Shown here: positions 1 through 64,000 of the stretch, piece after piece
How the letters are laid out: the number at the start of each line of letters is the position of its first letter
Position numbering within the stretch: the stretch's first letter is position 1
Assembly: GCA_021851785.1 (NCBI GenBank)
Contig: JAJZBV010000007.1
Span: 1-64,000, forward strand
Direction of reading: 5' to 3'
Length of the DNA: 64,000 nucleotides
Origin: Pseudomonadota bacterium
Lineage (GTDB): Bacteria; Pseudomonadota; Alphaproteobacteria; Acetobacterales; Acetobacteraceae
Notes under the pieces: generated by a model
Seen by the model: the letters and a program-made list of their open reading frames with translations, nothing else
Told to the model about the DNA's origin: nothing
The model's database searches: none
Program-made: the position numbers and the translations under genes

Positions 1-270
1 GCGACGCAGGCGCCTTGCCGGGTTGGCGAGCGCCGCGGCGACGGCGTGCGCCCCCGAGAGCCAGAGCGTGCCGCGCGGCGCCTCCTCCGGACGCAAGGCG
101 GGCGGGCGCGCCGGGCGGAACGGACGCGCCTCCGGCGCCGGCCGGGCAGGCTGCGCCACGGGCTTGCTCGACGGAAACCGGCGCTCGGCGCCCGGCGTTT
201 CACCCGGCGTGCCACGGGAGGGCTTGGAATCGCGATTCTTGCCCGAATGGGGGCGATGCGGCGGTTTCAT
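1..270 (-). CDS. rlmB: 23S rRNA 2'-O-ribose methyltransferase, RlmB/TrmH family (5' part only)
   Basis: Read on the minus strand from the ATG at 270, an open frame runs off the window edge after 90 codons, so it is absent from the ORF track. The first 65 or so residues are a basic, proline-rich extension (MKPPHRPHSGKNRDSKPSRG). Then comes LWLSGAHAVAAALANPARRL, which resembles the start of the RlmB/TrmH substrate-binding domain (G-x-HAV-xx-AL-xNP-x-R). The SPOUT methyltransferase domain would lie outside the window. Family members methylate 2'-OH groups in 23S rRNA. Extended basic N-termini are common in alphaproteobacterial members. The family call rests on this one short motif, so the exact target nucleotide is not supported. 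Confidence 0.7.
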   Translation of the reverse strand, partial: MKPPHRPHSGKNRDSKPSRGTPGETPGAERRFPSSKPVAQPARPAPEARPFRPARPPALRPEEAPRGTLWLSGAHAVAAALANPARRLRR

Positions 271-366
271 CGCGCCTCTATAGCTTTCCCGCGCGGCGCC
301 GACAATTCGCCGCCCGCTGCCGGTGGGTCAGTTTGAAATTCGGCTTGGGGTGGGGAGCGGACCTTA

Positions 367-1944
367 TCATGTGCCCCTTCGACGGGTTGCCACAACAGAA
401 AGACGTTTCAGCAACGCTGGATGGATTACCATCCGCTTGTCAGCTAAGAGAGTGGGGTCTCCCCGAAAGGACCACCTGTTTCGGAAATCGGTTCCGGTGG
501 AGCCGACTCGGAAGGAATTACCGATTGCACCGAGTCGGTATAGATCGGCCAATATTTCTCGGACAGATCTTCTCGCAAGCAGGTTCTTAAGTGTTAAAGA
601 AAGGCGCGCTTTTTGTTGAAATGTATTCTCCATTTGTACGATTTCAAATGAAGCAGCCCCTCCAGATAGGACATCTTCGACAGAATCCACCTCACTATCA
701 GAGTATATGGCACTCAATTCGTAGCGCACCTCATCCCAGAGCTTGTTTGAGTACTCGCTCTCGGTCTGACGTAAAACCTCATCGGAGAATTTTGATGCGT
801 TAGGGAAGAGTTTTTGCGCGATATTTAGACGCCATACGACATCTCTCGGCTTATAGAACGACTTGTCCAGAATGAAGGCGTCGATTGGCTCACCGTTCAC
901 CTGCGTTGGAAAGTAGACAGCTAATGGATCAGTGGATTCTGACAATCCGGCTGCACGCTCTGAGGCCTTAATTTTACGGGAGATGATTTGCATTAGTGGA
1001 TGGTTCATAGAACGATTAGCATGATGCCAAGATAGATCGAATCCTCGGTCGTGAACAAGGCGATCTACTTCTTGTCCTAATGAGCCCATTGCATCTATCA
1101 CTTCTGATCTGACTGCCGCCAAGATGTGCAATGGAGCGTTCGCCTTACGAAACGCATCATTTAAGACAGAAACCGAAAACAGTAAATCTCTTACCATTCT
1201 CTGATCTCGTTTATGTTGCTCAGTAGTGTGATAAAAGGCTTCTAATTCGTCAAAATATACATATATATGCTGGTTGAACTCTATTTTTGCAAGAGCATAA
1301 GTAATTTTTTGGCTTAAAGCGTCTAGTGTTGTCTCACCATATTCTCCGTTTCGCTTGAAATCTGCGCCTAGCTCGGCCTCAAAGAAACCAAAATCGCCAC
1401 GTATCTTTATGTATGATCCTTCTATTTTTGGCATGAACCCGATAGCTTTTCTAAGAATAGATTCATCATTAAGATCTAGAAATTTTTTAACAATTACTGC
1501 AAGTGTCTTGCTAGTCGCTTTGTATGAATCTGGGAACTCATGTATTTTTTCCCCAATTTTGTGAAGAATAAACCACGTCCAAGCGGACTTAAAATCCTGG
1601 GCAATTTCCATAGTTTTCGAATCAATATCTGTCCAAGAGATACCAACCTCTTTAGATATATGCATCCGTTGAGATTCAGAGAGATCCGTCTTAAAGAGCA
1701 CGAAATCGGTTATGCAGCCTGCCTTTCGGCGATCTTCTGCGTGCCATCTCAGTAAAGACGTTTTTCCAGTGCCGCGGAAACCTTCAACGAAGAAAATATC
1801 TGCGTTGTGCATTCGCTCTGGTTCAACGGCCTCGGGAATCACAAAAGCACCAAAGACTGTCTGATCCCGTTCGCCTGCGGGAGTAAGGTATTCATGTTTG
1901 CCGTCCACCTTGCCAATTCGAAGTTGGCGCAGCGTCAAGGTCAT
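367..1944 (-). CDS. AT-rich P-loop ATPase of unknown role (accessory)
   Basis: This is a 525-residue protein if started at the ATG at 1944, which has GGAGGG about 8 bases upstream; the track's longer start has no such site. Walker A is [13 protein letters not shown] near residue 60, Walker B is [12 protein letters not shown] mid-protein, and a sensor-like ILAAVRSEV follows. The C-terminus looks like a winged helix ([16 protein letters not shown]). The architecture resembles the large P-loop ATPases annotated as Sll1717-like or ORC/STAND-like; the exact family is not certain. Base composition is far more AT-rich than tkt, gap or rlmB around it, which suggests horizontal acquisition. No partner gene is adjacent. 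A role in phage defence or plasmid biology is only a guess. Confidence 0.7.
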
Positions 1945-2245
1945 TGGTCGGTCCCTCCAGGTTGACGGTGCCAGCTCCCGCTTCGTGCGAGTACGCCGAG
2001 GCATTCGTTTTGCGGGAATAAAGAGGCAGCGGTGCATAACCCTCCGATCACCGCTTGTGATCGCTCCCGATGCTTCACGCTATCTCCGCAGAATAATTGA
2101 CCCCAGTATGCCGGCCCAGATTCTCCCGCCAATTTGGCGCTGGCGATTAACGTCCGCAATGGGTCGAAACTCGATATTCAAACTGATCCACGACCACAAC
2201 GCCGCGAGGCTTGCCTCGGCGGGGTTCGGCTTTTATAGCCGGGGG
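1945..2245. other. Intergenic region between the ATPase and tkt
   Basis: About 300 bases with divergent genes on either side. ORFs here are N-terminal extensions of neighbours and do not look coding. The only structure seen is a GC-rich inverted repeat at 2200-2223 just upstream of tkt. No convincing -35/-10 pair was found, although promoters for both flanking genes must lie here or nearby. The left part may belong to the acquired ATPase segment. Confidence 0.4.
2200..2236 (+). terminator. Possible hairpin/terminator-like structure before tkt
   Basis: CGCCGCGAGGC-TT-GCCTCGGCGG can fold into a GC-rich stem with a very short loop and one bulge, followed by a short T-rich run (GGCTTTTAT). It ends about 10 bases before the chosen tkt start. 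It could be a terminator for read-through, a 5'-UTR structure controlling tkt, or simply GC-rich chance pairing. Confidence 0.3.
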
Positions 2246-4291
2246 ATGGCATCCTCGGCAGAAACCCACTCCCCGCCTGATGACATCCTCGCCCGGCAAG
2301 CAGCCCTGCTGGCGCGCCCGCCGACGCTGGAGCGACGCATGGCGGATGCCATTCGCGCGCTCGCCATCGACGCCGTCGAGCGGGCGAATTCCGGCCATCC
2401 CGGTCTTCCGCTCGGCATGGCCGATGTCGCGACGGCGCTGTGGACGCGATTCCTGAAATTCGACGCCGCCGATCCGCGCTGGCCCGATCGCGACCGTTTC
2501 GTGCTCTCCGCCGGGCATGGCTCGATGCTGCTTTATGCCCTCCTTCACCTCACCGGCCATGCCGGCATGGGGATGGAGGTGCTGGAACGCTTCCGCCAGC
2601 TCCACTCCGCCGCCGCCGGCCATCCCGAATACGGCGCCCATCCGGCGATCGAGACCACCACCGGCCCGCTCGGTCAGGGCATCGCGACCGCCGTCGGCAT
2701 GGCGCTCGGCGAGCGGGTGCTGGCGGCGCGGTTCGGCCGCAGCCTGGTCGATCACCGCACCTGGGTCATCGCCTCCGACGGCGATCTCATGGAGGGGATC
2801 AGCCACGAGGCGGCGTCGCTCGCCGGCCATCTCCGGCTCGAAAAACTCACCGTCCTCTACGACGACAACCACATCTCGATCGACGGCGCGACGCGGCTCG
2901 CCACGTCCGATGACGCGCTCAAGCGCTTCGCCGCCTATGGCTGGGCGACGAAACGCATCGACGGGCATGATCCGGCCGAGATCGCCGCCGCGCTCTCGTT
3001 TGCCATGCGCTCGAAGAAGCCGACGCTGATCGCCTGCCGCACCATCATCGGCTTCGGCGCGCCGCACAAGGCGGGCACCAATGCCGCCCATGGCTCGGCG
3101 CTCGGTGCCGCGGAAGCGGCGGCGACCAAGGCGGCGCTGGGCTGGACGGCGCCGCCCTTCACCACCCCCGACGATCTCGCGGAAGTCTGGCAGGCCGCCG
3201 GCACGCGCGGCGCCAGCGTCCGCCGCGCCTGGCTCAAGCGCGCGACCCGCCATCCCTTGCGCGCCGAGTTCGAGCGCTGCCTCGCCGGGCGGCTCCCGGA
3301 AAACTGGCTGGAGAAGCTTTCCGCCCTGAAGGCCGAAATCGTCGCAACCAAACCGAAGCTCGCGACCCGCCAATCGAGCCAGAAAGTGCTGGAGGCGCTG
3401 CTGCCGATGGTCCCGGAGCTGATCGGCGGCTCGGCCGATCTCACCAGCTCCAACCTCACCCGGGTCAAGGACATGGCCGAGGTGTCGGCGGGCAATTTCG
3501 CCGGCCGCTACCTCCATTTCGGCATCCGCGAGCACGCCATGGCGGCGGCGATGAACGGGATCGCGCTCGCCGGCGGCCTCATTCCCTATGGCGGCACGTT
3601 CTTCATCTTCAGCGATTATCTCCGCCCGGCGCTCAGGCTTTCGGCGCTGATGCATCAGCGGGTGATCTATGTGCTGACGCATGACAGTATCGGCCTCGGC
3701 GAGGACGGGCCGACCCATCAGGCGGTGGAGCATCTCGCGAGCCTCCGCGCCATGCCCAATCTCCTGCTCTTCCGCCCCGCCGATACCATCGAGACGGCGG
3801 AAAGCTGGGAACTCGCGCTCCGCCGCACCGACGGGCCGAGCCTTCTGGTGCTGAGCCGCCAGTCCTTGCCGACCTTCCGCGCCGACATCACCGAAAACCG
3901 CGCGGCGCGCGGCGCCTATGTCCTCGCCGAGGCCGATGGCGCGCGCCAGGCGACGCTGATCGCCAGCGGCTCGGAGGTCGCGATCGCCATGGCGGCGCGG
4001 GAGATGCTGGCGGCGGGGGGGATCGCGGTGGCGGTGGTCTCGCTTCCCTGCTGGGAACTCTTCGCCGCCCAGGACGAGGCCTATCAGGCGCAAATCCTCG
4101 GCGCCGCGCCGCGTTTCGGCATGGAGGCCGCCGCCGGGTTCGGCTGGGAGCGCTGGCTCGGCCCGGACGGCGTGTTCATCGGCATGACCGGCTTCGGCGC
4201 CTCCGCGCCCTATGAGGAACTCTATCGCCATTTCGGCATCACCGCCGAGGCCCTGGCGCAGGCCGTGCGCAAGCGCCTCGGCGATCATTAA
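2246..4291 (+). CDS. tkt: Transketolase
   Basis: Thiamine-diphosphate enzyme that transfers two-carbon ketol units between sugar phosphates in the pentose phosphate pathway. The protein has 681 residues from the ATG at 2246, preceded by a GGGG stretch; the ORF-track start at 1898 adds sequence with no family resemblance. Visible signatures are [18 protein letters not shown] and [17 protein letters not shown] at the N-terminus, the ThDP/metal motif [19 protein letters not shown]...DDNHISIDG, and the pyrimidine domain with [32 protein letters not shown] and [14 protein letters not shown]. Length is normal. It sits 27 bases upstream of gap, so the two are probably cotranscribed for central carbon metabolism. 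Confidence 0.97.
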
Positions 4292-4318
4292 ACCTTAAAA
4301 AGCAAGAGGTTCTATCCC

Positions 4319-5332
4319 ATGCCGGTGCGTATCGCGATCAACGGGTTTGGCCGCATTGGGCGCCTCGTCTTGCGGGCGATCATCGAGAGCGGGCGCGACG
4401 ATATCGTGCCGGTCGCGATCAATGATCTCGGCAGCGTCGAGGCCAACGCCCATCTCCTGCGCTATGACAGCGTCCATGGCCGCTTCCCCGGCGAGGTGAC
4501 GGCGGCGGGGGATACGCTCCATATCCGCCATGGCGGGCGCGAATGGGGGCCGATCCGGGTCTCCGCCGAGCGCGATCCGGCGAAGGTGCCGTTTTCGGGC
4601 GTCGATGTCGCGATGGAATGCACCGGGCTTTTCACCCAGCGCGAGGCCGCCGCCCATCTGCTCGCCGCCGGCGCGCGCAAGGTGCTGGTCTCGGCGCCGG
4701 CCGATGGCGTCGACGCCACCATCGTCTATGGCGTCAACCACCAGGTGCTGACCCCGGCGATGACGGTGGTCTCCAACGCCTCCTGCACCACCAACTGCCT
4801 CGCGCCGATGGCCAAGGTGCTGCACGAGGCGTTCGGCATCGAACGCGGCTATATGGTGACCGTCCACGCCTATACCGGCGATCAGCGCACCGTCGATACG
4901 CTGCACAAGGATCCGCACCGGGCGCGGGCGGCGGCGGTCTCGGCGATCCCGACCTCGACCGGGGCGGCGCGCGCCGTCGGCCTCGTCCTGCCGGCGCTCA
5001 AGGGCAAGCTCGACGGCACCGCGATCCGCGTGCCGATCCCCAATGTCTCGCTGGTCTCGCTCGACGCCAACCTCGCCCGCCCGGCCGATGCCGAGACCAT
5101 CAACGCCGCCTTTCGCGCCGCGTCCGAGGGCGAACTGCGCGGCATCCTCGCCTACAACACCGAAAAACTGGTCAGCATCGATTTCAACCATGTCAGCGCC
5201 TCGTGCAGCTTCGATGCGACAGGGACGGCGGTGGTCGATGGCAAGCTCGCGCGGGTGATGGGCTGGTACGACAATGAATGGGGTTTTTCCAATCGCATGA
5301 TCGATACCGCGGTGCTCCTCGGCTCGCTCTAG
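4319..5332 (+). CDS. gap: Glyceraldehyde-3-phosphate dehydrogenase, type I
   Basis: Phosphorylating GAPDH of glycolysis/gluconeogenesis, 337 residues. The NAD-binding start [14 protein letters not shown] lies at residues 7-20, the active-site SNASCTTNC puts the catalytic Cys at 156, and HAYTGDQ supplies His183. The C-terminal [11 protein letters not shown] motif is intact. AND-type coenzyme contacts appear as VAINDLGS. A purine-rich AAGCAAGAGG precedes the ATG. It follows tkt closely and precedes a small membrane-protein gene by 12 bases. Nothing unusual was seen. Confidence 0.97.
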
Positions 5333-5344
5333 CAGACGCCCGCC

Positions 5345-6100
5345 ATGGAAGCGGGGCTCGGCCGGGGCCACGACAGCAAGGTTCCGGCCGTCACCCTGGT
5401 CTTCTGGATCATCAAAATCGCCGCGACCACGCTCGGCGAGACCGGCGGCGACACGGTGACGATGACGCTCGGCTGGGGCTATCTCGCCGGCACCGCGCTG
5501 TTCCTCGCGGCGCTGGTCGTGCTCGTCCTGGCGCAGATCCGGGCGCGGAGATTCCACCCGCTGCTCTATTGGGCGACGATCATCGCCTCGACCACCTTCG
5601 GCACCACCATGGCCGATTTCGCCGACCGCTCGCTCGGCTTCGGCTATCCCGGCGGGGCGAGCCTGCTGTTCGTCCTGCTGGTCGCAACCCTCGGCCTCTG
5701 GTACCGGACCCAGGGCAGCATCGCGGTGACGACCGTCGCGTCGCCGAAAACGGAAGCGTTCTACTGGGCGGCGATCACGTTTTCGCAAACCCTCGGCACC
5801 GCGCTCGGCGATTGGGTGGCCGAGTGCGGCCTCGGCTATGGCGGCGGCGCACTGGTGTTCGGCGCCGCGATCGCCCTCGTCACCGCGCTCTATTTCCGGA
5901 CCAGCCTCTCGCGCGTCGCCCTGTTCTGGGCAGCCTTCATCCTGACCCGTCCGCTCGGCGCGACGGTCGGGGATTTTCTCGACAAACCGATCGCCGATGG
6001 CGGCCTCGCTTTGAGCCGACCCCTCGCGACCCTGGCGCTCGCGGTGTTCATCATCGCCTGCCTCGCCCTCCTGCCGCAACGGCGGGTTGACGCCGCGTGA
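5345..6100 (+). CDS. Four-repeat integral membrane protein (COG4705-like)
   Basis: A 251-residue, almost entirely hydrophobic protein made of four similar units. Each has an aromatic-Trp pair followed by a small-residue helix ending in a glycine/acid motif: VFWIIKIAATTLGETGGD (20-36), LYWATIIASTTFGTTMAD (75-91), FYWAAITFSQTLGTALGD (140-156) and LFWAAFILTRPLGATVGD (194-210). This matches the uncharacterised membrane-anchored family COG4705. Function is unknown; repeated acidic residues inside membrane helices are compatible with cation or metal transport, but that is inference. It begins 12 bases after gap and is probably cotranscribed. Confidence 0.85.
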   Translation: MEAGLGRGHDSKVPAVTLVFWIIKIAATTLGETGGDTVTMTLGWGYLAGTALFLAALVVLVLAQIRARRFHPLLYWATIIASTTFGTTMADFADRSLGFGYPGGASLLFVLLVATLGLWYRTQGSIAVTTVASPKTEAFYWAAITFSQTLGTALGDWVAECGLGYGGGALVFGAAIALVTALYFRTSLSRVALFWAAFILTRPLGATVGDFLDKPIADGGLALSRPLATLALAVFIIACLALLPQRRVDAA

Positions 6101-6108
6101 TCAAAGTA

Positions 6109-6233
6109 AAAATGTTCTTTTTTATAAAAAAGAACCAAAAAACTTCTGTCTGTTGAACAGCGCCGTAGGCGCTGTTCCAGGAAAAAGTCTTTTTGCTTCT
6201 TTTTCTTCAGAAAAAGAAGGCTCTTCTTTTTAC
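6109..6233. repeat. Dispersed intergenic hairpin element, copy A (bidirectional terminator)
   Basis: Three consecutive inverted repeats: GTTCTTTTTT-AT-AAAAAAGAAC, GAACAGCGCC-GTA-GGCGCTGTTC and CTTCTTTTTC-TTCA-GAAAAAGAAG. It lies exactly between the convergent ends of the membrane-protein gene (+) and pheT (-), so it probably terminates both. Bases 6184-6220 are identical to 55900-55936 (copy C), and the hairpin layout recurs in copy B near 11040. Confidence 0.8.
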
Positions 6234-6235
6234 TC

Positions 6236-8707
6236 TCACCCGCGCAGCCGTGCCCCGGTCGCGGCGACGACGGCGGCGACGATGCGCGCCGAAATCGCCT
6301 CGATCTCGGCGTCCGTCAGCGCCCGCTCGCGCGGCTGCAACACCACCTCGATGGCGAGCGACTTCTCGCCCGCCGGCAGAGGCTCGCCGGCATAGACATC
6401 GAACAGCGCGACGCTGGCGATCAGCCCGCGCGCTACCCCGCGCGCCGCGCGCAGCACCGCTTCCGCCGGCACGTCGCGCGCCACCAGGAAGGCGAAATCG
6501 CGGCGCACCGGTTGCAGGGCGGAGAGATCGGGTGCGGCGCGGCGGCGGCGCTTGGCGGCGGGGATGGCGTCGAGGAAAATCTCGAACGCCGCGACCGCGC
6601 CGGCGATGTCGAGCGCGGCGGTGACGTGCGGGTGCAGCTCGCCGAAGGCGGCGAGCACGTTGCGGGGGCCGAGACGGAGCGTCCCGGCGCGGCCGGGATG
6701 GTAATGCGCCGGGGCCTCGGCGCTGGTCGCGAGCTGTTCGGGAGCGACGCCGAGCGCCGCCAGCACGGCGAGCGCGTCGGCTTTGGCGTCGAACGCATCG
6801 AAGGCGCGCGCCGGGGCTGCCCAATGGCGCGGCGTCGCCCCGGCGCGCAGCCCGGCGGCGATCTCCCGCGCGCCGCCTGGCGTGAATCCGGCGGCGAAAC
6901 CGGGCCCGATCTCGAATAGCGCCACGTCCTCGGCGCCGCGGGCGAGGTTGCGCGCCAAGGCGTGGGCGAGGACGGCGAGCGGGGTCGGGCGCAACTGGTC
7001 GAGATCGGCGGCGATCGGGTTGAGGAGACGAAGCTCTGCCGGCGTCTCGCCGAACCGCGCCGCATCGGGTCGCGCCATGAAGGCGAAGCTCACGCATTCC
7101 GCGAGGCCGCGCGTGGCGAGCACCCGGCGGGCGAGCGCCGCGCGCGCCCCGGCGGCGGTGAGGCTCGCCCCCGGCACCGGCGAGGGACGCGGCAGCGACA
7201 CCGCGGGCACCGCATCCAGCCCACCGAGCCGCAACACTTCCTCGATCAGATCGGCCTCCGGCACGATCGCGGCAACACTCTCGGCCAGAAGGGCGGCGCG
7301 ATCGGCGGGAATGCCCGGCGCGAGATCGAGGGCGCCGGCGGCGGCGATGTCGTTGCGCCACGAGGGAACGGCGAAAACCGCGCCCGCCGCATCACCCTCC
7401 TCGAGCGCGAAACCGAGCGCCGCGAGCCGCGCGATCGCGGTCTCGGGCGCGATCTCGACCCCGCCGAGATCGCGGAGCCGCGCAAAGCGCAGGGCGGCGC
7501 GGCGCTGCCAGCGCGGCGCGGCGCCGGCGCCGACCACCTCGCTCGCCTCGCCGCCGCAGAGAGCGAGGATCATCCGGCTCGCCGCTTCCACCGCGTCCGG
7601 CAGCAAAGCGGGGTCGATCCCGCGCTCGAAGCGGCTCCGCGCATCGGAAAGAATTTGATGCCGCCGCCCGCTCTGGCCGATCCGCACCGGATCGAAGAGG
7701 GCGCATTCGAGGAACATTTCGGTGGTCGCTTCGTCACAGCCGCTCTCGACCCCGCCCATGATGCCGGCGAGCGAGCGCGGGCCGGCCGCGTCGGCGATCA
7801 CGCAATCCTCCGGCTCCAGCCGATAGTCGCGGTTGTTGAGCGCGCGCAAGGTTTCGCCATGGCCGCGGCGGATCACCATCTCGACGCCGGTAATTTTTTT
7901 ACTATCAAAAACATGCAGCGGCCGGCCAAGATCGAAGGTGAAGAAATTGGTGATATCCACCAGGGCGTTGATCGGGCGGAGACCGATCGCGCGGAGACGG
8001 GCGGCGAGCCAGTCCGGGCTCGGGCCGTTGGTAAGGCCGCGAAAGCTCCGCCCGAGGACGTAGGGGCAGGCCTCCGGCCAATCGATCCGCCAGGCGAGCG
8101 GGCTTGCGAACCGCGCCGAGACGGCGGGCGCCGACCACGGCTTCAGCCGCCCGAGCCCGGCGGCGGCGAGGTCGCGGGCGATGCCGCGCACCGCCAGCGC
8201 ATCGCCACGATTGGGGGTGACGGCGATCTCGATCACCGGATCGTCGAGCCCGGCCCAGCCGGCGTAAGCCGCCCCGACCGGCGCCACCTCGGGCAATTCG
8301 ATGATCCCGGCATGATCCTCGCCGAGCCCGAGTTCACGGAGCGAGAGCAGCATCCCGGCGCTTTCGACGCCACGGATCTTGCCGATTTTCAGCGCGACCC
8401 CGGTGCCCGGGATCACGCTTCCGGGCGGCGCGAAGACGGTTTTCATGCCGGCCCGCGCATTGGGCGCGCCGCACACCACCGAAACCGGCGCCCCCGCCCC
8501 GATCTCGACGCGGCAGGCGCGCAGGCGATCGGCGTCCGGGTGGGGGACGGCCTCGATCACCCGGGCGATGCGGAACGGCGCGAGGGCCGCGGCGCGGTCG
8601 TCCACGCTTTCGACCTCGAGCCCGATCGCGGACAGGGTCTCGGTGATTTGCGCGAGCGGCGCCTCGGTCTCGAGATGGTCGCGGAGCCAGGAGAGGGGGA
8701 ATTTCAT
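6236..8707 (-). CDS. pheT: Phenylalanine--tRNA ligase beta subunit
   Basis: Beta chain of the alpha2-beta2 phenylalanyl-tRNA synthetase, 823 residues. In order it shows the N-terminal EMAP-like tRNA-binding domain (IARVIEAVPHPDADRLRACRVEIG), the B3/B4 editing domain, the B5 domain (MILALCGGEASEVVGAG) and the C-terminal anticodon-binding FDX-ACB domain (PVRRDFAFLVARDVPAEAVL). Length is normal for the bacterial subunit. It starts 3 bases after the pheS stop codon, indicating translational coupling. Its 3' end abuts the hairpin element that separates it from the convergent upstream operon. Confidence 0.96.
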   Translation of the reverse strand: MKFPLSWLRDHLETEAPLAQITETLSAIGLEVESVDDRAAALAPFRIARVIEAVPHPDADRLRACRVEIGAGAPVSVVCGAPNARAGMKTVFAPPGSVIPGTGVALKIGKIRGVESAGMLLSLRELGLGEDHAGIIELPEVAPVGAAYAGWAGLDDPVIEIAVTPNRGDALAVRGIARDLAAAGLGRLKPWSAPAVSARFASPLAWRIDWPEACPYVLGRSFRGLTNGPSPDWLAARLRAIGLRPINALVDITNFFTFDLGRPLHVFDSKKITGVEMVIRRGHGETLRALNNRDYRLEPEDCVIADAAGPRSLAGIMGGVESGCDEATTEMFLECALFDPVRIGQSGRRHQILSDARSRFERGIDPALLPDAVEAASRMILALCGGEASEVVGAGAAPRWQRRAALRFARLRDLGGVEIAPETAIARLAALGFALEEGDAAGAVFAVPSWRNDIAAAGALDLAPGIPADRAALLAESVAAIVPEADLIEEVLRLGGLDAVPAVSLPRPSPVPGASLTAAGARAALARRVLATRGLAECVSFAFMARPDAARFGETPAELRLLNPIAADLDQLRPTPLAVLAHALARNLARGAEDVALFEIGPGFAAGFTPGGAREIAAGLRAGATPRHWAAPARAFDAFDAKADALAVLAALGVAPEQLATSAEAPAHYHPGRAGTLRLGPRNVLAAFGELHPHVTAALDIAGAVAAFEIFLDAIPAAKRRRRAAPDLSALQPVRRDFAFLVARDVPAEAVLRAARGVARGLIASVALFDVYAGEPLPAGEKSLAIEVVLQPRERALTDAEIEAISARIVAAVVAATGARLRG

Positions 8708-8710
8708 CGC

Positions 8711-9784
8711 TCACACCCCCTCATGCAGCATCGCCGGCGCCATCGGGCTGAAGCCGTAATGGCGGAGCCAGCGGAGATCGCTCTCGAAAAACGGGCGGAG
8801 ATCATTGATCCCGTGTTTCAGCATGGTGATGCGCTCGATTCCCATGCCGAAGGCGAAGCCCTGCCATTCGCGCGGATCGATGCCGCCATTGGCGAGGACT
8901 TTGGCGTGGACCATGCCGCTCCCCAGAATCTCCAGCCAGTCGCCGCCACGGCCGAGTTCGCCGCTCCGGCGGTTCCAGCCGATATCGACCTCCATCGAGG
9001 GTTCGGTGAACGGGAAATAGCTGGCGCGAAAGCGCACCGGGAGATCGGGGAGGCCGAAAAAGGCGCGCAGGAAATCGGTGAGACACCCCTTGAGATGGCC
9101 GAGGGTGATATCGCGGTCGATCACCAGCCCCTCGCATTGGTGGAACATCGGGCTGTGGGTCGCGTCATGGTCGGCGCGGTAGGTGCGGCCCATGGCGATG
9201 ATGCGGATCGGCGGCGTCTCCGCCAGCATGGTGCGCATCTGCACCGGCGAGGTATGGGTGCGGAGCACGCGCGGCGGGCCATCGCCGTCGGCCTCGGGCG
9301 GCAGGTAGAACGTGTCGTGATCGGCGCGCGCGGGGTGGTGCGGCGGGATGTTGAGGGCGCCGAAATTATGCCAGTCGGTCTCGATGTCGGGCCCCTCGGC
9401 GACGGTGAAGCCCATGGCGCCGAAAATTGCGGCGATTTCGTCCATGGCGCGGCTGATCGGGTGGATGAGGCCGCTCTCCGCCGGCCGGGCGGGGAGCGAG
9501 ACATCGATCCGCTCCTGAGCCAGCCGCGCTTCCAGCGCCGCCGCCGCGAGCGCCGCGCACCTGGCCTCGAGCGCCGCGGTCAGCGCCTCCTTGACGGCAT
9601 TCACGCGCGCGCCCTGCTCGCGCCGCGCCTCCGGGGGAAGCGCGCCGAGTTCCTTGAGCCGCGCGGTGAGCCGGCCGGTTTTGCCGAGCAGGGCGACACG
9701 CACCGCCTCCAGGGCGCGGAGATCGGGCGCGGTGGCGATGTCATGTTCCGCGGCGTGGCACAGGGCGGCGAGGTCGTCGGTCAT
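8711..9784 (-). CDS. pheS: Phenylalanine--tRNA ligase alpha subunit
   Basis: Catalytic subunit of PheRS, 357 residues. The start at 9784 ([16 protein letters not shown]) matches the family's N-terminal coiled-coil domain; the track's 45-residue extension is arginine-rich and does not. Class II signatures are [24 protein letters not shown] (motif 2) and [22 protein letters not shown] (motif 3). [10 protein letters not shown] is the usual stretch before motif 2. The frequent alphaproteobacterial neighbours rplT, rpmI and infC are not upstream here. Confidence 0.96.
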
Positions 9785-10178
9785 GCGGCGTCGGGTCCGT
9801 CTCGGGAAAGGGCGTGATCGAAGCCTTTTGCCGCCCCCGCGCCCGGAGTTCAATGACCCCGACGCAACGGCGCGGAGAGGACGTTCCGCGGGGCTCGGGC
9901 GCCGGGCTCGGGCGGGCATGTGACGCGCCGGGGCGGAATCAAGATTTTGCGGCCGCGCTTGTCCGTGCCCGGTTGAAGGGGTATGATTTGCGGAAGAAAT
10001 GACCGAGTAAAATGCCTATTTCCGGTCACTCGCGGAGTGATGGGCCGACCCCGCTGCCGGCACATCGGCCGAGCGCGGAAGTTCACGCCGGAGCAGTGAG
10101 CCGAGAGCACGACGCTCAAGGAACTGGCAAAGAGATGCAATGCCGGACGCGCGACAATTTCGAGGTTAGGGCTATGCC
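9785..10178. other. Intergenic region upstream of pheS
   Basis: About 390 bases. A 141-codon minus-strand ORF (9850-10275) covers most of it but has no family resemblance, repeated prolines and arginines, and no ribosome site, so I do not call it. The pheST promoter and any attenuator should be here. I could not identify a Phe-rich leader peptide or a clear terminator/antiterminator pair. Confidence 0.35.
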
Positions 10179-10409
10179 ATGATGCTATGCACAACGAAGA
10201 TCCTGGAACTTCTGCGCGAGCGGCCCGGCCGATACATTCAGCAATGTATGGGCGAATTTTGCATGAAGGAAGCAAACGGTGCCGCTGTCAGCGTGAACGA
10301 AGAGGGGAAGGATTTTCTCATCAAGCCAATAGTCGAGCAGATGGACGACCTTATGAGGGCTTCACACTTGGTCTACCACAACTCGAAATACACCCTCGCG
10401 CGAGATTAA
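10179..10409 (+). CDS. Small hypothetical protein, possible winged-helix
   Basis: A 76-residue ORF (MMLCTTKILELLRERPGRYIQ...DFLIKPIVEQMDDLMRASHLVYHNSKYTLARD). Its composition is like a real protein, with an amphipathic first helix (KILELLRERPG), a central helix (IVEQMDDLMRASHL) and a terminal beta-like stretch, a layout compatible with a small winged-helix fold. No family is recognised. The ribosome site is weak and either of two adjacent ATGs (10179 or 10182) could be used. Codon usage is less GC-biased than in pheS. It ends 4 bases from the stop of the convergent next gene. Confidence 0.45.
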   Translation: MMLCTTKILELLRERPGRYIQQCMGEFCMKEANGAAVSVNEEGKDFLIKPIVEQMDDLMRASHLVYHNSKYTLARD

Positions 10410-10413
10410 TTAT

Positions 10414-10881
10414 TCAACGCTCGTTTTTTACCCTATTCCACTCTCTTTTGAGTATATCCTGAGAGATCGAGACCGTTTTCTCTATAATATTGTAAAAATT
10501 ATCGGGGTTATTTTTTAATGCCTCAACTGTTTTTAGCAATTCCTTATTGTCCAATTCCTCTGGATTAAGTTTGAGTCGGATTTTATAGATCAGAAGCCTT
10601 ATCCGCGACCTTTTGTCGTCTTCGTGGCGGTACCCATCTTGCCCCGCAAATGTTCCCGGTCGCAACCGATGCGTCCAGTCGAGGAGTTCGAAAAGCTCTG
10701 AAAGATCATCGCGCAGGCTATTAATCCATGCCTGCCGATTGGCTGAAATGAGAGACGCCCTGATTTGCCGGCGTGATATATACCACAAGACGAATAAGTT
10801 GAGAGTAGCAACCACGGCGGTGAAGATAGCAACAGGATTATTAGTTTTCACCCAGTCTAGAATTTCAAGCGTGAAGGACAT
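10414..10881 (-). CDS. Hypothetical membrane-anchored protein
   Basis: 155 residues. One clear transmembrane helix lies near the N-terminus (NPVAIFTAVVATLNLFVLWYIS, about residues 15-37), followed by a basic turn (RRQIRASLISANRQAWINSLRDDLSELFELL) and a charged helical cytoplasmic tail. The RRQIR...SANRQAWINSLRDDL segment looks like a conserved region of small phage- or island-associated membrane proteins, but I cannot name the family. AGGTG precedes the ATG. The gene is distinctly AT-rich compared with pheST, suggesting a foreign origin, like its small neighbour. Confidence 0.6.
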   Translation of the reverse strand: MSFTLEILDWVKTNNPVAIFTAVVATLNLFVLWYISRRQIRASLISANRQAWINSLRDDLSELFELLDWTHRLRPGTFAGQDGYRHEDDKRSRIRLLIYKIRLKLNPEELDNKELLKTVEALKNNPDNFYNIIEKTVSISQDILKREWNRVKNER

Positions 10882-11192
10882 AGTGGCACCTGTTAGGGGT
10901 TACGCCATAAAGCACTCTGTTTAGCGCGGGCTAGATTTACCATAAAGCGAAATTATTGACCGGTGGCCACCGTGTCTGCCGCCCCGTCGTGGCGAGGCTT
11001 GGGGTGTTCCGCGTGCTACCGATCACGCTCCCGGCGCCGGCAGTGCCGCAGGCACTGCCCAGTTGGAAAAATTTTTTGGTTCTTTTTTTTAAAGATGAAA
11101 GAACGTTCCCCCTCCCCCCCGAAGCCTGACCAAATCAAGGTCTTCCCGCCCCGCCCTGCTATGGTTCGCGGCCGAGCGAGAAGGAGGCGGGC
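10882..11192. other. Intergenic region containing repeat element copy B
   Basis: About 310 bases upstream of the flavin reductase-like gene. No ORF here looks coding. The right half holds copy B of the dispersed hairpin element, followed by a pyrimidine-rich stretch up to the next gene. Confidence 0.4.
11034..11108. repeat. Dispersed intergenic hairpin element, copy B
   Basis: It contains GCAGTGCC-GCA-GGCACTGC, then a T/A-rich part in which GTTCTTT pairs with AAAGAAC around a T-rich loop. The layout (short GC-rich palindrome beside a T-run hairpin) matches copies A (6109) and C (55836); the AAAGTCTTTTTGC core is missing. It lies upstream of the flavin reductase-like gene rather than between convergent genes. 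Confidence 0.6.
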
Positions 11193-11735
11193 ATGGAAGA
11201 GTTTGCGATCGGGCGGGCGTTCACGCTGATCGAGCCGGGGCCGGTGGTTCTGGTGGTGACGCAGGATGGCCGCCGCGACAATGTGATGACCCTTTCGTGG
11301 ACGATGGTGGTGGATTTCACGCCGCGATTCGCGATCACCACCGGCCCCTGGAACCACTCCTACGCCGCGCTCAGGAAGACGCGGGAATGTGTGATCGCGG
11401 TGCCGACGGTGGACCTGCTCGATACGGTCGTCGGGGTCGGCACCTGCTCGGGGAAGGATACCGACAAATTCGCGAAATTCCGGCTCACCCGGCTTCCGGC
11501 AAGGCATGTGCGGGCGAAGCTGATCGCCGAATGTCTCGCCAATATCGAATGCCGCGTGGTCGAGATCATCCGGCGCCATCAGATCGTCGTGCTCGATGGC
11601 ATTGCCGCCTATCTCGATCCGGCGCGCCGGGAGAAAAGGCTGATCCACGCCGTCGGCGATGGCAGTTTCGTCGCCGATGGCCGGCGTTTCGACCGGAAAG
11701 CGGCGATGCGCTCCAAGCTTCCGAGCGGCGTGTAA
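11193..11735 (+). CDS. Flavin reductase-like FMN-binding protein
   Basis: 180 residues with the split-barrel pattern of the flavin reductase-like/DIM6-NTAB family: EPGPVVLVVTQDGRRDNVMTLSW, then TTGPWNHSYAALRKTRECVIAVP and the acidic ECRVVEIIRRHQIVVLDGIAAY. Such proteins bind FMN and act as NAD(P)H:flavin oxidoreductases or as partners of two-component monooxygenases. An AAGGAGGCGGGC ribosome site precedes the ATG. No monooxygenase is adjacent, although an acyl-CoA-dehydrogenase-like flavoprotein lies 14 kb away. Substrate is unknown. Confidence 0.85.
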   Translation: MEEFAIGRAFTLIEPGPVVLVVTQDGRRDNVMTLSWTMVVDFTPRFAITTGPWNHSYAALRKTRECVIAVPTVDLLDTVVGVGTCSGKDTDKFAKFRLTRLPARHVRAKLIAECLANIECRVVEIIRRHQIVVLDGIAAYLDPARREKRLIHAVGDGSFVADGRRFDRKAAMRSKLPSGV

Positions 11736-11836
11736 CCCCCGCCATTGCCGCCCTGGCGCCCCCGGGCGGCAAATCATCCCTTTTGGATCACCCCTCCCCC
11801 CTCCTGCCCCTTCCGGCGCGGTTTCGGCGCGGGTTT

Positions 11837-11890
11837 ATCCGATCTGGACAAAACAATCGAAGACCGGCCGGCGGTTCTTGCTAGCTTGCG
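11837..11890 (+). promoter_or_regulatory. Putative operator plus extended -10 promoter (copy 1)
   Basis: ATCCGATCTGGAC at 11837 is followed 41 bases later by TTGCTAGCTT, an extended -10-like box. The same pair (ATCCGAATTGGAT, then CTGCTAGTCTT 42 bases on) occurs at 22589, upstream of the dehydrogenase-dioxygenase operon. The first element is an imperfect palindrome ATCC-n5-GGAY. The conserved spacing in two places suggests a shared regulator-controlled promoter. Here it now reads into the restriction-modification cassette. Confidence 0.45.
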
Positions 11891-11970
11891 GGCAGCGGCG
11901 GCGATCCGGAATCGGACGCAAGGCCAGCGCAACGGGGAGGCTGTCCGATCGGAGCCGATGACCGTCAAGG

Positions 11971-12006
11971 GATGGCCCTGCCGTGGCGACGCGGCAGGGC
12001 TTTTCA
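11971..12006 (+). terminator. Rho-independent terminator
   Basis: CCCTGCCG-TGGCGACG-CGGCAGGG forms a perfect 8-bp stem followed by CTTTTCAT on the plus strand. It overlaps the stop codon of the convergent glycosylase gene. It would stop transcription from the promoter-like site at 11837-11890, leaving a transcript of roughly 115 bases. Confidence 0.65.
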
Positions 12007-12666
12007 TATCGGTTGCGGCGGCGCGTCCAGATGACGCCAAAGATACCAGGACGCGACCGAACAGTATGGCTCCCACAGCTTCCCGAGGGCTTCGAGTGTC
12101 GCTTCGTCGCCGTAGAGGAGGCAGGCTGCACGTCGCAATCCTGCATCGCGCAATGCCAGCACGTTCGGGCGTTTAAGCCCAAAGATCAAAAACATCTCGG
12201 CCGTCCAACGCCCGATTCCAGAAACGGCCGTGAGTTCGGCAATAGCCTCCTCGTCGGTCAGTTCAGCAAGCATCGTCAAATCGAGCCGCCCATCGGTGAC
12301 ACGCTCTGCCAGGTGTCGAACGCTCCGAATCTTCGCCGCCGATAGACCAGCTTGCCGCAGCGCCTCCGGTGTTGCCCGAAGAAAGCTCTCAGGCCCAAAG
12401 CCGGGAACGATCGCTTCGACGCGTGCACGGATCGTCGCAGCAGCCTTCGCGGAAAGCTGCTGCCCCATGATCGAATTTGCCAGCGTGCGAAAGTGCTGCT
12501 GATCCCGCTCGGCCAATCCGCACCGTCCATGCGCCACCATAAGACGCGCCATCACGGCACAAGCCTGCGCCAGATGACGTTCGGCTGCTCGAATGGCTGT
12601 AGGGGTGAGGGATCGAACTGCGGGTTTCACCTCATGCTTCCGCTTTTGCGGATCGAGCTTTTCCAT
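12004..12666 (-). CDS. DNA-3-methyladenine glycosylase, AlkA/HhH-GPD family
   Basis: 220 residues. Base-excision glycosylase fold: a helix-hairpin-helix with Gly/Pro-Asp motif, LTAVSGIGRWTAEMFLIFGLKRPNVLALRDAGLRRA, where the Asp of LRDAGL is the expected catalytic residue. IMGQQLSAKAAATI is the usual AlkA-like segment. Proteins of this type excise 3-methyladenine and other alkylated bases. Its start overlaps the 3' end of the DNA methyltransferase gene by 35 bases in another frame, so the two are translationally coupled. That makes it the third gene of a restriction-modification operon, which is unusual for a repair enzyme. A convergent terminator overlaps its stop. Confidence 0.88.
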   Translation of the reverse strand: MEKLDPQKRKHEVKPAVRSLTPTAIRAAERHLAQACAVMARLMVAHGRCGLAERDQQHFRTLANSIMGQQLSAKAAATIRARVEAIVPGFGPESFLRATPEALRQAGLSAAKIRSVRHLAERVTDGRLDLTMLAELTDEEAIAELTAVSGIGRWTAEMFLIFGLKRPNVLALRDAGLRRAACLLYGDEATLEALGKLWEPYCSVASWYLWRHLDAPPQPI

Positions 12667-13981
12667 CTCGTTTGACGGGTTCTGCCTGATGGGTCAGCGT
12701 CATTGATCGGAGGGCCGAAGCAAGGTCTGGACTCGCGAACAGGGTGAAATCTGACACCTCGCAGCAAACCGGCTTTGAATTCTCGGCTGGAAGCGGTTCA
12801 GCAAACAGGGGCGTATCGGTCGCCTTGCGCTTCGGTGTCTGCTTGCCGACAAAATCGCCCATTGGCTCGGTGCCATGCTCAAAGCGATGCAGCATCGTGC
12901 GCATGGCTTCAGGGCTGTTATCAACCCCGATCCAGTCGCGTCCGAGGGAGTCGGCCGCAACAAGCGTCGTTCCCGATCCGGCGAAGCAATCGAGAACAAT
13001 GTCTCCGGGGTTGCTGGATGCCTCGACAATACGGCGCAGAAGATTGATATTCTTCTCGGTGGGGTATCCGCTGATATGCACCATCTGATTGTGAGCGTCG
13101 CGGTAGTCGAGCCAGATATCTTGCACTGACACGCCTGGACTTTCGTCAAGATAGACCTTGCGACGTGGATTGCCGTTCTTGGACCAATAGATTTCGCCGC
13201 GAGCGTCCATCTCGTCGAGCGTTGACGGCGGAAATTGCCAGTGCTTACCCGGCGGCGGCATCATCCCGCGCCAGGGCTTGCCTGTCTCGCCGTTTCGCAC
13301 GCCCGGCGCATGAACAGGAACCTTCATATAACGCCGGCCAGTTGCAGGATCGACATACTGATATTCGCGGGCGCGCTCCTCCGTCCACGGCTCAACCTGT
13401 TTGTTCCAAACGTAGTTGGCCGACTTCGTATAGAACAGAATGTAGTCGGCTATGTTGCCATACTGATTGCGTGTATAGTTCTTTGGGTTGGACTTTTTCC
13501 GGGTGATGTAGTTTCGGAAATTGCCCGCACCAAAAATCTCGTCCATCAGGATTTTGATGTGAAACACCATCTTCGCGTCGAGATGGACATAGATCGAGCC
13601 ATCATCCGCCAAGAGCCGATGCAGCAGGATCAGGCGTTCCCGCATAAATTCGAGGTAGTCCGCTCCTTCAAAAACGTCCTCGTAGGCATGCGCGAGCTTC
13701 CGTGAATGAAAGACGGTCTGCGTCGCGAAAGGCGGGTCGATATAAACCAACCGCACCTTGCCGCAAACGCCAGGGTCTTGGGCTAGGCTGGTCAGAACGG
13801 AAAGATTTTCAGCGAAGTAAAGCCGCTTCCGCATGTTCGCGTTAGGCGTCGGGACATGCTCAAAGATGCCCGGCGTCGTCGCAAGAATTTCCTCGGCAGG
13901 CTTCTTCCCTGGATAGCCGAGAGTGATTGGCGGGGAATCCGAAACAGAGCGAATAGGGGAACGCGGAACGCCGGTTGCCAT
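12632..13981 (-). CDS. DNA methyltransferase, beta-class N6-adenine/N4-cytosine (type II modification)
   Basis: 449 residues from the ATG at 13981, which has GGGGAGGGTGGAGC in front; the track start at 14101 reads into the upstream gene. Catalytic motif IV LVYIDPPFATQ comes first and SAM-binding motif I VLDCFAGSGTT follows near residue 340, the order of beta-class amino-methyltransferases. FxGSGTT with DWIGVDNS is typical. YPTEKNINLLRRIVEASSNPGD is the family's motif X region. It starts 14 bases after the nuclease stop and overlaps the glycosylase start. It should protect the host from the adjacent nuclease; the recognition sequence is not predictable here. Confidence 0.9.
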   Translation of the reverse strand: MATGVPRSPIRSVSDSPPITLGYPGKKPAEEILATTPGIFEHVPTPNANMRKRLYFAENLSVLTSLAQDPGVCGKVRLVYIDPPFATQTVFHSRKLAHAYEDVFEGADYLEFMRERLILLHRLLADDGSIYVHLDAKMVFHIKILMDEIFGAGNFRNYITRKKSNPKNYTRNQYGNIADYILFYTKSANYVWNKQVEPWTEERAREYQYVDPATGRRYMKVPVHAPGVRNGETGKPWRGMMPPPGKHWQFPPSTLDEMDARGEIYWSKNGNPRRKVYLDESPGVSVQDIWLDYRDAHNQMVHISGYPTEKNINLLRRIVEASSNPGDIVLDCFAGSGTTLVAADSLGRDWIGVDNSPEAMRTMLHRFEHGTEPMGDFVGKQTPKRKATDTPLFAEPLPAENSKPVCCEVSDFTLFASPDLASALRSMTLTHQAEPVKRDGKARSAKAEA

Positions 13982-13995
13982 GCTCCACCCTCCCC

Positions 13996-14721
13996 TTATG
14001 ATTTCAACCATTCGAGCGTCAGACGCTCGGGAACCATCCGTAGGGTCGTCACCATGACACGACCCGGATACAGGTCTTCGATATAGGCGTAGTCCCGCCA
14101 CATCGAGCCTAGGAGCAATCCCGGCCCGTCATTCAGGAAGATCACCTTTGTTTTCAGCCCATTCGCGTTCGCATAGGTGATGATCTCCGACGCGCAATCG
14201 CGGTACTGCCCAGTGCGGTCATCTTCCTGCGCTCCGCCTCGGTCGGAGTCGTAGCGCGCCAAACCGACAGCTAGGACTTCATCACCATCGCAGATCAGAA
14301 AGTCGATCGGACGGTCAGGCTTCGTGTAGTTCGGAAAGATCGTGCCGAGCAGAACGTCTTTGCCCGCACGCTCCGGGCCGCTGAGTTTGAGGGTTGGGAA
14401 TTGCTCTCGAAGCAGAATGAAAAAGCGTTCTGTGAGGTCGTAGCCCTTCTTGCCGCGATCCTTGTATTCCCAAAGGATCGCACACAATGCCTCGTCGGGC
14501 ATCGGCCGGGTAGCAAACCGCTTCTGAACCTCGGTGATCGCACGGAAGCCAGGACCAAATTGATCGCAGATCGTTTGCGCGGCGCGCTTCTTCTTAAGCA
14601 TCTCGACCGGCGTCTCCGGGCTGACGTATTTGCGGAAAACGCGCGCGACATTGATCGCCCCGTTCGTGCTGGCGACGGACGGGCGCACCCGCTGGCGCTC
14701 CCCCTTTGACTTCATCCTCAC
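13996..14721 (-). CDS. Putative type II restriction endonuclease (hybrid N-terminus)
   Basis: 241 residues in the track. Its position directly upstream of a methyltransferase, plus a DRPIDFLICDGDEVLAVGLARYDSDRGGAQEDDRTGQY block rich in acidic residues, suggests the cognate restriction enzyme; a clean PD-(D/E)XK motif is not obvious. The first 25 or so residues (MRMKSKGERQRVRPSVASTNGAINV) are antisense to a surviving dioxygenase 3' end (14645-14725). The same antisense peptide appears opposite the intact dioxygenase at 24650-24715 (KSKGERQLVRPSSAGSKGAISV). Native sequence therefore begins near ARVFRKYVSPETPVEMLKK. The real start may be at 14601 (MLKKKRAAQ), or the gene is a fusion created by insertion. 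Confidence 0.6.
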   Translation of the reverse strand: MRMKSKGERQRVRPSVASTNGAINVARVFRKYVSPETPVEMLKKKRAAQTICDQFGPGFRAITEVQKRFATRPMPDEALCAILWEYKDRGKKGYDLTERFFILLREQFPTLKLSGPERAGKDVLLGTIFPNYTKPDRPIDFLICDGDEVLAVGLARYDSDRGGAQEDDRTGQYRDCASEIITYANANGLKTKVIFLNDGPGLLLGSMWRDYAYIEDLYPGRVMVTTLRMVPERLTLEWLKS

Positions 14722-14725
14722 CTAG
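14645..14725 (+). pseudogene. 3' remnant of an intradiol dioxygenase gene
   Basis: Plus-strand translation gives ATLIAPFVLATDGRTRWRSPFDFILT followed by TAG. The intact dioxygenase at 23877-24719 ends ATLIAPFEPAEDGRTSWRSPFDFVLTPSG. The match stops abruptly at the ATL, where nuclease-cassette sequence begins. It is therefore the tail of a second dioxygenase gene whose body was replaced or interrupted by the restriction-modification cassette. It sits in the right order and orientation for the operon that continues at 14744. Confidence 0.8.
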
Positions 14726-14743
14726 GGCTCTGAGGCGCGCTGA

Positions 14744-15163
14744 ATGACGGACTGCGGAAAATCGCCCATGCCGGAGGAAGACGGCGCCAGGATCATTCAC
14801 AGGATCATTGACCGGGGGACGCCGGAATCAGCGGCCATGGTCGCCAACACCCGGCGGGCGATGGCGATCACCGCGGCGCTCAACCGTTTGACGTTCGACG
14901 ATGCCGATGAAATCCGCGCTCTGTTCAGCCGGCTCATCGGCAAAACGGTGGATGCGAGTTTTTTGCTGATCCCGCCTTTCTATACCGCCGGCGGGGACGA
15001 AATCCGCATCGGGCGCAATGTCTTCATCAATCAGAACTGCACGTTCTATGACCTCGGCGGCCTCGATATCGCGGACGATGTCATGATCGAGCCCAATGTC
15101 AGCCTCATCGCGGCGGGCCGCCCGCTCGCCGCCTCGGCGCGCCGTTCGCCAGGGGCTTCCTGA
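14744..15163 (+). pseudogene. Truncated hexapeptide-repeat acyltransferase
   Basis: 139 codons. MPEEDGARIIHRIIDRGTPESAAMVANTRRAMAITAALNRLTFDDADEIRALFSRLIGK is the helical N-terminus of maltose/galactoside O-acetyltransferase-like proteins. TAGGDEIRIGRNVFINQNCTFYDLGGLDIADDVMIEPNVSLIAAGRPL is the beginning of the left-handed beta-helix. Homologues continue past the GHP motif with further hexapeptide turns and the catalytic His; here the sequence becomes SARRSPGAS and stops, and permease sequence begins in another frame. It looks like a deletion joining the acyltransferase 5' part to the permease. Start may be 14744 or 14768. Confidence 0.7.
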
Positions 15164-16106
15164 CCGTGCTGGTCTCGACGCTGGCGCTGCTGGTGCTGTG
15201 CGCGATCTTCGCGCCTTCGGCCATCGCGCCGGGAGCGCTGGCCGGCAGCCTGCCGTTCGCGGCGGTGCTGGCGATCGTCGGGCTCGCGCAGATGCTCGTC
15301 GTGCAGCAGGGAGGGTTCGATCTCTCGCTCGCCGGGGCGTCTCGCTCGCGGTGGTGATCGCAACCCATGTCCCGGCCGGCGACAGCGCGGAATTGCCACG
15401 GGCCGTGCTGCTGGCGCTGGCCTGCGCGGCGGCGGCGGGGACGCTGAACGGGGTGCTGGTCAGTGTGCTGCGGCTCAACGCGATCGTCGCCACGATCGGG
15501 ATGAACGCGCTGATCTATGGCGGCGTCTTCGCGGTCTCGGGCGGGGTTCCACGCACCACGACGCCGCTTCTCGCCGCCATTGCCGGGGGCGAGACGCTCG
15601 GGATCGGCAACGCCCTATGGTTCGCGCTGGCGACCCTGATCCTCGTTGCGCTGGTCCTCAAGAAGACCGTCCTCGGCCGCCGGTTCGAGGCGATCGGGGC
15701 GAGCCCGCCCGCCGCGCGCGCCATCGGCCTCGGCGTCCGGCGCTACCAGATCACCGCCTATGTCTCCGCGCAGGGGCTCTACACCGTCGCCGGTCTGCTG
15801 ATCGCCGGCATCACCAAGGAGCCCACCGCGTTTCAAGGTGATCCGTTGCTGCTGCCCTCGGTCGCCGTCGTGGTGCTGGGCGGCACGTCGCTCCTCGGCG
15901 GCCGGGGCTTTCCGGTCTCGACCGTGATCGCGGCCTTCTTTCTCACCCAACTGAGCCAGTTCGCGCTCGCCATCGGCGTGCCCTACTCGGCCCAGACCAT
16001 CATTCAGGCGTTCGCGCTTGGATTAGGCATCGCGGTCTATTCGCTGCGGCTGCCCAAAGGCGTCAAAAAACTGGTGAAACCGTCAAACATGGAGGAACCG
16101 AGATGA
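15121..16106 (+). pseudogene. RbsC-type sugar ABC permease, truncated and frameshifted
   Basis: Frame 1 reads PFARGFLTVLVSTLALLVLCAIF...LPFAAVLAIVGLAQMLVVQQGGFDLSLAGA up to 15339 and then hits a stop at 15357. The rest, VSLAVVIATHVPAG...LGGRGFPVSTVIAAFFLTQLSQFALAIGVP..., continues in frame 3 to 16106. Adding one G (GGGGCG-G-TCTCG) restores QQGGFDLSLAGAVSLAVVIA, the conserved region of ribose-type permeases. The N-terminus is also missing, since sequence upstream belongs to the acyltransferase remnant. The stop overlaps the next start (ATGA), so the operon order is preserved. Either a true pseudogene or an assembly error for the frameshift part. Confidence 0.75.
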
Positions 16107-17179
16107 AACCATCGTCTGGTTATGGAAAGATCGCGCTGGCCGCCACCCTGGGGCTGGGTGTCACCCTGGCGCTGGCGCTCGGCGGCACCGCCCGCGCCGC
16201 CGAGCCCTCATGGTGCGGCCCGAAAAAGGCGACGCTCGCGCTGCTCGACGGCTTCGGCGGCAATAGCTGGCGGCTGGTGACCACCGCCTCGGGCAAGGAG
16301 GAGGCGTCGCTCTGCCCGAACATCACGGAATATATCTACGCCGACGGCCAGGGTAACACCCAGAAGGCGATTTCCGACATCAAGAGCATGGCCGCGCGCG
16401 GCGTCGATGCGTTGGTGGTGTTCGGCGATGCCGGCCCGGCGGTGCTGCCGGCGCTGACCGCGGCCCATAAAGCGGGCAAGGTGGTGGTGCCCTACCGCGT
16501 CGATGTCGGCGGCAAGGCGGGCCAGACCTACACCATGTTCATCGGCTCGTCCTTCAAGGATGACGGCGTGAGCTGGGGGCAGTGGATCAAGAGCATCCTG
16601 CCCAATGGCGGCAATCTTCTGTTCTTGAGCGGCCCGGCCGGCAACAGCCAGGGGCTGGACGAGCTGGCCGGCCTGAAATCGGTGCTCGACGACAAATACA
16701 AATTCCTCAATCCGGCGCCCTTCGACGTGACCAACTGGGATCCGTCGCTGACCCAGCAGGTGCTGACCGCCGAGATCGCCAAGCACGACAAGATCGACGT
16801 GATCGTCTCGGATTTCGGCCCCTCGCTGGTCGGCGCGCTGCCGGCGTTCAAGAAGTTCAACCGCTCGATCCCGGCGCTGGCCACCTCGGACGGCAATTCG
16901 CTCGGCTGTTTCTGGGTCGAGAACCACAAGGACAATCCGGACTTCAAGCTCTTCACGGTCGCGACCGGCAATGACAACGTCCGCCTCGCGGTGGACTGGG
17001 CGGTGGCCGAGGCGACCGGCGGCAAACCCCCCGCCGCGCGGATCTTCAAGGCGCCGGTATTCGAGGATTCGGTCTCCGGCCAGCCCAACCCGGTCCAGTG
17101 CCGCAGCGATCTGCCGGGATCGATCTATCTCTCGGCGAAATTGTCGGGTGACGATCAGGCCAAGGCGGTGAACAAGTAA
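16103..17179 (+). CDS. Periplasmic sugar-type substrate-binding protein
   Basis: 358 residues with a signal peptide (MKPSSGYGKIALAATLGLGVTLALALGGTARAAEP, cleavage around residue 33). The type I periplasmic-binding fold of ribose/xylose-like proteins is suggested by ATLALLDGFGGNSWRLVTTASGKEEA, AISDIKSMAARGVDALVVFGDAGPAVLPAL and the hinge/second-domain patterns (DVIVSDFGPSLVGALPAFKKF). It overlaps the permease stop by 4 bases and precedes the ATPase-permease fusion by 125 bases, so it is the ligand receptor of this ABC transporter. Its ligand is unknown; neighbouring dehydrogenase and dioxygenase genes hint at a polyol- or aromatic-derived compound. Confidence 0.9.
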   Translation: MKPSSGYGKIALAATLGLGVTLALALGGTARAAEPSWCGPKKATLALLDGFGGNSWRLVTTASGKEEASLCPNITEYIYADGQGNTQKAISDIKSMAARGVDALVVFGDAGPAVLPALTAAHKAGKVVVPYRVDVGGKAGQTYTMFIGSSFKDDGVSWGQWIKSILPNGGNLLFLSGPAGNSQGLDELAGLKSVLDDKYKFLNPAPFDVTNWDPSLTQQVLTAEIAKHDKIDVIVSDFGPSLVGALPAFKKFNRSIPALATSDGNSLGCFWVENHKDNPDFKLFTVATGNDNVRLAVDWAVAEATGGKPPAARIFKAPVFEDSVSGQPNPVQCRSDLPGSIYLSAKLSGDDQAKAVNK

Positions 17180-17304
17180 CACGGAACGGTGTCGCGACCC
17201 CGCCGGGTGCGCCCGCGCCGGGCATCGCGACACCGGCCCTTGCGGCATGGGATGATCTCGCAATGTGGGACGCGGCGGTGGCTTTCGAGCATCGGGACGG
17301 GGAT

Positions 17305-19794
17305 ATGAGTGAAAGCATGGGTGGCGATGGCGCGGTGACGCTCCGCCTCGCCGGCATCGCGAAATCCTATTCCGGCGTCCCGGCGTTGTCGGATGTCGAC
17401 ATCACGTTCCATGCCGGCGAGGTGCATGCCATTCTCGGCGAAAACGGCGCCGGCAAGTCGACCCTGATGAACATCATCGCCGGCGCTCTGCCGCCCGACC
17501 GGGGCGAGATCGAATTCGCCGGGCGCCGCGTCCCCGCCATGACCCCGGAGACCGCGGCGGCGCTCGGGATCGCCATTTCCTATCAGCACCCGGCGGTGCT
17601 GGACGATCTCTCGGTGTTTGAGAACCTGCGCGTCGCGCTGCCCGCGCGCCTGTTCGCCGGGCGCCCGGCGCGCGCGGTGGCGCGGGATATTCTCGCGAGC
17701 ATGGGCCTCGACGTCCCGCTCGGCGCGCGCGGCGAGACGCTGACCGTCGCGCAGAAGCAATTGCTGGAAATCGCCAAGGCGCTCGCGGTCCGGCCGAAAG
17801 TGCTGATCCTCGACGAGCCGACCGCCTCCCTCGACCAGGACGCGACCGACATCCTGTTTCGCCGCATCCGCGAGGTGGTCCGGACAGGTACCCTGGTGAT
17901 CTACATCACCCACCGCATGGCCGAGCTGCGCCAGATCGCGCGCCGCGTGACGGTGCTGCGCGATGGCCGCGTGCAAGGCGGCGCCCTGGTCGATGAGGTC
18001 AGCGATCACGATCTGCTCGGCATGATCGTCGGCCGCGCGCTCGGCGCCACCTTCCCGCCCAAGGCGCCGCCCGGCGCGGCCGAGACGGTGCTGGCGGTGC
18101 AGGGGCTGAGCGGCCGCCGCTTCCATGGCGTCAGCTTCGAGGTCGCGCGCGGCGAGATCCTCGGCGTCGCCGGGGTCGCCGGCAACGGTCAGGCGGAGCT
18201 GATGCGGGCGCTCGCCGGCCGGCACCCGGCGGGCGGGACGGTGATCCTGAACGGGCGGGCGCTCCGGCCGCACGACCTGCTGCGGCGCGCCGCCTTCATG
18301 CCGTCCGACCGGCACGCCGAGGGGTTGGCGGCGGGGCTCTCGGTGCGCGAGAACGCTTCCCTCGCGGCGCTCGCCAAATTCGCGACTGGCGGCCTCGTCA
18401 GCCGCCGCCGCGAGCGCGACGCGGTCGGCGCGGTGTTCGCCACGCTGGCGGTGAAGACCCCTTCGATCGAGGCGCCGGTGCTCGCGCTCTCGGGCGGCAA
18501 CCAGCAGAAAGTGGTGCTGGCTCGCGCCCTGCTCGCGGCGCCGGCGCTGATCGTCGCCGACGAGCCGACCCAGGGCGTCGATGTCGGCGCCCGCGCCGAG
18601 ATCTACCGCATCCTGCGCGAGGTCGCCGCCCGCGGCACGCCGGTGATCGTCAATTCCTCGGACGCCGCCGAACTGGCAGGGCTCTGCGACAGCGTCATCG
18701 TGCTCTCGCGCGGCCAGGTGGTCGCGACCCTGACCGGCACGGAGGTCGCCGAGGCGCGCATCGTCGCCGCCGCCGTCGGCGCCGAGACGCGGGCGGCACT
18801 CGGTGCCCCGCGCGCCGCGCCGGCGAGCCGCTTGCGCCATATCGCGCGGACCGACAACGCGCCGGCGGTGCCGCTCGCGCTGGTGATCGCCGGGTTGGCG
18901 CTCTACGGCTACGGCCAGAATCCCAATTATCTCTCGGCGTTCAATCTCGCCAACATCCTGGCGCTGGCGACCGCGCTCGGCTTCATCGCCCTCGGGCAGA
19001 CGATCCCGCTGCTGCTCGCCGGGATCGATCTTTCGGTCGGGCCGCTGGCCGGGCTGCTCGTCGTCATCGCGTCGTTCTTCGTGACCGAAGGCCAAGGCGT
19101 CGCCGCCATGGCCGCCGGTTTCGCGCTGATGGCAACGGCGGCGCTCGCGGTCGGCGCGATCAATGGCCTCCTCATCCGTTTCGCCAATTTCACCCCGATC
19201 GCGGCGACGCTGGCTATGTATATCGGCTTGCAGGGATGCAGTTTCCTGCTCCGCGACGGGCCCGGGGGCTATATCGCGGGGGACGTGGTCGCGGCCGTCA
19301 ACGCGCAGATCGGGCCGGTGCCGGTCGCCTTCCTCGTGCTGGCGGCGGTGGCGGCGCTGGCCGAGATCGCTCTCCGCCGGACGCGGGCGGGCTGGCAGCT
19401 CCGCGCCGCCGGCTGCGACGAGGACGCGGCGCGCCGGATCGGGGTGCCGGTCACGCGCATCCTCGTGCTCGGCTATATCGGCGCCGCCCTCCTGACCGCG
19501 ATCGGCGCGATCATGCTGATGGCGCAGATCGGCGTCGGCGACCCGCGCCAGGGGATAAACTACACGCTCTCCAGCATCACCGCGGCGGTGCTCGGCGGCA
19601 CCAGTCTCCGGGGCGGGCGCGGCAGCTTCCTCGGGACCGTGCTCGGGGCGCTGTTGCTCACCGAGGTTTTGAATATCGTCTCGTTCCTCGGCCTCACGCA
19701 GACCTACCAATATGTGTTCCAGGGCGCGCTCATCCTGATCGCGGCGGTGGTCTATGCCGCCGTCCGCGGCCGCGATACCGGCGGCGAGGGCTGA
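17305..19794 (+). CDS. Sugar ABC transporter, ATPase-permease fusion (RbsA-RbsC type)
   Basis: 829 residues from the ATG at 17305 (GGACGGGGAT in front); the track start 14 codons earlier is also possible. Residues 1-500 hold two RbsA-like nucleotide-binding domains. The first has GENGAGKST, LTVAQKQLLEIAKAL and LILDEPTASLD. The second has the degenerate P-loop GVAGNGQAEL, LSGGNQQKVVLARALL and IVADEPTQGVDVGA. From about residue 530 a complete RbsC-like permease follows (GFIALGQTIPLLLAGIDLSVGPLAGL ... SITAAVLGGTSLRGGRGSFLGT). These are normally separate proteins. Because the upstream permease is broken, this fused permease could be the only functional membrane part. Confidence 0.92.
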   Translation: MSESMGGDGAVTLRLAGIAKSYSGVPALSDVDITFHAGEVHAILGENGAGKSTLMNIIAGALPPDRGEIEFAGRRVPAMTPETAAALGIAISYQHPAVLDDLSVFENLRVALPARLFAGRPARAVARDILASMGLDVPLGARGETLTVAQKQLLEIAKALAVRPKVLILDEPTASLDQDATDILFRRIREVVRTGTLVIYITHRMAELRQIARRVTVLRDGRVQGGALVDEVSDHDLLGMIVGRALGATFPPKAPPGAAETVLAVQGLSGRRFHGVSFEVARGEILGVAGVAGNGQAELMRALAGRHPAGGTVILNGRALRPHDLLRRAAFMPSDRHAEGLAAGLSVRENASLAALAKFATGGLVSRRRERDAVGAVFATLAVKTPSIEAPVLALSGGNQQKVVLARALLAAPALIVADEPTQGVDVGARAEIYRILREVAARGTPVIVNSSDAAELAGLCDSVIVLSRGQVVATLTGTEVAEARIVAAAVGAETRAALGAPRAAPASRLRHIARTDNAPAVPLALVIAGLALYGYGQNPNYLSAFNLANILALATALGFIALGQTIPLLLAGIDLSVGPLAGLLVVIASFFVTEGQGVAAMAAGFALMATAALAVGAINGLLIRFANFTPIAATLAMYIGLQGCSFLLRDGPGGYIAGDVVAAVNAQIGPVPVAFLVLAAVAALAEIALRRTRAGWQLRAAGCDEDAARRIGVPVTRILVLGYIGAALLTAIGAIMLMAQIGVGDPRQGINYTLSSITAAVLGGTSLRGGRGSFLGTVLGALLLTEVLNIVSFLGLTQTYQYVFQGALILIAAVVYAAVRGRDTGGEG

Positions 19795-21531
19795 TCACGC
19801 GGCCGGATTTTCGCGCATCGCGGCGCGCTCGCGAATGACGCGGTAAGCGGCGGCCTCGGCATCGGCGAGCGCGCGCTTCGGCGGCTTGCCCTCGAACACC
19901 GCGGCGAAGACCTCGCCGCCGAGAATGCGCTCGATTTCGACATATTCCGCAACCGGCGGGCGCGACCAGGTGTTCAGCTCGTTCCGCCGCGCCATCCGGT
20001 CGACGAAGCTCACGATCGGCGAGGAGGCCAGCGCCTCGGGGTCGGCGCACACCGAAAAGCGTGGCGCGACCGGAAAACCGTTCTTCACATGCGCCTTCAT
20101 CGCCTCGGGCGAGGCCATCCAGGCGATGGCGTTGAGGATCTCCTGCCGGCGCTCGGCGGGCACATAGGCCGGGATGGTGAGCAGGAAGCCGCCCACCGGC
20201 GCCGTCACCTGCCGCCCCTTGAGGACCGGCGGCGTGAGATACGCGACCCGCCGCCTGACCTTGGAACTCAGCTCATGCTCGAGCCGCGCCGCGCGCATGG
20301 TCCAGGCATAGCTCATCGCCGCGTGACCCGACATGAAGCATTCGAGGTTGCGGTCGGCGTCGAACGTCGCGACCCCGGGCGGCGACACCTCGGCGAGGGC
20401 GCGCATGTAGTCCAGCGCCGCCAGGCCCTCGGCGCTGTCGATGCGGAGACGGAGATTGCTCGTGTCGAAACCGTCCAGCCAGTTTTCGCTCTTGCGCGGG
20501 ATCTCGATCACCGAGCCCTGCGACGAGGCCATGAAGAACATGAAGGCGTGGGCGATGGTCATCCCCCGCGCGCCGTTCCACGAGATGCCGTATTGCTCGC
20601 GCTCGGGCCGGTGCAGCGCGCGGGCGGCGGCGATGGTCTCGTCGAAGCTGCGCGGATAGGCGAGCGCCGCGTCCTCGAACAGGTCACGCCTGGCGGTGAG
20701 GATCTCCACCGTGCAGTAGATCGGAATGCCGTATTGCCGCCCTTTCCACCGCCCGGTGCCCCAGACCGAGGGGTGGAAATCGAGCGGATTGATCGGTGCC
20801 CGCGCCAGCGCCTCGTCGAGCGGCGCGAGCAGCCCGGCATCGGCGAAGCCGCCGAGCCAGGGCATGTTCACCGCGACCACCGCATAGGCGGTGGCGGGGT
20901 CGCGGAGCGCGATCTTCGCCTGTTCGTAAAGCTCGGGCAGATGGCGCAGATCGAAGCTGCTCTTGCGGCCGATATCGTTGCGGAAATCCGACCACATATT
21001 GCGCATCGAGACGAAATAATTGTCGTCATGCAGCAGGAAGCGGAGATTGCGCAGCGCCGCCGAGCTGATATCGCCGCCCTGAACCGGGGCGATGATATGC
21101 GCCGCGAAGTAGGAGCCGCCGAAATAATACTCCTCGGTTTCGGAGCCCGAGCGCAGGCCGAAAATCTTGGCCAGATGCGCCTTCACCGCCGTCGCGTAGT
21201 CGATGAAATCCGCGATCAATCGTTCGCTGGGGGCGAGGAGCGTCGTCTTGTGCCTCGGCCCGCGCGGCACCCGGACGATCAGCCCGTCCGCGAGCATCCG
21301 CGCGACCAGCCGGTTGCCGGTGCCCCAACTGGCCTGCGACAATTCGATCAGCGTAGACATATCGACCGGGCGCTGCTGCAAATGGCTGTCCACCAGCTCC
21401 AGCACCACGTTCCAGGTGATGTCCGGCTTCGCGCCGGGGATGCCGGCATCGAAGGGCTGGCGGATCTTGCGCAGGAAGTCGATCACCCGCGAGAGTTCAT
21501 GGTCCGAAAGCTTTCGCGTCGGTGCTGTCAT
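19795..21531 (-). CDS. Winged-helix regulator fused to a solute-binding-protein domain
   Basis: 578 residues without a signal peptide. Residues 1-110 look like a MarR/GntR-type winged helix (ITWNVVLELVDSHLQQRPVDMSTLIELSQASWGTGNRLVARMLADGLIVRVPRG). From about residue 175 the protein resembles a family 1 (MalE-like) extracellular solute-binding protein: VAVNMPWLGGFADAGLLAPLDEAL, YGIPIYCTVEILTARRDLFED, SFDETIAAARAL, FMSGHAAMSYAW, PVGGFLLTIPAYVPAERRQEILNAIAWMASPEAMKAHV. It is convergent with the ABC transporter operon (the stops are about 1 base apart). A cytoplasmic ligand-sensing regulator of the flanking operons is the simplest reading; the target sites are inferred only. Confidence 0.8.
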   Translation of the reverse strand: MTAPTRKLSDHELSRVIDFLRKIRQPFDAGIPGAKPDITWNVVLELVDSHLQQRPVDMSTLIELSQASWGTGNRLVARMLADGLIVRVPRGPRHKTTLLAPSERLIADFIDYATAVKAHLAKIFGLRSGSETEEYYFGGSYFAAHIIAPVQGGDISSAALRNLRFLLHDDNYFVSMRNMWSDFRNDIGRKSSFDLRHLPELYEQAKIALRDPATAYAVVAVNMPWLGGFADAGLLAPLDEALARAPINPLDFHPSVWGTGRWKGRQYGIPIYCTVEILTARRDLFEDAALAYPRSFDETIAAARALHRPEREQYGISWNGARGMTIAHAFMFFMASSQGSVIEIPRKSENWLDGFDTSNLRLRIDSAEGLAALDYMRALAEVSPPGVATFDADRNLECFMSGHAAMSYAWTMRAARLEHELSSKVRRRVAYLTPPVLKGRQVTAPVGGFLLTIPAYVPAERRQEILNAIAWMASPEAMKAHVKNGFPVAPRFSVCADPEALASSPIVSFVDRMARRNELNTWSRPPVAEYVEIERILGGEVFAAVFEGKPPKRALADAEAAAYRVIRERAAMRENPAA

Positions 21532-21553
21532 GCCCGTCCCTCGGCGCCGCGCG

Positions 21554-21605
21554 TCAGGCGTTGCTCCCTCAGGCGTTGCTCCCTCAGGCGTTGCTCCCTC
21601 AGGCG
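21554..21605. repeat. 15-bp tandem repeat, three copies
   Basis: TCAGGCGTTGCTCCC occurs three times head to tail (21554-21598), followed by a partial TCAGGCG. The last partial copy contains the stop codon of the minus-strand dehydrogenase gene at 21599. Between two minus-strand genes it lengthens the spacer only. Confidence 0.9.
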
Positions 21606-22516
21606 CCGGCTTCGAGCCCGTAGCTTACCCGCATCCAGCCGACGAGGGCAAAGAAGTCCTGCTCGGCATAGCCGACATTGGCCGCCGCGGTATATTGCTG
21701 CAGGATCAGGCTCACCGCCGGCATCGGCACCCGCCGCGCCCGTCCGGCCTCGGTGATCAGGGTAAAATCCTTGATCATCTGCGCGACCGAGAAGGCGGGG
21801 CTGAAATCGTGCTGGGCGATCATCTCCTGCTTGTAGCGGATGAGCGGCGAGGCGACGGCGCTTTCGGCGATCACCGCCATCATCTGGGCGTCATCGAGCC
21901 CGCCGGTCGCGCCCAGCGCCAGCGCCTCGCCGAGGATCGACGAGGTCGCCCCGACCAGGGTGTTGAGCACCAGCTTCATGTAGCGCGCCTCCTCTCCCGC
22001 CCCGAGATGGAATTTGCGCGCAGCCAGCAGGTCGAGAAACGGCGCCGCCCGCTCCCACGCCGGCTGATCGCCGGAAGCGAGCGCGGTCAGCGTCCCGGCC
22101 CGCGCGAGAGCGGTGCTGCCCGAGATCGGACAGCGCAGATAGAAGACGCCGCGGCGCGCGAGATCGGCGCCCACCCGCGCCGACACCGCCGGCGACACGG
22201 TGCTCATCTCGACCAGCACCGCGCCGGCGGCGATCTGGCCGAGGAAGCCCCCCTGCTCGCCGCCGCCCTGGATCACCTCGGCCAGCACCGCGTCGTCGGG
22301 GATGGTCGAGAAGATCAGCCCGCAGCGCGCCGCCAGTTCCCCCGGCGTCGCCGCGACATGCGCCCCGCGCGCAACCAGGCTCGCCCGGTTCTCGGCGACC
22401 GGGTCGCAGAGGGTCAGCCGATGCCCGGCCTCGATCAGCCGCGTCGCCATCGGGTTGCCCATCTTGCCGACGCCGATCCAGCCGATACCATCCTGGATGC
22501 CACGCGCGTTTGCCAC
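21599..22516 (-). CDS. NAD(P)-dependent beta-hydroxyacid dehydrogenase (3-hydroxyisobutyrate dehydrogenase family)
   Basis: 305 residues. N-terminal Rossmann motif IGWIGVGKMGNPMATRLIEAGHRLTLCD, substrate-binding CPISGSTALARAGTLTALASGD, and the catalytic lysine in ARYMKLVLNTLVGATSS. This family includes 3-hydroxyisobutyrate, tartronate semialdehyde (GarR) and 6-phosphogluconate-like dehydrogenases. The substrate is not fixed by sequence alone. It is divergent from the dehydrogenase-dioxygenase operon across a 238-bp promoter region. Together with the regulator downstream it probably belongs to the same catabolic locus. Confidence 0.88.
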   Translation of the reverse strand: MANARGIQDGIGWIGVGKMGNPMATRLIEAGHRLTLCDPVAENRASLVARGAHVAATPGELAARCGLIFSTIPDDAVLAEVIQGGGEQGGFLGQIAAGAVLVEMSTVSPAVSARVGADLARRGVFYLRCPISGSTALARAGTLTALASGDQPAWERAAPFLDLLAARKFHLGAGEEARYMKLVLNTLVGATSSILGEALALGATGGLDDAQMMAVIAESAVASPLIRYKQEMIAQHDFSPAFSVAQMIKDFTLITEAGRARRVPMPAVSLILQQYTAAANVGYAEQDFFALVGWMRVSYGLEAGA

Positions 22517-22588
22517 CTCGATCTCCCCGTGAGTGCCGCACCGGGGAACACCATACCGGCGCGGCCCACCCCCGGTAGCGGCGGAATC

Positions 22589-22642
22589 ATCCGAATTGGA
22601 TGAAATCCGCGGCGCGGCGCGGGCGGGCCTCTGCTAGTCTTG
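22589..22642 (+). promoter_or_regulatory. Putative operator plus extended -10 promoter (copy 2)
   Basis: ATCCGAATTGGAT (imperfect palindrome) followed 42 bases later by CTGCTAGTCTTGG. It matches the pair at 11837-11890 in sequence and spacing. It lies between the divergent beta-hydroxyacid dehydrogenase and the zinc-dehydrogenase operon, about 110 bases before the latter's start codon. It is a candidate site for the wHTH-SBP regulator. Confidence 0.5.
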
Positions 22643-22754
22643 GCCGCTATGACGGTGTCCCGACGGGAGGCGGGCGCCGCGCCCGGGCTTTCGCCATCCC
22701 TCCCGCAACCGCCGCCAGGCCACAGCGGCCACCGGCCGAGCCGAGGAGGATACG

Positions 22755-23822
22755 ATGAGAGCCGTCCGTTTCCACGCCGCCCGCGACGTCCGCGTCGACG
22801 ACGTCGCGCCGCCGGCGGAGACTCTCGCCCCCGACGAGGTTCTGGTCGCGCCGTTCTGCGCCGGCATCTGCGGCACCGACCTGCACGAATACGTCGCCGG
22901 CCCGATCGTCACCCCGGCGACCCCGCATGTCTTCACCGGCGCCACCAACCCGCAGATCCTCGGCCATGAGTTCTCGGCGCGGGTCATGAAGGTGGGCGAT
23001 GCGGTCGGCCACGTGAAGCCCGGCGACCGTATCTCGGTCCAGCCGCTCGTCTTCCCGCGCGACGATTATTACGGCAAGCGCGGGCTCTATCATCTCTCGC
23101 CGAAGATGGGCTGCGTCGGGCTGAGCTGGGCCTGGGGCGGGATGACGGCGCGGGCGGTGATCAAGGATTACAACGCCCAGCCGATTCCGGACGCGCTGAG
23201 CGACGAGCAGGGCGCGATGATCGAGCCGGCGGCGGTCGCCATGTATGGCATCGATCGCGGCGGGGTGCAGGCGGGATCGACGGTGCTGGTCTCCGGCGCC
23301 GGGCCGATCGGCGCGCTCGCGGTGCTGGCGGCGCGGGCGGCGGGGGCGGCGCTGATCATCGTCGCCGAGCCGAACCCGAACCGGCGGCGGCTCCTCGCAG
23401 AGATCGCGCCCTATGCGGTGCTGGTGGATCCGAAAGCCGAGAACCTGATGGCGGTCGTCGGGGATCTGACGGAAGAGGGCGTCGGCGTCGATGTCGCGCT
23501 CGAATGCGTCGGTCTCGAAGCCTCGCTGAACGCCTGCGCGGCGGCGGTGCGCAGGCAGGGCAAGGTCGTGCAGGTCGGCCTGCACATCAAGCGCGCCAGC
23601 ATCGATGCGATGCAATGGGCGCTGAAGGACATTACCGTGGAGGCGACTTGGTGCTATCCGGTGCAGGTCTGGCCGCGGATCGCCCGCCTCATCGCCTCCG
23701 GCGCCTTTCCGGTGGAAAAAGTCATCACCGCGCGGATCGACGCCGCCGACGTGGTGGCGAAGGGGTTCGAGGCGCTGCTCGACCCGGCCGGCAACCACTT
23801 GAAGATCGTCGTCCGCACGTGA
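22755..23822 (+). CDS. Zinc-dependent medium-chain alcohol dehydrogenase (2,3-butanediol dehydrogenase-like)
   Basis: 355 residues. Catalytic-zinc motif GICGTDLHEYVAGP gives Cys39, and LGHEFSARV gives His72-Glu73. The coenzyme domain has VLVSGAGPIGALAVLAARAAGA, and VAEPNPNRR suggests NAD. The CGTDLHEY...GHEFSG pattern is typical of butanediol/sorbitol dehydrogenase-like enzymes; the four-cysteine structural zinc loop is not evident. A strong GAGGAGGATACG site precedes the ATG. It is the first gene of an operon continuing into the dioxygenase 54 bases downstream. It probably oxidises a secondary alcohol in the pathway. Confidence 0.9.
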   Translation: MRAVRFHAARDVRVDDVAPPAETLAPDEVLVAPFCAGICGTDLHEYVAGPIVTPATPHVFTGATNPQILGHEFSARVMKVGDAVGHVKPGDRISVQPLVFPRDDYYGKRGLYHLSPKMGCVGLSWAWGGMTARAVIKDYNAQPIPDALSDEQGAMIEPAAVAMYGIDRGGVQAGSTVLVSGAGPIGALAVLAARAAGAALIIVAEPNPNRRRLLAEIAPYAVLVDPKAENLMAVVGDLTEEGVGVDVALECVGLEASLNACAAAVRRQGKVVQVGLHIKRASIDAMQWALKDITVEATWCYPVQVWPRIARLIASGAFPVEKVITARIDAADVVAKGFEALLDPAGNHLKIVVRT

Positions 23823-23876
23823 GGGCATCCGGCGTCGGGCCGGGCATGAGGTCAGGTCGGGCATGAGGAGGAGACC

Positions 23877-24719
23877 ATGAGCCGCTATTTCACCGAGGCG
23901 AATTCGGACGAGATCGTCAACGCCCGCATGGGCGAGGCCGTCCCTCCGCGCCTGCGCCAGGTGATGGCGGCGCTGGTCCGCCACCTCCACGCCTTCGCCA
24001 AGGAGGTCGAACTGACCGAGGCGGAATGGGCGTTCGGCATCGATTTCCTGACCAAGGCCGGCCAGATGTGCAGCGAGGAGCGGCAGGAATTCATCCTGCT
24101 CTCCGACGTGCTCGGCCTCTCGATGCTGGTCGATGCGATCAACCACCGCCGCCCGGCGGGGGCGACCGAAAACACCGTCCTCGGCCCGTTCCACGTCGCC
24201 GGCGCGCCGCTCCGGGCGATGGGCGAGCGGATCACGCTCGATGGCCAGGGCGAGACCTGTCTCTATACCGGCCGCGTCGTCGACCTCCGTGATGCGCCGA
24301 TCGCGGGCGCGCGGATCGACGTGTGGTCGGACAACGCGGAGGGGTTTTATTCCGTCCAGCAGCCCGGCCTCCAGGACAAGTGGAACAACCGCGGCGTTTT
24401 CGTGACCGGGGCGGACGGCAAATACGACTTCATCGGCATCAAGCCGGTGAGCTACCCGATCCCGGATGACGGGCCGGTGGGCAAGATGCTGGCCGCCCTC
24501 GGCCGTCACCCGAAGCGGCCCGCGCACATGCATTTCATGATCACCGCGCCGGGCTATCAGCGTCTGGTCACCCACACCTTCGTCGGCGACGATCCCTGGC
24601 TCGACTCCGATGCCGTGTTAGGCGTGAAGGCGACGCTGATCGCCCCCTTCGAGCCCGCCGAGGACGGGCGCACAAGCTGGCGTTCCCCCTTCGACTTCGT
24701 CCTCACCCCGAGCGGCTGA
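23877..24719 (+). CDS. Intradiol ring-cleavage dioxygenase (hydroxyquinol/catechol 1,2-dioxygenase type)
   Basis: 280 residues. The N-terminal dimerisation helices (IVNARMGEAVPPRLRQVMAALVRHLHAFAKEV) precede the dioxygenase domain. Expected Fe(III) ligands are visible: Tyr158 (NAEGFYSV), Tyr193 (PVSYPIP), and His217 and His219 (RPAHMHF). GRVVDLRDAPIAGARIDVWSDNAEG and GRHPKRPAHMHFMITAPGYQ resemble hydroxyquinol 1,2-dioxygenase more than classic CatA. It opens hydroxylated aromatic rings between the two hydroxyls. A 3' fragment of a close paralogue survives at 14645-14725. GAGGAGGAGACC precedes the ATG. Confidence 0.93.
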   Translation: MSRYFTEANSDEIVNARMGEAVPPRLRQVMAALVRHLHAFAKEVELTEAEWAFGIDFLTKAGQMCSEERQEFILLSDVLGLSMLVDAINHRRPAGATENTVLGPFHVAGAPLRAMGERITLDGQGETCLYTGRVVDLRDAPIAGARIDVWSDNAEGFYSVQQPGLQDKWNNRGVFVTGADGKYDFIGIKPVSYPIPDDGPVGKMLAALGRHPKRPAHMHFMITAPGYQRLVTHTFVGDDPWLDSDAVLGVKATLIAPFEPAEDGRTSWRSPFDFVLTPSG

Positions 24720-24778
24720 GCGCGGGCGGCTGATCCCCAGCGGCTGAGCGCGGGCGGCTGAGCGCGGGCGGGCGCTTG
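24711..24778. repeat. Short tandem duplications at the dioxygenase stop codon
   Basis: GCGGCTGAGCGCGG-type units (AGCGGCTGAGCGCGGGCGGCTGA) repeat imperfectly three to four times, starting at the dioxygenase stop codon and extending the spacer to the next gene. No coding role. Confidence 0.7.
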
Positions 24779-24836
24779 CCGGGCCGGGCCGGCTCGGGCA
24801 GGATCGGGGGAGAAAAAAACCGGAGGAGAACGAACC

Positions 24837-25262
24837 ATGCCGACGCATCAGGGTGCCTGTTTCTGCGGCGCCGTCGCGATCGAGGTCAGCGGCGAGCCCG
24901 AGGGCATGGGCTTCTGCCATTGCCGCTCCTGCCGCTCCTGGTCGGGCGGGCCGGTCAACGCCTTCAGCCTGTGGAAGCCGGAGGCCGTGCGGGTGACCAA
25001 AGGCGAGGAACATATCGCGAGCTTCGCCAAGACGCCGATGAGCGAGCGCAAATTCTGCGCCCTCTGCGGCGGCCATCTGATGACCAACCACCCATCGCTC
25101 GGCCTCGTCGATGTCTTCTCGGCGACGATCCCGAGCCTCGACCACCAGCCGGCGCTGCACGTCAATTATCGCGAGACGGTGCTCCACCTCCATGACGGGC
25201 TGCCGAAATTCGCCGATTTCCCGGCGGCCTTCGGGGGTTCGGGGGAAATGCTGCCCGAGTGA
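24837..25262 (+). CDS. GFA-family protein (glutathione-dependent formaldehyde-activating-like)
   Basis: 141 residues with the Zn-binding Cys pattern of the GFA/CENP-V fold: GACFCGAVAIEV, FCHCRSCRSWSG and KFCALCGGHLMTNHP. The founding member forms S-hydroxymethylglutathione, but most homologues are of unknown function. A CGGAGGAGAACG site lies upstream. It is in the dioxygenase operon; the next gene's ribosome site begins about 20 bases after its stop. Its role in this pathway cannot be told from the sequence. Confidence 0.9.
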   Translation: MPTHQGACFCGAVAIEVSGEPEGMGFCHCRSCRSWSGGPVNAFSLWKPEAVRVTKGEEHIASFAKTPMSERKFCALCGGHLMTNHPSLGLVDVFSATIPSLDHQPALHVNYRETVLHLHDGLPKFADFPAAFGGSGEMLPE

Positions 25263-25294
25263 GCGGATGGCCGGGCGGAACGCGGAGGAAGCGC

Positions 25295-26458
25295 ATGGAC
25301 GAGGGGCGGGAAGTGGCGGCGGCGCGGCGGCTGGCGCCGGTGATCGCGGCGGCATCGGGGCGGATCGAAATGGGGCGCGAATTGCCCGCCGACCTGGTGG
25401 ACGCCCTGCACGCGGCGGGGCTGTTTCGCCTCCTCCTGCCCAAAACCCTCGACGGCGCGGAACTGGCGCCGGCGCAATTCGTGCGCGTCATCGAGACCCT
25501 CGCCGGCGCCGATGCGGCGACCGCGTGGTGCGTTTGCCAGACCGCCGGCTGCTCGCTCGCGGCCGGCTATCTCGCCCCGGAGGCCGCGCTCGAAGTGTTC
25601 GGGCCGCCGCGCGCGGTCCTCGCCTGGGGCGCCGGCGCGGCCGGGAAAGCGGAGAAAATCGCCGGCGGCTACCGCGTCAACGGCAAATGGGGGTTCGCCA
25701 GCGGCAGCCGGCACGCGACCTGGCTCGGCGGGCATTGCCGGGTGACCTTGCCCGATGGCAGCCTCGCCCGCGATGGCGCCGGCCAACTGATCGAGCGCAC
25801 CATGCTGTTCCCGCGCGCGCACGCCCGGATCGAGGATGATTGGCAGGTCATCGGTCTTCGCGGCACCGGCAGTGACAGCTACGAGGTCAGCGATCTCTTC
25901 GTCCCCGACCCTCTCACTCTGTCGCGCGATGTGAATGCCGAGATCCGCGACCAGGCGCCGCTCTATCGCTTCAACACCAACCACATCTATGCCTCGGGCT
26001 TCGCCTCCGTCGCCCTCGGCCTCGCGGGCGCGATGATGGGTGATTTCGTGGCGCTCGCGGCCAGGAAAACCCCGCGCGAGGGGCAGGCGCGGCTCGCCGA
26101 GAGCGCCAGCGTCCAGGCCGAGACCGGGCGCCTGCATGCCCGCCTCGAGGCCGCCCGACGCTTCATCGCGAGCAGCCTCGCGGAGGGGATGGCGGAGATC
26201 GCCACGACCGGCGGCCTCGGCCTCGATCGGCGCATGACGATCCGCGCCGCCGCCTCGCATGCGCTGGCGGAGGCGCGCGAGGTGACGGTCGCGCTCTATC
26301 ACGCCGCCGGGGTGAACGCGATTTTCAACGGCTCGCCCTTCGAGCGGCGGCTTCGCGACGGCTTCGCGGTCTCCCAGCAGGTGCAGGCGCGGAGCAACCA
26401 TTTCGAGACCGTCGGCCGCCATCTCCTCGGCCTGCCGCCCGATCTCACCTTCGCCTGA
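25295..26458 (+). CDS. Acyl-CoA dehydrogenase-family flavoprotein (HsaA/DszC-like monooxygenase)
   Basis: 387 residues from the ATG at 25295, which has CGGAGGAA 5 bases upstream (a GTG at 25259 is an alternative). Helical N-domain (LAPVIAAASGRIEMGRELPADLVDALHAAGLFRLLLPKTLDG), beta domain (AGGYRVNGKWGFASGSRHATWLGGHC, RGTGSDSYEVSDLFVP) and C-terminal helices (ARSNHFETVGRHLLGLPPD). Proteins of this subgroup are usually reduced-flavin-dependent hydroxylases of aromatic compounds rather than true acyl-CoA dehydrogenases, which would suit a neighbouring ring-cleavage dioxygenase. The flavin reductase-like protein at 11193 could be a distant partner, which is inference. Confidence 0.85.
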   Translation: MDEGREVAAARRLAPVIAAASGRIEMGRELPADLVDALHAAGLFRLLLPKTLDGAELAPAQFVRVIETLAGADAATAWCVCQTAGCSLAAGYLAPEAALEVFGPPRAVLAWGAGAAGKAEKIAGGYRVNGKWGFASGSRHATWLGGHCRVTLPDGSLARDGAGQLIERTMLFPRAHARIEDDWQVIGLRGTGSDSYEVSDLFVPDPLTLSRDVNAEIRDQAPLYRFNTNHIYASGFASVALGLAGAMMGDFVALAARKTPREGQARLAESASVQAETGRLHARLEAARRFIASSLAEGMAEIATTGGLGLDRRMTIRAAASHALAEAREVTVALYHAAGVNAIFNGSPFERRLRDGFAVSQQVQARSNHFETVGRHLLGLPPDLTFA

Positions 26459-26477
26459 GATTCTCTCCGCTCGGCGC

Positions 26478-27560
<1,083 letters not shown>

Positions 27561-27569
27561 CGGGACAAG

Positions 27570-28046
27570 TCAACTCCGCTGATGCAGGACGCAAACCAGG
27601 GTGAACAACCGCCGCGCGGTCTCGAAATCGATCTCCGCCTTGCCGGCCAGCCGCTCGCGCATGAGGGCAGCGCCTTCGTTATGGAGGCCGCGCCTTCCCA
27701 TGTCGATCGCCTGGATGCGCGCCTCGCGCCCCTCGGCGATGGCGAGATGATAGCTCTCGACCAGCAGATGGTAATCCTTGATCAGCCCGCGGAACGGGCC
27801 GAGCGCCAGGACATGGATGGCCTCGGGGGCATCGTCGCCGCGGCGGATATCGAACACCAGCCGCCCCTCCTGGATCGAGAGATGGAGGTGGAACGGCCCG
27901 TCGCGGCCGGGGAGCGAGAACTGGCTGTCCGCTTCGAGATCGCGCACCGCCTGGGCGCGGTCGGCTTCGAGCAGCGGCGACAGCCGGCTCAGCGCCTCGC
28001 CCGCCAGCACCACGCGCTGCAACCGGTTATGCCCTGGCGGCGCCAT
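27570..28046 (-). CDS. UPF0262 family protein
   Basis: 158 residues from the ATG at 28046; a GTG at 28085 gives the 171-residue track version. Conserved UPF0262 parts are visible: GPFHLHLSIQEGRLVFDI, LIKDYHLLVESYHLAI, IQAIDMGRRGLHNEGAALMRERL and IDFETARRLFTLVCVLH. The function is unknown; the family is restricted mainly to alphaproteobacteria. A strong AAGGAGG lies just before the GTG and 7 bases before an out-of-frame ATG that opens a 7-codon ORF, so the start is uncertain. It overlaps or abuts the DUF983 stop, indicating an operon. Confidence 0.85.
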   Translation of the reverse strand: MAPPGHNRLQRVVLAGEALSRLSPLLEADRAQAVRDLEADSQFSLPGRDGPFHLHLSIQEGRLVFDIRRGDDAPEAIHVLALGPFRGLIKDYHLLVESYHLAIAEGREARIQAIDMGRRGLHNEGAALMRERLAGKAEIDFETARRLFTLVCVLHQRS

Positions 28047-28074
28047 GAGAAAGGTCAGCGCCCGTGGGATGGCG

Positions 28075-28500
28075 TCATGGGCCACCCTCCTTCATCAGGC
28101 CGAGGCTGAGCATCAGCCCGACCGTCGCCCCCTTGACCGGGCGGAGCAGCAGCAGCGTGAGCGCGAGGGTGAGCGGCACCCAGATCGCGATATGGACCCA
28201 AAGCGGCGGCGCCTCGGTCTGTTCCAGGATCAGCATGCCGGGGATGATGAGATGGCCGACGATGACGATGGTGAAATAGGGCGGCACGTCGTCCGAGCGC
28301 ACCTCGCCGAGCGGCGCGGCGCAATTCCGGCAATGCGTCACGACGCGGAGATAGCCGTTGAAGATGGGGCTCTTGCCGCAGACCGGACAGCGCCCCTTGA
28401 GGCCGCGCCCGAGCGCCGTCATCAGCGGGGGCAGCGGCCAGATTCCGGGGGTCTCTGTCCTGTTCGGCTGCCAATGGCGCGGCAGGGGATGTTCCGGCAC
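28075..28500 (-). CDS. DUF983 membrane protein
   Basis: 141 residues from the GTG at 28500, which has AAGGAG 7 bases upstream; the track ATG at 28593 lacks a site. A zinc-ribbon-like half, GRCPVCGKSPIFNGYL...HCRNCAAPLGE, is followed by two hydrophobic helices (YFTIVIVGHLIIPGMLIL and HIAIWVPLTLALTLLLLRPVKGATVGLML). This is the DUF983 architecture, found in many alphaproteobacteria near cytochrome oxidase or housekeeping genes; its role is unknown. It forms an operon with the UPF0262 gene and mtnA. Confidence 0.88.
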   Translation of the reverse strand: MPEHPLPRHWQPNRTETPGIWPLPPLMTALGRGLKGRCPVCGKSPIFNGYLRVVTHCRNCAAPLGEVRSDDVPPYFTIVIVGHLIIPGMLILEQTEAPPLWVHIAIWVPLTLALTLLLLRPVKGATVGLMLSLGLMKEGGP

Positions 28501-28644
28501 CCGGGCTCTCCTTCGCAAGGGACGGCACGCCGGTTTGACCCATCGACGTGCCGCGCCGGTTTGCTGCAATGCAGTATGAGCGGCCGCGGGCACGCCGGCA
28601 AGCCTTCCCGGGCCCGCGCATATCAGGCGTGAGGAATATGAAGC

Positions 28645-30552
28645 CTAGGCGGCTTCGGCGAGCGCCGCCTGGAGCGGGGCCAGCGCCGCGCCATAGACCT
28701 GCCAGCGGCCGATCGAGGTCGCGAAAAGCGGGTTTCGCACCTGCGCGACACTCGCCGTCCGCACCGCGCGGCTGGTCTCAAAAAAGCGGAGGCAGCCCTC
28801 ATCCCAATCCAGGCCGCAAAACGCGACCAGCCGCCGCGCCTCGGTGGCGAAATCGGCGACGAAATCCTCGTAACGGAGATCGAGCATCACGCCCGCCGGC
28901 AGCACCGCCCGCCAATGCGCCATCACCCGTTCATAGGCCCGCCAATAGCGGCCGAGTTCGCCGAGATCATAGGTGAAATCGAGCGCGCCGCTGAACAGTT
29001 TGGTGAAGCAGGAGACGCAGGTATCGAGCGGGTCGCGGAAGACATGGACGAATTTCGCCGCCGGCAGGGCGCGGTGGAGCAAGCCGAGATGGCGGAAATT
29101 GAGCGGCACCTTGTTGGTGATCCGCGTCGCCCCCGGCGCCAGCGCCCGGATGCGGGCGAGATAATCGGCGGCGAGGGCGCGAAACCCGGCCTCGTCCAGC
29201 GTCTCCGGCGCCGGGAACCGCGCCAGCGTCTTGTCGAGCGCGTCCATCTCGTCGCCGCCAAAAACGCCGGGGACGCTCGCCAGCACCTGCTCGACCAGCG
29301 TCGTCCCCGAGCGCGGCATGCCGACGATGAAAATCGGAAGCCTATCGGGATCGCCGCCGGGGCCGCGCACCAGGGGGGCGGGAAAGCGCTCGGGAATCGC
29401 CGCCAGCGCCGCAAGCTCGGCCGCTTCGTCATAGGTGACGAGGCGGCGCTTCAGCGCATTGCCGGCGAGGTAATGGGCCATCGCCGCGTCGTGGCGGCGG
29501 CCATCGCTCGCCGCCTTGGCCAGCGCGAAATGCGCATCCAGCCGCGACGCGGGCGGGAAGTGATCGAGCCGCGCGGCGAGCGCGGCCAGCGCCCGGTCAT
29601 CGGCGTCGCCGGCGGTGAAGGTGATGATATCGGCGAGGTAGCGGTGATAGATGGGAACCAGGGGCGCGAGCGCGATGGCGCGGCGCAGCGCCGCCCGCCC
29701 GCCCTCGAGATCGCCGAGCGCGGCCAGCGTGCTGCCGAGATTGCACCAGGTATTGGCCATGTCCGGGCGCAGGTCGAGAGCGCGGCGATAGCAATCCCGC
29801 GCCGCCGCCAGCGCCCCCTCGGCATGGCGGAGGGTGCCGAGATTATGGTGGGTATCGGCGTAGTCCGGGGCGAGGCTGAGGGCACGGCAGAGATGCCGCT
29901 CGGCCTCCGCCAGGCGCCCGAGGGTCTTGAGCGCGACGCCGAGATTGTTGAGGACCGGGATATTGTCGGGGTTGCTCGCCTGCACCCGCTCGAGACAGGA
30001 CACCGCCTCCGCCTCGCGGTTCTGCTCGATCAGGAAGGTGCCGAAATTGAACCGCGGGCTGGCGGCGTTGGGATCGAGCGCGATCGCGCGGCGATAGCTC
30101 GCCTCCGCCCCGGCGGCATCGCCGAGCGTCTTCAAAACCCCGGCGAGGTTGTTATGCGCGGCGGCGAGGCCGGGAGCCAGCGCGATCGCCGCGCGGAGCC
30201 GCGCCGCCGCCTCATCGAGGCGGCCGAGCTTTTCCAGAACACTGCCGAAATTGTTGAGCGCCTCGGGGAAAGCCGGGCGCAGCGCCAGCACCGTCTCGAA
30301 GACGGCGGCGGCTTCGGCGAAGCGGCCGAGCCCGGCGAGGGCATTGGCGTGATTGTTGCCAAGCTCGGGATGGGTCGGAAACCGGCGCGCCCCCAGCGCC
30401 AACATCGTCAGCGCCGCCACCGCCTCGCCCGCCGCGAGCTTGCGCGCGGCGTGGCTCGCGATGCTGGCGGGATCATTCATGTCCACCCCGCCCCGTCCCG
30501 GCTTGCCGGCAGGATGGGCGAGTGCCCGGCGCTGTTTGCGATTGGCCTCCAT
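28645..30552 (-). CDS. TPR-repeat protein with C-terminal sulfotransferase domain
   Basis: 635 residues beginning MEANRKQRRA, a common start of this class. Residues 30-330 are a run of tetratricopeptide repeats (for example PAFPEALNNFGSVLEKLGRLDEAAARLRAAIAL). From about residue 395 a sulfotransferase domain shows the 5'-phosphosulfate loop IVGMPRSGTTLVEQVL and the 3'-phosphate-binding region FVHVFRDPLDTCVSCFTKLF. It likely transfers sulfate from PAPS to a protein or glycan substrate that the TPR arm may hold. No signal peptide. Divergent from the SDR gene across 53 bases. Confidence 0.9.
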   Translation of the reverse strand: MEANRKQRRALAHPAGKPGRGGVDMNDPASIASHAARKLAAGEAVAALTMLALGARRFPTHPELGNNHANALAGLGRFAEAAAVFETVLALRPAFPEALNNFGSVLEKLGRLDEAAARLRAAIALAPGLAAAHNNLAGVLKTLGDAAGAEASYRRAIALDPNAASPRFNFGTFLIEQNREAEAVSCLERVQASNPDNIPVLNNLGVALKTLGRLAEAERHLCRALSLAPDYADTHHNLGTLRHAEGALAAARDCYRRALDLRPDMANTWCNLGSTLAALGDLEGGRAALRRAIALAPLVPIYHRYLADIITFTAGDADDRALAALAARLDHFPPASRLDAHFALAKAASDGRRHDAAMAHYLAGNALKRRLVTYDEAAELAALAAIPERFPAPLVRGPGGDPDRLPIFIVGMPRSGTTLVEQVLASVPGVFGGDEMDALDKTLARFPAPETLDEAGFRALAADYLARIRALAPGATRITNKVPLNFRHLGLLHRALPAAKFVHVFRDPLDTCVSCFTKLFSGALDFTYDLGELGRYWRAYERVMAHWRAVLPAGVMLDLRYEDFVADFATEARRLVAFCGLDWDEGCLRFFETSRAVRTASVAQVRNPLFATSIGRWQVYGAALAPLQAALAEAA

Positions 30553-30605
30553 CGCCGCCGGTTCTATCCTCGCCGCCCCTAAGAAATCATTACCGGGAGG
30601 GTTCG

Positions 30606-31358
30606 ATGGCTCGTCTGGAGGGAAAAATCGCCTGGATCACCGGCGCCGGCAGCGGCATCGGCGCGGCGGCGGCGCGGGCGCTGGCCGAAGAGGGGGCGCT
30701 TGTCGTGCTCAGCGGGCGGCGGCGCGAGAGCCTGGAGGCGGTGGCCGGCGGCATTCCCGGCGCCGCCATCGAGCCCGGCGATCTCGCCGACCCCGCGACC
30801 GCCCCGCGCATCGCCGCGGCGATCGCGGCGCGCCATGGCCGGCTCGACATCCTGGTCAATAATGCCGGGCTCAACGTGCTCCGCCGCGCCTGGGCGGCGC
30901 TGTCCGCCGCCGACGCCGACGAGGTGTTCGGCGCCAATCTCCACGCCGCCTTCTATTGCGTGATCGCGGCGCTGCCGATGATGCGGGCGCAAAAGGACGG
31001 GCTCCTGATCCACACCGCCTCCTTCGCCGGGCGCTTCGTGAGCCCGCTCAGCGGCCCCGCCTATTCCGCCGCCAAGCACGCGGTGGTGGCGATGAGCCAT
31101 AGCCTGAACATGGAGGAATGCGTGAACGGCATCCGCTCGACGGTGATCTGCCCCGGCGAGGTCGCGACCCCGATCCTGGACCGCCGCCCGGTGCCGGTCA
31201 GCGCCGAGGACCGGGCGCGGATGCTGCGCGCCGAGGATTGCGCCGATCTCATCCGCTATGTCGCCTGTCTCCCGGCCTCGGTCTGCCTCAACGAAGTCTT
31301 GATCACCCCGACCTGGAACCGGGGCTACGTCGCCGCCCGCGCCCCGGGGGCGGGTTAG
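30606..31358 (+). CDS. Short-chain dehydrogenase/reductase
   Basis: 250 residues from the ATG at 30606 (GGGAGGGTTCG upstream); the track's 28-residue extension overlaps the divergent promoter. Classical SDR features: TGAGSGIGAAAARAL, NNAG, and the catalytic Ser in HTASFAG with YSAAKHA supplying Tyr and Lys. The substrate is unknown; it resembles clavaldehyde/serine-dehydrogenase-like SDRs in general layout. A small tandem duplication (GGGCGGGTTAGGC) covers the stop codon. The downstream MsrP gene starts 122 bases later. Confidence 0.92.
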   Translation: MARLEGKIAWITGAGSGIGAAAARALAEEGALVVLSGRRRESLEAVAGGIPGAAIEPGDLADPATAPRIAAAIAARHGRLDILVNNAGLNVLRRAWAALSAADADEVFGANLHAAFYCVIAALPMMRAQKDGLLIHTASFAGRFVSPLSGPAYSAAKHAVVAMSHSLNMEECVNGIRSTVICPGEVATPILDRRPVPVSAEDRARMLRAEDCADLIRYVACLPASVCLNEVLITPTWNRGYVAARAPGAG

Positions 31359-31480
31359 GCGGGCGGGTTAGGCGGCGTTCGCATTTTCTTATTCCCTTCC
31401 GCCGAAGATGGGGGTGACAAAGCCGCGATGGCGCCCACATCCCGCGCGTAGGCGAAACCCTTTTGGGCAGGAGATGATCC

Positions 31481-32410
31481 ATGCTGATCCGCCATCGGCG
31501 CGGCTTCGAGATTCCCGAGCCGCGCGTGACGCCCGAGGGGCTGGCGCTCGGCCGGCGGAGCTTCGCGGCCGGGACCGCGGCCCTCGGGCTGATGACCGGC
31601 GCCGCCTACGCCGATGCACCCCCTTCCCTCACCCCCGATCCGCGCTTTCCCCCCGGCCGCGCCCTGACCCCCGAGAAGGACGCCGAGACGTACAACAATT
31701 ACTATGAGTTCAGCGACGACAAGGATCTCTGGGAGGACGCGAAAATCCTGCCGCTCCGCCCCTGGGCGATCGCGGTGGACGGCATGGTCGCCAAGCCGCA
31801 AACCTTCGCGGTCGACGATATTCTGAGCAAAATGCCGCAGGAAGAACGGATTTACCGCCATCGCTGCGTCGAGGCCTGGGCCATGACGGTGCCGTGGACG
31901 GGGTTTCCGCTGCGCACCCTGCTGGCCGCGGTCGATCCCCTGGGCTCGGCGAAATATGTCGTATTCCAAACCGCTTCTTTGCCGAAATTCATGCCCGGCC
32001 TCGCCCAGCCCTGGTATCCCTGGCCCTATATCGAGGCATTGGCGATCGACGAGGCCGAAAACGACCTCGCCTTTCTCGCGACCGGCCTCTACGGCAAGCC
32101 GCTTCCGCCCCAGAACGGCGGCCCGATCCGCCTCGTGGTGCCGTGGAAATACGGCTTCAAATCGGCCAAGGCGCTGGTCAGGATCACGCTTTCGGATAAG
32201 CGCCCGGCGGTGTTCTGGCAGAGCATCCAGCCGCGGGAATACGGGTTCTGGGCCAATGTCAACCCGGCCGTCGCGCATCCGCGCTGGAGCCAGGCGAGCG
32301 AGCGCCTGCTCGGCAGCAATGAGCGGGTGCCGACCCAGATCTATAATGGCTATGGCGCCTTCGTCGCTTCGTTGTATGCTGGCCGCATGGCAGAGCCGCT
32401 TTTCATGTGA
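31481..32410 (+). CDS. msrP: Protein-methionine-sulfoxide reductase catalytic subunit (molybdopterin)
   Basis: Periplasmic Mo-cofactor enzyme that repairs oxidised methionines, 309 residues. The twin-arginine signal GRRSFAAGTAALGLMTGAAYA begins at residue 24. The molybdenum-ligand Cys129 is in IYRHRCVEAWAMTVPWTGFPL. PKFMPGLAQPWYPWPYIEAL and GGPIRLVVPWKYGFKSAKALV are typical MsrP/YedY segments. A GGAGATGATCC site precedes the ATG. The usual haem membrane partner MsrQ does not follow; instead a small unrelated membrane protein overlaps the stop. Confidence 0.94.
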   Translation: MLIRHRRGFEIPEPRVTPEGLALGRRSFAAGTAALGLMTGAAYADAPPSLTPDPRFPPGRALTPEKDAETYNNYYEFSDDKDLWEDAKILPLRPWAIAVDGMVAKPQTFAVDDILSKMPQEERIYRHRCVEAWAMTVPWTGFPLRTLLAAVDPLGSAKYVVFQTASLPKFMPGLAQPWYPWPYIEALAIDEAENDLAFLATGLYGKPLPPQNGGPIRLVVPWKYGFKSAKALVRITLSDKRPAVFWQSIQPREYGFWANVNPAVAHPRWSQASERLLGSNERVPTQIYNGYGAFVASLYAGRMAEPLFM

Positions 32411-32718
32411 GTGTTTTGCGTCCTTGCACGGTCATCGCGGTCGGCTTCTTCGTCGCGGCCTTCGCCCTGGCGGTCACCATCCCGCCGGAGGCGCCGCTGG
32501 CGGCGGCGCTGGCCCTGCTCGACCCGTTATTGCCCGGGCACATCCATGGCGTGATCGCCGCCTACCTGCCGCCCTGGGTCTGGGGGTATGTGGCGCTGCC
32601 ACTGCTGTTGCGCCCGGCCTGGCTGTTTCCGGCCGCGCTCGGCATCGTCTTCGGCGGCGCCGCGCTGTCGCTGCGCAGCGCCAGCCAGACCCGCCGCTCC
32701 CGCCACCACCCGCGCTGA
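32407..32718 (+). CDS. Small membrane protein coupled to msrP
   Basis: 103 residues, GTG start overlapping the msrP stop by 4 bases (GTGA), so it is translationally coupled. Hydrophobic stretches at about 8-28 (VIAVGFFVAAFALAVTI) and 55-90 (PWVWGYVALPLLLRPAWLFPAALGIVFGGAALSL) predict two or three membrane helices; the tail is basic (RRSRHHPR). It is not MsrQ, which has about 200 residues and six helices with haem-ligand histidines. No family is recognised. Confidence 0.65.
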   Translation: MSVLRPCTVIAVGFFVAAFALAVTIPPEAPLAAALALLDPLLPGHIHGVIAAYLPPWVWGYVALPLLLRPAWLFPAALGIVFGGAALSLRSASQTRRSRHHPR

Positions 32719-32747
32719 GCGGCCGATCATGGCGGCCGGAGGAAAGC

Positions 32748-33704
32748 ATGTCCGATTTGCCGAAATTCGTGCGGATCAACGAGGAGGGGCCGCGCGAGGG
32801 GTTTCAGATCGAGCCGGGACCGATCCCGACCGGGCGCAAGCTCGCGCTGATCGATGCGCTCTCGGAGACCGGGCTCGCGCAGATTCAGATCGTCTCCTTC
32901 GTCGACCCGAGGCGGGTGCCCGGCATGGCCGATGCCGATGAGGTGGTGCTGCGGTTCCGGGCGAAACCGGGGGTGCGCTATACCGCGCTCTGGCTCAACG
33001 CCCGCGGCTTCGAGCGCGCCCTCGCCGCCGGGCGCCTCGCCGTTGCCGGAACCCTCTCCCTGACCGCGTCCGAGCCGTTCCTGCAAAAGAACCAGGGGCG
33101 GGATTTCGCCGCCAACCTCGCCGCCCAGCACGAGATGATCCGCCTCTATCAGCGCCATGGCATCGCCGTCGAGCGCGGCAGCATCATGGCCGCGTTCGGC
33201 TGTAATTTCGCCGGCGACATCCCGATCGCGCGTGTGCTGGAGCTGGTCCGGACGATGGTCGATCTCGCGCGCCAGTACGATCTCCCGCTGCGCACGGTCT
33301 CGCTCGCCGACACCATGGCCTGGGCGACGCCGCTTTCGATCAAGCGCGTGGTCGGCGCGGTGCGCGAGCGATTCCCGGAACTCCGCGTCGCCCTTCATCT
33401 CCACGACACCCGCGGCATGGGCATCGCCAACGCCTATGCCGGGCTGGAGATGGGGGTGGACAGCTTCGATGGCACCATCGCCGGGCTCGGCGGCTGCCCG
33501 TTCGCCGCCCACCGGGGAGCGGCGGGGAATGTCTGCACCGAGGATCTCGCCTTCATGCTGGCCGAGATGGGAATCGCGACCGGGCTCGACCTCGATGCCC
33601 TGATCGAAGCCGCGACCCTCGCCGAGGACATCGTCGGCCACCCCCTCCCGGGCCAGGTGAAACAAGGCGGCAGCCTCGAAAAATACCGCGCCCGGCGGGC
33701 GTGA
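32748..33704 (+). CDS. Hydroxymethylglutaryl-CoA lyase-like aldol-lyase
   Basis: 318 residues from the ATG at 32748 with GGAGGAAAGC upstream. A DRE-TIM-barrel/HMGL-like enzyme: NEEGPREGFQIE at the N-terminus (where HMG-CoA lyase has DxxRDGLQ; here E-G-P-R-E-G), VSLADTMAWATP, VALHLHDTRGMGIANAYAGLEMGVDSFDGTIAGLGGCPFA, and the C-terminal GNVCTEDL. Metal-ligand HLHDT is intact. The replacement of Asp by Glu at the N-terminal metal position occurs in a subset of HMGL-like proteins, so the substrate may differ from HMG-CoA. Confidence 0.85.
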   Translation: MSDLPKFVRINEEGPREGFQIEPGPIPTGRKLALIDALSETGLAQIQIVSFVDPRRVPGMADADEVVLRFRAKPGVRYTALWLNARGFERALAAGRLAVAGTLSLTASEPFLQKNQGRDFAANLAAQHEMIRLYQRHGIAVERGSIMAAFGCNFAGDIPIARVLELVRTMVDLARQYDLPLRTVSLADTMAWATPLSIKRVVGAVRERFPELRVALHLHDTRGMGIANAYAGLEMGVDSFDGTIAGLGGCPFAAHRGAAGNVCTEDLAFMLAEMGIATGLDLDALIEAATLAEDIVGHPLPGQVKQGGSLEKYRARRA

Positions 33705-33718
33705 GCGGCGCCGGCGGT

Positions 33719-34507
33719 TCAGTTCCCGCCGCGCGCGTGCATGATCTCGTCGGCACGGAGCGGCGCCAGCGCCGCCTCGCCGGGGCGGCGGATCAGCACC
33801 GTCACCGCGCCCGGCCCGACCATGCGATCGCCGCGCCAGCACGCGAAGCCCACCGCGATCGGGTAAAGGCCGGGCTGGAGGACGAACTGATCAGGGTCGT
33901 AGTCGCGCACGGCATGGCCGGTGATGCCGAGGATGAGGTTCGAGACCAGCCGATAGCGCGCGAAAAACAGCCGCGTGAGGCAATTCGCGGGCTCCGGGGA
34001 ATCTCTTTCGAGACGGAGCGACACGGCATAGACCCCGGCCGTCTTCACCGCCAGCATCGCCGTCCCGATGCCGGCATAAAGCCCGCTCCTCGGGCCGGCC
34101 GCCAGGATGCTCGCCATGTCGATGCTCGCGGTGCCGACGCCGGTGCGATCGAGGCGGGCGCCGCTCAGCGGGGCAGGCGCCACATCGGCGTCCAGCGTCG
34201 CGGCGATGGTCATCGCATGGATCGCCCCCTCCCAGCCGGGCACGAACGCGCCCGGCGCCGGCAAGGGCCGCTCCGGCGGCTCGACCCGCGGCGCGCGGGA
34301 CGGGGCGATGGCCGCCGCCTGGTGGCTCGGCGCCCAGGGCGGCGGCGGATCGACGACGCCGTAGGCGTGAAGGCCAGCCCAGAGCGCCGCCGCCAGCCCC
34401 ACCCCGAAGAGCGGCGGCGGGCCGAGCAGAGCCGCCCAGCGATAGGTGCCGTCCTGCCGCCAGAGCCGGCGATGGAGGAAGGCGAGCTTGGCGAGGAATC
34501 GGGTCAT
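33719..34507 (-). CDS. Membrane-anchored hypothetical protein of the AAA+ operon
   Basis: 262 residues. After a basic start ([23 protein letters not shown]) a single transmembrane helix [27 protein letters not shown] leads into a proline-rich linker and a beta-rich domain with the motifs [28 protein letters not shown] and [19 protein letters not shown]. The topology suggests a periplasmic domain. The ATG overlaps the AAA+ gene's stop (ATGA), so it is coupled to it. No family is recognised; the beta domain may bind carbohydrate or protein. Confidence 0.75.
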
Positions 34508-35568
34508 GCCACCGCCGCCGCGATGTCGTCCTCGGTCAGGGCGGTGAGATCGATGCCGCCTTCGCGGAGACGCGGCCCGAGACGCCGCGCCTGCGCCTCG
34601 CGGGCGCGTTCGAGGAGCGTGCGGGCGGTGCGGGCATTGCCGAAATCGGGCCGCGCGCGCGCCGCGGCGAAATAGCTGCGCAGCCGCTCATTGCTCTCGG
34701 CGCCGATGCGCAACCCCTCCGCCGCCGCCATGGCATGCGTGATCTCCACCAGCGCCTCGGCCTCGTAGGGGGGAAACAGGAGGGTCTTGGTGAAGCGCGA
34801 CGGCAGGCCCGGGTTGCTCGCGAGAAAATGCGCCATCTCCTCCGGATAGCCGGCGACGATCACCACCAGCCGGTCCCGCCGATCCTCCATTTCCTTGAGC
34901 AGCGTATCGATCGCCTCCTGGCCGAACTGATCGCCATGGCCGCCTTCGCGCGCCGCCAGCGCATAGGCTTCATCGATGAACAAAACCCCGTCGAGCGCCG
35001 CCGTCACCCGTTCACGGGTCTTGAGCGCGGTCTGGCCGACATAGCCGGCGACCAGGCCGGCGCGGTCGGTCTCGACCAGATGCCCCTTCTCCAAAACGCC
35101 GAGATCGCGAAGAATCGCGCCATAGAGCCGCGCGACGACGGTCTTGCCGACGCCGGGCGGCCCGGCGAAGACTATGTGCAGCGAGATCGGGGCGACCTTC
35201 AGGCCGGCATCGCGCCGCGCCGCCTCCACTTTCAGCCGCTCGACCAAGGTGCCGAGTTCGGCCTTCACGCTGGCGAGCCCGGTCATGCGTTGCAGCTCGG
35301 CCAGCGCGCTGCCTTCGGGATCGCGCCCCGCCGAAATCATCCGAAACCCCGCCACCCCGGCCGGAACCACCTGGCGCCACGCGCCGCCGACGCGGAAGAC
35401 GACGTAAGTATTGGCGACCACGGCGAGCCCACAGAGAGCGGCCAGGGCGGACCAGGGCGGGAGCCGCGGCGTCACGCCGAACGCGGCGAGCAGCGCGAGC
35501 GCCGTCATCACGATCATGCAGATCGCGACCACCGGCGACGGGCCGAACTGCTCCCTGAGCCAGGACAT
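34504..35568 (-). CDS. Membrane-anchored AAA+ ATPase, CbbX/SpoVK/EccA-like
   Basis: 354 residues starting MSWLREQFG at 35568. The 592-residue track ORF is an artefact that joins it to the frameshifted upstream gene. Two helices ([19 protein letters not shown] and [21 protein letters not shown]) anchor it. The AAA+ module then has [17 protein letters not shown], Walker [18 protein letters not shown], pore loop [14 protein letters not shown], Walker [13 protein letters not shown], sensor [10 protein letters not shown] and the Arg-finger region [13 protein letters not shown]. This subfamily includes Rubisco activase CbbX, sporulation protein SpoVK and type VII secretion EccA. No Rubisco genes are nearby, so its target is unknown. 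Confidence 0.88.
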
Positions 35569-35572
35569 GCCC

Positions 35573-36189
35573 CTACTCGCCCTCGCCGTCCGCGCAGGCC
35601 GCGCCGGGATGCCATTGGACCACCCGCATCGCGCCGCCGGCGGCCGCCGGAACATGCCAGGGCGGGGTCTCAGCGCGACGACCGCCTCGCCGCCCTCGAC
35701 GAACACCGTCAATTCGCCCCGCCCGGCCTGGTACGGCGCCGGATAGGGAATGGCGATGCGCACCGGCCGCGGCGACAGGACGAAAACCGGCGAGAAGTAA
35801 CCGCCCGAGCGCACGCGGACGCGGACCGGCTCACCCGCCGTCGCCACTTGCGGCGCTTGGGCGAGGGTGATCCAGGCGAGTCGGCGCGGGCAGTTCCGAT
35901 CCCTTTTCGTGCTGTCATTGACGGGAAAACCGCCGCGATCGACCGTCCTCAGCGCCGCCGGCCTGTCGCCCGGCGCGACCTCGGCAAGCGCGCTGGCGCC
36001 CGTCGCCCCGCCGAGCAGGCTGCCATCCGCCAGCGCCGGCAGCAGCCAGAACCATGCGGCGAGCCCGGAGAGCAGCGCCGTGCCGGCGGCAAGGCCGAGA
36101 CCCGGCCACGTGTCACGCCCGGCGTCGCGCCGGCTTGCCTCGGCGCCGGCCAGTCTTTCGCGCGGCGCCGCCCCGAAGCTTTCAGCCAT
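35573..36189 (-). pseudogene. Membrane-anchored protein of the AAA+ operon, frameshifted
   Basis: Starting at [13 protein letters not shown] (36189), one transmembrane helix ([27 protein letters not shown]) and a beta-rich domain follow ([50 protein letters not shown]). Near 35670 the frame turns into low-complexity [19 protein letters not shown]. Adding one base gives [36 protein letters not shown] and a TAG at 35573, just before the AAA+ start. The gene is therefore a separate first gene of the operon, about 205 residues when restored. No family is recognised. The single-base deletion may be real or an assembly error. Confidence 0.65.
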
Positions 36190-36546
36190 GCCGCCCGCGC
36201 CGTCACGGGCCGATTCGCAGCACCAACGATCCGGCTCATTTTTCTCTCCCTCGCGGCCATGAAAGGGGCTCGTCCCTGCCATAATTTACGAGGTTTTGAC
36301 GGCTTGCCAACGCACCCTCCCGCCGCCTTCCGCGCCCCTCCCCAGCCCTCCGCGCTTTCCCCGGTTTTCTGCCGTTTTTTGGGGGTTTTGGGTGGCCGGC
36401 GCAACGACCCCGGCGGCCATTCCGCGCCACCGCCGGAGGCTTTTTGCGCTCGTCGCCGCGATCTTTCGTTATAGAATCTTTAACCAATTCGGACCAGCCT
36501 CACGCCATCCAACCCGAGCCCCGCGAAGGGGTATGGAGGCGGCCAA
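36190..36546. other. Divergent intergenic region
   Basis: About 357 bases between the AAA+ operon (-) and the membrane sensor gene (+). It contains pyrimidine- and G-rich runs (TTTTTTGGGGGTTTTGGG). Candidate promoter material is CGTTATAGAATCTTTAACC on the right and, read leftward, CAAAACCTCGTAAATTATGG near 36275. No clear -35/-10 pair with proper spacing was fixed. Confidence 0.35.
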
Positions 36547-37941
36547 ATGTTGGTTCAAGCGTCACGCCGCAAGGCACGGTTTCGAGGGCTGCTGATCGGC
36601 GGCCTGACCGGCGCGCTGGTGGTGGCCGCGATCGCCGCCTGGATGGCGGCGGAGATCGGCGTTCTGAAACAGGTCGCGCTCGCCGACATCAAAACCTTCC
36701 AGGATGTCGCCGCGGCCCGCCTGGCCATCACCGCCGGGATGCGCGCCGATCGCTTGTTCTCGGCGTTCCGCGCCGACGATCTCCGCAAGCCCGACCGGCT
36801 CGCGCTCACCACCCGCATGCTGCGCCTCGATGGCGACGATCTCGCCAACGGGCTGTTTCTTTTCGACGCCGATGGCCGCCTCGTCGCGGCGACCGGCCTT
36901 CTGGCGGGGGATCGCGCCGCGATCGCCGCCGCCCCCTGGTTCCGCCAGGCGCTCGGCAACCCGGCCGCGGATGACGCGGCGGCGATTTCCGGCGTGACGC
37001 GCGACCCGTTGGGTGATGGGCGCGGGGTCATCCTCTATCGCCGGCTGGTTGATCCCGCCGGGGTCAAGGGGATCATCGGCACGTTCCTTGGCGAGACCGC
37101 GCTCCGCCGCCTGCTCGCCCCCTCCGGCCGGTTCGGCGCGATGGCGGTGACGCTCGGCGATGGCGATGAGCGGATCATGCTCGGCGCGGAAATGCCCGGC
37201 GCCGCGCCGCCGGCGGTGCTCGCGCGCCTCCAGCACGCCCTCCACACGCTCGGCCTCACGACCGCGGTCAGGGGGCAGGCGGTGCTGCCACGCTCGGCGC
37301 TCCTGTGGTCGGCGACGGAGGATTACGTGACCGCGATGTCCGCCGCCGACGGCCGCCGGCTGCTCCGCAACGCCGCGAGCGCGACCCTCGGCGTCGGTTT
37401 GGCGATCCTCGCCGCGTTCCTGTTCGGCCGGCGGATGGAACGGCGGCATTTGCAGGCGCTGGCCGAGCCGGAACGGCGCGCCGCCGAGGAGCGCGAGCGC
37501 CATCTCGCCGCCTTCGATCCCTCGCCGGCGGTGTGGTTCTGGTTCCTGACCCAGGATGGCCGGGTCAGCGGCGTCGGCGGCAATATTCCGAAATGCCTCG
37601 AGGACCGCGTCTATGGCCCGAACGGGCTGACGGCGGAGCAGGATTTCGCCAGGATCGCCGGCCATATGGGCGAGCTTCCGGAGGCGTGGGAGCGGCTCGT
37701 CACCGCGGTGCGCAACGGCACCCCGTTCACCGATCTCGAGGTCGATTTCGTGCTCGGCGAAGGGCGGGTGTTGCGGCTTTCCTTGAGCGGCCAGCCGCAA
37801 TCCGGGCCGGAAGGCGGGTTCTGGGGCATCGCCCGCCCCGCCGCCGTGGCCCCGGTGCGGGTCGAGGAGGAGAGCCCGGCCGCGGCCGCGGCACTCCCGG
37901 CCCTGGCGAAAGGCGGCGAGAGCAGCAAACTGGCGGCGTGA
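36547..37941 (+). CDS. Orphan membrane sensor: Cache-like domain plus PAS-like tail
   Basis: 464 residues. An N-terminal membrane helix (GLLIGGLTGALVVAAIAAWMAA, 14-36) and a second at about 280-300 (LRNAASATLGVGLAILAAFLFG) bracket a periplasmic domain. That domain looks Cache-like (GLFLFDADGRLVAATGLLAGDRAAIAAAPWFRQALG, ISGVTRDPLGDGRGVILYRRLVD). The cytoplasmic part reads as a helical linker plus a PAS-like fold (AVWFWFLTQDGRVSGVGGNIPKCLED...WERLVTAVRNGTPFTDLEVDF). No kinase, GGDEF, EAL or MCP output domain follows. It may act with a separate partner. GGAGGCGGCCAA precedes the ATG. Confidence 0.75.
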   Translation: MLVQASRRKARFRGLLIGGLTGALVVAAIAAWMAAEIGVLKQVALADIKTFQDVAAARLAITAGMRADRLFSAFRADDLRKPDRLALTTRMLRLDGDDLANGLFLFDADGRLVAATGLLAGDRAAIAAAPWFRQALGNPAADDAAAISGVTRDPLGDGRGVILYRRLVDPAGVKGIIGTFLGETALRRLLAPSGRFGAMAVTLGDGDERIMLGAEMPGAAPPAVLARLQHALHTLGLTTAVRGQAVLPRSALLWSATEDYVTAMSAADGRRLLRNAASATLGVGLAILAAFLFGRRMERRHLQALAEPERRAAEERERHLAAFDPSPAVWFWFLTQDGRVSGVGGNIPKCLEDRVYGPNGLTAEQDFARIAGHMGELPEAWERLVTAVRNGTPFTDLEVDFVLGEGRVLRLSLSGQPQSGPEGGFWGIARPAAVAPVRVEEESPAAAAALPALAKGGESSKLAA

Positions 37942-37968
37942 GGCGGCGCCCTTCGCGGGCGCTATCGG

Positions 37969-38571
37969 CTATGAATGATCGTCGGCGCCGGCGCCGTGTC
38001 GCACCCGGTCTCTGGCGCAGGCGAACCAGGCCGCGCCGCTGCTCCCGGCCGGCGCGAGACGGAGCGCGTGATCGCGGGCGGGGGCGGCGCTCATGGTGAC
38101 GATGCCGCCCCGGAGCATGAGCAGGATCCGCGCCAAAGCCGCCTTGCTCGGCGCGAGCCGGGCCTCGAGCCGGCGCGCCGGGTTGGCGCGCAGGCGCCAT
38201 TGCCAGGTCTCCCCCTCCGCCGCCACCCGGAGCAGCGGCGGATGGTGGCGCGCGGCGCGAAGATAGGCCGGGGCATCGGCTCCGGGCGCCGCTTCGATGA
38301 CGACCGTGCCGTCATCGGCGATGTCGATCGCGAGCGTCGTCGCGCCGGCGCTGGCGTGGGCGCTGCACGCGCTCTCACTCACCGCGAAGGACCAGGTGGC
38401 ATCGAGGGGCGGGCGCGGCGGCTTGGCGGCCTGGACCTTCGCCGGCGCCGGCGCCGGCGCCGGCGGCGCGGTTTCGGGGGCCGGCGCGGGCGCCGGGACG
38501 CAGGCGAGGAGCGGGAGCAGCGGCACGAAAGCGAGGGCGCGACGCCATCCGTTCACATGATACGCTCTCAT
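37969..38571 (-). CDS. Putative lipoprotein
   Basis: 200 residues from the ATG at 38571 (AAGGAA upstream). The signal sequence RALAFVPLLPLLACVPAP has a lipobox LLAC, so the mature protein would be lipid-anchored at Cys near residue 24. A proline/alanine-rich linker (encoded by GCCGGC repeats) precedes a domain with LDATWSFAVSESACSAHASAGATTLAIDIADDGTVVIEA and ARLAPSKAALARILLMLRGG. It resembles small META/lysozyme-inhibitor-like beta domains only loosely. No family is assigned. Confidence 0.6.
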   Translation of the reverse strand: MRAYHVNGWRRALAFVPLLPLLACVPAPAPAPETAPPAPAPAPAKVQAAKPPRPPLDATWSFAVSESACSAHASAGATTLAIDIADDGTVVIEAAPGADAPAYLRAARHHPPLLRVAAEGETWQWRLRANPARRLEARLAPSKAALARILLMLRGGIVTMSAAPARDHALRLAPAGSSGAAWFACARDRVRHGAGADDHS

Positions 38572-38803
38572 GGCGCTGGAATTCCTTGCCGTGATCCGCC
38601 GGTGCCGGTTACCGGAACAAAAAATTATACGCCGCCGGCGCGCCGAGTTGTAGAGGAAACCCGCGTTCCGACGCCACGGTTGAGATCGCGCCGCCGACTG
38701 GACCGCCGATTGGGCCACCCCGCCGATTTGCCGGATTCGGGCCTTGCCTCTATGTGGAGGCGATGGCGCGAGAGCGGCCGGCACGTGAGAGGGAGACGAC
38801 AGC

Positions 38804-39751
38804 ATGACGACGCGCAAGATCGCGACGGTGTTCGGCGGCGCCGGGTTCATCGGCCGCTACGTGGTCAAGCGCCTGGCGCGGAGCGGCGCGGTGGTGCGGG
38901 TGGCCAGCCGCGATCCCGAAAAGGCGCAGTTTTTGAAGCCGATGGGCGCGGTCGGGCAGATCGTGCCGCTTTACGCGCCGCTCGGCGATGAACACGCCGT
39001 CGCCCGCGCGGTCGAGGGGGCGGAGGCGGTGGTCAATCTGGTCGGCCTGCTCGCCGAGCGGCGGCCCGGCGATTTCGCCCGGGTTCATGCCGAGGGCGCG
39101 GAGCGGGTGGCAACGCGCGCGCGCGCCGCCGGGGTGCGCGGGCTCGTCCATGTCTCGGCGATCGGCGCCGATCCCGCGAGCCCGAGCCGCTATGCCGCGA
39201 CCAAGGGCGAGGGCGAGGCCAGAGTCCGCGCCGCCTTCCCGACCGCGACCATCCTCCGCCCCTCGGTGGTGTTCGGGCCGGAGGACGAGTTCTTCAACCG
39301 CCTCGGCCGGATCGCGCAGCTCTCCCCGATCATGCCGGTGATCGCCGGCGAGACCCGGATGCAGCCGGTCCATGTCGGCGATGTCGCCGATGCGATCATG
39401 GTCGCGCTCGACAACGCGGCCGCGTCCGGCGGCATCTACGAACTCGGCGGGCCGCGGGTCTGGCGGTTTCGCGACCTCGTCGCCTATGTCCTGAAAGTCA
39501 CCGGCCGGCGGCGGACGCTGGTCCCGCTGCCGATGGCGCTGGTCACGCTCGGCGCGGCGCTGGCCGAGCATTGGCCGGGGAAGCCGCTCACCCGCGATCA
39601 ATTGCTTTTACTCGCGCGCGACAATGTCGTCGCGCCGGGGGCGCCGGATCTGGCGGCGCTCGGGATCGCCCCGGTCCCGGTCGAACTGGTGGTGCCGGAA
39701 TATCTTCGGCGCTATCGCCGCGGCGGCTCGGCGGCGATGGTGAGCGTGTAA
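38804..39751 (+). CDS. Atypical SDR, complex I NDUFA9-like
   Basis: 315 residues. N-terminal ATVFGGAGFIGRYVVKRLARSGAVVRVASRDP is the NAD(P)-binding start of atypical SDRs. VVNLVGLL...FARVHAEGAERVATRARAAGVRGLVHVSAIGADP and the Tyr/Lys pair RYAATKGEGEARVRAAFPTATILRPSVVFGPEDEFFNRLG match the alphaproteobacterial NDUFA9-like proteins related to a mitochondrial complex I accessory subunit. An enzymatic role is not proven. A GGGAGACGACAGC site precedes the ATG, and a strong terminator follows at 39825. Confidence 0.88.
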   Translation: MTTRKIATVFGGAGFIGRYVVKRLARSGAVVRVASRDPEKAQFLKPMGAVGQIVPLYAPLGDEHAVARAVEGAEAVVNLVGLLAERRPGDFARVHAEGAERVATRARAAGVRGLVHVSAIGADPASPSRYAATKGEGEARVRAAFPTATILRPSVVFGPEDEFFNRLGRIAQLSPIMPVIAGETRMQPVHVGDVADAIMVALDNAAASGGIYELGGPRVWRFRDLVAYVLKVTGRRRTLVPLPMALVTLGAALAEHWPGKPLTRDQLLLLARDNVVAPGAPDLAALGIAPVPVELVVPEYLRRYRRGGSAAMVSV

Positions 39752-39824
39752 AATACGCCCGGTATGTTACCCATTACCGAAAAATATTCCAACGATATGT
39801 CGTGCGGGGAAAGAAAACCGCTGA

Positions 39825-39860
39825 AATAGGTCTTATTTCGGACCTATTTTCGCTTTTTCC
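39825..39860 (+). terminator. Rho-independent terminator after the NDUFA9-like gene
   Basis: AATAGGTC-TTATTTCG-GACCTATT is a perfect 8-bp stem followed by TTCGCTTTTTCC. It separates the SDR gene from the gltD operon, whose promoter should lie in the 80 bases after it. Confidence 0.75.
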
Positions 39861-39941
39861 TCTCGCATCCTGGCCGCGCCTCCTTTATATGACGGGAGGC
39901 CGCAACGGCGCCGCTCGGCGTCCGCAACCGGGGAGTGGGAA

Positions 39942-41393
39942 ATGCCTGATCGCATGCTGAAATTCGTCCATCTGCCGCAACAGATGCCGGATAAGCGCGA
40001 CCTCGGCGCCCGGCGCAGCGATTTCGACGAGATCTACGCGCGTTTCGACCAGAAGGCGGCGGCGGCGCAGGCGAGCCGGTGCAGCCAGTGCGGCGTGCCG
40101 TTCTGTTCGGTGCATTGTCCGCTCCACAACAACATCCCGGACTGGCTGAAACTCACCGCCGAGGGCAGGCTCGAGGAAGCCTACGCGCTCTCCAGCGCCA
40201 CCAATAATTTCCCCGAGATCTGTGGCCGCATCTGCCCGCAGGACCGGCTCTGCGAGGGCAATTGCGTCATCGAGAAGGGTTTTGAGAGCGTCACCATCGG
40301 CGCCGTCGAGCGCTACATCACCGATACCGCCTTCGCCGAGGGCTGGGTCGCGCCGCGCCGGCCGGCCCGCGAGCGCGGGATCTCGATCGGCATCATCGGC
40401 GCCGGCCCGGCCGGGCTCGCGGCGGCGGAGGAACTCCGCGCCCAAGGCTACACCGTCCATGTCTATGACCGCCATGACCGGGTCGGCGGGCTGATGATCT
40501 ATGGCATCCCCAATTTCAAGCTGGAGAAGGAGATCGTGCTCCGGCGCTGGCGGCTGCTGGAAGCCGCCGGCATCCAGTTCCATACCAATATCGCCGTCGG
40601 GGGGGGCGCGGTCGGGCGCGATCTCGCCTTCGCCGATCTCCGCGCCCGCCACGCCGCGATTCTGATCGCGACCGGCGTCTATCTGCCGCGCGAGATCGGC
40701 GGCCCCGGCGCCGGGCTCCCCGGCATCGTCCCGGCGCTCGACTATCTCATCGCCGCCAACCGCCGCGGCCTCGGCGATGACGTGCCGGCGTTCGCGTCCG
40801 GCGATCTCAACGCCGCCGGCAAGCGCGTCGTCGTCATCGGCGGCGGCGATACCGCGATGGATTGCGTGCGCACCGCGGTCCGCCAAGGCGCGCGCTCGGT
40901 GCAATGCCTCTATCGCCGCGACCGCGCCAATATGCCGGGCTCGCTCCGGGAGGTGAAAAACGCCGAGGAGGAGGGCGTGGAGTTCCTCTGGCTCTCGGCG
41001 CCGGAGGCGTTTCTCGGCGAGGGATCGGTGAGCGGCGTGCGCGCGGTGCGTATGCGGCTCGGCCTTCCCGACGCTTCCGGGCGGCAATCGGTCGAGCCGG
41101 TGGCGGCGAGCCATTTCACCACCCCCGCCGATCTGGTGATCAAGGCGCTCGGCTTCGACCCCGAACCGCTTCCGGCGGCGTTCGGCGAGCCCGGCCTCGA
41201 GGTGACGCGCCACGGCACGCTCCGCCTCCAGCCGCGTGACTTCATGACCTCCCTCCCCGGCGTGTTCGCCGCCGGTGACATCGTGCGCGGCGCCAGCCTG
41301 GTGGTCTGGGCGATCCGCGACGGGCGGGATGCGGCTTCGCGGATGCACGCTTGGCTCGAGGCGCGGGCTTCCGTTCAGGCGGCGGCGGAATGA
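39942..41393 (+). CDS. gltD: Glutamate synthase (NADPH) small subunit
   Basis: 483 residues, normal length. The N-terminal iron-sulfur region has CSQCGVPFCSVHCPLHNNIPDWL and CGRICPQDRLCEGNCVIE. FAD- and NADPH-binding Rossmann motifs are GIIGAGPAGLAAAEELRAQGYTVHVYDRHDRVGGLMIYGIP and VVVIGGGDTAMDCVRTA. It supplies electrons to GltB for making glutamate from glutamine and 2-oxoglutarate. Start MPDRMLKFVHL follows GGGGAGTGGGAA. It is followed by a DUF2059 gene overlapping its stop, then by gltB and amt, a nitrogen-assimilation operon with gltD first. Confidence 0.97.
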   Translation: MPDRMLKFVHLPQQMPDKRDLGARRSDFDEIYARFDQKAAAAQASRCSQCGVPFCSVHCPLHNNIPDWLKLTAEGRLEEAYALSSATNNFPEICGRICPQDRLCEGNCVIEKGFESVTIGAVERYITDTAFAEGWVAPRRPARERGISIGIIGAGPAGLAAAEELRAQGYTVHVYDRHDRVGGLMIYGIPNFKLEKEIVLRRWRLLEAAGIQFHTNIAVGGGAVGRDLAFADLRARHAAILIATGVYLPREIGGPGAGLPGIVPALDYLIAANRRGLGDDVPAFASGDLNAAGKRVVVIGGGDTAMDCVRTAVRQGARSVQCLYRRDRANMPGSLREVKNAEEEGVEFLWLSAPEAFLGEGSVSGVRAVRMRLGLPDASGRQSVEPVAASHFTTPADLVIKALGFDPEPLPAAFGEPGLEVTRHGTLRLQPRDFMTSLPGVFAAGDIVRGASLVVWAIRDGRDAASRMHAWLEARASVQAAAE

Positions 41394-41878
41394 AGCGCCC
41401 CCTCCCCGCCCTCGCCCTGCTCATGCTCGCCGCCCTCGCCCCGCGCCCGGCCGGCGCCGATGGCGCGGCGCTCGCCGAGGCGCGACAACTTGCCGACATC
41501 ACCGCCTCGGAGGGCGCGATGGCGCAGGTGATGGCGATGATGCGCGAACGCATGATCACCATCATCACCGCCGCCGGCGCGCCCTCGGCCGAGGAGGCGG
41601 GCAAGATCGTCGATACCGTCCTGATGCCGGAGTTTCATGCCGCCCTCCCCGATCTCAAGCGGCAAATGGCGGCGATCTGGGTGGGCGCGCTCTCGGCCGC
41701 CGATCTTCATGCCGTCGTCGCGTTCTATCAGACGCCGGCGGGACAGCATCTTTTGGCGGCGCTGCCGGCGATCACCGGCAAAAGCATCGAGACCGGCATG
41801 ATCTGGGGCCAGAAAACCGCCCGCGAGGCGGTGGAAAAACACGCCGATGAGCTGCGCAAGCGCGGCATCAGGGTCTGA
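41390..41878 (+). CDS. DUF2059 secreted protein
   Basis: 162 residues from the ATG at 41390, which overlaps the gltD stop (ATGA). Signal peptide MKRPLPALALLMLAALAPRPAGADG. The mature part is helical: ASEGAMAQVMAMMRERMITII, LMPEFHAALPDLKRQMAAIWVGALSAADLHAVVAFYQTPAGQHLLAALPAITG. This is the DUF2059 pattern (F-Y-x-[TS]-P-x-G). The function is unknown; it is usually periplasmic. Its place between gltD and gltB, coupled to the former and 10 bases before the latter, is unusual. Confidence 0.88.
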   Translation: MKRPLPALALLMLAALAPRPAGADGAALAEARQLADITASEGAMAQVMAMMRERMITIITAAGAPSAEEAGKIVDTVLMPEFHAALPDLKRQMAAIWVGALSAADLHAVVAFYQTPAGQHLLAALPAITGKSIETGMIWGQKTAREAVEKHADELRKRGIRV

Positions 41879-41888
41879 GGAGCACGCG

Positions 41889-44800
41889 ATGAGCGACGAA
41901 ACCGCAACCGATTTCCTCGCCGCCTGGGCGCAAAACACTGCCCGCCTCGGCGAAACCTATGATCCCGCGCAGGAGCATGATTCCTGCGGCGTCGGCCTGG
42001 TCTGCGCACTTGACGGCAAAAAGCGGCGCGATGTCGTGCAGGCCGGGATCGACGCCTTGCGCGCGGTCTGGCATCGCGGCGCCGTCGACGCCGACGGCAA
42101 GACCGGCGACGGCGCCGGCATCCATATCGAAATCCCGCAGGATTTCTTCATCGAGGCGGTCGAGCGCGGCGGCGACACGCTGCGCTATCCCGGGCCGATC
42201 GCGGTCGGGCAGGTGTTCTTGCCGAAAACCGATCTCTCGGCGCAGGAACATTGCCGCGAGATCGTGGAAAGCGAAATCCTCGCCTTCGGCTACGCCATCT
42301 ATGGCTGGCGGCAGGTGCCGATCAATGTCGGCTGCATCGGCGAGAAGGCGAACGCGACCCGGCCCGAGATCGAGCAGATCATGATCGGCAACGCCCGCAA
42401 TGCCGACCCCGAGACCTTCGAGCGCGACCTCTTCGTCATTCGCCGCCGGATCGAGAAACTCGCGGCGCAAGCGCAGATTCCCGAACTCTATTTCTGCTCC
42501 CTCTCGGCCCGCTCGATCATCTACAAGGGCATGTTCCTCGCCGAGAGCCTCACCGATTTCTACCCCGATCTGCTCGATCCGCGCTTCGTCTCGCGCTTTG
42601 CGATCTATCATCAGCGCTATTCGACCAACACCTTCCCGACCTGGCGCCTCGCCCAGCCGTTCCGAAGGCTCGCCCATAACGGCGAGATCAATACCCTCGC
42701 CGGCAACGTCAACTGGATGAAGAGCCATGAGACGCGGCTCGCGGCCGGCGGGCTCGATCCCTATCTCGACGACATCAAGCCGGTGGTGCAGGCGGGTGGC
42801 TCGGACACCGCGATCCTCGATAACGTCTTCGAGCTTCTGGTCCATGCCGGGCGCGACGCGCCGATGGCCAAGGCGCTGATGATCCCGGCCAGCATCGGCC
42901 AGGACGCGACGATGCCCAAAGCCCATCGCGACATGTTCCTCTATTGCAACGCGGTGATGGAGCCGTGGGACGGGCCGGCGGCGGTGACCGCGACCGATGG
43001 GCGCTGGGTGATCGCCGGGCTCGACCGCAATGGTCTGCGCCCGCTGCGCTATACCATCACCCGCGATCATCTCCTCATCGTCGGCTCCGAGACCGGCATG
43101 GTGAAGCTCGACGAGGTCGAGATCGTCGAGAAGGGCCGCGTCGGCCCCGGCCAGACCATCGCCGTCGATCTCGATCACGCGCGCTTCTACGGCGATGGCG
43201 AACTCAAGGACCGGCTCGCCGCGCGCCATGATTTCGGCGCCTGGGTCAAGCATATCCGCGAAATCGACCATATCGTGCGCGCCGATGCCTCCGAGCCGGT
43301 GGCGTTCACGGGAGAAGCGCTCCGGCGGCGGCAGATCGCGGTCGGCATTTCGCTCGAGGATCTCGAACTGATCCTCCACCCGATGGTCGAGGACGCGAGC
43401 GAGGCGGTCGGCTCCATGGGCGACGACACCCCGATCGCGGTGCTGTCGGAGCGCTATCGCGGCCTCCATCATTTCTTCCGCCAGGCGTTCAGCCAGGTGA
43501 CCAATCCGCCGATCGACAGCCTGCGCGAAACCCGGGTGATGTCGCTCAAGACCCGGCTCGGCAATCTCGGCAACGTGCTCGACGAGGACGCGAGCCAGTG
43601 CGATCTCCTGCAACTCGAAAGCCCGGTGCTCTCGAACGCCGAGTTCCAGGCGATGGCGACCTATATGGGTGCCTCCGCGGTGATCGTCGATTGCACGTTT
43701 CCGGTGACCGATGGCGAGGCCGGGCTCCGCGCCGCGCTCGATCGCATCCGCCGGGAGGCCGAGGAAGGGGTGCGCGCCGGCGCGACCCATGTCATCCTGA
43801 CCGACGAGGCGCTGTCCGAGACGCGCGCGCCGATCCCGATGATTCTCGCGACCGGCGCCGTCCATACCCATCTCGTGCGCCAGAGTCTGCGCACCTTCAC
43901 CTCGCTCAACGTGCGCGCCGGCGAATGCCATGACGTGCATTACTTCGCCGTCCTCATCGGCGTCGGCGCGACGACGGTGAATGCCTATCTCGCGCAGGAG
44001 GCGATCGCGGATCGCCAGAGGCGCGGCCTGTTCGGCGATATGTCGCTGAAAACCGCTGTCCAGCGCTACAAGAAAGCGGTCGATAAGGGGTTGCTGAAAG
44101 TGATGTCGAAGATGGGCATCGCGGTGATCTCGTCTTATCGCGGCGGCTATAATTTCGAGGCGATCGGCTTGTCGCGCGCCCTCGTCGCCGAGTTTTTCCC
44201 CGGCATGCCGTCACGCATTTCCGGGATCGGCCTTGCCGGCATCGCGCGCCGGGGGCTCGATCTGCACAAGACCGCGTGGCGGGGCGAGGCCGGGACGCTG
44301 CCCATCGGCGGGCTTTATAAGCTTCGCCGCCGCGGCGAGGCGCACGGCTTCGAGGCCGGGCTCATCCACACCCTGCAAACCGCGGTCGCGACCGACAGCT
44401 ACACCACCTATCGCCGCTATGCCGACATGGTGCGCAAGATGCCGCCGATCGCGCTCCGCGATCTGCTCGATTTCCGCGCCGGGCCGACGCCGATTGCGAT
44501 CGACGAGGTGGAAAGCATCACCGAGATCCGAAAACGCCTGCTGGCGCCTGGGATTTCGCTCGGCGCCCTGAGCCCGGAGGCGCATGAGACGCTGTCCATC
44601 GCGATGAACCGGATCGGCGCGCGTTCGGATTCCGGCGAAGGCGGCGAGGATCCGAAGCGCGCCTTGCCGCGCCCGAACGGCGACAATGCTTCTTCCGCGA
44701 TCAAGCAGATCGCCTCCGGCCGGTTCGGCGTCACCGCCGAATATCTCAATAATTGCCGCGAGATCGAGATCAAGGTGGCGCAGGGCGCCAAACCCGGCGA

Positions 44801-46418
44801 GGGCGGGCAGTTGCCCGGCTTCAAGGTGACGGAACTGATCGCGAAACTCCGCCATTCGACACCGGGCGTCATGCTGATCAGCCCGCCGCCGCATCACGAC
44901 ATCTATTCGATCGAGGATCTGGCGCAGCTCATCTATGATCTGAAGCAGATCAACCCCGAGGCCACGGTTTGCGTGAAGCTCGTCGCGCGAAGCGGCATCG
45001 GCACCATCGCCGCCGGCGTCGCCAAGGCCAAAGCCGATGCCATCCTGATCTCGGGTCACGCCGGCGGCACCGGGGCGAGCCCGCAAAGCTCGATCAAATA
45101 TGCCGGTCTGCCGTGGGAGATGGGGCTTTCGGAGACGCATCAGGTTCTGATGCTCAACCGTCTCCGCCATCGCGTGAAACTGCGCACCGATGGCGGCATC
45201 AAGACCGGGCGCGACGTGGTGATCGCGGCGATGCTGGGGGCGGAGGAATTCGGCATCGGCACCACATCCCTGATCGCCATGGGCTGCATCATGGTGCGGC
45301 AATGCCATTCCAACACCTGCCCGGTCGGCGTCTGCACCCAGGATGAGACTCTCCGCGCCAAGTTCGAGGGCACGGCGGAGAAGGTGATCAATCTCTTCTC
45401 CTTCATCGCCGAGGATGTGCGCGGCATTCTCGCCTCCCTTGGCGTCCGAAGCCTCGCCGAGGTGATCGGCCGCACCGACATGCTGCATCAGGTCAGCCGG
45501 GGCTCGGAGATCCTCGACGATCTCGATCTCAACCCGCTGCTGGTGCAGGCCGATCCCGGCCCCTATGCGCGCTATTGCACGGTGAGCGGGCGGAACGAGG
45601 TGCCGGAGACGCTGGATGCGCAGATGATCGCCGACGCCGCGGCGTTTTTCGAGCACGGCGAGAAGATGCAGTTGCAATACACGATCCGCAACACCCATCG
45701 CGCCGTGGGCACGAAATTCTCGTCGAAAATCGTCCGCAAGCTCGGCCGCGCGCAGTTGCAGCCCGATCACGTCACGGTCAGGCTGCGCGGCTCGGCCGGC
45801 CAATCGCTCGGGGCGTTTGCGGTGCGCGGGCTGAAGCTGGAGGTGTTCGGCGACGCCAATGATTATGTCGGCAAGGGGCTTTCGGGGGCGACGATCGTCG
45901 TCCGCCCGGCGCCGTCCTCGACATTGCACAGCCCCGACAACACCATCATCGGCAACACCGTGCTCTATGGCGCGACCGCCGGCGCCTTGTTCGCCGCGGG
46001 CCAGGCGGGCGAGCGCTTCGCTGTCCGCAATTCCGGCGCGATCGCGGTTATCGAGGGCTGCGGCGCCAATGGCTGCGAATACATGACCGGCGGCACGGTG
46101 GTCATTCTCGGCGCGGTCGGCGATAATTTCGGCGCCGGCTTCACCGGCGGCATGGCCTTCGTCCATGACCCGGCGGGATTGTTCGAAAAACGCCTCAACC
46201 CCGAGACGCTTTCCTGGCAGCGCGTCGCGACCAGCCATTGGGAGGCGACGCTGCGCGCTCTCATCTCACGCCATGTGGAGGAAACCGCGAGCCGCTACGC
46301 CGCCATGATCCTCCATGACTGGGACCGCTCGCTGCCGCATTTCTGGCAGGTGGTGCCCAAGGAATACGTGAAATACCTGCCCGAGGCGCTGACCCCGGCG
46401 ATGGCAGAGCGGGCCTGA
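41889..46418 (+). CDS. gltB: Glutamate synthase (NADPH) large subunit
   Basis: 1509 residues from MSDETATDFLAAW (GAGGAGCACGCG upstream). The class II glutaminase domain would be processed to expose Cys in EHDSCGVGLVCALDGK. The central domain and the FMN-binding synthase domain follow (GHAGGTGASPQSSIKYAGLPWEMGLSETHQVL, LRTDGGIKTGRDV). The 3Fe-4S cluster region is CIMVRQCHSNTCPVGVCTQD, and the C-terminal beta-helix domain has GNTVLYGATAGALFAAGQAGERFAVRNSGA. All parts are present. It forms the GOGAT complex with GltD. Confidence 0.98.
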   Translation: MSDETATDFLAAWAQNTARLGETYDPAQEHDSCGVGLVCALDGKKRRDVVQAGIDALRAVWHRGAVDADGKTGDGAGIHIEIPQDFFIEAVERGGDTLRYPGPIAVGQVFLPKTDLSAQEHCREIVESEILAFGYAIYGWRQVPINVGCIGEKANATRPEIEQIMIGNARNADPETFERDLFVIRRRIEKLAAQAQIPELYFCSLSARSIIYKGMFLAESLTDFYPDLLDPRFVSRFAIYHQRYSTNTFPTWRLAQPFRRLAHNGEINTLAGNVNWMKSHETRLAAGGLDPYLDDIKPVVQAGGSDTAILDNVFELLVHAGRDAPMAKALMIPASIGQDATMPKAHRDMFLYCNAVMEPWDGPAAVTATDGRWVIAGLDRNGLRPLRYTITRDHLLIVGSETGMVKLDEVEIVEKGRVGPGQTIAVDLDHARFYGDGELKDRLAARHDFGAWVKHIREIDHIVRADASEPVAFTGEALRRRQIAVGISLEDLELILHPMVEDASEAVGSMGDDTPIAVLSERYRGLHHFFRQAFSQVTNPPIDSLRETRVMSLKTRLGNLGNVLDEDASQCDLLQLESPVLSNAEFQAMATYMGASAVIVDCTFPVTDGEAGLRAALDRIRREAEEGVRAGATHVILTDEALSETRAPIPMILATGAVHTHLVRQSLRTFTSLNVRAGECHDVHYFAVLIGVGATTVNAYLAQEAIADRQRRGLFGDMSLKTAVQRYKKAVDKGLLKVMSKMGIAVISSYRGGYNFEAIGLSRALVAEFFPGMPSRISGIGLAGIARRGLDLHKTAWRGEAGTLPIGGLYKLRRRGEAHGFEAGLIHTLQTAVATDSYTTYRRYADMVRKMPPIALRDLLDFRAGPTPIAIDEVESITEIRKRLLAPGISLGALSPEAHETLSIAMNRIGARSDSGEGGEDPKRALPRPNGDNASSAIKQIASGRFGVTAEYLNNCREIEIKVAQGAKPGEGGQLPGFKVTELIAKLRHSTPGVMLISPPPHHDIYSIEDLAQLIYDLKQINPEATVCVKLVARSGIGTIAAGVAKAKADAILISGHAGGTGASPQSSIKYAGLPWEMGLSETHQVLMLNRLRHRVKLRTDGGIKTGRDVVIAAMLGAEEFGIGTTSLIAMGCIMVRQCHSNTCPVGVCTQDETLRAKFEGTAEKVINLFSFIAEDVRGILASLGVRSLAEVIGRTDMLHQVSRGSEILDDLDLNPLLVQADPGPYARYCTVSGRNEVPETLDAQMIADAAAFFEHGEKMQLQYTIRNTHRAVGTKFSSKIVRKLGRAQLQPDHVTVRLRGSAGQSLGAFAVRGLKLEVFGDANDYVGKGLSGATIVVRPAPSSTLHSPDNTIIGNTVLYGATAGALFAAGQAGERFAVRNSGAIAVIEGCGANGCEYMTGGTVVILGAVGDNFGAGFTGGMAFVHDPAGLFEKRLNPETLSWQRVATSHWEATLRALISRHVEETASRYAAMILHDWDRSLPHFWQVVPKEYVKYLPEALTPAMAERA

Positions 46419-46562
46419 GCGCCGCCGGAGGGAATGCCCGGGATTGGACAATCCCGTCATGCTTCTGTAAGGAAACCGCGCCCATTCCCGCCGATCCCGC
46501 CTTCCGGGATCCCGGCGGACGTGGGCGGGTGGACTCGTCGGAATCAAGCAAGGAAATCTCTC

Positions 46563-47825
46563 GTGCAACACGTTGTTCCGGGCGATGTCGCCTGGGTTCT
46601 GGTCAGCACTGTCCTGGTGCTGCTGATGACGGTTCCCGGCCTTGCGCTGTTTTATGCCGGCATGGTCCGCAAGAAGAACGTGCTGGCGATCATGATGCAA
46701 TCCTTCATCCTGTGCGCCGCGATGACCGTCGTCTGGATGATCATCGGCTATTCGCTCGCCTTCACGAACGGCAATGCCTGGCTCGGTGATTTCTCGCGGC
46801 TGTTCCTGACCGGGCTCGCCGAGACCTGGGACAAGCCGTTCACGCTCGGCGCCGGAACCGCCGCGGCGCAGCCGACGACCATCCCGGAATCGGTATTCCT
46901 GATGTTCCAGATGGCTTTCGCCATCATCACCCCGGCGGTGGTGACCGGAAGCTGCGCCGACCGGATGAAGTTCTCGGCGCTGCTGGTGTTTTTCACGCTT
47001 TGGTCGCTGGTGGTCTATGCCCCGCTCGCGCATTGGGTCTGGGCGCCGAACGGTTGGCTCGCGCACATGGGCGTCGCGGATTTCGCCGGCGGCACGGTGG
47101 TGGAGATCAATTGCGGCATTTCCGGCCTGGTATGCGCGCTGATGCTCGGCCGGCGCCTCGGCTATGGCCAGGAGAACATGGCCCCCTGGAATCTCAGCTA
47201 CGCCGTGATCGGCGCCGCGCTGCTCTGGGTCGGCTGGATCGGGTTCAACTCCGGCGGCGCCATGGGGGCGAACGGGCGCGCCGGCCTCGCGGTGCTGGCG
47301 ACCCAGATCTCGGCCGCCGGCGGGACGCTGAGCTGGACCTTGGTCGAATGGTTCCTGCGCGGCAAACCCTCGGTCCTCGGGGCCATTTCCGGGGCCGTCG
47401 CCGGTCTCGTGGCGATCACCCCGGCGGCCGGCTTCGTCCTCCCCGGCATTGCGCTCGGCATCGGGCTGGTCGCCGGCGTGGTGTGTTTCTGGGCCACGAC
47501 CAGCCTCAAGGCGACGCTCGGCTATGACGACAGTCTCGACGCCTTCGGCGTGCATGGCGTCGGCGGCATCATCGGCACCCTCGCCACCGGCTGGTTCGCC
47601 TTCGGGCCGCTGACCGCGACGCCGGCCACCCCGGCCGGCGCCTATATCGGCGGGCCGCATCTTCTCGGCATCCAGGCGGTCGCGGTCGCGGCGACCATCC
47701 TCTGGTGCGGCGCGGCGAGCTGGGTTTTGCTGAAAATCACCGATCTCGCGGTCGGCCTTCGGGTCACGCGCGATCAAGAACGGGAAGGTCTCGACATCGT
47801 CCTCCACGGCGAGCAGGTTTTCTGA
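46563..47825 (+). CDS. amt: Ammonium transporter
   Basis: 420 residues from the GTG at 46563, with AAGGAAATCTCTC upstream; the track's longer form adds a non-homologous stretch. Eleven membrane segments are predicted by hydrophobicity. Family signatures include PGLALFYAGMVRKKNVLAIMMQSF, the signature region DFAGGTVVEINCGISGLVCALMLG, and the pore histidines in GVHGVGGIIGTLATG and the first DFAGG-proximal segment. It lies 144 bases after gltB, so ammonium uptake and GOGAT are clustered. The PII gene glnK, a frequent amt partner, is not here. Confidence 0.96.
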   Translation: MQHVVPGDVAWVLVSTVLVLLMTVPGLALFYAGMVRKKNVLAIMMQSFILCAAMTVVWMIIGYSLAFTNGNAWLGDFSRLFLTGLAETWDKPFTLGAGTAAAQPTTIPESVFLMFQMAFAIITPAVVTGSCADRMKFSALLVFFTLWSLVVYAPLAHWVWAPNGWLAHMGVADFAGGTVVEINCGISGLVCALMLGRRLGYGQENMAPWNLSYAVIGAALLWVGWIGFNSGGAMGANGRAGLAVLATQISAAGGTLSWTLVEWFLRGKPSVLGAISGAVAGLVAITPAAGFVLPGIALGIGLVAGVVCFWATTSLKATLGYDDSLDAFGVHGVGGIIGTLATGWFAFGPLTATPATPAGAYIGGPHLLGIQAVAVAATILWCGAASWVLLKITDLAVGLRVTRDQEREGLDIVLHGEQVF

Positions 47826-47898
47826 GCCGACAGCGCCGGACTTTCGCCGCGAATCGGTATAGCATCGCGCCGGCGCATACCCGCGCCGTTGGGGGCAT

Positions 47899-50703
47899 GG
47901 ATGCGGCTGAGCTGGAACGAAATCCGCGCGCGGGCGGCGCATTTCGCCGGGGAATGGCGGGATGCCCGCTATGAAAAGGGCGAGACGCAGAGTTTCTACA
48001 ACGAGTTTTCGATATTTTCGGCATCCGCCGCCGCCGCGTGGCGAGCTTCGAGGCGCCGGTGCGCGCGCTCGGCGGGCGGCGCGGCTTCCTCGACCTGTTC
48101 TGGAAAGGAACCCTCCTCATCGAGCAGAAAAGCGCCGGCCGCGATCTCAAACCGGCCAAGGCGCAGGCGCTGGAGTATTTCTCCGGCCTGAAGGAAGACG
48201 AGCTTCCCCGCTATCTGCTGCTTTCGGATTTTCAGACCTTCGAGCTTTACGATCTCGACGAGGGCACCGAGACCCGTTTTCCTCTCGCCGACCTTCCCCG
48301 CCATGTCGAGGCCTTCGGCTTCGTCATGGGGGTGCAGACACGCAGCTTCCGCGACCAGGATCCGGCCAATCTCCGCGCCTCGGCGCTCATGCAGAAACTG
48401 CACGATGCGTTGCGCGCCTCGGGATTCGGCGGCCATCCGCTGGAATTGTTCCTGGTGCGGCTGCTGTTTTGCCTGTTCGCCGATGACACCGGGATTTTCC
48501 CCGAGCGCGGGATGTTCCAGGCTTTCCTTGCCGAGCGCACCCGCACCGACGGCGGCGATACCGGCCCCCTGCTCGGCAAGCTCTTCGAGGTGCTGAACCA
48601 GCCGGAGGATCGCCGGCAGACGACGCTCGATGCCGATCTCGCGCTCTTTCCCTATGTCAACGGCGATCTGTTCGCCGAGCGTTTGCAGCTTCCGGATTTC
48701 GATTCGGGGATGCGCGGGCTGTTGCTCGCCGCCTGCGATTTCAACTGGGATGCGATTTCGCCGGCGATTTTCGGAGCCCTTTTCCAAGGCGTGATGACGC
48801 CGGGCGAGCGCCGCGCCAAGGGTGCCCATTACACCACCGAGAAAAACATCCTGAAAGTCATCGAGCCGCTGTTTCTCGATGATCTCCACACCGAGTTTTC
48901 CCGCCTCAAGGCGCGGCGCGGAAGCGCGCGCGAGCGGATGCTGCGCGCCTTTCACGACCGCCTCGCCGCGCTCAAATTCTTCGATCCCGCCTGCGGCTGC
49001 GGCAATTTCCTGGTCATCGCCTATCGTGAATTGGGACTCTGGAAATCGCGCTTTTGCGTGAATTACTGCCACAGGATCAGCGCGTGCTCGATGTCGCCCA
49101 TCTCTCGCGGATCGATGTCGATCAGTTCTTCGGCATCGAGATCGAGGAATTTCCGGCGCGCATCGCCGAGGTCGCGCTGTGGATGATGGACCACATCATG
49201 AACACTCGGCTCTCGCTCGCCTTCGGAGAATCCTATGCGCGGATTCCGCTGCAAAAATCGCCACATATCCACAATGTCGACGCGCTGGAGATCGATTGGA
49301 ACTCTGTCCTCCCGGCGGAAACCTGCGCCTATGTGTTTGGCAATCCGCCGTTCGTCGGCGCGAAATACCAGAGCGAGACGCAACGCGCGCAGGTGCGTCG
49401 TATCGCCGCGCTCGGCGGCGCCGGCGGGACGCTCGATTACGTCGCCGCGTGGTTTTTGCAAGCGGGTGCTTACGTCGGCGACCGTCCGATCCGCATCGGC
49501 TTCGTCGCCACCAATTCGCTGACCCAGGGCGAGCAGGTCGGCCAGTTCTGGCCGATCGTGTTCGACAAATTCCATCTCGAACTCGCCTTCGCCCATCGCA
49601 CCTTCGCCTGGGGGTCGGACGCGCCGGGGATGGCGCATGTGCATGTGGTGATCATCGGGCTGGCGCCGCGCGGGCGAGAGCCGGCGGAAAAACGCCTGTT
49701 CTCCTATGCCGACATCAAAGGCGAGCCGAGCTGCTCCCGCCACGCAGCACTTTCGCCCTATCTGATCGATGCCTCCAGTCTCACCGACCGGCATCTGGTG
49801 GTGCGGAAAGTGAGTAAGCCGCTCAGCGGTGCGCCAAGGCTCATAAGCGGAACGCAGCCGATCGATGATGGGAGCTATATTTTTAATGAAGAAGAACGTG
49901 CGGATTTCCTACGCCAAGAGCCCGAAGCGGATGCCTTCCTTCACCCTTTCATTGGCACAGACGAATTTCTCTACGATATCAAGCGCTGGATTTTGAACCT
50001 CGAAAGCGCAACTCCAAACCAACTTGCCAGAATGCCGCATATCAAAACGCGGATGCGGGCAGTTCGTCAATATAGACACAAAAGCAAACGCAATAGCACA
50101 CTCGAAATTGCGGATTATCCTGAACGTTACAATGTATGTGTCATTCCCGACCGCCCTTTTCTGGTGATCCCCGAAGTCAGCTCCGAGCGGCGGGATTACA
50201 TCCCGATCGGCTGGCTGCAACCGCCGGTCATCCCGAGCAACCTCGTTCGCGTGATGCTCGATGCGACGCTCTGGCATTTCGGCATCCTGACCTCGGCGAT
50301 GCACATGGCCTGGACGCGCCAGATCGGCGGACGGTTGAAGAGCGATTATCGCTATTCGATCGGCCTGGTTTACAATACTTTTCCCTGGCCGGAGGCAAAG
50401 GCGGCCGAGCGCCGGCGGATCGAGGCGCTGGCGCAAGCAGTACTCGAGGCGCGGGCAAAATTTCCCGGCGCGACGCTGGCCGCGCTTTACGATCCCGATC
50501 TGATGAAACCCGCCCTCCGCCGCGCCCATGCGGCGCTCGACCGCGCGGTGGACCGGCTCTATCGCCCCGCCCCGTTCGCGTCCGAGCGCGAGCGCGTCGA
50601 ACATCTGTTCGCGCTTTATGAACGCCAAAGCGCGCCGGCGCTGGCCGCGATGCAGCCCGCCCCCAAACCCACCCCGAAGCGGCGCAAACCCCGCCCCGTC
50701 TAG
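47899..50703 (+). pseudogene. MmeI-like fused restriction-methyltransferase, broken by two frameshifts
   Basis: Three track ORFs join into one protein of about 935 residues. Part 1, MRLSWNEIRARAAHFAGEWRDARYEKGETQSFYNEF, is followed after a missing base near 48006 by FDIFGIRRRRVASFEAPVRALGGRRGFLDLFWKGTLLIEQKSAGRDL, containing a D-(n)-ExK nuclease motif. Part 2 carries SAM motif FFDPACGCGNFLVIAYREL; after a second missing base near 49033 part 3 continues TLEIALLRELLPQ...FGIEIEEFPARIAEVALWMMDH with the NPPF motif (YVFGNPPFVGAKYQ) and the target-recognition region. Order and length fit type IIL MmeI-family enzymes, which cut and methylate in one chain. It is inactive if the frameshifts are real. 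Confidence 0.8.
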
Positions 50704-50710
50704 CGCCTCT

Positions 50711-53047
50711 TCACGCCGCCTGCATGGCCGCGAGGAAGCTCTCCACCTCCTCGCGGAGCGTGCCGGATTGCTGCGCGAGGTCGTCGGCGGCGGCCAGCAC
50801 CTCGGCCGAGCGGGCGCGGGTTTCGCCGACCGCGCCGCTGACCTCGGCGATGTTCTCCGTCACCTCCCCGGTGCCGCGCGCCGCCTGCTGCACGGCGCGG
50901 GCGATTTCCTGCGTCGTCGCCCCCTGCTCCTCGACCGCGGCGGCGATGGCGGCGGCGATTTCGTCGAGCCGCTGGATGGTGCCGCTCACCGCGCGGAGGG
51001 TGGTGACGGCGGCCTTGGTCTCGTCCTGCATGGTCGCGATCTGGGTGGAGATTTCCTCCGTCGCGCGGGCGGTTTGGCTCGCGAGCGATTTCACCTCGTT
51101 CGCGACAACCGCGAAGCCGCGCCCGGCCTCGCCCGCCCGCGCCGCCTCGATGGTGGCGTTGAGGGCGAGCAGATTGGTGTGGGCGGCGATATCGCCGATC
51201 AGCCGGACGACGCCGCCGATGCGGCTCGCCTGATCGTTGAGGCTGACGACGCAGCGATCGGTCGCCTCCGCCTTGCTCACCGCGTCGGAGGCGATGCGCG
51301 CGCTCTCGGCGACGCTGCGGCTGATTTCGCTGACCGAGGCGGCCATCTGCTCGGCGCTCGCGGCCACCGCCTGGACGTTGCCGGCGGCCTCGCGCGAGGC
51401 GCTGGCGACCGCTTCCGCCCGCGCCCCGGTATCGGCGGCGAGGCCGGCCAAGCCATTGGCCGCGCCCCGCATCTCGCCGGCCGAGCGGCCGAATGCCGCC
51501 GCGATCTCGCCGACCGAATTCTTGAACCGCTCGGCGAGCCGCGCCTCGCGCGTCACCGGGACGATGGTCAGCATCGGGCCGTAGAAGCGGCCATCGGCGC
51601 TCGTCAACGCCGAGGCCTGGATATCCAGCGTCTCGCCGCCGATCGCGACGCGCTCGCGATAGGGGAGCGACGCGGCGCCGCCGGTGAGCGCCGTCTCCAG
51701 CCCCGGCGTCCGGGCGAAACGCGCGAGGCTCTGCCCGGCGAGAGCGTCGGCGCGGAGATCGAGGAGAGCGGCGATCGGCGCCAGAACGTCGCGCGTCGCC
51801 GGGCTCGCGTACGAAATCGCGAGCTTATGGGCGGCGTCGGCGACGAGAACGCAAAGCGGCAACTGGTCGAGGGTCTGGCGCTGGAGAAACGCCTGTTCGG
51901 CGGTCTGGCGCAGCCGCTCCAGCGCCGCCGCCATGCGGCCGATCTCATCCCGCCTTCCGGCGAAGCCGATTTCCATGCCGGTATCGCCCTCGGCGAGGCG
52001 GGCGAGCATCGCGGTCATGGCGCGGATCGGCCGGGCGATGGCGCGCGCGGTCAGCGTCGAGGTCACGATCAGAATCGCGGTGATGCCGAGCGCGAGGCCG
52101 ACCAGCGTCCGCCGCAGCCCCGCCCCGGCCCGCCCCGCCTCCGCCCGCGCCGCCTCCGCCTGGCGCGTCACCAGCGCATCGGCGGCATCGAGGCTCGCGC
52201 GCGCCGCGGCGCTGCTGGCGGCGAGATCATGGGCGAGGAATTGCTGCGCGCTCGCGGTGCCGGCGACGAGGTCGGCGCTGGCGGCGAGAATGGCGTTGCC
52301 GCTCTGCTCCATGGCGGCGAAGGCGGCGGCGGCGTCCTTGGCGACGCCCTCGTCATGCGCCGCGTGCAGCAGCGCGTCCGCGATCTTGGTGTTGAGCTGC
52401 ATCGATTTCGCCGCCGCCTCGTCGCCGGTGTTCATGTTGAGGAGGGCGGCGTTGCCGGCATCGATCACCGCGCGTTGATAGCGCGTGAGCCGCGCCTTGT
52501 TGCGGTCGGCGGCTTCCGGCGACATGTCCTCGAGATGCATCCGGTCCAGCGTCACCGAGACCAGTTGGTTGATCGCCGCGAGCTGCGGCAGCAGACCCTG
52601 TTCGCGGCGGCCGAGCAGCGCCTCGCGGGCGGCCAGCGCATGGCCGATGGCGGCGGCCTCGGCGGTGTTGTCGGCGCTCGCGCGGGTGAAGGCGGCGATA
52701 TCGGCTTGGGTCGCGGTCGCGGCGGCGCCGTGGCCGCGCCCGCCGGCGAGGCCGCCCGTGGCGAGGCCATCGGCGAGCGCGGTCAGCTCGGCCTTGGCGG
52801 CGGCGATCTGCGGCGCGGTCTGGAGCAGGGCGATGCGCGCGGCGAGCGCGTCGAGATCATGGCGGCGCTGGCCGGCCATGTCGATCACCGCCTTGGCGGC
52901 GACGGCGCCCGACGCCTCGGCATCCAGCCGCTCGAGCCGGGCGAGGCCGGAGAACATGGAGACCGCGAGACCGCCGAGCAAGAGCAGCGCGCAGGCCGCC
53001 GAAAGCGCCAGTTTCCGGCTGATCGAAAGATTCCGCAAAGTCAGCAT
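50711..53047 (-). CDS. Methyl-accepting chemotaxis protein
   Basis: 778 residues from [13 protein letters not shown] (a GTG at 53068 is possible). Membrane helices lie at about 13-35 ([22 protein letters not shown]) and 315-340 ([19 protein letters not shown]), with a helical sensor region between. A HAMP domain ([23 protein letters not shown]), a PAS-like segment ([30 protein letters not shown]) and the signalling domain follow. The hairpin tip reads [42 protein letters not shown]. No CheW/CheA genes are near. The insertion of a PAS-like domain between HAMP and signalling parts is uncommon but known. Confidence 0.93.
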
Positions 53048-53158
53048 CGCCCAAACCACCCCTTCCACACCTCACCGGCGGGGATTAAGCCATTCACCGC
53101 TTAAACAAGCGTGAACGCGGAGTTGGCGCGGCGGGCGCGGGGTGCCATAAAACCATCG

Positions 53159-53827
53159 ATGCGCACGCTCCATCACCATCCCGTCTGCCCCTATTCGCGC
53201 AAGATCCGCCTTCTGCTCGCCGAAAAGCGACTCGGTTTCGAGGTCAGGCTGGAAAAGCCGTGGGAGCGGCGCGAGGCCTATCTCGCCCTCAATCCCGCCG
53301 GCCTGGTGCCGACGCTGATCGAGGATAACGGCCTGGTCGTGCCCGATTCGGCGGTGATCGCGGAATATCTCGACGAGGCCTATCCCGACACCTCGCTGAT
53401 GGGCCGGACGCTGGCCGAGCGCGTCGAGGTGCGGCGCCTGGTCGCCTGGTTCGATGGCCGCTTCGCCCAGGATGTCACGCGCAACCTGCTCGAGGAAAAG
53501 CTGATGAAGCGCCTCGCCGGGCGCGGCCATCCCGATTCGGGCCTGCTCCGCCTCGGCTATGCCGGTTTGCGCGAGCATCTGCGCTATCTCGGCTGGCTCG
53601 CCGAGACGCGGAAATTCCTCGCCGGCGGCACCATCTCGCTCGCCGATTTCGCCGCCGCCGCCCATCTCTCGGCGCTCGATTTCGCCGGCGAGGTGGATTG
53701 GAGCCTCTCCGCGGCGGCGCGCGAATGGTATGCGCGGATGAAAAGCCGGCCGAGCTTCCGCGCCCTGCTCGCCGACCGCCTCCCCGGCGTCACGCCACCG
53801 GCGCATTACGCCGATCTCGATTTCTAG
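53159..53827 (+). CDS. fzlA: GST-like FtsZ-localised protein FzlA
   Basis: 222 residues from the ATG at 53159. The thioredoxin-like half MRTLHHHPVCPYSRKIRLLLAEKRLGFEVRLEKPWERREAYLALNPAGLVPTLIEDNGLVVPDSAVIAEYL and the helical half RRLVAWFDGRFAQDVTRNLLEEKLMKRLAGRGHPDSGLLR...WLAETRKFLAGGTISLADFAAAAHLSALDF strongly resemble Caulobacter FzlA as I recall it. FzlA binds FtsZ filaments and is needed for constriction, without glutathione transferase activity. Ordinary GST is the fallback. It is 18 bases upstream of the FMN oxidase gene. Confidence 0.82.
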   Translation: MRTLHHHPVCPYSRKIRLLLAEKRLGFEVRLEKPWERREAYLALNPAGLVPTLIEDNGLVVPDSAVIAEYLDEAYPDTSLMGRTLAERVEVRRLVAWFDGRFAQDVTRNLLEEKLMKRLAGRGHPDSGLLRLGYAGLREHLRYLGWLAETRKFLAGGTISLADFAAAAHLSALDFAGEVDWSLSAAAREWYARMKSRPSFRALLADRLPGVTPPAHYADLDF

Positions 53828-53845
53828 CCAGAAGGCAAACCTGCC

Positions 53846-54964
53846 ATGAGCAAAAAAACCAAGGAAACGCCCGAGACGCTCGCTGAACGCTTCCAGGCGC
53901 TGCACGAATTCATCCCCGCCGCCGAGCGCGCTCTGTCGCGCGAGATCTGGGGCTATCTGATCGGCGGCGCCGAGACCGAGACCACGGTTGCGCGGAACCG
54001 CGCCGCGCTCGATGCGCTGGCGCTCCGCCCGCGCGTCTTGCGCGATGTCAGCGCGGTGAGCGCGGCGGCGACGTTTCTCGGCCATCATCTCCGTCTCCCG
54101 GTCGCCCTCGCCCCGGTCGGCTCGCTCGAATCCTTCCACCAGGAGGCCGGCGCCGCCGTCGCCCGCGCCGCCTCCCGCTTCGGCGTGCCGTTCCTGCTCA
54201 GTTCGGTCTCGAAGCCGAGCCTGGAGGAGGCGGCAAAGGCGGCCGGGGCGGGCCCGCGGATTTTCCAGCTCTATGTCCGCGGCGACGGAGCTTGGGTCGA
54301 TGACCACGTCGCCCGCGCCGTCGATGCCGGCTATGATGCGTTCTGCCTCACCGTCGATACCGCCCATTACAGCCGCCGCGAGCGCGACATCGCCAACCGC
54401 TTCGTCAAGCCCTGGCGCGCCAACCCCGACCACGCCGCGATGGCCTTCCAGGCGGCGCTCAACTGGGACGATGTCCGGCGCTTCAAGGACCGTCACGCCA
54501 TCCCGCTGATCCTCAAGGGCATCGCGACGGCCGAGGACGCGGCGCTGGCCGCCGAACTCGGGGCCGAGTTCATCTATGTCTCCAACCATGGCGGGCGCCA
54601 GCTCGATTTCGGGCTCGGGGCCATCGCCATGCTGCCGGAGATCGCCGCGGCGGTGCGCGGGCGGGCGCGGATCATCGTCGATGGCGGGTTTTCGCGCGGC
54701 ACCGATATCGTCAAGGCGATCGCCCTCGGCGCCGATCTGGTCGGGCTCGGGCGGCTCTATCTCTACGGCCTCGCGGCGGCGGGGGCGGCGGGGATCGGGC
54801 GGGTGCTGGAATTGCTGGAGGACGAAATGCGGGTGGCGCTCGGCCTGCTCGGGGCGCCCGACCTCGCCTGCCTCCATCCCGGCTTCGTCACCGCCGCCCC
54901 GGCGATGGTCGCGCCACACGTCCACAGCGCCTTTCCGCTCCGCGATTTCAGGCCCGGGCGATGA
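53846..54964 (+). CDS. FMN-dependent alpha-hydroxyacid oxidase/dehydrogenase
   Basis: 372 residues, TIM-barrel of the LldD/glycolate-oxidase family. FMN and substrate contacts include LALAPVGSLESFHQEAG, QLYVRGD, LTVDTAHYSRRERD, and LILKGIATAEDAALAAELGAEFIYVSNHGGRQLD, where the HGGRQLD His is the catalytic base. VDGGFSRGTDIVKAIALGADLVGLGR binds phosphate. The activity is probably oxidation of an (S)-2-hydroxyacid such as lactate or glycolate; the exact substrate is open. ATG overlap with the next gene indicates coupling. Confidence 0.9.
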   Translation: MSKKTKETPETLAERFQALHEFIPAAERALSREIWGYLIGGAETETTVARNRAALDALALRPRVLRDVSAVSAAATFLGHHLRLPVALAPVGSLESFHQEAGAAVARAASRFGVPFLLSSVSKPSLEEAAKAAGAGPRIFQLYVRGDGAWVDDHVARAVDAGYDAFCLTVDTAHYSRRERDIANRFVKPWRANPDHAAMAFQAALNWDDVRRFKDRHAIPLILKGIATAEDAALAAELGAEFIYVSNHGGRQLDFGLGAIAMLPEIAAAVRGRARIIVDGGFSRGTDIVKAIALGADLVGLGRLYLYGLAAAGAAGIGRVLELLEDEMRVALGLLGAPDLACLHPGFVTAAPAMVAPHVHSAFPLRDFRPGR

Positions 54965-55842
54965 GCTGGCACGCCCGCCGCGCCCGCCTCCGCGCCCTGC
55001 TCGCGGCCGAGACTTGCGTCTTTCCCGCCTCCGTCCACGATCCGCTGAGCGCCCGTGCCGCCGGCGATCTCGGCTTCGAGATGGCGCTGCTGGCCGGCAG
55101 TGTCGCCTCGCTCGCCGTGCTCGGCGCGCCCGATCTCGCGCTGCTGACCCTGAGCGAACTCGCCGGCCTCGTGCTCCGCATCGGCCGCGCCGCCGATCTG
55201 CCCCTCCTCGTCGATGGCGATCACGGCTACGGCAACGCGCTCAACGTGCGCCGCACCGTCGAGGAATTGGAGATCGCCGGCGCCGCCGGGCTCTCGATCG
55301 AGGATACCGCCCTCCCCGCCGGGTTCGGCGCGACCGGCGCCGCCTTCATCCCGCGCGCCGAGGGGGTGGGCAAACTCCGCGCGGCGCTGGCCGCCCGCCG
55401 CGATCCCGCCCTGGTCATCGCCGCCCGCACCGGGACGATCGCGGCGCTCGGCCTTCCCGAAACCCTCGACCGGGCGCGGGCCTATGCCGAAACCGGGGCG
55501 GATGCGCTGTTTCTGACCGGGATCAGGACATGGGACGAACTCGACGCTCTCGCCGGCGCCGTCTCCTGCCCGCTCATCCTCGGAACCCTCGCCCCGGCGC
55601 TCGACGATCCCGCCGCCCTCGCCGCCCGAAGGGTGCGGATCGCGCTCCAAGGCCACCTGCCCTTCCAGGCCGGATTTGCCGCGACCGTCGCGACCCTCCG
55701 GGCGCTTCGCGCCGGCGCCAGGCCAGCCACCCTCGGCCACGCCGCGGACGCGGCGCTGCTCCGTGAGGCCGCCCGCGAGCGCGAGTATCAGGCGGCGATG
55801 GCGGACTATCTCGAGCAAACCGGGGAAAATAGGTCTTTTTAA
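54961..55842 (+). CDS. Isocitrate lyase/PEP mutase superfamily enzyme (oxaloacetate decarboxylase-like)
   Basis: 293 residues, starting in an ATGA overlap with the oxidase gene. The metal-binding LLVDGDHGYGNALNVRRTVEELEIAGAAGLSIEDTALP corresponds to the DxDxGYG motif of this superfamily. KLRAALAARRDPALVIAARTG and ALFLTGIRTWDELDALAG follow the usual barrel strands. Members cleave or rearrange C-C or C-P bonds of small 2-oxoacids; the pattern is closest to oxaloacetate decarboxylase/carboxyvinyl-carboxyphosphonate-type proteins. The catalytic Cys/Lys loop of true isocitrate lyase is absent. Confidence 0.85.
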   Translation: MSWHARRARLRALLAAETCVFPASVHDPLSARAAGDLGFEMALLAGSVASLAVLGAPDLALLTLSELAGLVLRIGRAADLPLLVDGDHGYGNALNVRRTVEELEIAGAAGLSIEDTALPAGFGATGAAFIPRAEGVGKLRAALAARRDPALVIAARTGTIAALGLPETLDRARAYAETGADALFLTGIRTWDELDALAGAVSCPLILGTLAPALDDPAALAARRVRIALQGHLPFQAGFAATVATLRALRAGARPATLGHAADAALLREAAREREYQAAMADYLEQTGENRSF

Positions 55843-55946
55843 AAAAAACTTTTCCCGTTGGGCAGTGCCTGCGGCCCTGCCGCGCCGAGAACCGGGAAGA
55901 AAGTCTTTTTGCTTCTTTTTCTTCAGAAAAAGAAGGTTTTTATTTT
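55836..55946. repeat. Dispersed intergenic hairpin element, copy C
   Basis: T/A-rich GGTCTTTTTAAAAAAAACTTTTCCC, a GC-rich imperfect hairpin GGCAGTGCCTGCGGCCCTGCC, then AAAGTCTTTTTGCTTCTTTTTCTTCAGAAAAAGAAGG (55900-55936), identical to 6184-6220 in copy A. It lies between the PEP-mutase-family gene and the NUDIX gene, both plus strand, and would terminate the former. Confidence 0.8.
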
Positions 55947-55966
55947 CTGTGAATCCGGAGACCGTA

Positions 55967-56596
55967 ATGCCCGATAGCGCCGAGGTTTCGCCCCGCCCGA
56001 AAACCGTTCCGCCCAAGCCGGCGGCGAGCCTCGTCGTCCTGCGCGACGGCGCGGAGGTGCTGATGGGGATGCGCGGCGCCGGCCATCGTTTCATGCCCAA
56101 TCGGCTGGTGTTTCCGGGTGGAAGGGTGGACCGCGCCGATCTCCGCGCGCCGGCGGCGACGCCGCTCGCGCCCCATGTCCGCGCACTCGTGGAAAAAAAC
56201 GCTTCCCCTGCCCTCGCGCACGGGCTCGCGATCGCCGTTGCGCGGGAATTGGCGGAGGAAACCGGGCTTTCCCTTGGGCTTTCCCTCGGCGCGCCGCCTT
56301 CGCTCGACGGGCTCGATTATCTCTGCCGCGCGGTGACGCCGCCCGGCCTCCCGATCCGCTTCAACGCGCGCTTCTTCGTCATCGACGCCGCGCGCGCGCG
56401 CGGCACCCTCGCCGGCTCGGGCGAGTTGGAGGGGTTGCGGTTTTACCCGATCGCGGAGGCGCTGGCGCTCAACCTCGCGCTCGCGACCCGCTTCGTGCTC
56501 GACACTCTCAAGCTCTGGCTCACGCTTTCGTCGCAAGAGCGGGCGGCGCGGACCACCACGCCGCTGCTCCGCTTCCGCCGCGGGTTCACCGAATGA
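55967..56596 (+). CDS. NUDIX hydrolase
   Basis: 209 residues from the ATG at 55967 (CCGGAGACCGTA upstream); the track ORF begins inside the previous gene. PAASLVVLRDGAEVLMGMRGAGHRFMPNRLVFPGGRVD leads into the Nudix box, with RELAEETGLSLG as its core (REx2EE). The long insertion between VFPGGRVD and the box places it with the NUDT19/CoA-diphosphatase-like branch. It probably cleaves a nucleoside-diphosphate derivative. Its last 16 codons, [15 protein letters not shown] plus stop, are duplicated exactly at 58085-58144. Confidence 0.9.
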   Translation: MPDSAEVSPRPKTVPPKPAASLVVLRDGAEVLMGMRGAGHRFMPNRLVFPGGRVDRADLRAPAATPLAPHVRALVEKNASPALAHGLAIAVARELAEETGLSLGLSLGAPPSLDGLDYLCRAVTPPGLPIRFNARFFVIDAARARGTLAGSGELEGLRFYPIAEALALNLALATRFVLDTLKLWLTLSSQERAARTTTPLLRFRRGFTE

Positions 56597-56607
56597 CCCC
56601 CGGCGGC
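56548..56607. repeat. 60-bp direct repeat, copy 1 (NUDIX 3' end)
   Basis: GCGGACCACCACGCCGCTGC...CCCGGCGGC. All 60 bases are identical to 58085-58144. This copy is the functional 3' end of the NUDIX gene including its stop; both copies flank the AT-rich toxin/immunity-like segment. Confidence 0.95.
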
Positions 56608-57038
56608 GCGTGATCCGGCGCAACGTCGTAGCGCAGATCGACCCGGACTCCGTCGGCTTCTTTGGCAAACACGGTGAAATGCGCCGGCCAGGGGATCCTG
56701 ACCTGCAGCACACCCGGTGCGGACCAGGCGATCCGGAGCCGATGCGGGTCGAATTCTAACGTGTCAGCGCTGAGTATCGGAATATCCTGCAATATCACTG
56801 GCCTGTCGGTGACGAGATCGACATGGATCATAACATCGCCGACATTCATGAATTTTATCGAGCATTCCTCCTGATCGACGACTACCGTCCATCTGTGATC
56901 GGGGGAGGGAAATGTCTGCTTACTAAAAATATTACATACCGTATTGCCCCGGATACCATTTAGTAACTCCCAGCCCGAGAATATCATTGCGGCGCATAAA
57001 ATAAAGATTATCGCAAGATATGATACGCATCGTTTCAT
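56586..57038 (-). CDS. Membrane-anchored or secreted protein, candidate immunity protein
   Basis: 150 residues. An N-terminal hydrophobic segment (YLAIIFILCAAMIFSGWELL) could be a signal anchor. The remaining part is beta-rich (DHRWTVVVDQEECSIKFMNVGDVMIHVDLVTDRPVILQDIPIL...LRIAWSAPGVLQVRIPWPAHFTVF). No family is recognised. It starts right after the stop of the toxin-like gene and is AT-rich at its 5' end, an arrangement typical of polymorphic toxin immunity genes. Its 3' end runs into the direct repeat and overlaps the NUDIX stop region on the other strand. Confidence 0.65.
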   Translation of the reverse strand: MKRCVSYLAIIFILCAAMIFSGWELLNGIRGNTVCNIFSKQTFPSPDHRWTVVVDQEECSIKFMNVGDVMIHVDLVTDRPVILQDIPILSADTLEFDPHRLRIAWSAPGVLQVRIPWPAHFTVFAKEADGVRVDLRYDVAPDHAPPGVIR

Positions 57039-57039
57039 A

Positions 57040-58026
57040 CTATTTTTTGAAATCAGACAATATTTTCCCAGAATTATAGAGGTAATACCCTTTATCTGTA
57101 TTTTTTACGTTACGCTCTGGGATATTTTTATATTTATTATCATATATTATGTCTTTTTCATACTTGCTGCCGAATGCTATAAAATTTTCTACTGAAAGAA
57201 TCAAAGATTCAGGTATGCCATTTGCAGCGGCGTAGAGACCAATCAAGACCGTCGCGTAATCTACGAATTCCGGGTGGAATTCATGCTCAAGACGTTGGGC
57301 ATCCCAGATATGTCCACGATTGAATTTTGACAATTCCGATTCCATGTACATAAATACATTTATCCAGCCTAGAGAGAAGTCCTGTGCCAGCATCTCCTCT
57401 TCCCGTTTTGTGTCCTCAATTCCCTGATTAACGAAGAAATGTGGGTCCATTCCTTCAGGTCGCCTCATCTTCGTGCCATCAGGAGCAAACACCTGCTGCC
57501 CCTTGTCGTCCAGGAATAGCACCGGAGCCAGAGGGCCCTCCTTGGCTGGCGGCACGACGGGAAAACTTTCTTCCTGCGTAGCGACGCTATTAGGAGCATA
57601 GAACTGGCGATTGAGCCAGGATTGCGGTGCTGCAGAGAAATCCGGTGAAGCCGTCTGGCCGGAATCCGGTGGCATGTCGTGGTCGGCGCGGTTCGGATCG
57701 GCGAACATGTTACCCAGCGCCAGGAAGAAACGAAGAAAATTCTCCGTCGTATCAACGGTGGGCGCAGAGGGTGTGGCCGCGACGACGTCATCCCTCTCGT
57801 TCTGGGCGATTTCGATGCTCGCCAGCGACCCGTCGCGCCGCAAAACCACGGTCGCCGGAATCCTGATCGCGCCGGGATGCGCCTGCAGCCAGTCCTCGGG
57901 CGGGGTCTGGCCCTCCGGCACGAACAGGAACGGGACGACCAGTTCATTGGCGCGGGAGGGGGTGGTATCGGAGGATTTATCGATGAATATGTTAATTAAA
58001 TTAACATAATCTCGCGCCCCGCGCAA
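57040..58026 (-). CDS. Polymorphic-toxin-like protein (possible toxin type 44 domain), N-terminus uncertain
   Basis: 328 residues in the track with a TTG start; no good start codon or ribosome site is visible, so the 5' end may be lost. N-terminal part: [39 protein letters not shown]. Middle: [36 protein letters not shown]-terminal part: [53 protein letters not shown]...[23 protein letters not shown]. The DAQR...HPEFxDYAT...[10 protein letters not shown] region resembles what I recall of polymorphic toxin type 44 domains, but with low certainty. It is AT-rich toward the C-terminus and immediately precedes the putative immunity gene. No secretion domain is present. Confidence 0.5.
57989..58007. 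repeat. 19-bp perfect inverted repeat
   Basis: ATGTTAATT-A-AATTAACAT, in the extreme 5' region of the toxin-like ORF. It is very AT-rich in a GC-rich context. It could be an operator for the toxin/immunity pair, if translation starts further in, or a recombination scar. Confidence 0.6.
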
Positions 58027-58090
58027 GCCGCATCGCAGGCCCTCGCGCCTTCGGCAGACGCACGGCGAAGCGCGCGCCGGCCGGGCGGAC
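58016..58090 (-). pseudogene. Possible 3' scrap of a histidine kinase gene
   Basis: Minus-strand translation reads [26 protein letters not shown]. The intact ChvG-like kinase at 61780 ends [12 protein letters not shown]-x-RF-x-VRLP is the usual last strand of HATPase kinases. The piece lies between direct repeat copy 2 and the toxin-like ORF and runs partly into that repeat. It suggests the cassette carried a kinase tail from its donor locus. Confidence 0.45.
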
Positions 58091-58144
58091 CACCACGCCG
58101 CTGCTCCGCTTCCGCCGCGGGTTCACCGAATGACCCCCGGCGGC
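58085..58144. repeat. 60-bp direct repeat, copy 2
   Basis: Exact copy of 56548-56607, here without the NUDIX gene body. It marks the right edge of the toxin/immunity-like segment, 15 bases before the icd stop codon. Confidence 0.95.
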
Positions 58145-58159
58145 TGATCCCCGGCGCGC

Positions 58160-59374
58160 TCAGCCCATCGCGGCGCGCAGATTGTCGTCGATTTTGGCGA
58201 GAAAATCCTGGGTGTTGAGCCAGGGCTGGTCCTTGCCGATCAGCCCCGCGAGATCCTTGGTCATGGCGCCGCTCTCGACGGTGTCGATGCAGACCTTCTC
58301 CAGGGTCTCAGCGAATTTCGTGACTGCGGGCGTCGCGTCGAACTGGCCGCGATAGGCGAGGCCGCGGGTCCAGGCGAAGATCGAGGCGATCGGGTTGGTC
58401 GAGGTCTCGCGCCCCTTCTGGTGCTCGCGGTAATGGCGGGTCACGGTGCCGTGCGCCGCCTCGCTCTCCACCGTCTTGCCATCCGGGCTCATCAAGACGC
58501 TGGTCATCAGGCCGAGGCTGCCGAAGCCTTGCGCGACGATGTCGCTTTCCACGTCGCCGTCATAGTTCTTGCACGCCCAGACATAGCCGCCCGACCATTT
58601 CAGGGCCGAGGCCACCATGTCGTCGATCAGCCGGTGCTCATAGGTCAGCCCCTCGCGGGCGAAGGAATCCTTGAACTCGGCGTCGAAAATCTCCTGGAAC
58701 ACGTCCTTGAACATACCGTCATAGATTTTCAGGATGGTGTTCTTGGTCGAGAGATAGACCGGATATTTGCGCGCGAGACCATAATTGAAGGAGGCGCGGG
58801 CGAAACCCTCGATCGAGGCGCGCGTGTTGAACATGCCGAGCGCGACCCCGGCGCCCTTGAAATCATGCACCTCCAGCATCTGCGGCGGGCCGCCATCGGC
58901 GGGAAGGTAGCTCAGCGTCACGCGGCCGGGGCCGGGGATTTTCGCTTCCGTCGCGCGGTAGATGTCACCGAAGGCGTGGCGGCCGATGACGATCGGCTGC
59001 GTCCAGTGCGGCACCAGGCGGGGGACGTTGCGGCAGATGATCGGCTCGCGGAAAATCGTGCCGTCGAGGATGTTGCGGACGGTGCCGTTCGGGCTCCGCC
59101 ACATTTTCTTCAAGCCAAACTCGGCGACGCGGGCCTCATCGGGGGTGATGGTCGCGCATTTGACCCCGACGCCATACTGCTTGATGGCGTTGGCGGCGTC
59201 GATCGTCACCTGGTCATCGGTCTTGTCGCGGTATTCGATGCCGAGATCGTAGTATTTGAGGTCGATATCGAGGTAGGGAAGAATCAGCTTTTCTTTGATG
59301 AACCCCCAGATGATGCGCGTCATTTCATCCCCGTCGAGTTCAACGACCGGGGTTTTTACCTTGATTTTTGCCAT
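58160..59374 (-). CDS. icd: NADP-dependent isocitrate dehydrogenase
   Basis: 404 residues, TCA-cycle oxidative decarboxylation of isocitrate to 2-oxoglutarate. Eukaryotic/alphaproteobacterial type: [44 protein letters not shown], substrate loop [58 protein letters not shown] and [17 protein letters not shown] are all present. Length is normal. It is preceded upstream by the lipase-like gene on the same strand. Its 3' end is adjacent to the duplicated NUDIX tail. Confidence 0.98.
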
Positions 59375-59510
59375 TTTTTCCTCATCGACCTGGAAAGCGC
59401 GTCATGTTGCGGCGCGGCGGAACAGTGCCGGGCGGACATTCGCACCGGGCGCGGCCGCGGACAAGGGTGGCGACGCTCAAAAAACGCGACCCTGGGCTGT
59501 CCCGCGCCCA

Positions 59511-60575
59511 TCATGGGCGAAGGAAAGCGAGCAATGCGCGGTCGAACCCCTCCGGATCCTGGAGATGGATCAGATGGCCGGCGGCAAAGCTTTCCACCCG
59601 CGCATCCGGCATTTTTGCGGCGAGCGCGGCCGCGAGCGCGGCGATGTGCCCCATGCGCGGCTGATCCGCCGGCGCGGCGAAGGGGCGGCCAGGGGCGGTG
59701 TGGTCGTCGGTGCCGACGAGAAAGAGGGTCGGCGCCGCGATCAGCGGCAGTTCATCGACCACCGGCTGGCCCCAGATCGCGAAATAGCTCGCGACATAGG
59801 CCTCGACCCAGCGCGGATAATCGGCGCTTGCGCTCATGCGCTGGCGCAAGGCGACGAAGGGCGCAACCAGCGCCTCCGCCCCGGCGAGGCCATAGGCGGT
59901 CACGAGATAGTGTTCATAGGCGGCCGGCGAGAGCGCGATCTCGTGGGCGTAGAGCGCGGCCGGATCGACCGGCGGCACGAAGCGCCGGTAATTTTCGAGG
60001 CCGAGCGGCGAATAGAGCACGAGATGGCGGATGCGCGCGGGATAGGTGCGGGCGAAACGCGCGGCCAGCATCCCGCCCATGGAATGGCCGACGACATCGA
60101 CTTTATCGAGACCGAGATGATCGAGGAGAGCGGCGGTTTGCGCCGCCGCCCGGTCGAAGGAGAAATCGCCCTCGGGCTTGGAGGATTTGCCGAACCCGAT
60201 CTGATCCGGCGCGATCACCCGGAACCCGGCGGCGGCGAGCGCCCGGATCACCGGCGCCCAGTAGCTCGCCGGAAAATTCCGCCCATGCAGCAGCAAGACC
60301 GCCCGGCCATTCGCCGGCGCGCCCCGTGTCACGTCCCCCCGTGTCACGTCCTCCTGCGTCACGTCCCCCTGTGTCATGTCCCTGGGCGCGACATCCATAT
60401 AGGCCATGCGCGCCTCGTGGTGATCGACGCCGAGGGGAAGGAGGAAGACCGGATAGGGATAGGGATAGCCCTCGAGATCGATGCCGAGCGCGTCCGCCGG
60501 CACCGGGTCATCGGCGCGGGCGGCGAGCGGGCTTGCCAAAAGCAGCAGGAGAACGAGGAACCATGAGCGGCGCAT
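59511..60575 (-). CDS. Secreted alpha/beta hydrolase
   Basis: 354 residues from MRRSWFLVLLLLLASPLAARADDP (signal peptide); MGGMRRS three codons earlier is possible. VLLLHGRNFPASYW is the oxyanion region, the nucleophile elbow is VVGHSMGGMLAARFA, and the Asp and His are in FLVGTDDHTAPG and AAGHLIHLQDPEGF. The activity may be an esterase or epoxide-hydrolase-like reaction; the substrate is not known. Residues near 65-85 hold a tandem DVTRG-type repeat (DMTQGDVTQEDVTRGDVTRG) from a 15-bp DNA repeat, lengthening a loop before the core domain. Confidence 0.88.
   Translation of the reverse strand: MRRSWFLVLLLLLASPLAARADDPVPADALGIDLEGYPYPYPVFLLPLGVDHHEARMAYMDVAPRDMTQGDVTQEDVTRGDVTRGAPANGRAVLLLHGRNFPASYWAPVIRALAAAGFRVIAPDQIGFGKSSKPEGDFSFDRAAAQTAALLDHLGLDKVDVVGHSMGGMLAARFARTYPARIRHLVLYSPLGLENYRRFVPPVDPAALYAHEIALSPAAYEHYLVTAYGLAGAEALVAPFVALRQRMSASADYPRWVEAYVASYFAIWGQPVVDELPLIAAPTLFLVGTDDHTAPGRPFAAPADQPRMGHIAALAAALAAKMPDARVESFAAGHLIHLQDPEGFDRALLAFLRP
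60322..60381. repeat. 15-bp coding tandem repeat, four copies
   Basis: CCCCGTGTCACGTCC-type units repeat four times with small variations inside the alpha/beta hydrolase gene and encode a [DV/M]T[RQ][GE]D pentapeptide repeat. The frame is kept. Confidence 0.85.
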
Positions 60576-60692
60576 CCCGCCCATCCTGGCGGCGTGTTGC
60601 GCCTCGGGCAAGCGGGCGGCGCCCAGCGGCGATCGGTGAGTCGGCGATCGGCGAGTCAACGATCGACGCGGCCGATCGCCGTTAACTTTTTC

Positions 60693-60720
60693 TTGACAAT
60701 CGTTATAAATTTGGTAACTT
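60693..60720 (+). promoter_or_regulatory. Sigma70-like promoter for the PEP-CTERM gene
   Basis: TTGACA (60693-60698) followed after 16 bases by TAACTT, in an unusually AT-rich 90-base stretch just upstream of the PEP-CTERM gene. The -35 is a consensus match; the -10 is weak. Confidence 0.55.
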
Positions 60721-60759
60721 TTCGATATTGTCCATTTATGTCAACAATGGAGGACGGTG

Positions 60760-61773
60760 ATGGCATCCTTCGGCCGCGCTCGCGGCAAAAGCGCCTTGGT
60801 GGTGGCGACATCGGCCCTGGCGCTCTCGGTGGCGGTGGGCCACGCCAAAGCGGATTACGTGGTGACGCCACCGGCCAGCGTGCCGACGAGCTTCACCGAC
60901 TCGACGCCAATCACCCCGCCCGCCAATCTGGTGCCGGGGCTGACGGCCTCGCTCTGGGGCATCTCCCCGGGCCTTGGTATCAACAGCGCGGGCAATCTCG
61001 AGGGCGGCTCCGGCAACTCCGGCTTTCCCACTCTGCAAGGCATGGCCAATCTCGAAACCCTGGCCCAGACCGGGACGATCACCGTGTTGTCGAGCGGCGT
61101 GCCCGGCACCGGCGCCGGCGCGCTGACTTACACGGCGAGCCCCTATTTCTCGTTCACCGATACCGCGATCAACGCCTACCATTTCGTCGCCATCGGCGGC
61201 GGCGGCAATACCCTCCAGAACGTGCTCGACGGCGCCGGCAATTCCCTCGCCACCAATCTCGTCAATGGCATCACGCTCCCCGCTTCCGCTTCGACGACCC
61301 CCTGGTACAATCTGATTTTCGACCAAACGGGCTATGTCCATGTCGCGCAGGCGAACAGTTCCTATACCTTCGCCGTCGCCTCCAACGATCTGAACGACGA
61401 CGGCACCGAAATCCTCCTCGGCGGCAACGGCCCGATCGGCAGCGGCAGCGTCGTCGGCTTCCAGAACGCCAATAGCATCATGTCCTCGAACGGCGTCGCG
61501 ACCCTGATGAATGGCAACACCTACGGCGCCGCGACCGACACCGTGACTTTTACCCAGGCGGGGTATTATCCGTTCGAGATCTTCAACGCCCAGACCTGGG
61601 GCGGCGCCTTCGAAAACGTCAGCTTCGTGCCGACCGACACCAATACGCCGAATCTGGTATTCTACACCAACGGCGCCGCGGTCCCCGAACCCTCGTCCGC
61701 GGCGCTGATCCTCGCCGGTCTCGCCGGCCTGAAGCTGCTCCGCCGCCGGTTCGAAAACAAAGCCGTGCCGTAA
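60760..61773 (+). CDS. PEP-CTERM surface/exported protein
   Basis: 337 residues from the ATG at 60760 with GGAGG 6 bases upstream. N-terminal signal peptide KSALVVATSALALSVAVGHAKAD, a long low-charge, Gly/Asn/Thr-rich body (PA14-like wording such as YTFAVASNDLNDDGTEILLGG and QAGYYPFEIFNAQTWGG), and a C-terminal sorting signal VPEPSSAALILAGLAGLKLLRRRF. PEP-CTERM proteins are processed by an exosortase, usually alongside exopolysaccharide genes; none of these is in the window. The PA14-like pattern may bind carbohydrate. Confidence 0.88.
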   Translation: MASFGRARGKSALVVATSALALSVAVGHAKADYVVTPPASVPTSFTDSTPITPPANLVPGLTASLWGISPGLGINSAGNLEGGSGNSGFPTLQGMANLETLAQTGTITVLSSGVPGTGAGALTYTASPYFSFTDTAINAYHFVAIGGGGNTLQNVLDGAGNSLATNLVNGITLPASASTTPWYNLIFDQTGYVHVAQANSSYTFAVASNDLNDDGTEILLGGNGPIGSGSVVGFQNANSIMSSNGVATLMNGNTYGAATDTVTFTQAGYYPFEIFNAQTWGGAFENVSFVPTDTNTPNLVFYTNGAAVPEPSSAALILAGLAGLKLLRRRFENKAVP

Positions 61774-61779
61774 CCCGCC

Positions 61780-63483
61780 TCACGCTTTCGGCAGACGGAT
61801 GACGAAGCGGGCGCCGATCACCTTGCCCGCCCCGTCCTGCCCCGCCTCATCATAGCGGTTCTCGGCGCTGATTTTGCCGCGCAGCGCCTCGATGATCTGG
61901 CGGCTGATCGAAAGCCCGAGCCCGGAATGCTGGCCGAAGCGTTCGCCTTCGGGGCGCTCGGAATAGAAACGGTCGAAGATGTGTTCGCGCCTGGCCTCGG
62001 GGATGCCCGGCCCCTCATCCTCGACGGTGATTTCCACCTCGCCACCTGTCTCGCGCGCCGCAAGCATGATCCGTCCGCCGGGCGGGCTGAAGGAGCGGGC
62101 ATTGGCGATCAGGTTGCGCAAGACCTGCACCAGCCGGTCGGCGACGCCGCGCACGACCAGGCCGCTTTCGGGCGCGTCGAGCACCAGAGGCGGCTCGCCG
62201 GTGGCCAGGGTCGCGGCGTGGATATCGGCCAGCGTCGCCAGAATCGGCGCGACATCGACCAGTTCCGTCGCCGTGCGCGACAATTCGGCGTCGACGCGGC
62301 TCGCATCCGAGATGTCGCTGATCAGCCGGTCCAATCTCCGCACATCCTCGGCGATGATGGCAAGGAGGCGCCGCTGCTGGCCCGGATCCTCGATCCGCCG
62401 CAGGGTCTCGATCGCGCTCTGGAGGGAGGAGAGCGGGTTCTTGATCTCATGCGCGACGTCGGCGGCGAAGCGCTCGATCGCGTCCATCCGCGCCCAGAGC
62501 GCGGCGGCGCTTTCGGCCAAAGCGTGGGCGAGGGTGCCGATCTCGTCGCGGCGGGCGAGCAGCCGGCGCGGCACCGCCCCGCTCCGCCCCTGGCCCTCCC
62601 GCATCTCGCCGGCGGCGGCGGCAAGCCGCAGGATCGGCCGGGCGATGGTGCGCGCGAGATACCACGACATGATCACCGTGAGGCCGAGCGCGAGACAGAA
62701 CAGCGCCAGGATCGACATCCGCACGTTATAGAGGCTGTCATCGACCTCGCGGGCTTCGCGGGTCAGGAGGATGATGCCGACGGTCTGGGCGTCCTGCTGC
62801 ACCGGCTCGGCGACCGTCACCAAAAGCCGGTCATCGGTGGTGCGGCGGATATAGGGCGGCGTCTCGCGTGAGCGCGCGGCGCCCGAGGTGCGCAGTTCCT
62901 CGCGCACATCGGGCTGCCAGTCGATCCCGCCGGCGAGCGGCCCGGCCTCCAGCGTCGGCGCCGCCGGGTTGCGCGGGAGATGGGCGAGCACCCAGTCATA
63001 GATCTCCTCGATCACGCTCGCGACATGGCCGCGCGGCACCGCCGGCGGGATCGGGTCCATCTCGAAGGTGCCGCTGCCGGCCTCGCGCTGGCGGCTATCG
63101 GCGATCACCGTGCCGTCCGGGCCGTAGAGCCTGGCCTCGGCGCTCGGCGTCGGCTCGGTCAGGCGGCGGAGCAGCGGGCGGGCGAGCACCGGCACCAGCC
63201 GCGCCGTGCCCGAGGCATCGATCGCGACCGCCGCCTGGCCGAGCGCGCCGGCATAGATGCGCGCCTGTTCGCGGAGCGTCAGCACCTCCGCCTCCAAAAG
63301 CCCGTTCTGATACTGGTCGAGATAGAGCAAAGCGACCACCAGCAGCGCCAGCGGCAGCGCGTTGACCAGAAGGATGCGGCGCAACAGCGGCGAGACGAAG
63401 CGCGGGGCGGGCGCCGCTTCTTCCTGGGGTTTGCCCGCCTTGGCGGCGGTGTTACTGCTCCTTATAGCGGTAGCCGATGCCAT
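61780..63483 (-). CDS. chvG: Sensor histidine kinase, ChvG type
   Basis: 567 residues if begun at [11 protein letters not shown] (63483), which overlaps the response regulator's 3' end by 32 bases; AAGGAG in the overlap does not match another start well. Membrane helices [21 protein letters not shown] and [21 protein letters not shown] enclose a periplasmic sensor domain. HAMP ([20 protein letters not shown]), the dimerisation H-box [24 protein letters not shown], and the ATPase N, G1 and G2 boxes ([29 protein letters not shown]) are present. ChvG/ChvI controls acid and host responses in alphaproteobacteria. It converges with the PEP-CTERM gene, 6 bases away. Confidence 0.9.
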
Positions 63484-64000
63484 ACAGCGTCTCGATCTGG
63501 TTGAAATCCTCATCGACGGCACGGAATTTCTTGCGGATGCGTTTCACGTGGCTGTCGATGGTGCGGTCATCGACATAGATGTTCTCGCCATAGGCGGCAT
63601 CGATGAGCTGGTCGCGCGCCTTCACCACCCCCGGCCGCGCCGCCAGCGTCTTCAAGAGCAGGAATTCGGTGACGGTGAGGTCGATATCGGCGCCGCGCCA
63701 GGCGCAGCGATGCCGGGTTTCGTCGAGGACGAGATCGCCGCGCTGGATGATCCCGGCGGCGGGCTGGCCGGAGCCCTCGGCGCGGCCGGCCTCGTTGCGG
63801 CGCAAGAGGGCGCGGATGCGCTCGATCAGCAGGCGCTGGCTGAACGGCTTGGTGATGTAGTCATCGGCGCCGAGGCGGAGCCCCATCAGCTCGTCCACCT
63901 CCTCGTCCTTGCTGGTGAGGAAGATCACCGGCATCGCGGAGCGGGCGCGGAGCCGCTGGAGCAGCTCCATCCCGTCCATGCGCGGCATCTTGACGTCGAG
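63452..64000 (-). CDS. chvI: Response regulator, ChvI type (5' part outside the window)
   Basis: The frame is open through position 64000 ([17 protein letters not shown]), so the beginning of the receiver domain lies beyond the edge. Visible are the phosphorylation-site context [54 protein letters not shown], and an OmpR-type winged helix ([54 protein letters not shown]...[13 protein letters not shown]). The sequence ahead of chvG and the typical [19 protein letters not shown] favour ChvI over generic OmpR. Confidence 0.9.

What the first reader, a model, noticed from the sequence alone, without database searches (positions are those of the whole stretch)
47899..50703. MmeI-like RM gene split into three frames
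Three ORFs join into one enzyme with nuclease (FLDLFWKGTLLIEQKS), methyltransferase (DPACGCGNF, NPPF) and recognition parts if one base is added near 48006 (GAGTTT-T-TCGAT) and one near 49033 (GAATTG-G-GGACT). In type IIL enzymes the single chain needs all parts, so the host would have lost both cutting and methylation together, a safe way to inactivate.
Basis: partly seen in the sequence, partly recalled or inferred. Interest (0 to 1): 0.5.

Follow-up and report, generated by a model that had tools for sequence, protein, structure and literature searches.

The report
Recently broken MmeI-type restriction enzyme gene
A lone gene for a well-known kind of bacterial DNA-cutting-and-marking enzyme (MmeI family) has been knocked out by two one-letter deletions; a sister species has lost its copy differently, through a jumping gene, so this looks like ordinary turnover of a defence gene.

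Summary
Window 47901-50703 encodes one type IIL (MmeI-family) restriction-modification enzyme split over three frames by two single-base deletions. All five MmeI Pfam domains are present in order, and the two main fragments match solved MmeI (5HR4). Lesion 1 is a lost T at 48006-48009.

The frame break is most likely real and recent. Of 80 related loci, 71 run full length. Of 38 genes shared with a congener only one other is frameshifted, itself already truncated. The sister species G005 reads through both sites, but its gene is split by an IS1595-family element with an 8-bp target duplication. G000-G005 divergence shows purifying selection (omega about 0.13), and nuclease, methyltransferase and specificity residues are kept. 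Sequencing error cannot be excluded without reads.

The "safe joint loss" idea fits single-chain biology, but two lesions permit a stepwise path, and nothing shows selection for inactivation. Ordinary pseudogene of a known family.

The parts
47901..48191 (+). Fragment A: true start (ATG) and first 36 codons of the MmeI-like gene, then 60 out-of-frame codons to a stop
   Evidence: the first 36 residues align with the N-terminus of relatives and of G005
48006..48009 (+). Lesion 1: T4 where G005 has T5 (one-base deletion); Phe (72) or Leu (1) at this residue in 73 relatives
48038..49186 (+). Fragment B: rest of the nuclease domain, helical spacer and start of the methyltransferase
   Evidence: Pfam MmeI_N, MmeI_hel, MmeI_Mtase positions 6-41; PADLOC REase_MTase_IIG 3.6e-123; 5HR4 residues 65-381
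48083..48133 (+). PD-(D/E)XK nuclease motif GFLDLFWKGTLLIEQKS (D codon 48092, E 48122, K 48128), intact
   Evidence: Corresponds to MmeI D70/E80/K82 (PMC4833311); D-E-K in 72 of 73 relatives
48983..49009 (+). Methyltransferase motif I, DPACGCGNF
   Evidence: Sequence; gamma-class motif I in PMC4833311
49033..49034 (+). Lesion 2: C missing between these two bases (Arg codon; Arg in 81/81 relatives)
49054..50703 (+). Fragment C: rest of the methyltransferase (NPPF at 49342-49353), recognition domain, C-terminal domain
49789..50394 (+). Target recognition domain; MmeI-equivalent specificity residues E751, N773, L774, K806, D808, R810
   Evidence: MmeI_TRD
47829..50710 (.). Single-gene segment at a synteny breakpoint between amtB (46434-47825) and an MCP gene (50711-53068, minus strand)
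   Evidence: In G001 and G003 the alignments stop at 47828/47826 and start again at 50711 in unlinked places

Best explanation
The locus is a solitary, probably horizontally acquired type IIL (MmeI-family) restriction-modification gene, recently turned into a pseudogene by two single-base deletions. Ancestrally one ~933-residue chain would bind a ~6-bp site, methylate one adenine and cut about 20 bp away. It now yields at most a 96-residue peptide and unconnected fragments: lesion 1 cuts off the true N-terminus of the nuclease domain, and lesion 2 splits methyltransferase motif I from motif IV and from the recognition domain. Neither cutting nor methylation is expected. Shown: domain content, lesions, intact relatives, purifying selection, independent IS disruption in the sister species. 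Inferred: loss of activity, recency, acquisition by transfer.
For: Domain order and continuity across the breaks. 71 of 80 related loci give one full-length tblastn match; 7 are cut by contig ends or locus edges. In-frame reading at both sites in G005 and L025. The G005 copy is interrupted by an IS with inverted ends CCTGATTACGCA, 8-bp duplication ATGTTTTT and an IS1595/ISXO2 transposase match. omega 0.13 between G000 and G005 with no further stop. Paired specificity residues stay coherent. Frameshifts are sparse in sampled G000 DNA: one other among 38 genes shared with G003, few in 433 kb, so two in one 2.8-kb gene by a uniform error rate has P of about 0.0002-0.002. Different genomic addresses in G000 and G005, no match in G002-G004.
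Against: No reads were available, so each missing base could be an assembly error; lesion 1 is in a short T run. The frameshift detector is imperfect (it missed lesion 1 and the break near 15336). Activity was not tested. No second genome of the same species was available.
Confidence: 0.8

Rival explanations
1. The gene is intact and active in the organism; the two missing bases are sequencing or assembly errors.
For: No extra stop or other damage; catalytic and specificity residues intact; omega about 0.13; single-base indels.
Against: Two independent indels within 1.03 kb, while only one other frameshift was found among 38 genes shared with G003; lesion 2 is loss of a C in TTGCGG, not a homopolymer contraction; the sister copy is also dead, by an IS.
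Confidence: 0.15
2. The three ORFs are expressed separately and reassemble into a working split enzyme.
For: Split DNA methyltransferases exist (general knowledge, not tested here); nearly all residues of the enzyme are still encoded.
Against: Fragment B's first usual start codon is GTG 48038, losing about 45 N-terminal residues; fragments A and B end in long out-of-frame tails; no relative seen has this arrangement; the lesions are absent from the sister species.
Confidence: 0.03
3. Phase-variable or programmed frameshifting restores the full enzyme in some cells.
For: Phase-variable type IIG genes are known in other bacteria (general knowledge).
Against: No long repeat tract: T4 and GGG only; GAG TTT TCG and TTG GGA CTC are not X-XXY-YYZ slippery sites; two independent corrections would be needed at once; relatives read straight through.
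Confidence: 0.02

Closest known systems
MmeI (type IIL, PDB 5HR4)
   Same: Five-domain order; D-x9-E-x-K; FDPACGCGNF; NPPF; equivalents of His314 and Trp570; near end-to-end match by fragments
   Different: Two frameshifts; different specificity residues (K806/D808, L774, R723, S642, Q645 against E/R, A, A, Y, K in MmeI)
PADLOC REase_MTase_IIG PDLC03598
   Same: Fragment B matches profile positions 48-382, fragment C 397-907 of 912
   Different: Interrupted between 382 and 397 by lesion 2
G005 orthologue (same genus, about 85% DNA identity)
   Same: Same gene, 934 codons when read across the insertion target
   Different: No frameshifts; split in the recognition domain by an IS1595-family element; other genomic place, near tRNA-Arg(CCG); position-3 pair K/D instead of E/N

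Membership tests
Type IIL (MmeI family) RM enzyme | MmeI_N, hel, Mtase, TRD, C domains in order in one gene | tested here: met
   all above curated cut-offs; spread over the frames
Type IIL (MmeI family) RM enzyme | Single PD-(D/E)XK catalytic site near the N-terminus | tested here: met
   GFLDLFWKGTLLIEQKS aligned with MmeI D70/E80/K82
Type IIL (MmeI family) RM enzyme | Gamma-class N6A methyltransferase motifs, conserved His314 and Trp570 | tested here: met
   DPACGCGNF, NPPF, GAHYT, HRTFAW; H/W in 79/79 relatives that cover both sites
Type IIL (MmeI family) RM enzyme | One uninterrupted reading frame | tested here: not met
   Two single-base deletions: a pseudogene of the family, not a working member
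Type IIL (MmeI family) RM enzyme | Cuts about 20/18 downstream and methylates the adenine of one strand | not testable with these tools
   Needs biochemistry or methylome data
Phase-variable RM gene | Hypermutable repeat tract in or before the gene | tested here: not met
   T4 and G3 only at the breaks

The most novel reading that the evidence does not exclude
The split is functional: separately translated pieces reassemble, for example into a methylation-only enzyme lacking the native nuclease N-terminus.
Probability: 0.03. Interest if true: 0.5.

Novelty: new member of a known kind. Interest (0 to 1): 0.15.

Why it matters
Mostly a clean example of how single-chain RM genes turn over: two sister species hold the same enzyme at different places and have lost it by independent lesions. 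The pair also shows a two-residue change at the position-3 recognition pair (E/N against K/D) between close orthologues, which could be tested biochemically. For annotation, this locus should not be counted as an active defence system or methylation source.

Tried and rejected
NCBIfam gave no hits. Most of its flagged sites were overlapping genes on inspection, with one clear further frameshift (acyl-CoA synthetase-like, L150 about 17109). Programmed frameshifting and phase variation were considered and rejected on sequence grounds. A reciprocal rearrangement explaining the synteny break was sought: the neighbours of amtB and of the MCP gene in G003 lie on contigs C65 and C51 here, but the event was not reconstructed. 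I did not try structure prediction because the solved homologue covers the chain.

Full report
What is there. Window 47901-50703 (+) holds one MmeI-like gene in three frames. Fragment B (48038-49183) matches Pfam MmeI_N, MmeI_hel and the first 41 positions of MmeI_Mtase; fragment C (49054-50700) matches the remaining MmeI_Mtase, MmeI_TRD and MmeI_C. PADLOC calls both type IIG RM enzyme, with profile positions 48-382 and 397-907 of 912. Both match MmeI 5HR4, at residues 65-381 and 391-904.

The lesions. Of 80 related loci, 71 give one full-length match and seven others are cut by contig ends or locus edges. At lesion 1 relatives have Phe (72) or Leu (1); the window has TTTT where G005 has TTTTT. 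Three relatives have breaks of their own: L103 (stop and frameshift), L062 (internal deletion and frameshift) and L086 (internal stop). Decay therefore recurs at a low level in this family.

Error or mutation. About 50 kb of the window aligns with congener G003. Among 38 shared ORFs only one other frameshift was seen in this genome: near 15336, in an ABC permease gene that is also truncated at its 5' end. A codon-usage scan of 433 kb found ten candidate sites, most of them overlapping genes on inspection. At such rates two hits in one 2.8-kb gene have a probability of about 0.0002-0.002 under uniform error. This favours real mutation but does not replace reads.

The sister species. G005 carries the same gene (83-86% identical) with no frameshift at either site, but on two contigs whose gene parts overlap by ATGTTTTT. 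The parts end in the inverted repeat CCTGATTACGCA, and one leads into an IS1595/ISXO2 transposase fragment. The gene is therefore interrupted by an IS in its recognition domain. Two sister species hold independently broken copies at different addresses: between amtB and an MCP gene here, about 100-200 bp from tRNA-Arg(CCG) there. G002-G004 have no match, and G001 only a distant one.

How recent. Between G000 and G005 dS is 0.62 and dN 0.081, omega 0.13. Polarised by L025, the window branch has 54.7 nonsynonymous to 97.3 synonymous changes, against 50.5 to 114.5 on the G005 branch. Most of the divergence happened under purifying selection and there are no further stops, so inactivation is recent. 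Residues equivalent to MmeI D70/E80/K82, His314, Trp570 and NPPF are intact.

Specificity. By the published MmeI code (PMC4833311) the window's residues 751/773 = E/N, 774/810 = L/R and 806/808 = K/D predict C, G, A, G at positions 3-6. G005 and L025 have K/D at 751/773, predicting G at position 3. In the relatives, 806/808 is always K/D or E/R (80/80), and E/N, K/D or R/D dominate at 751/773. The window's coherent pairs are what a recently functional enzyme would have.

Mechanism and interpretation. In a working copy one chain would recognise the site, methylate one adenine, and cut with the N-terminal nuclease about 20 bp away (established for MmeI, PMC4833311). Here lesion 2 alone removes methylation and recognition from the upstream chain, and lesion 1 cuts off the N-terminus. 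Joint loss is the expected end state, but the order of lesions is unknown and a restriction-minus, modification-plus intermediate after lesion 1 alone is conceivable. Joint loss is a consequence of the single chain and should be harmless to the host; selection for it was not shown. RM genes interrupted by mobile elements or carrying frameshifts are already a recognised class in REBASE, and surveys set them aside (PMC4176335), so this is not new in kind.

Noticed in passing
window 15100-16106: ABC-transporter permease gene truncated at its 5' end next to an acetyltransferase-like fragment, with a one-base deletion near 15336 relative to congener G003: a second pseudogene in the window.
   Followed up: partly
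L132:8637-11963 (G000 contig C43): Intact 1108-aa distant MmeI-family enzyme in the same genome (MmeI_N, hel, Mtase, TRD; nuclease-like GRIDLYKRGCFVLEAKQ), so the host still has a complete single-chain RM gene.
   Followed up: partly
window 50173 and 50239 against G005, L025, L026, L053: The position-3 specificity pair toggles between E/N and K/D among close relatives (G000/G005, L026/L053), a natural two-residue change in predicted recognition.
   Followed up: partly
window 47829-50710: The gene sits exactly at a chromosomal synteny breakpoint; amtB and the MCP gene are unlinked in G001 and G003.
   Followed up: partly
L150 about 17109: Apparent frameshift in an acyl-CoA synthetase (ADP-forming)-like gene of the same genome.
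   Followed up: no
window 53111-54964 against L127:4383-6254: GST-like and FMN-dependent dehydrogenase genes are separate here but lie in one continuous open frame in G003.
   Followed up: no
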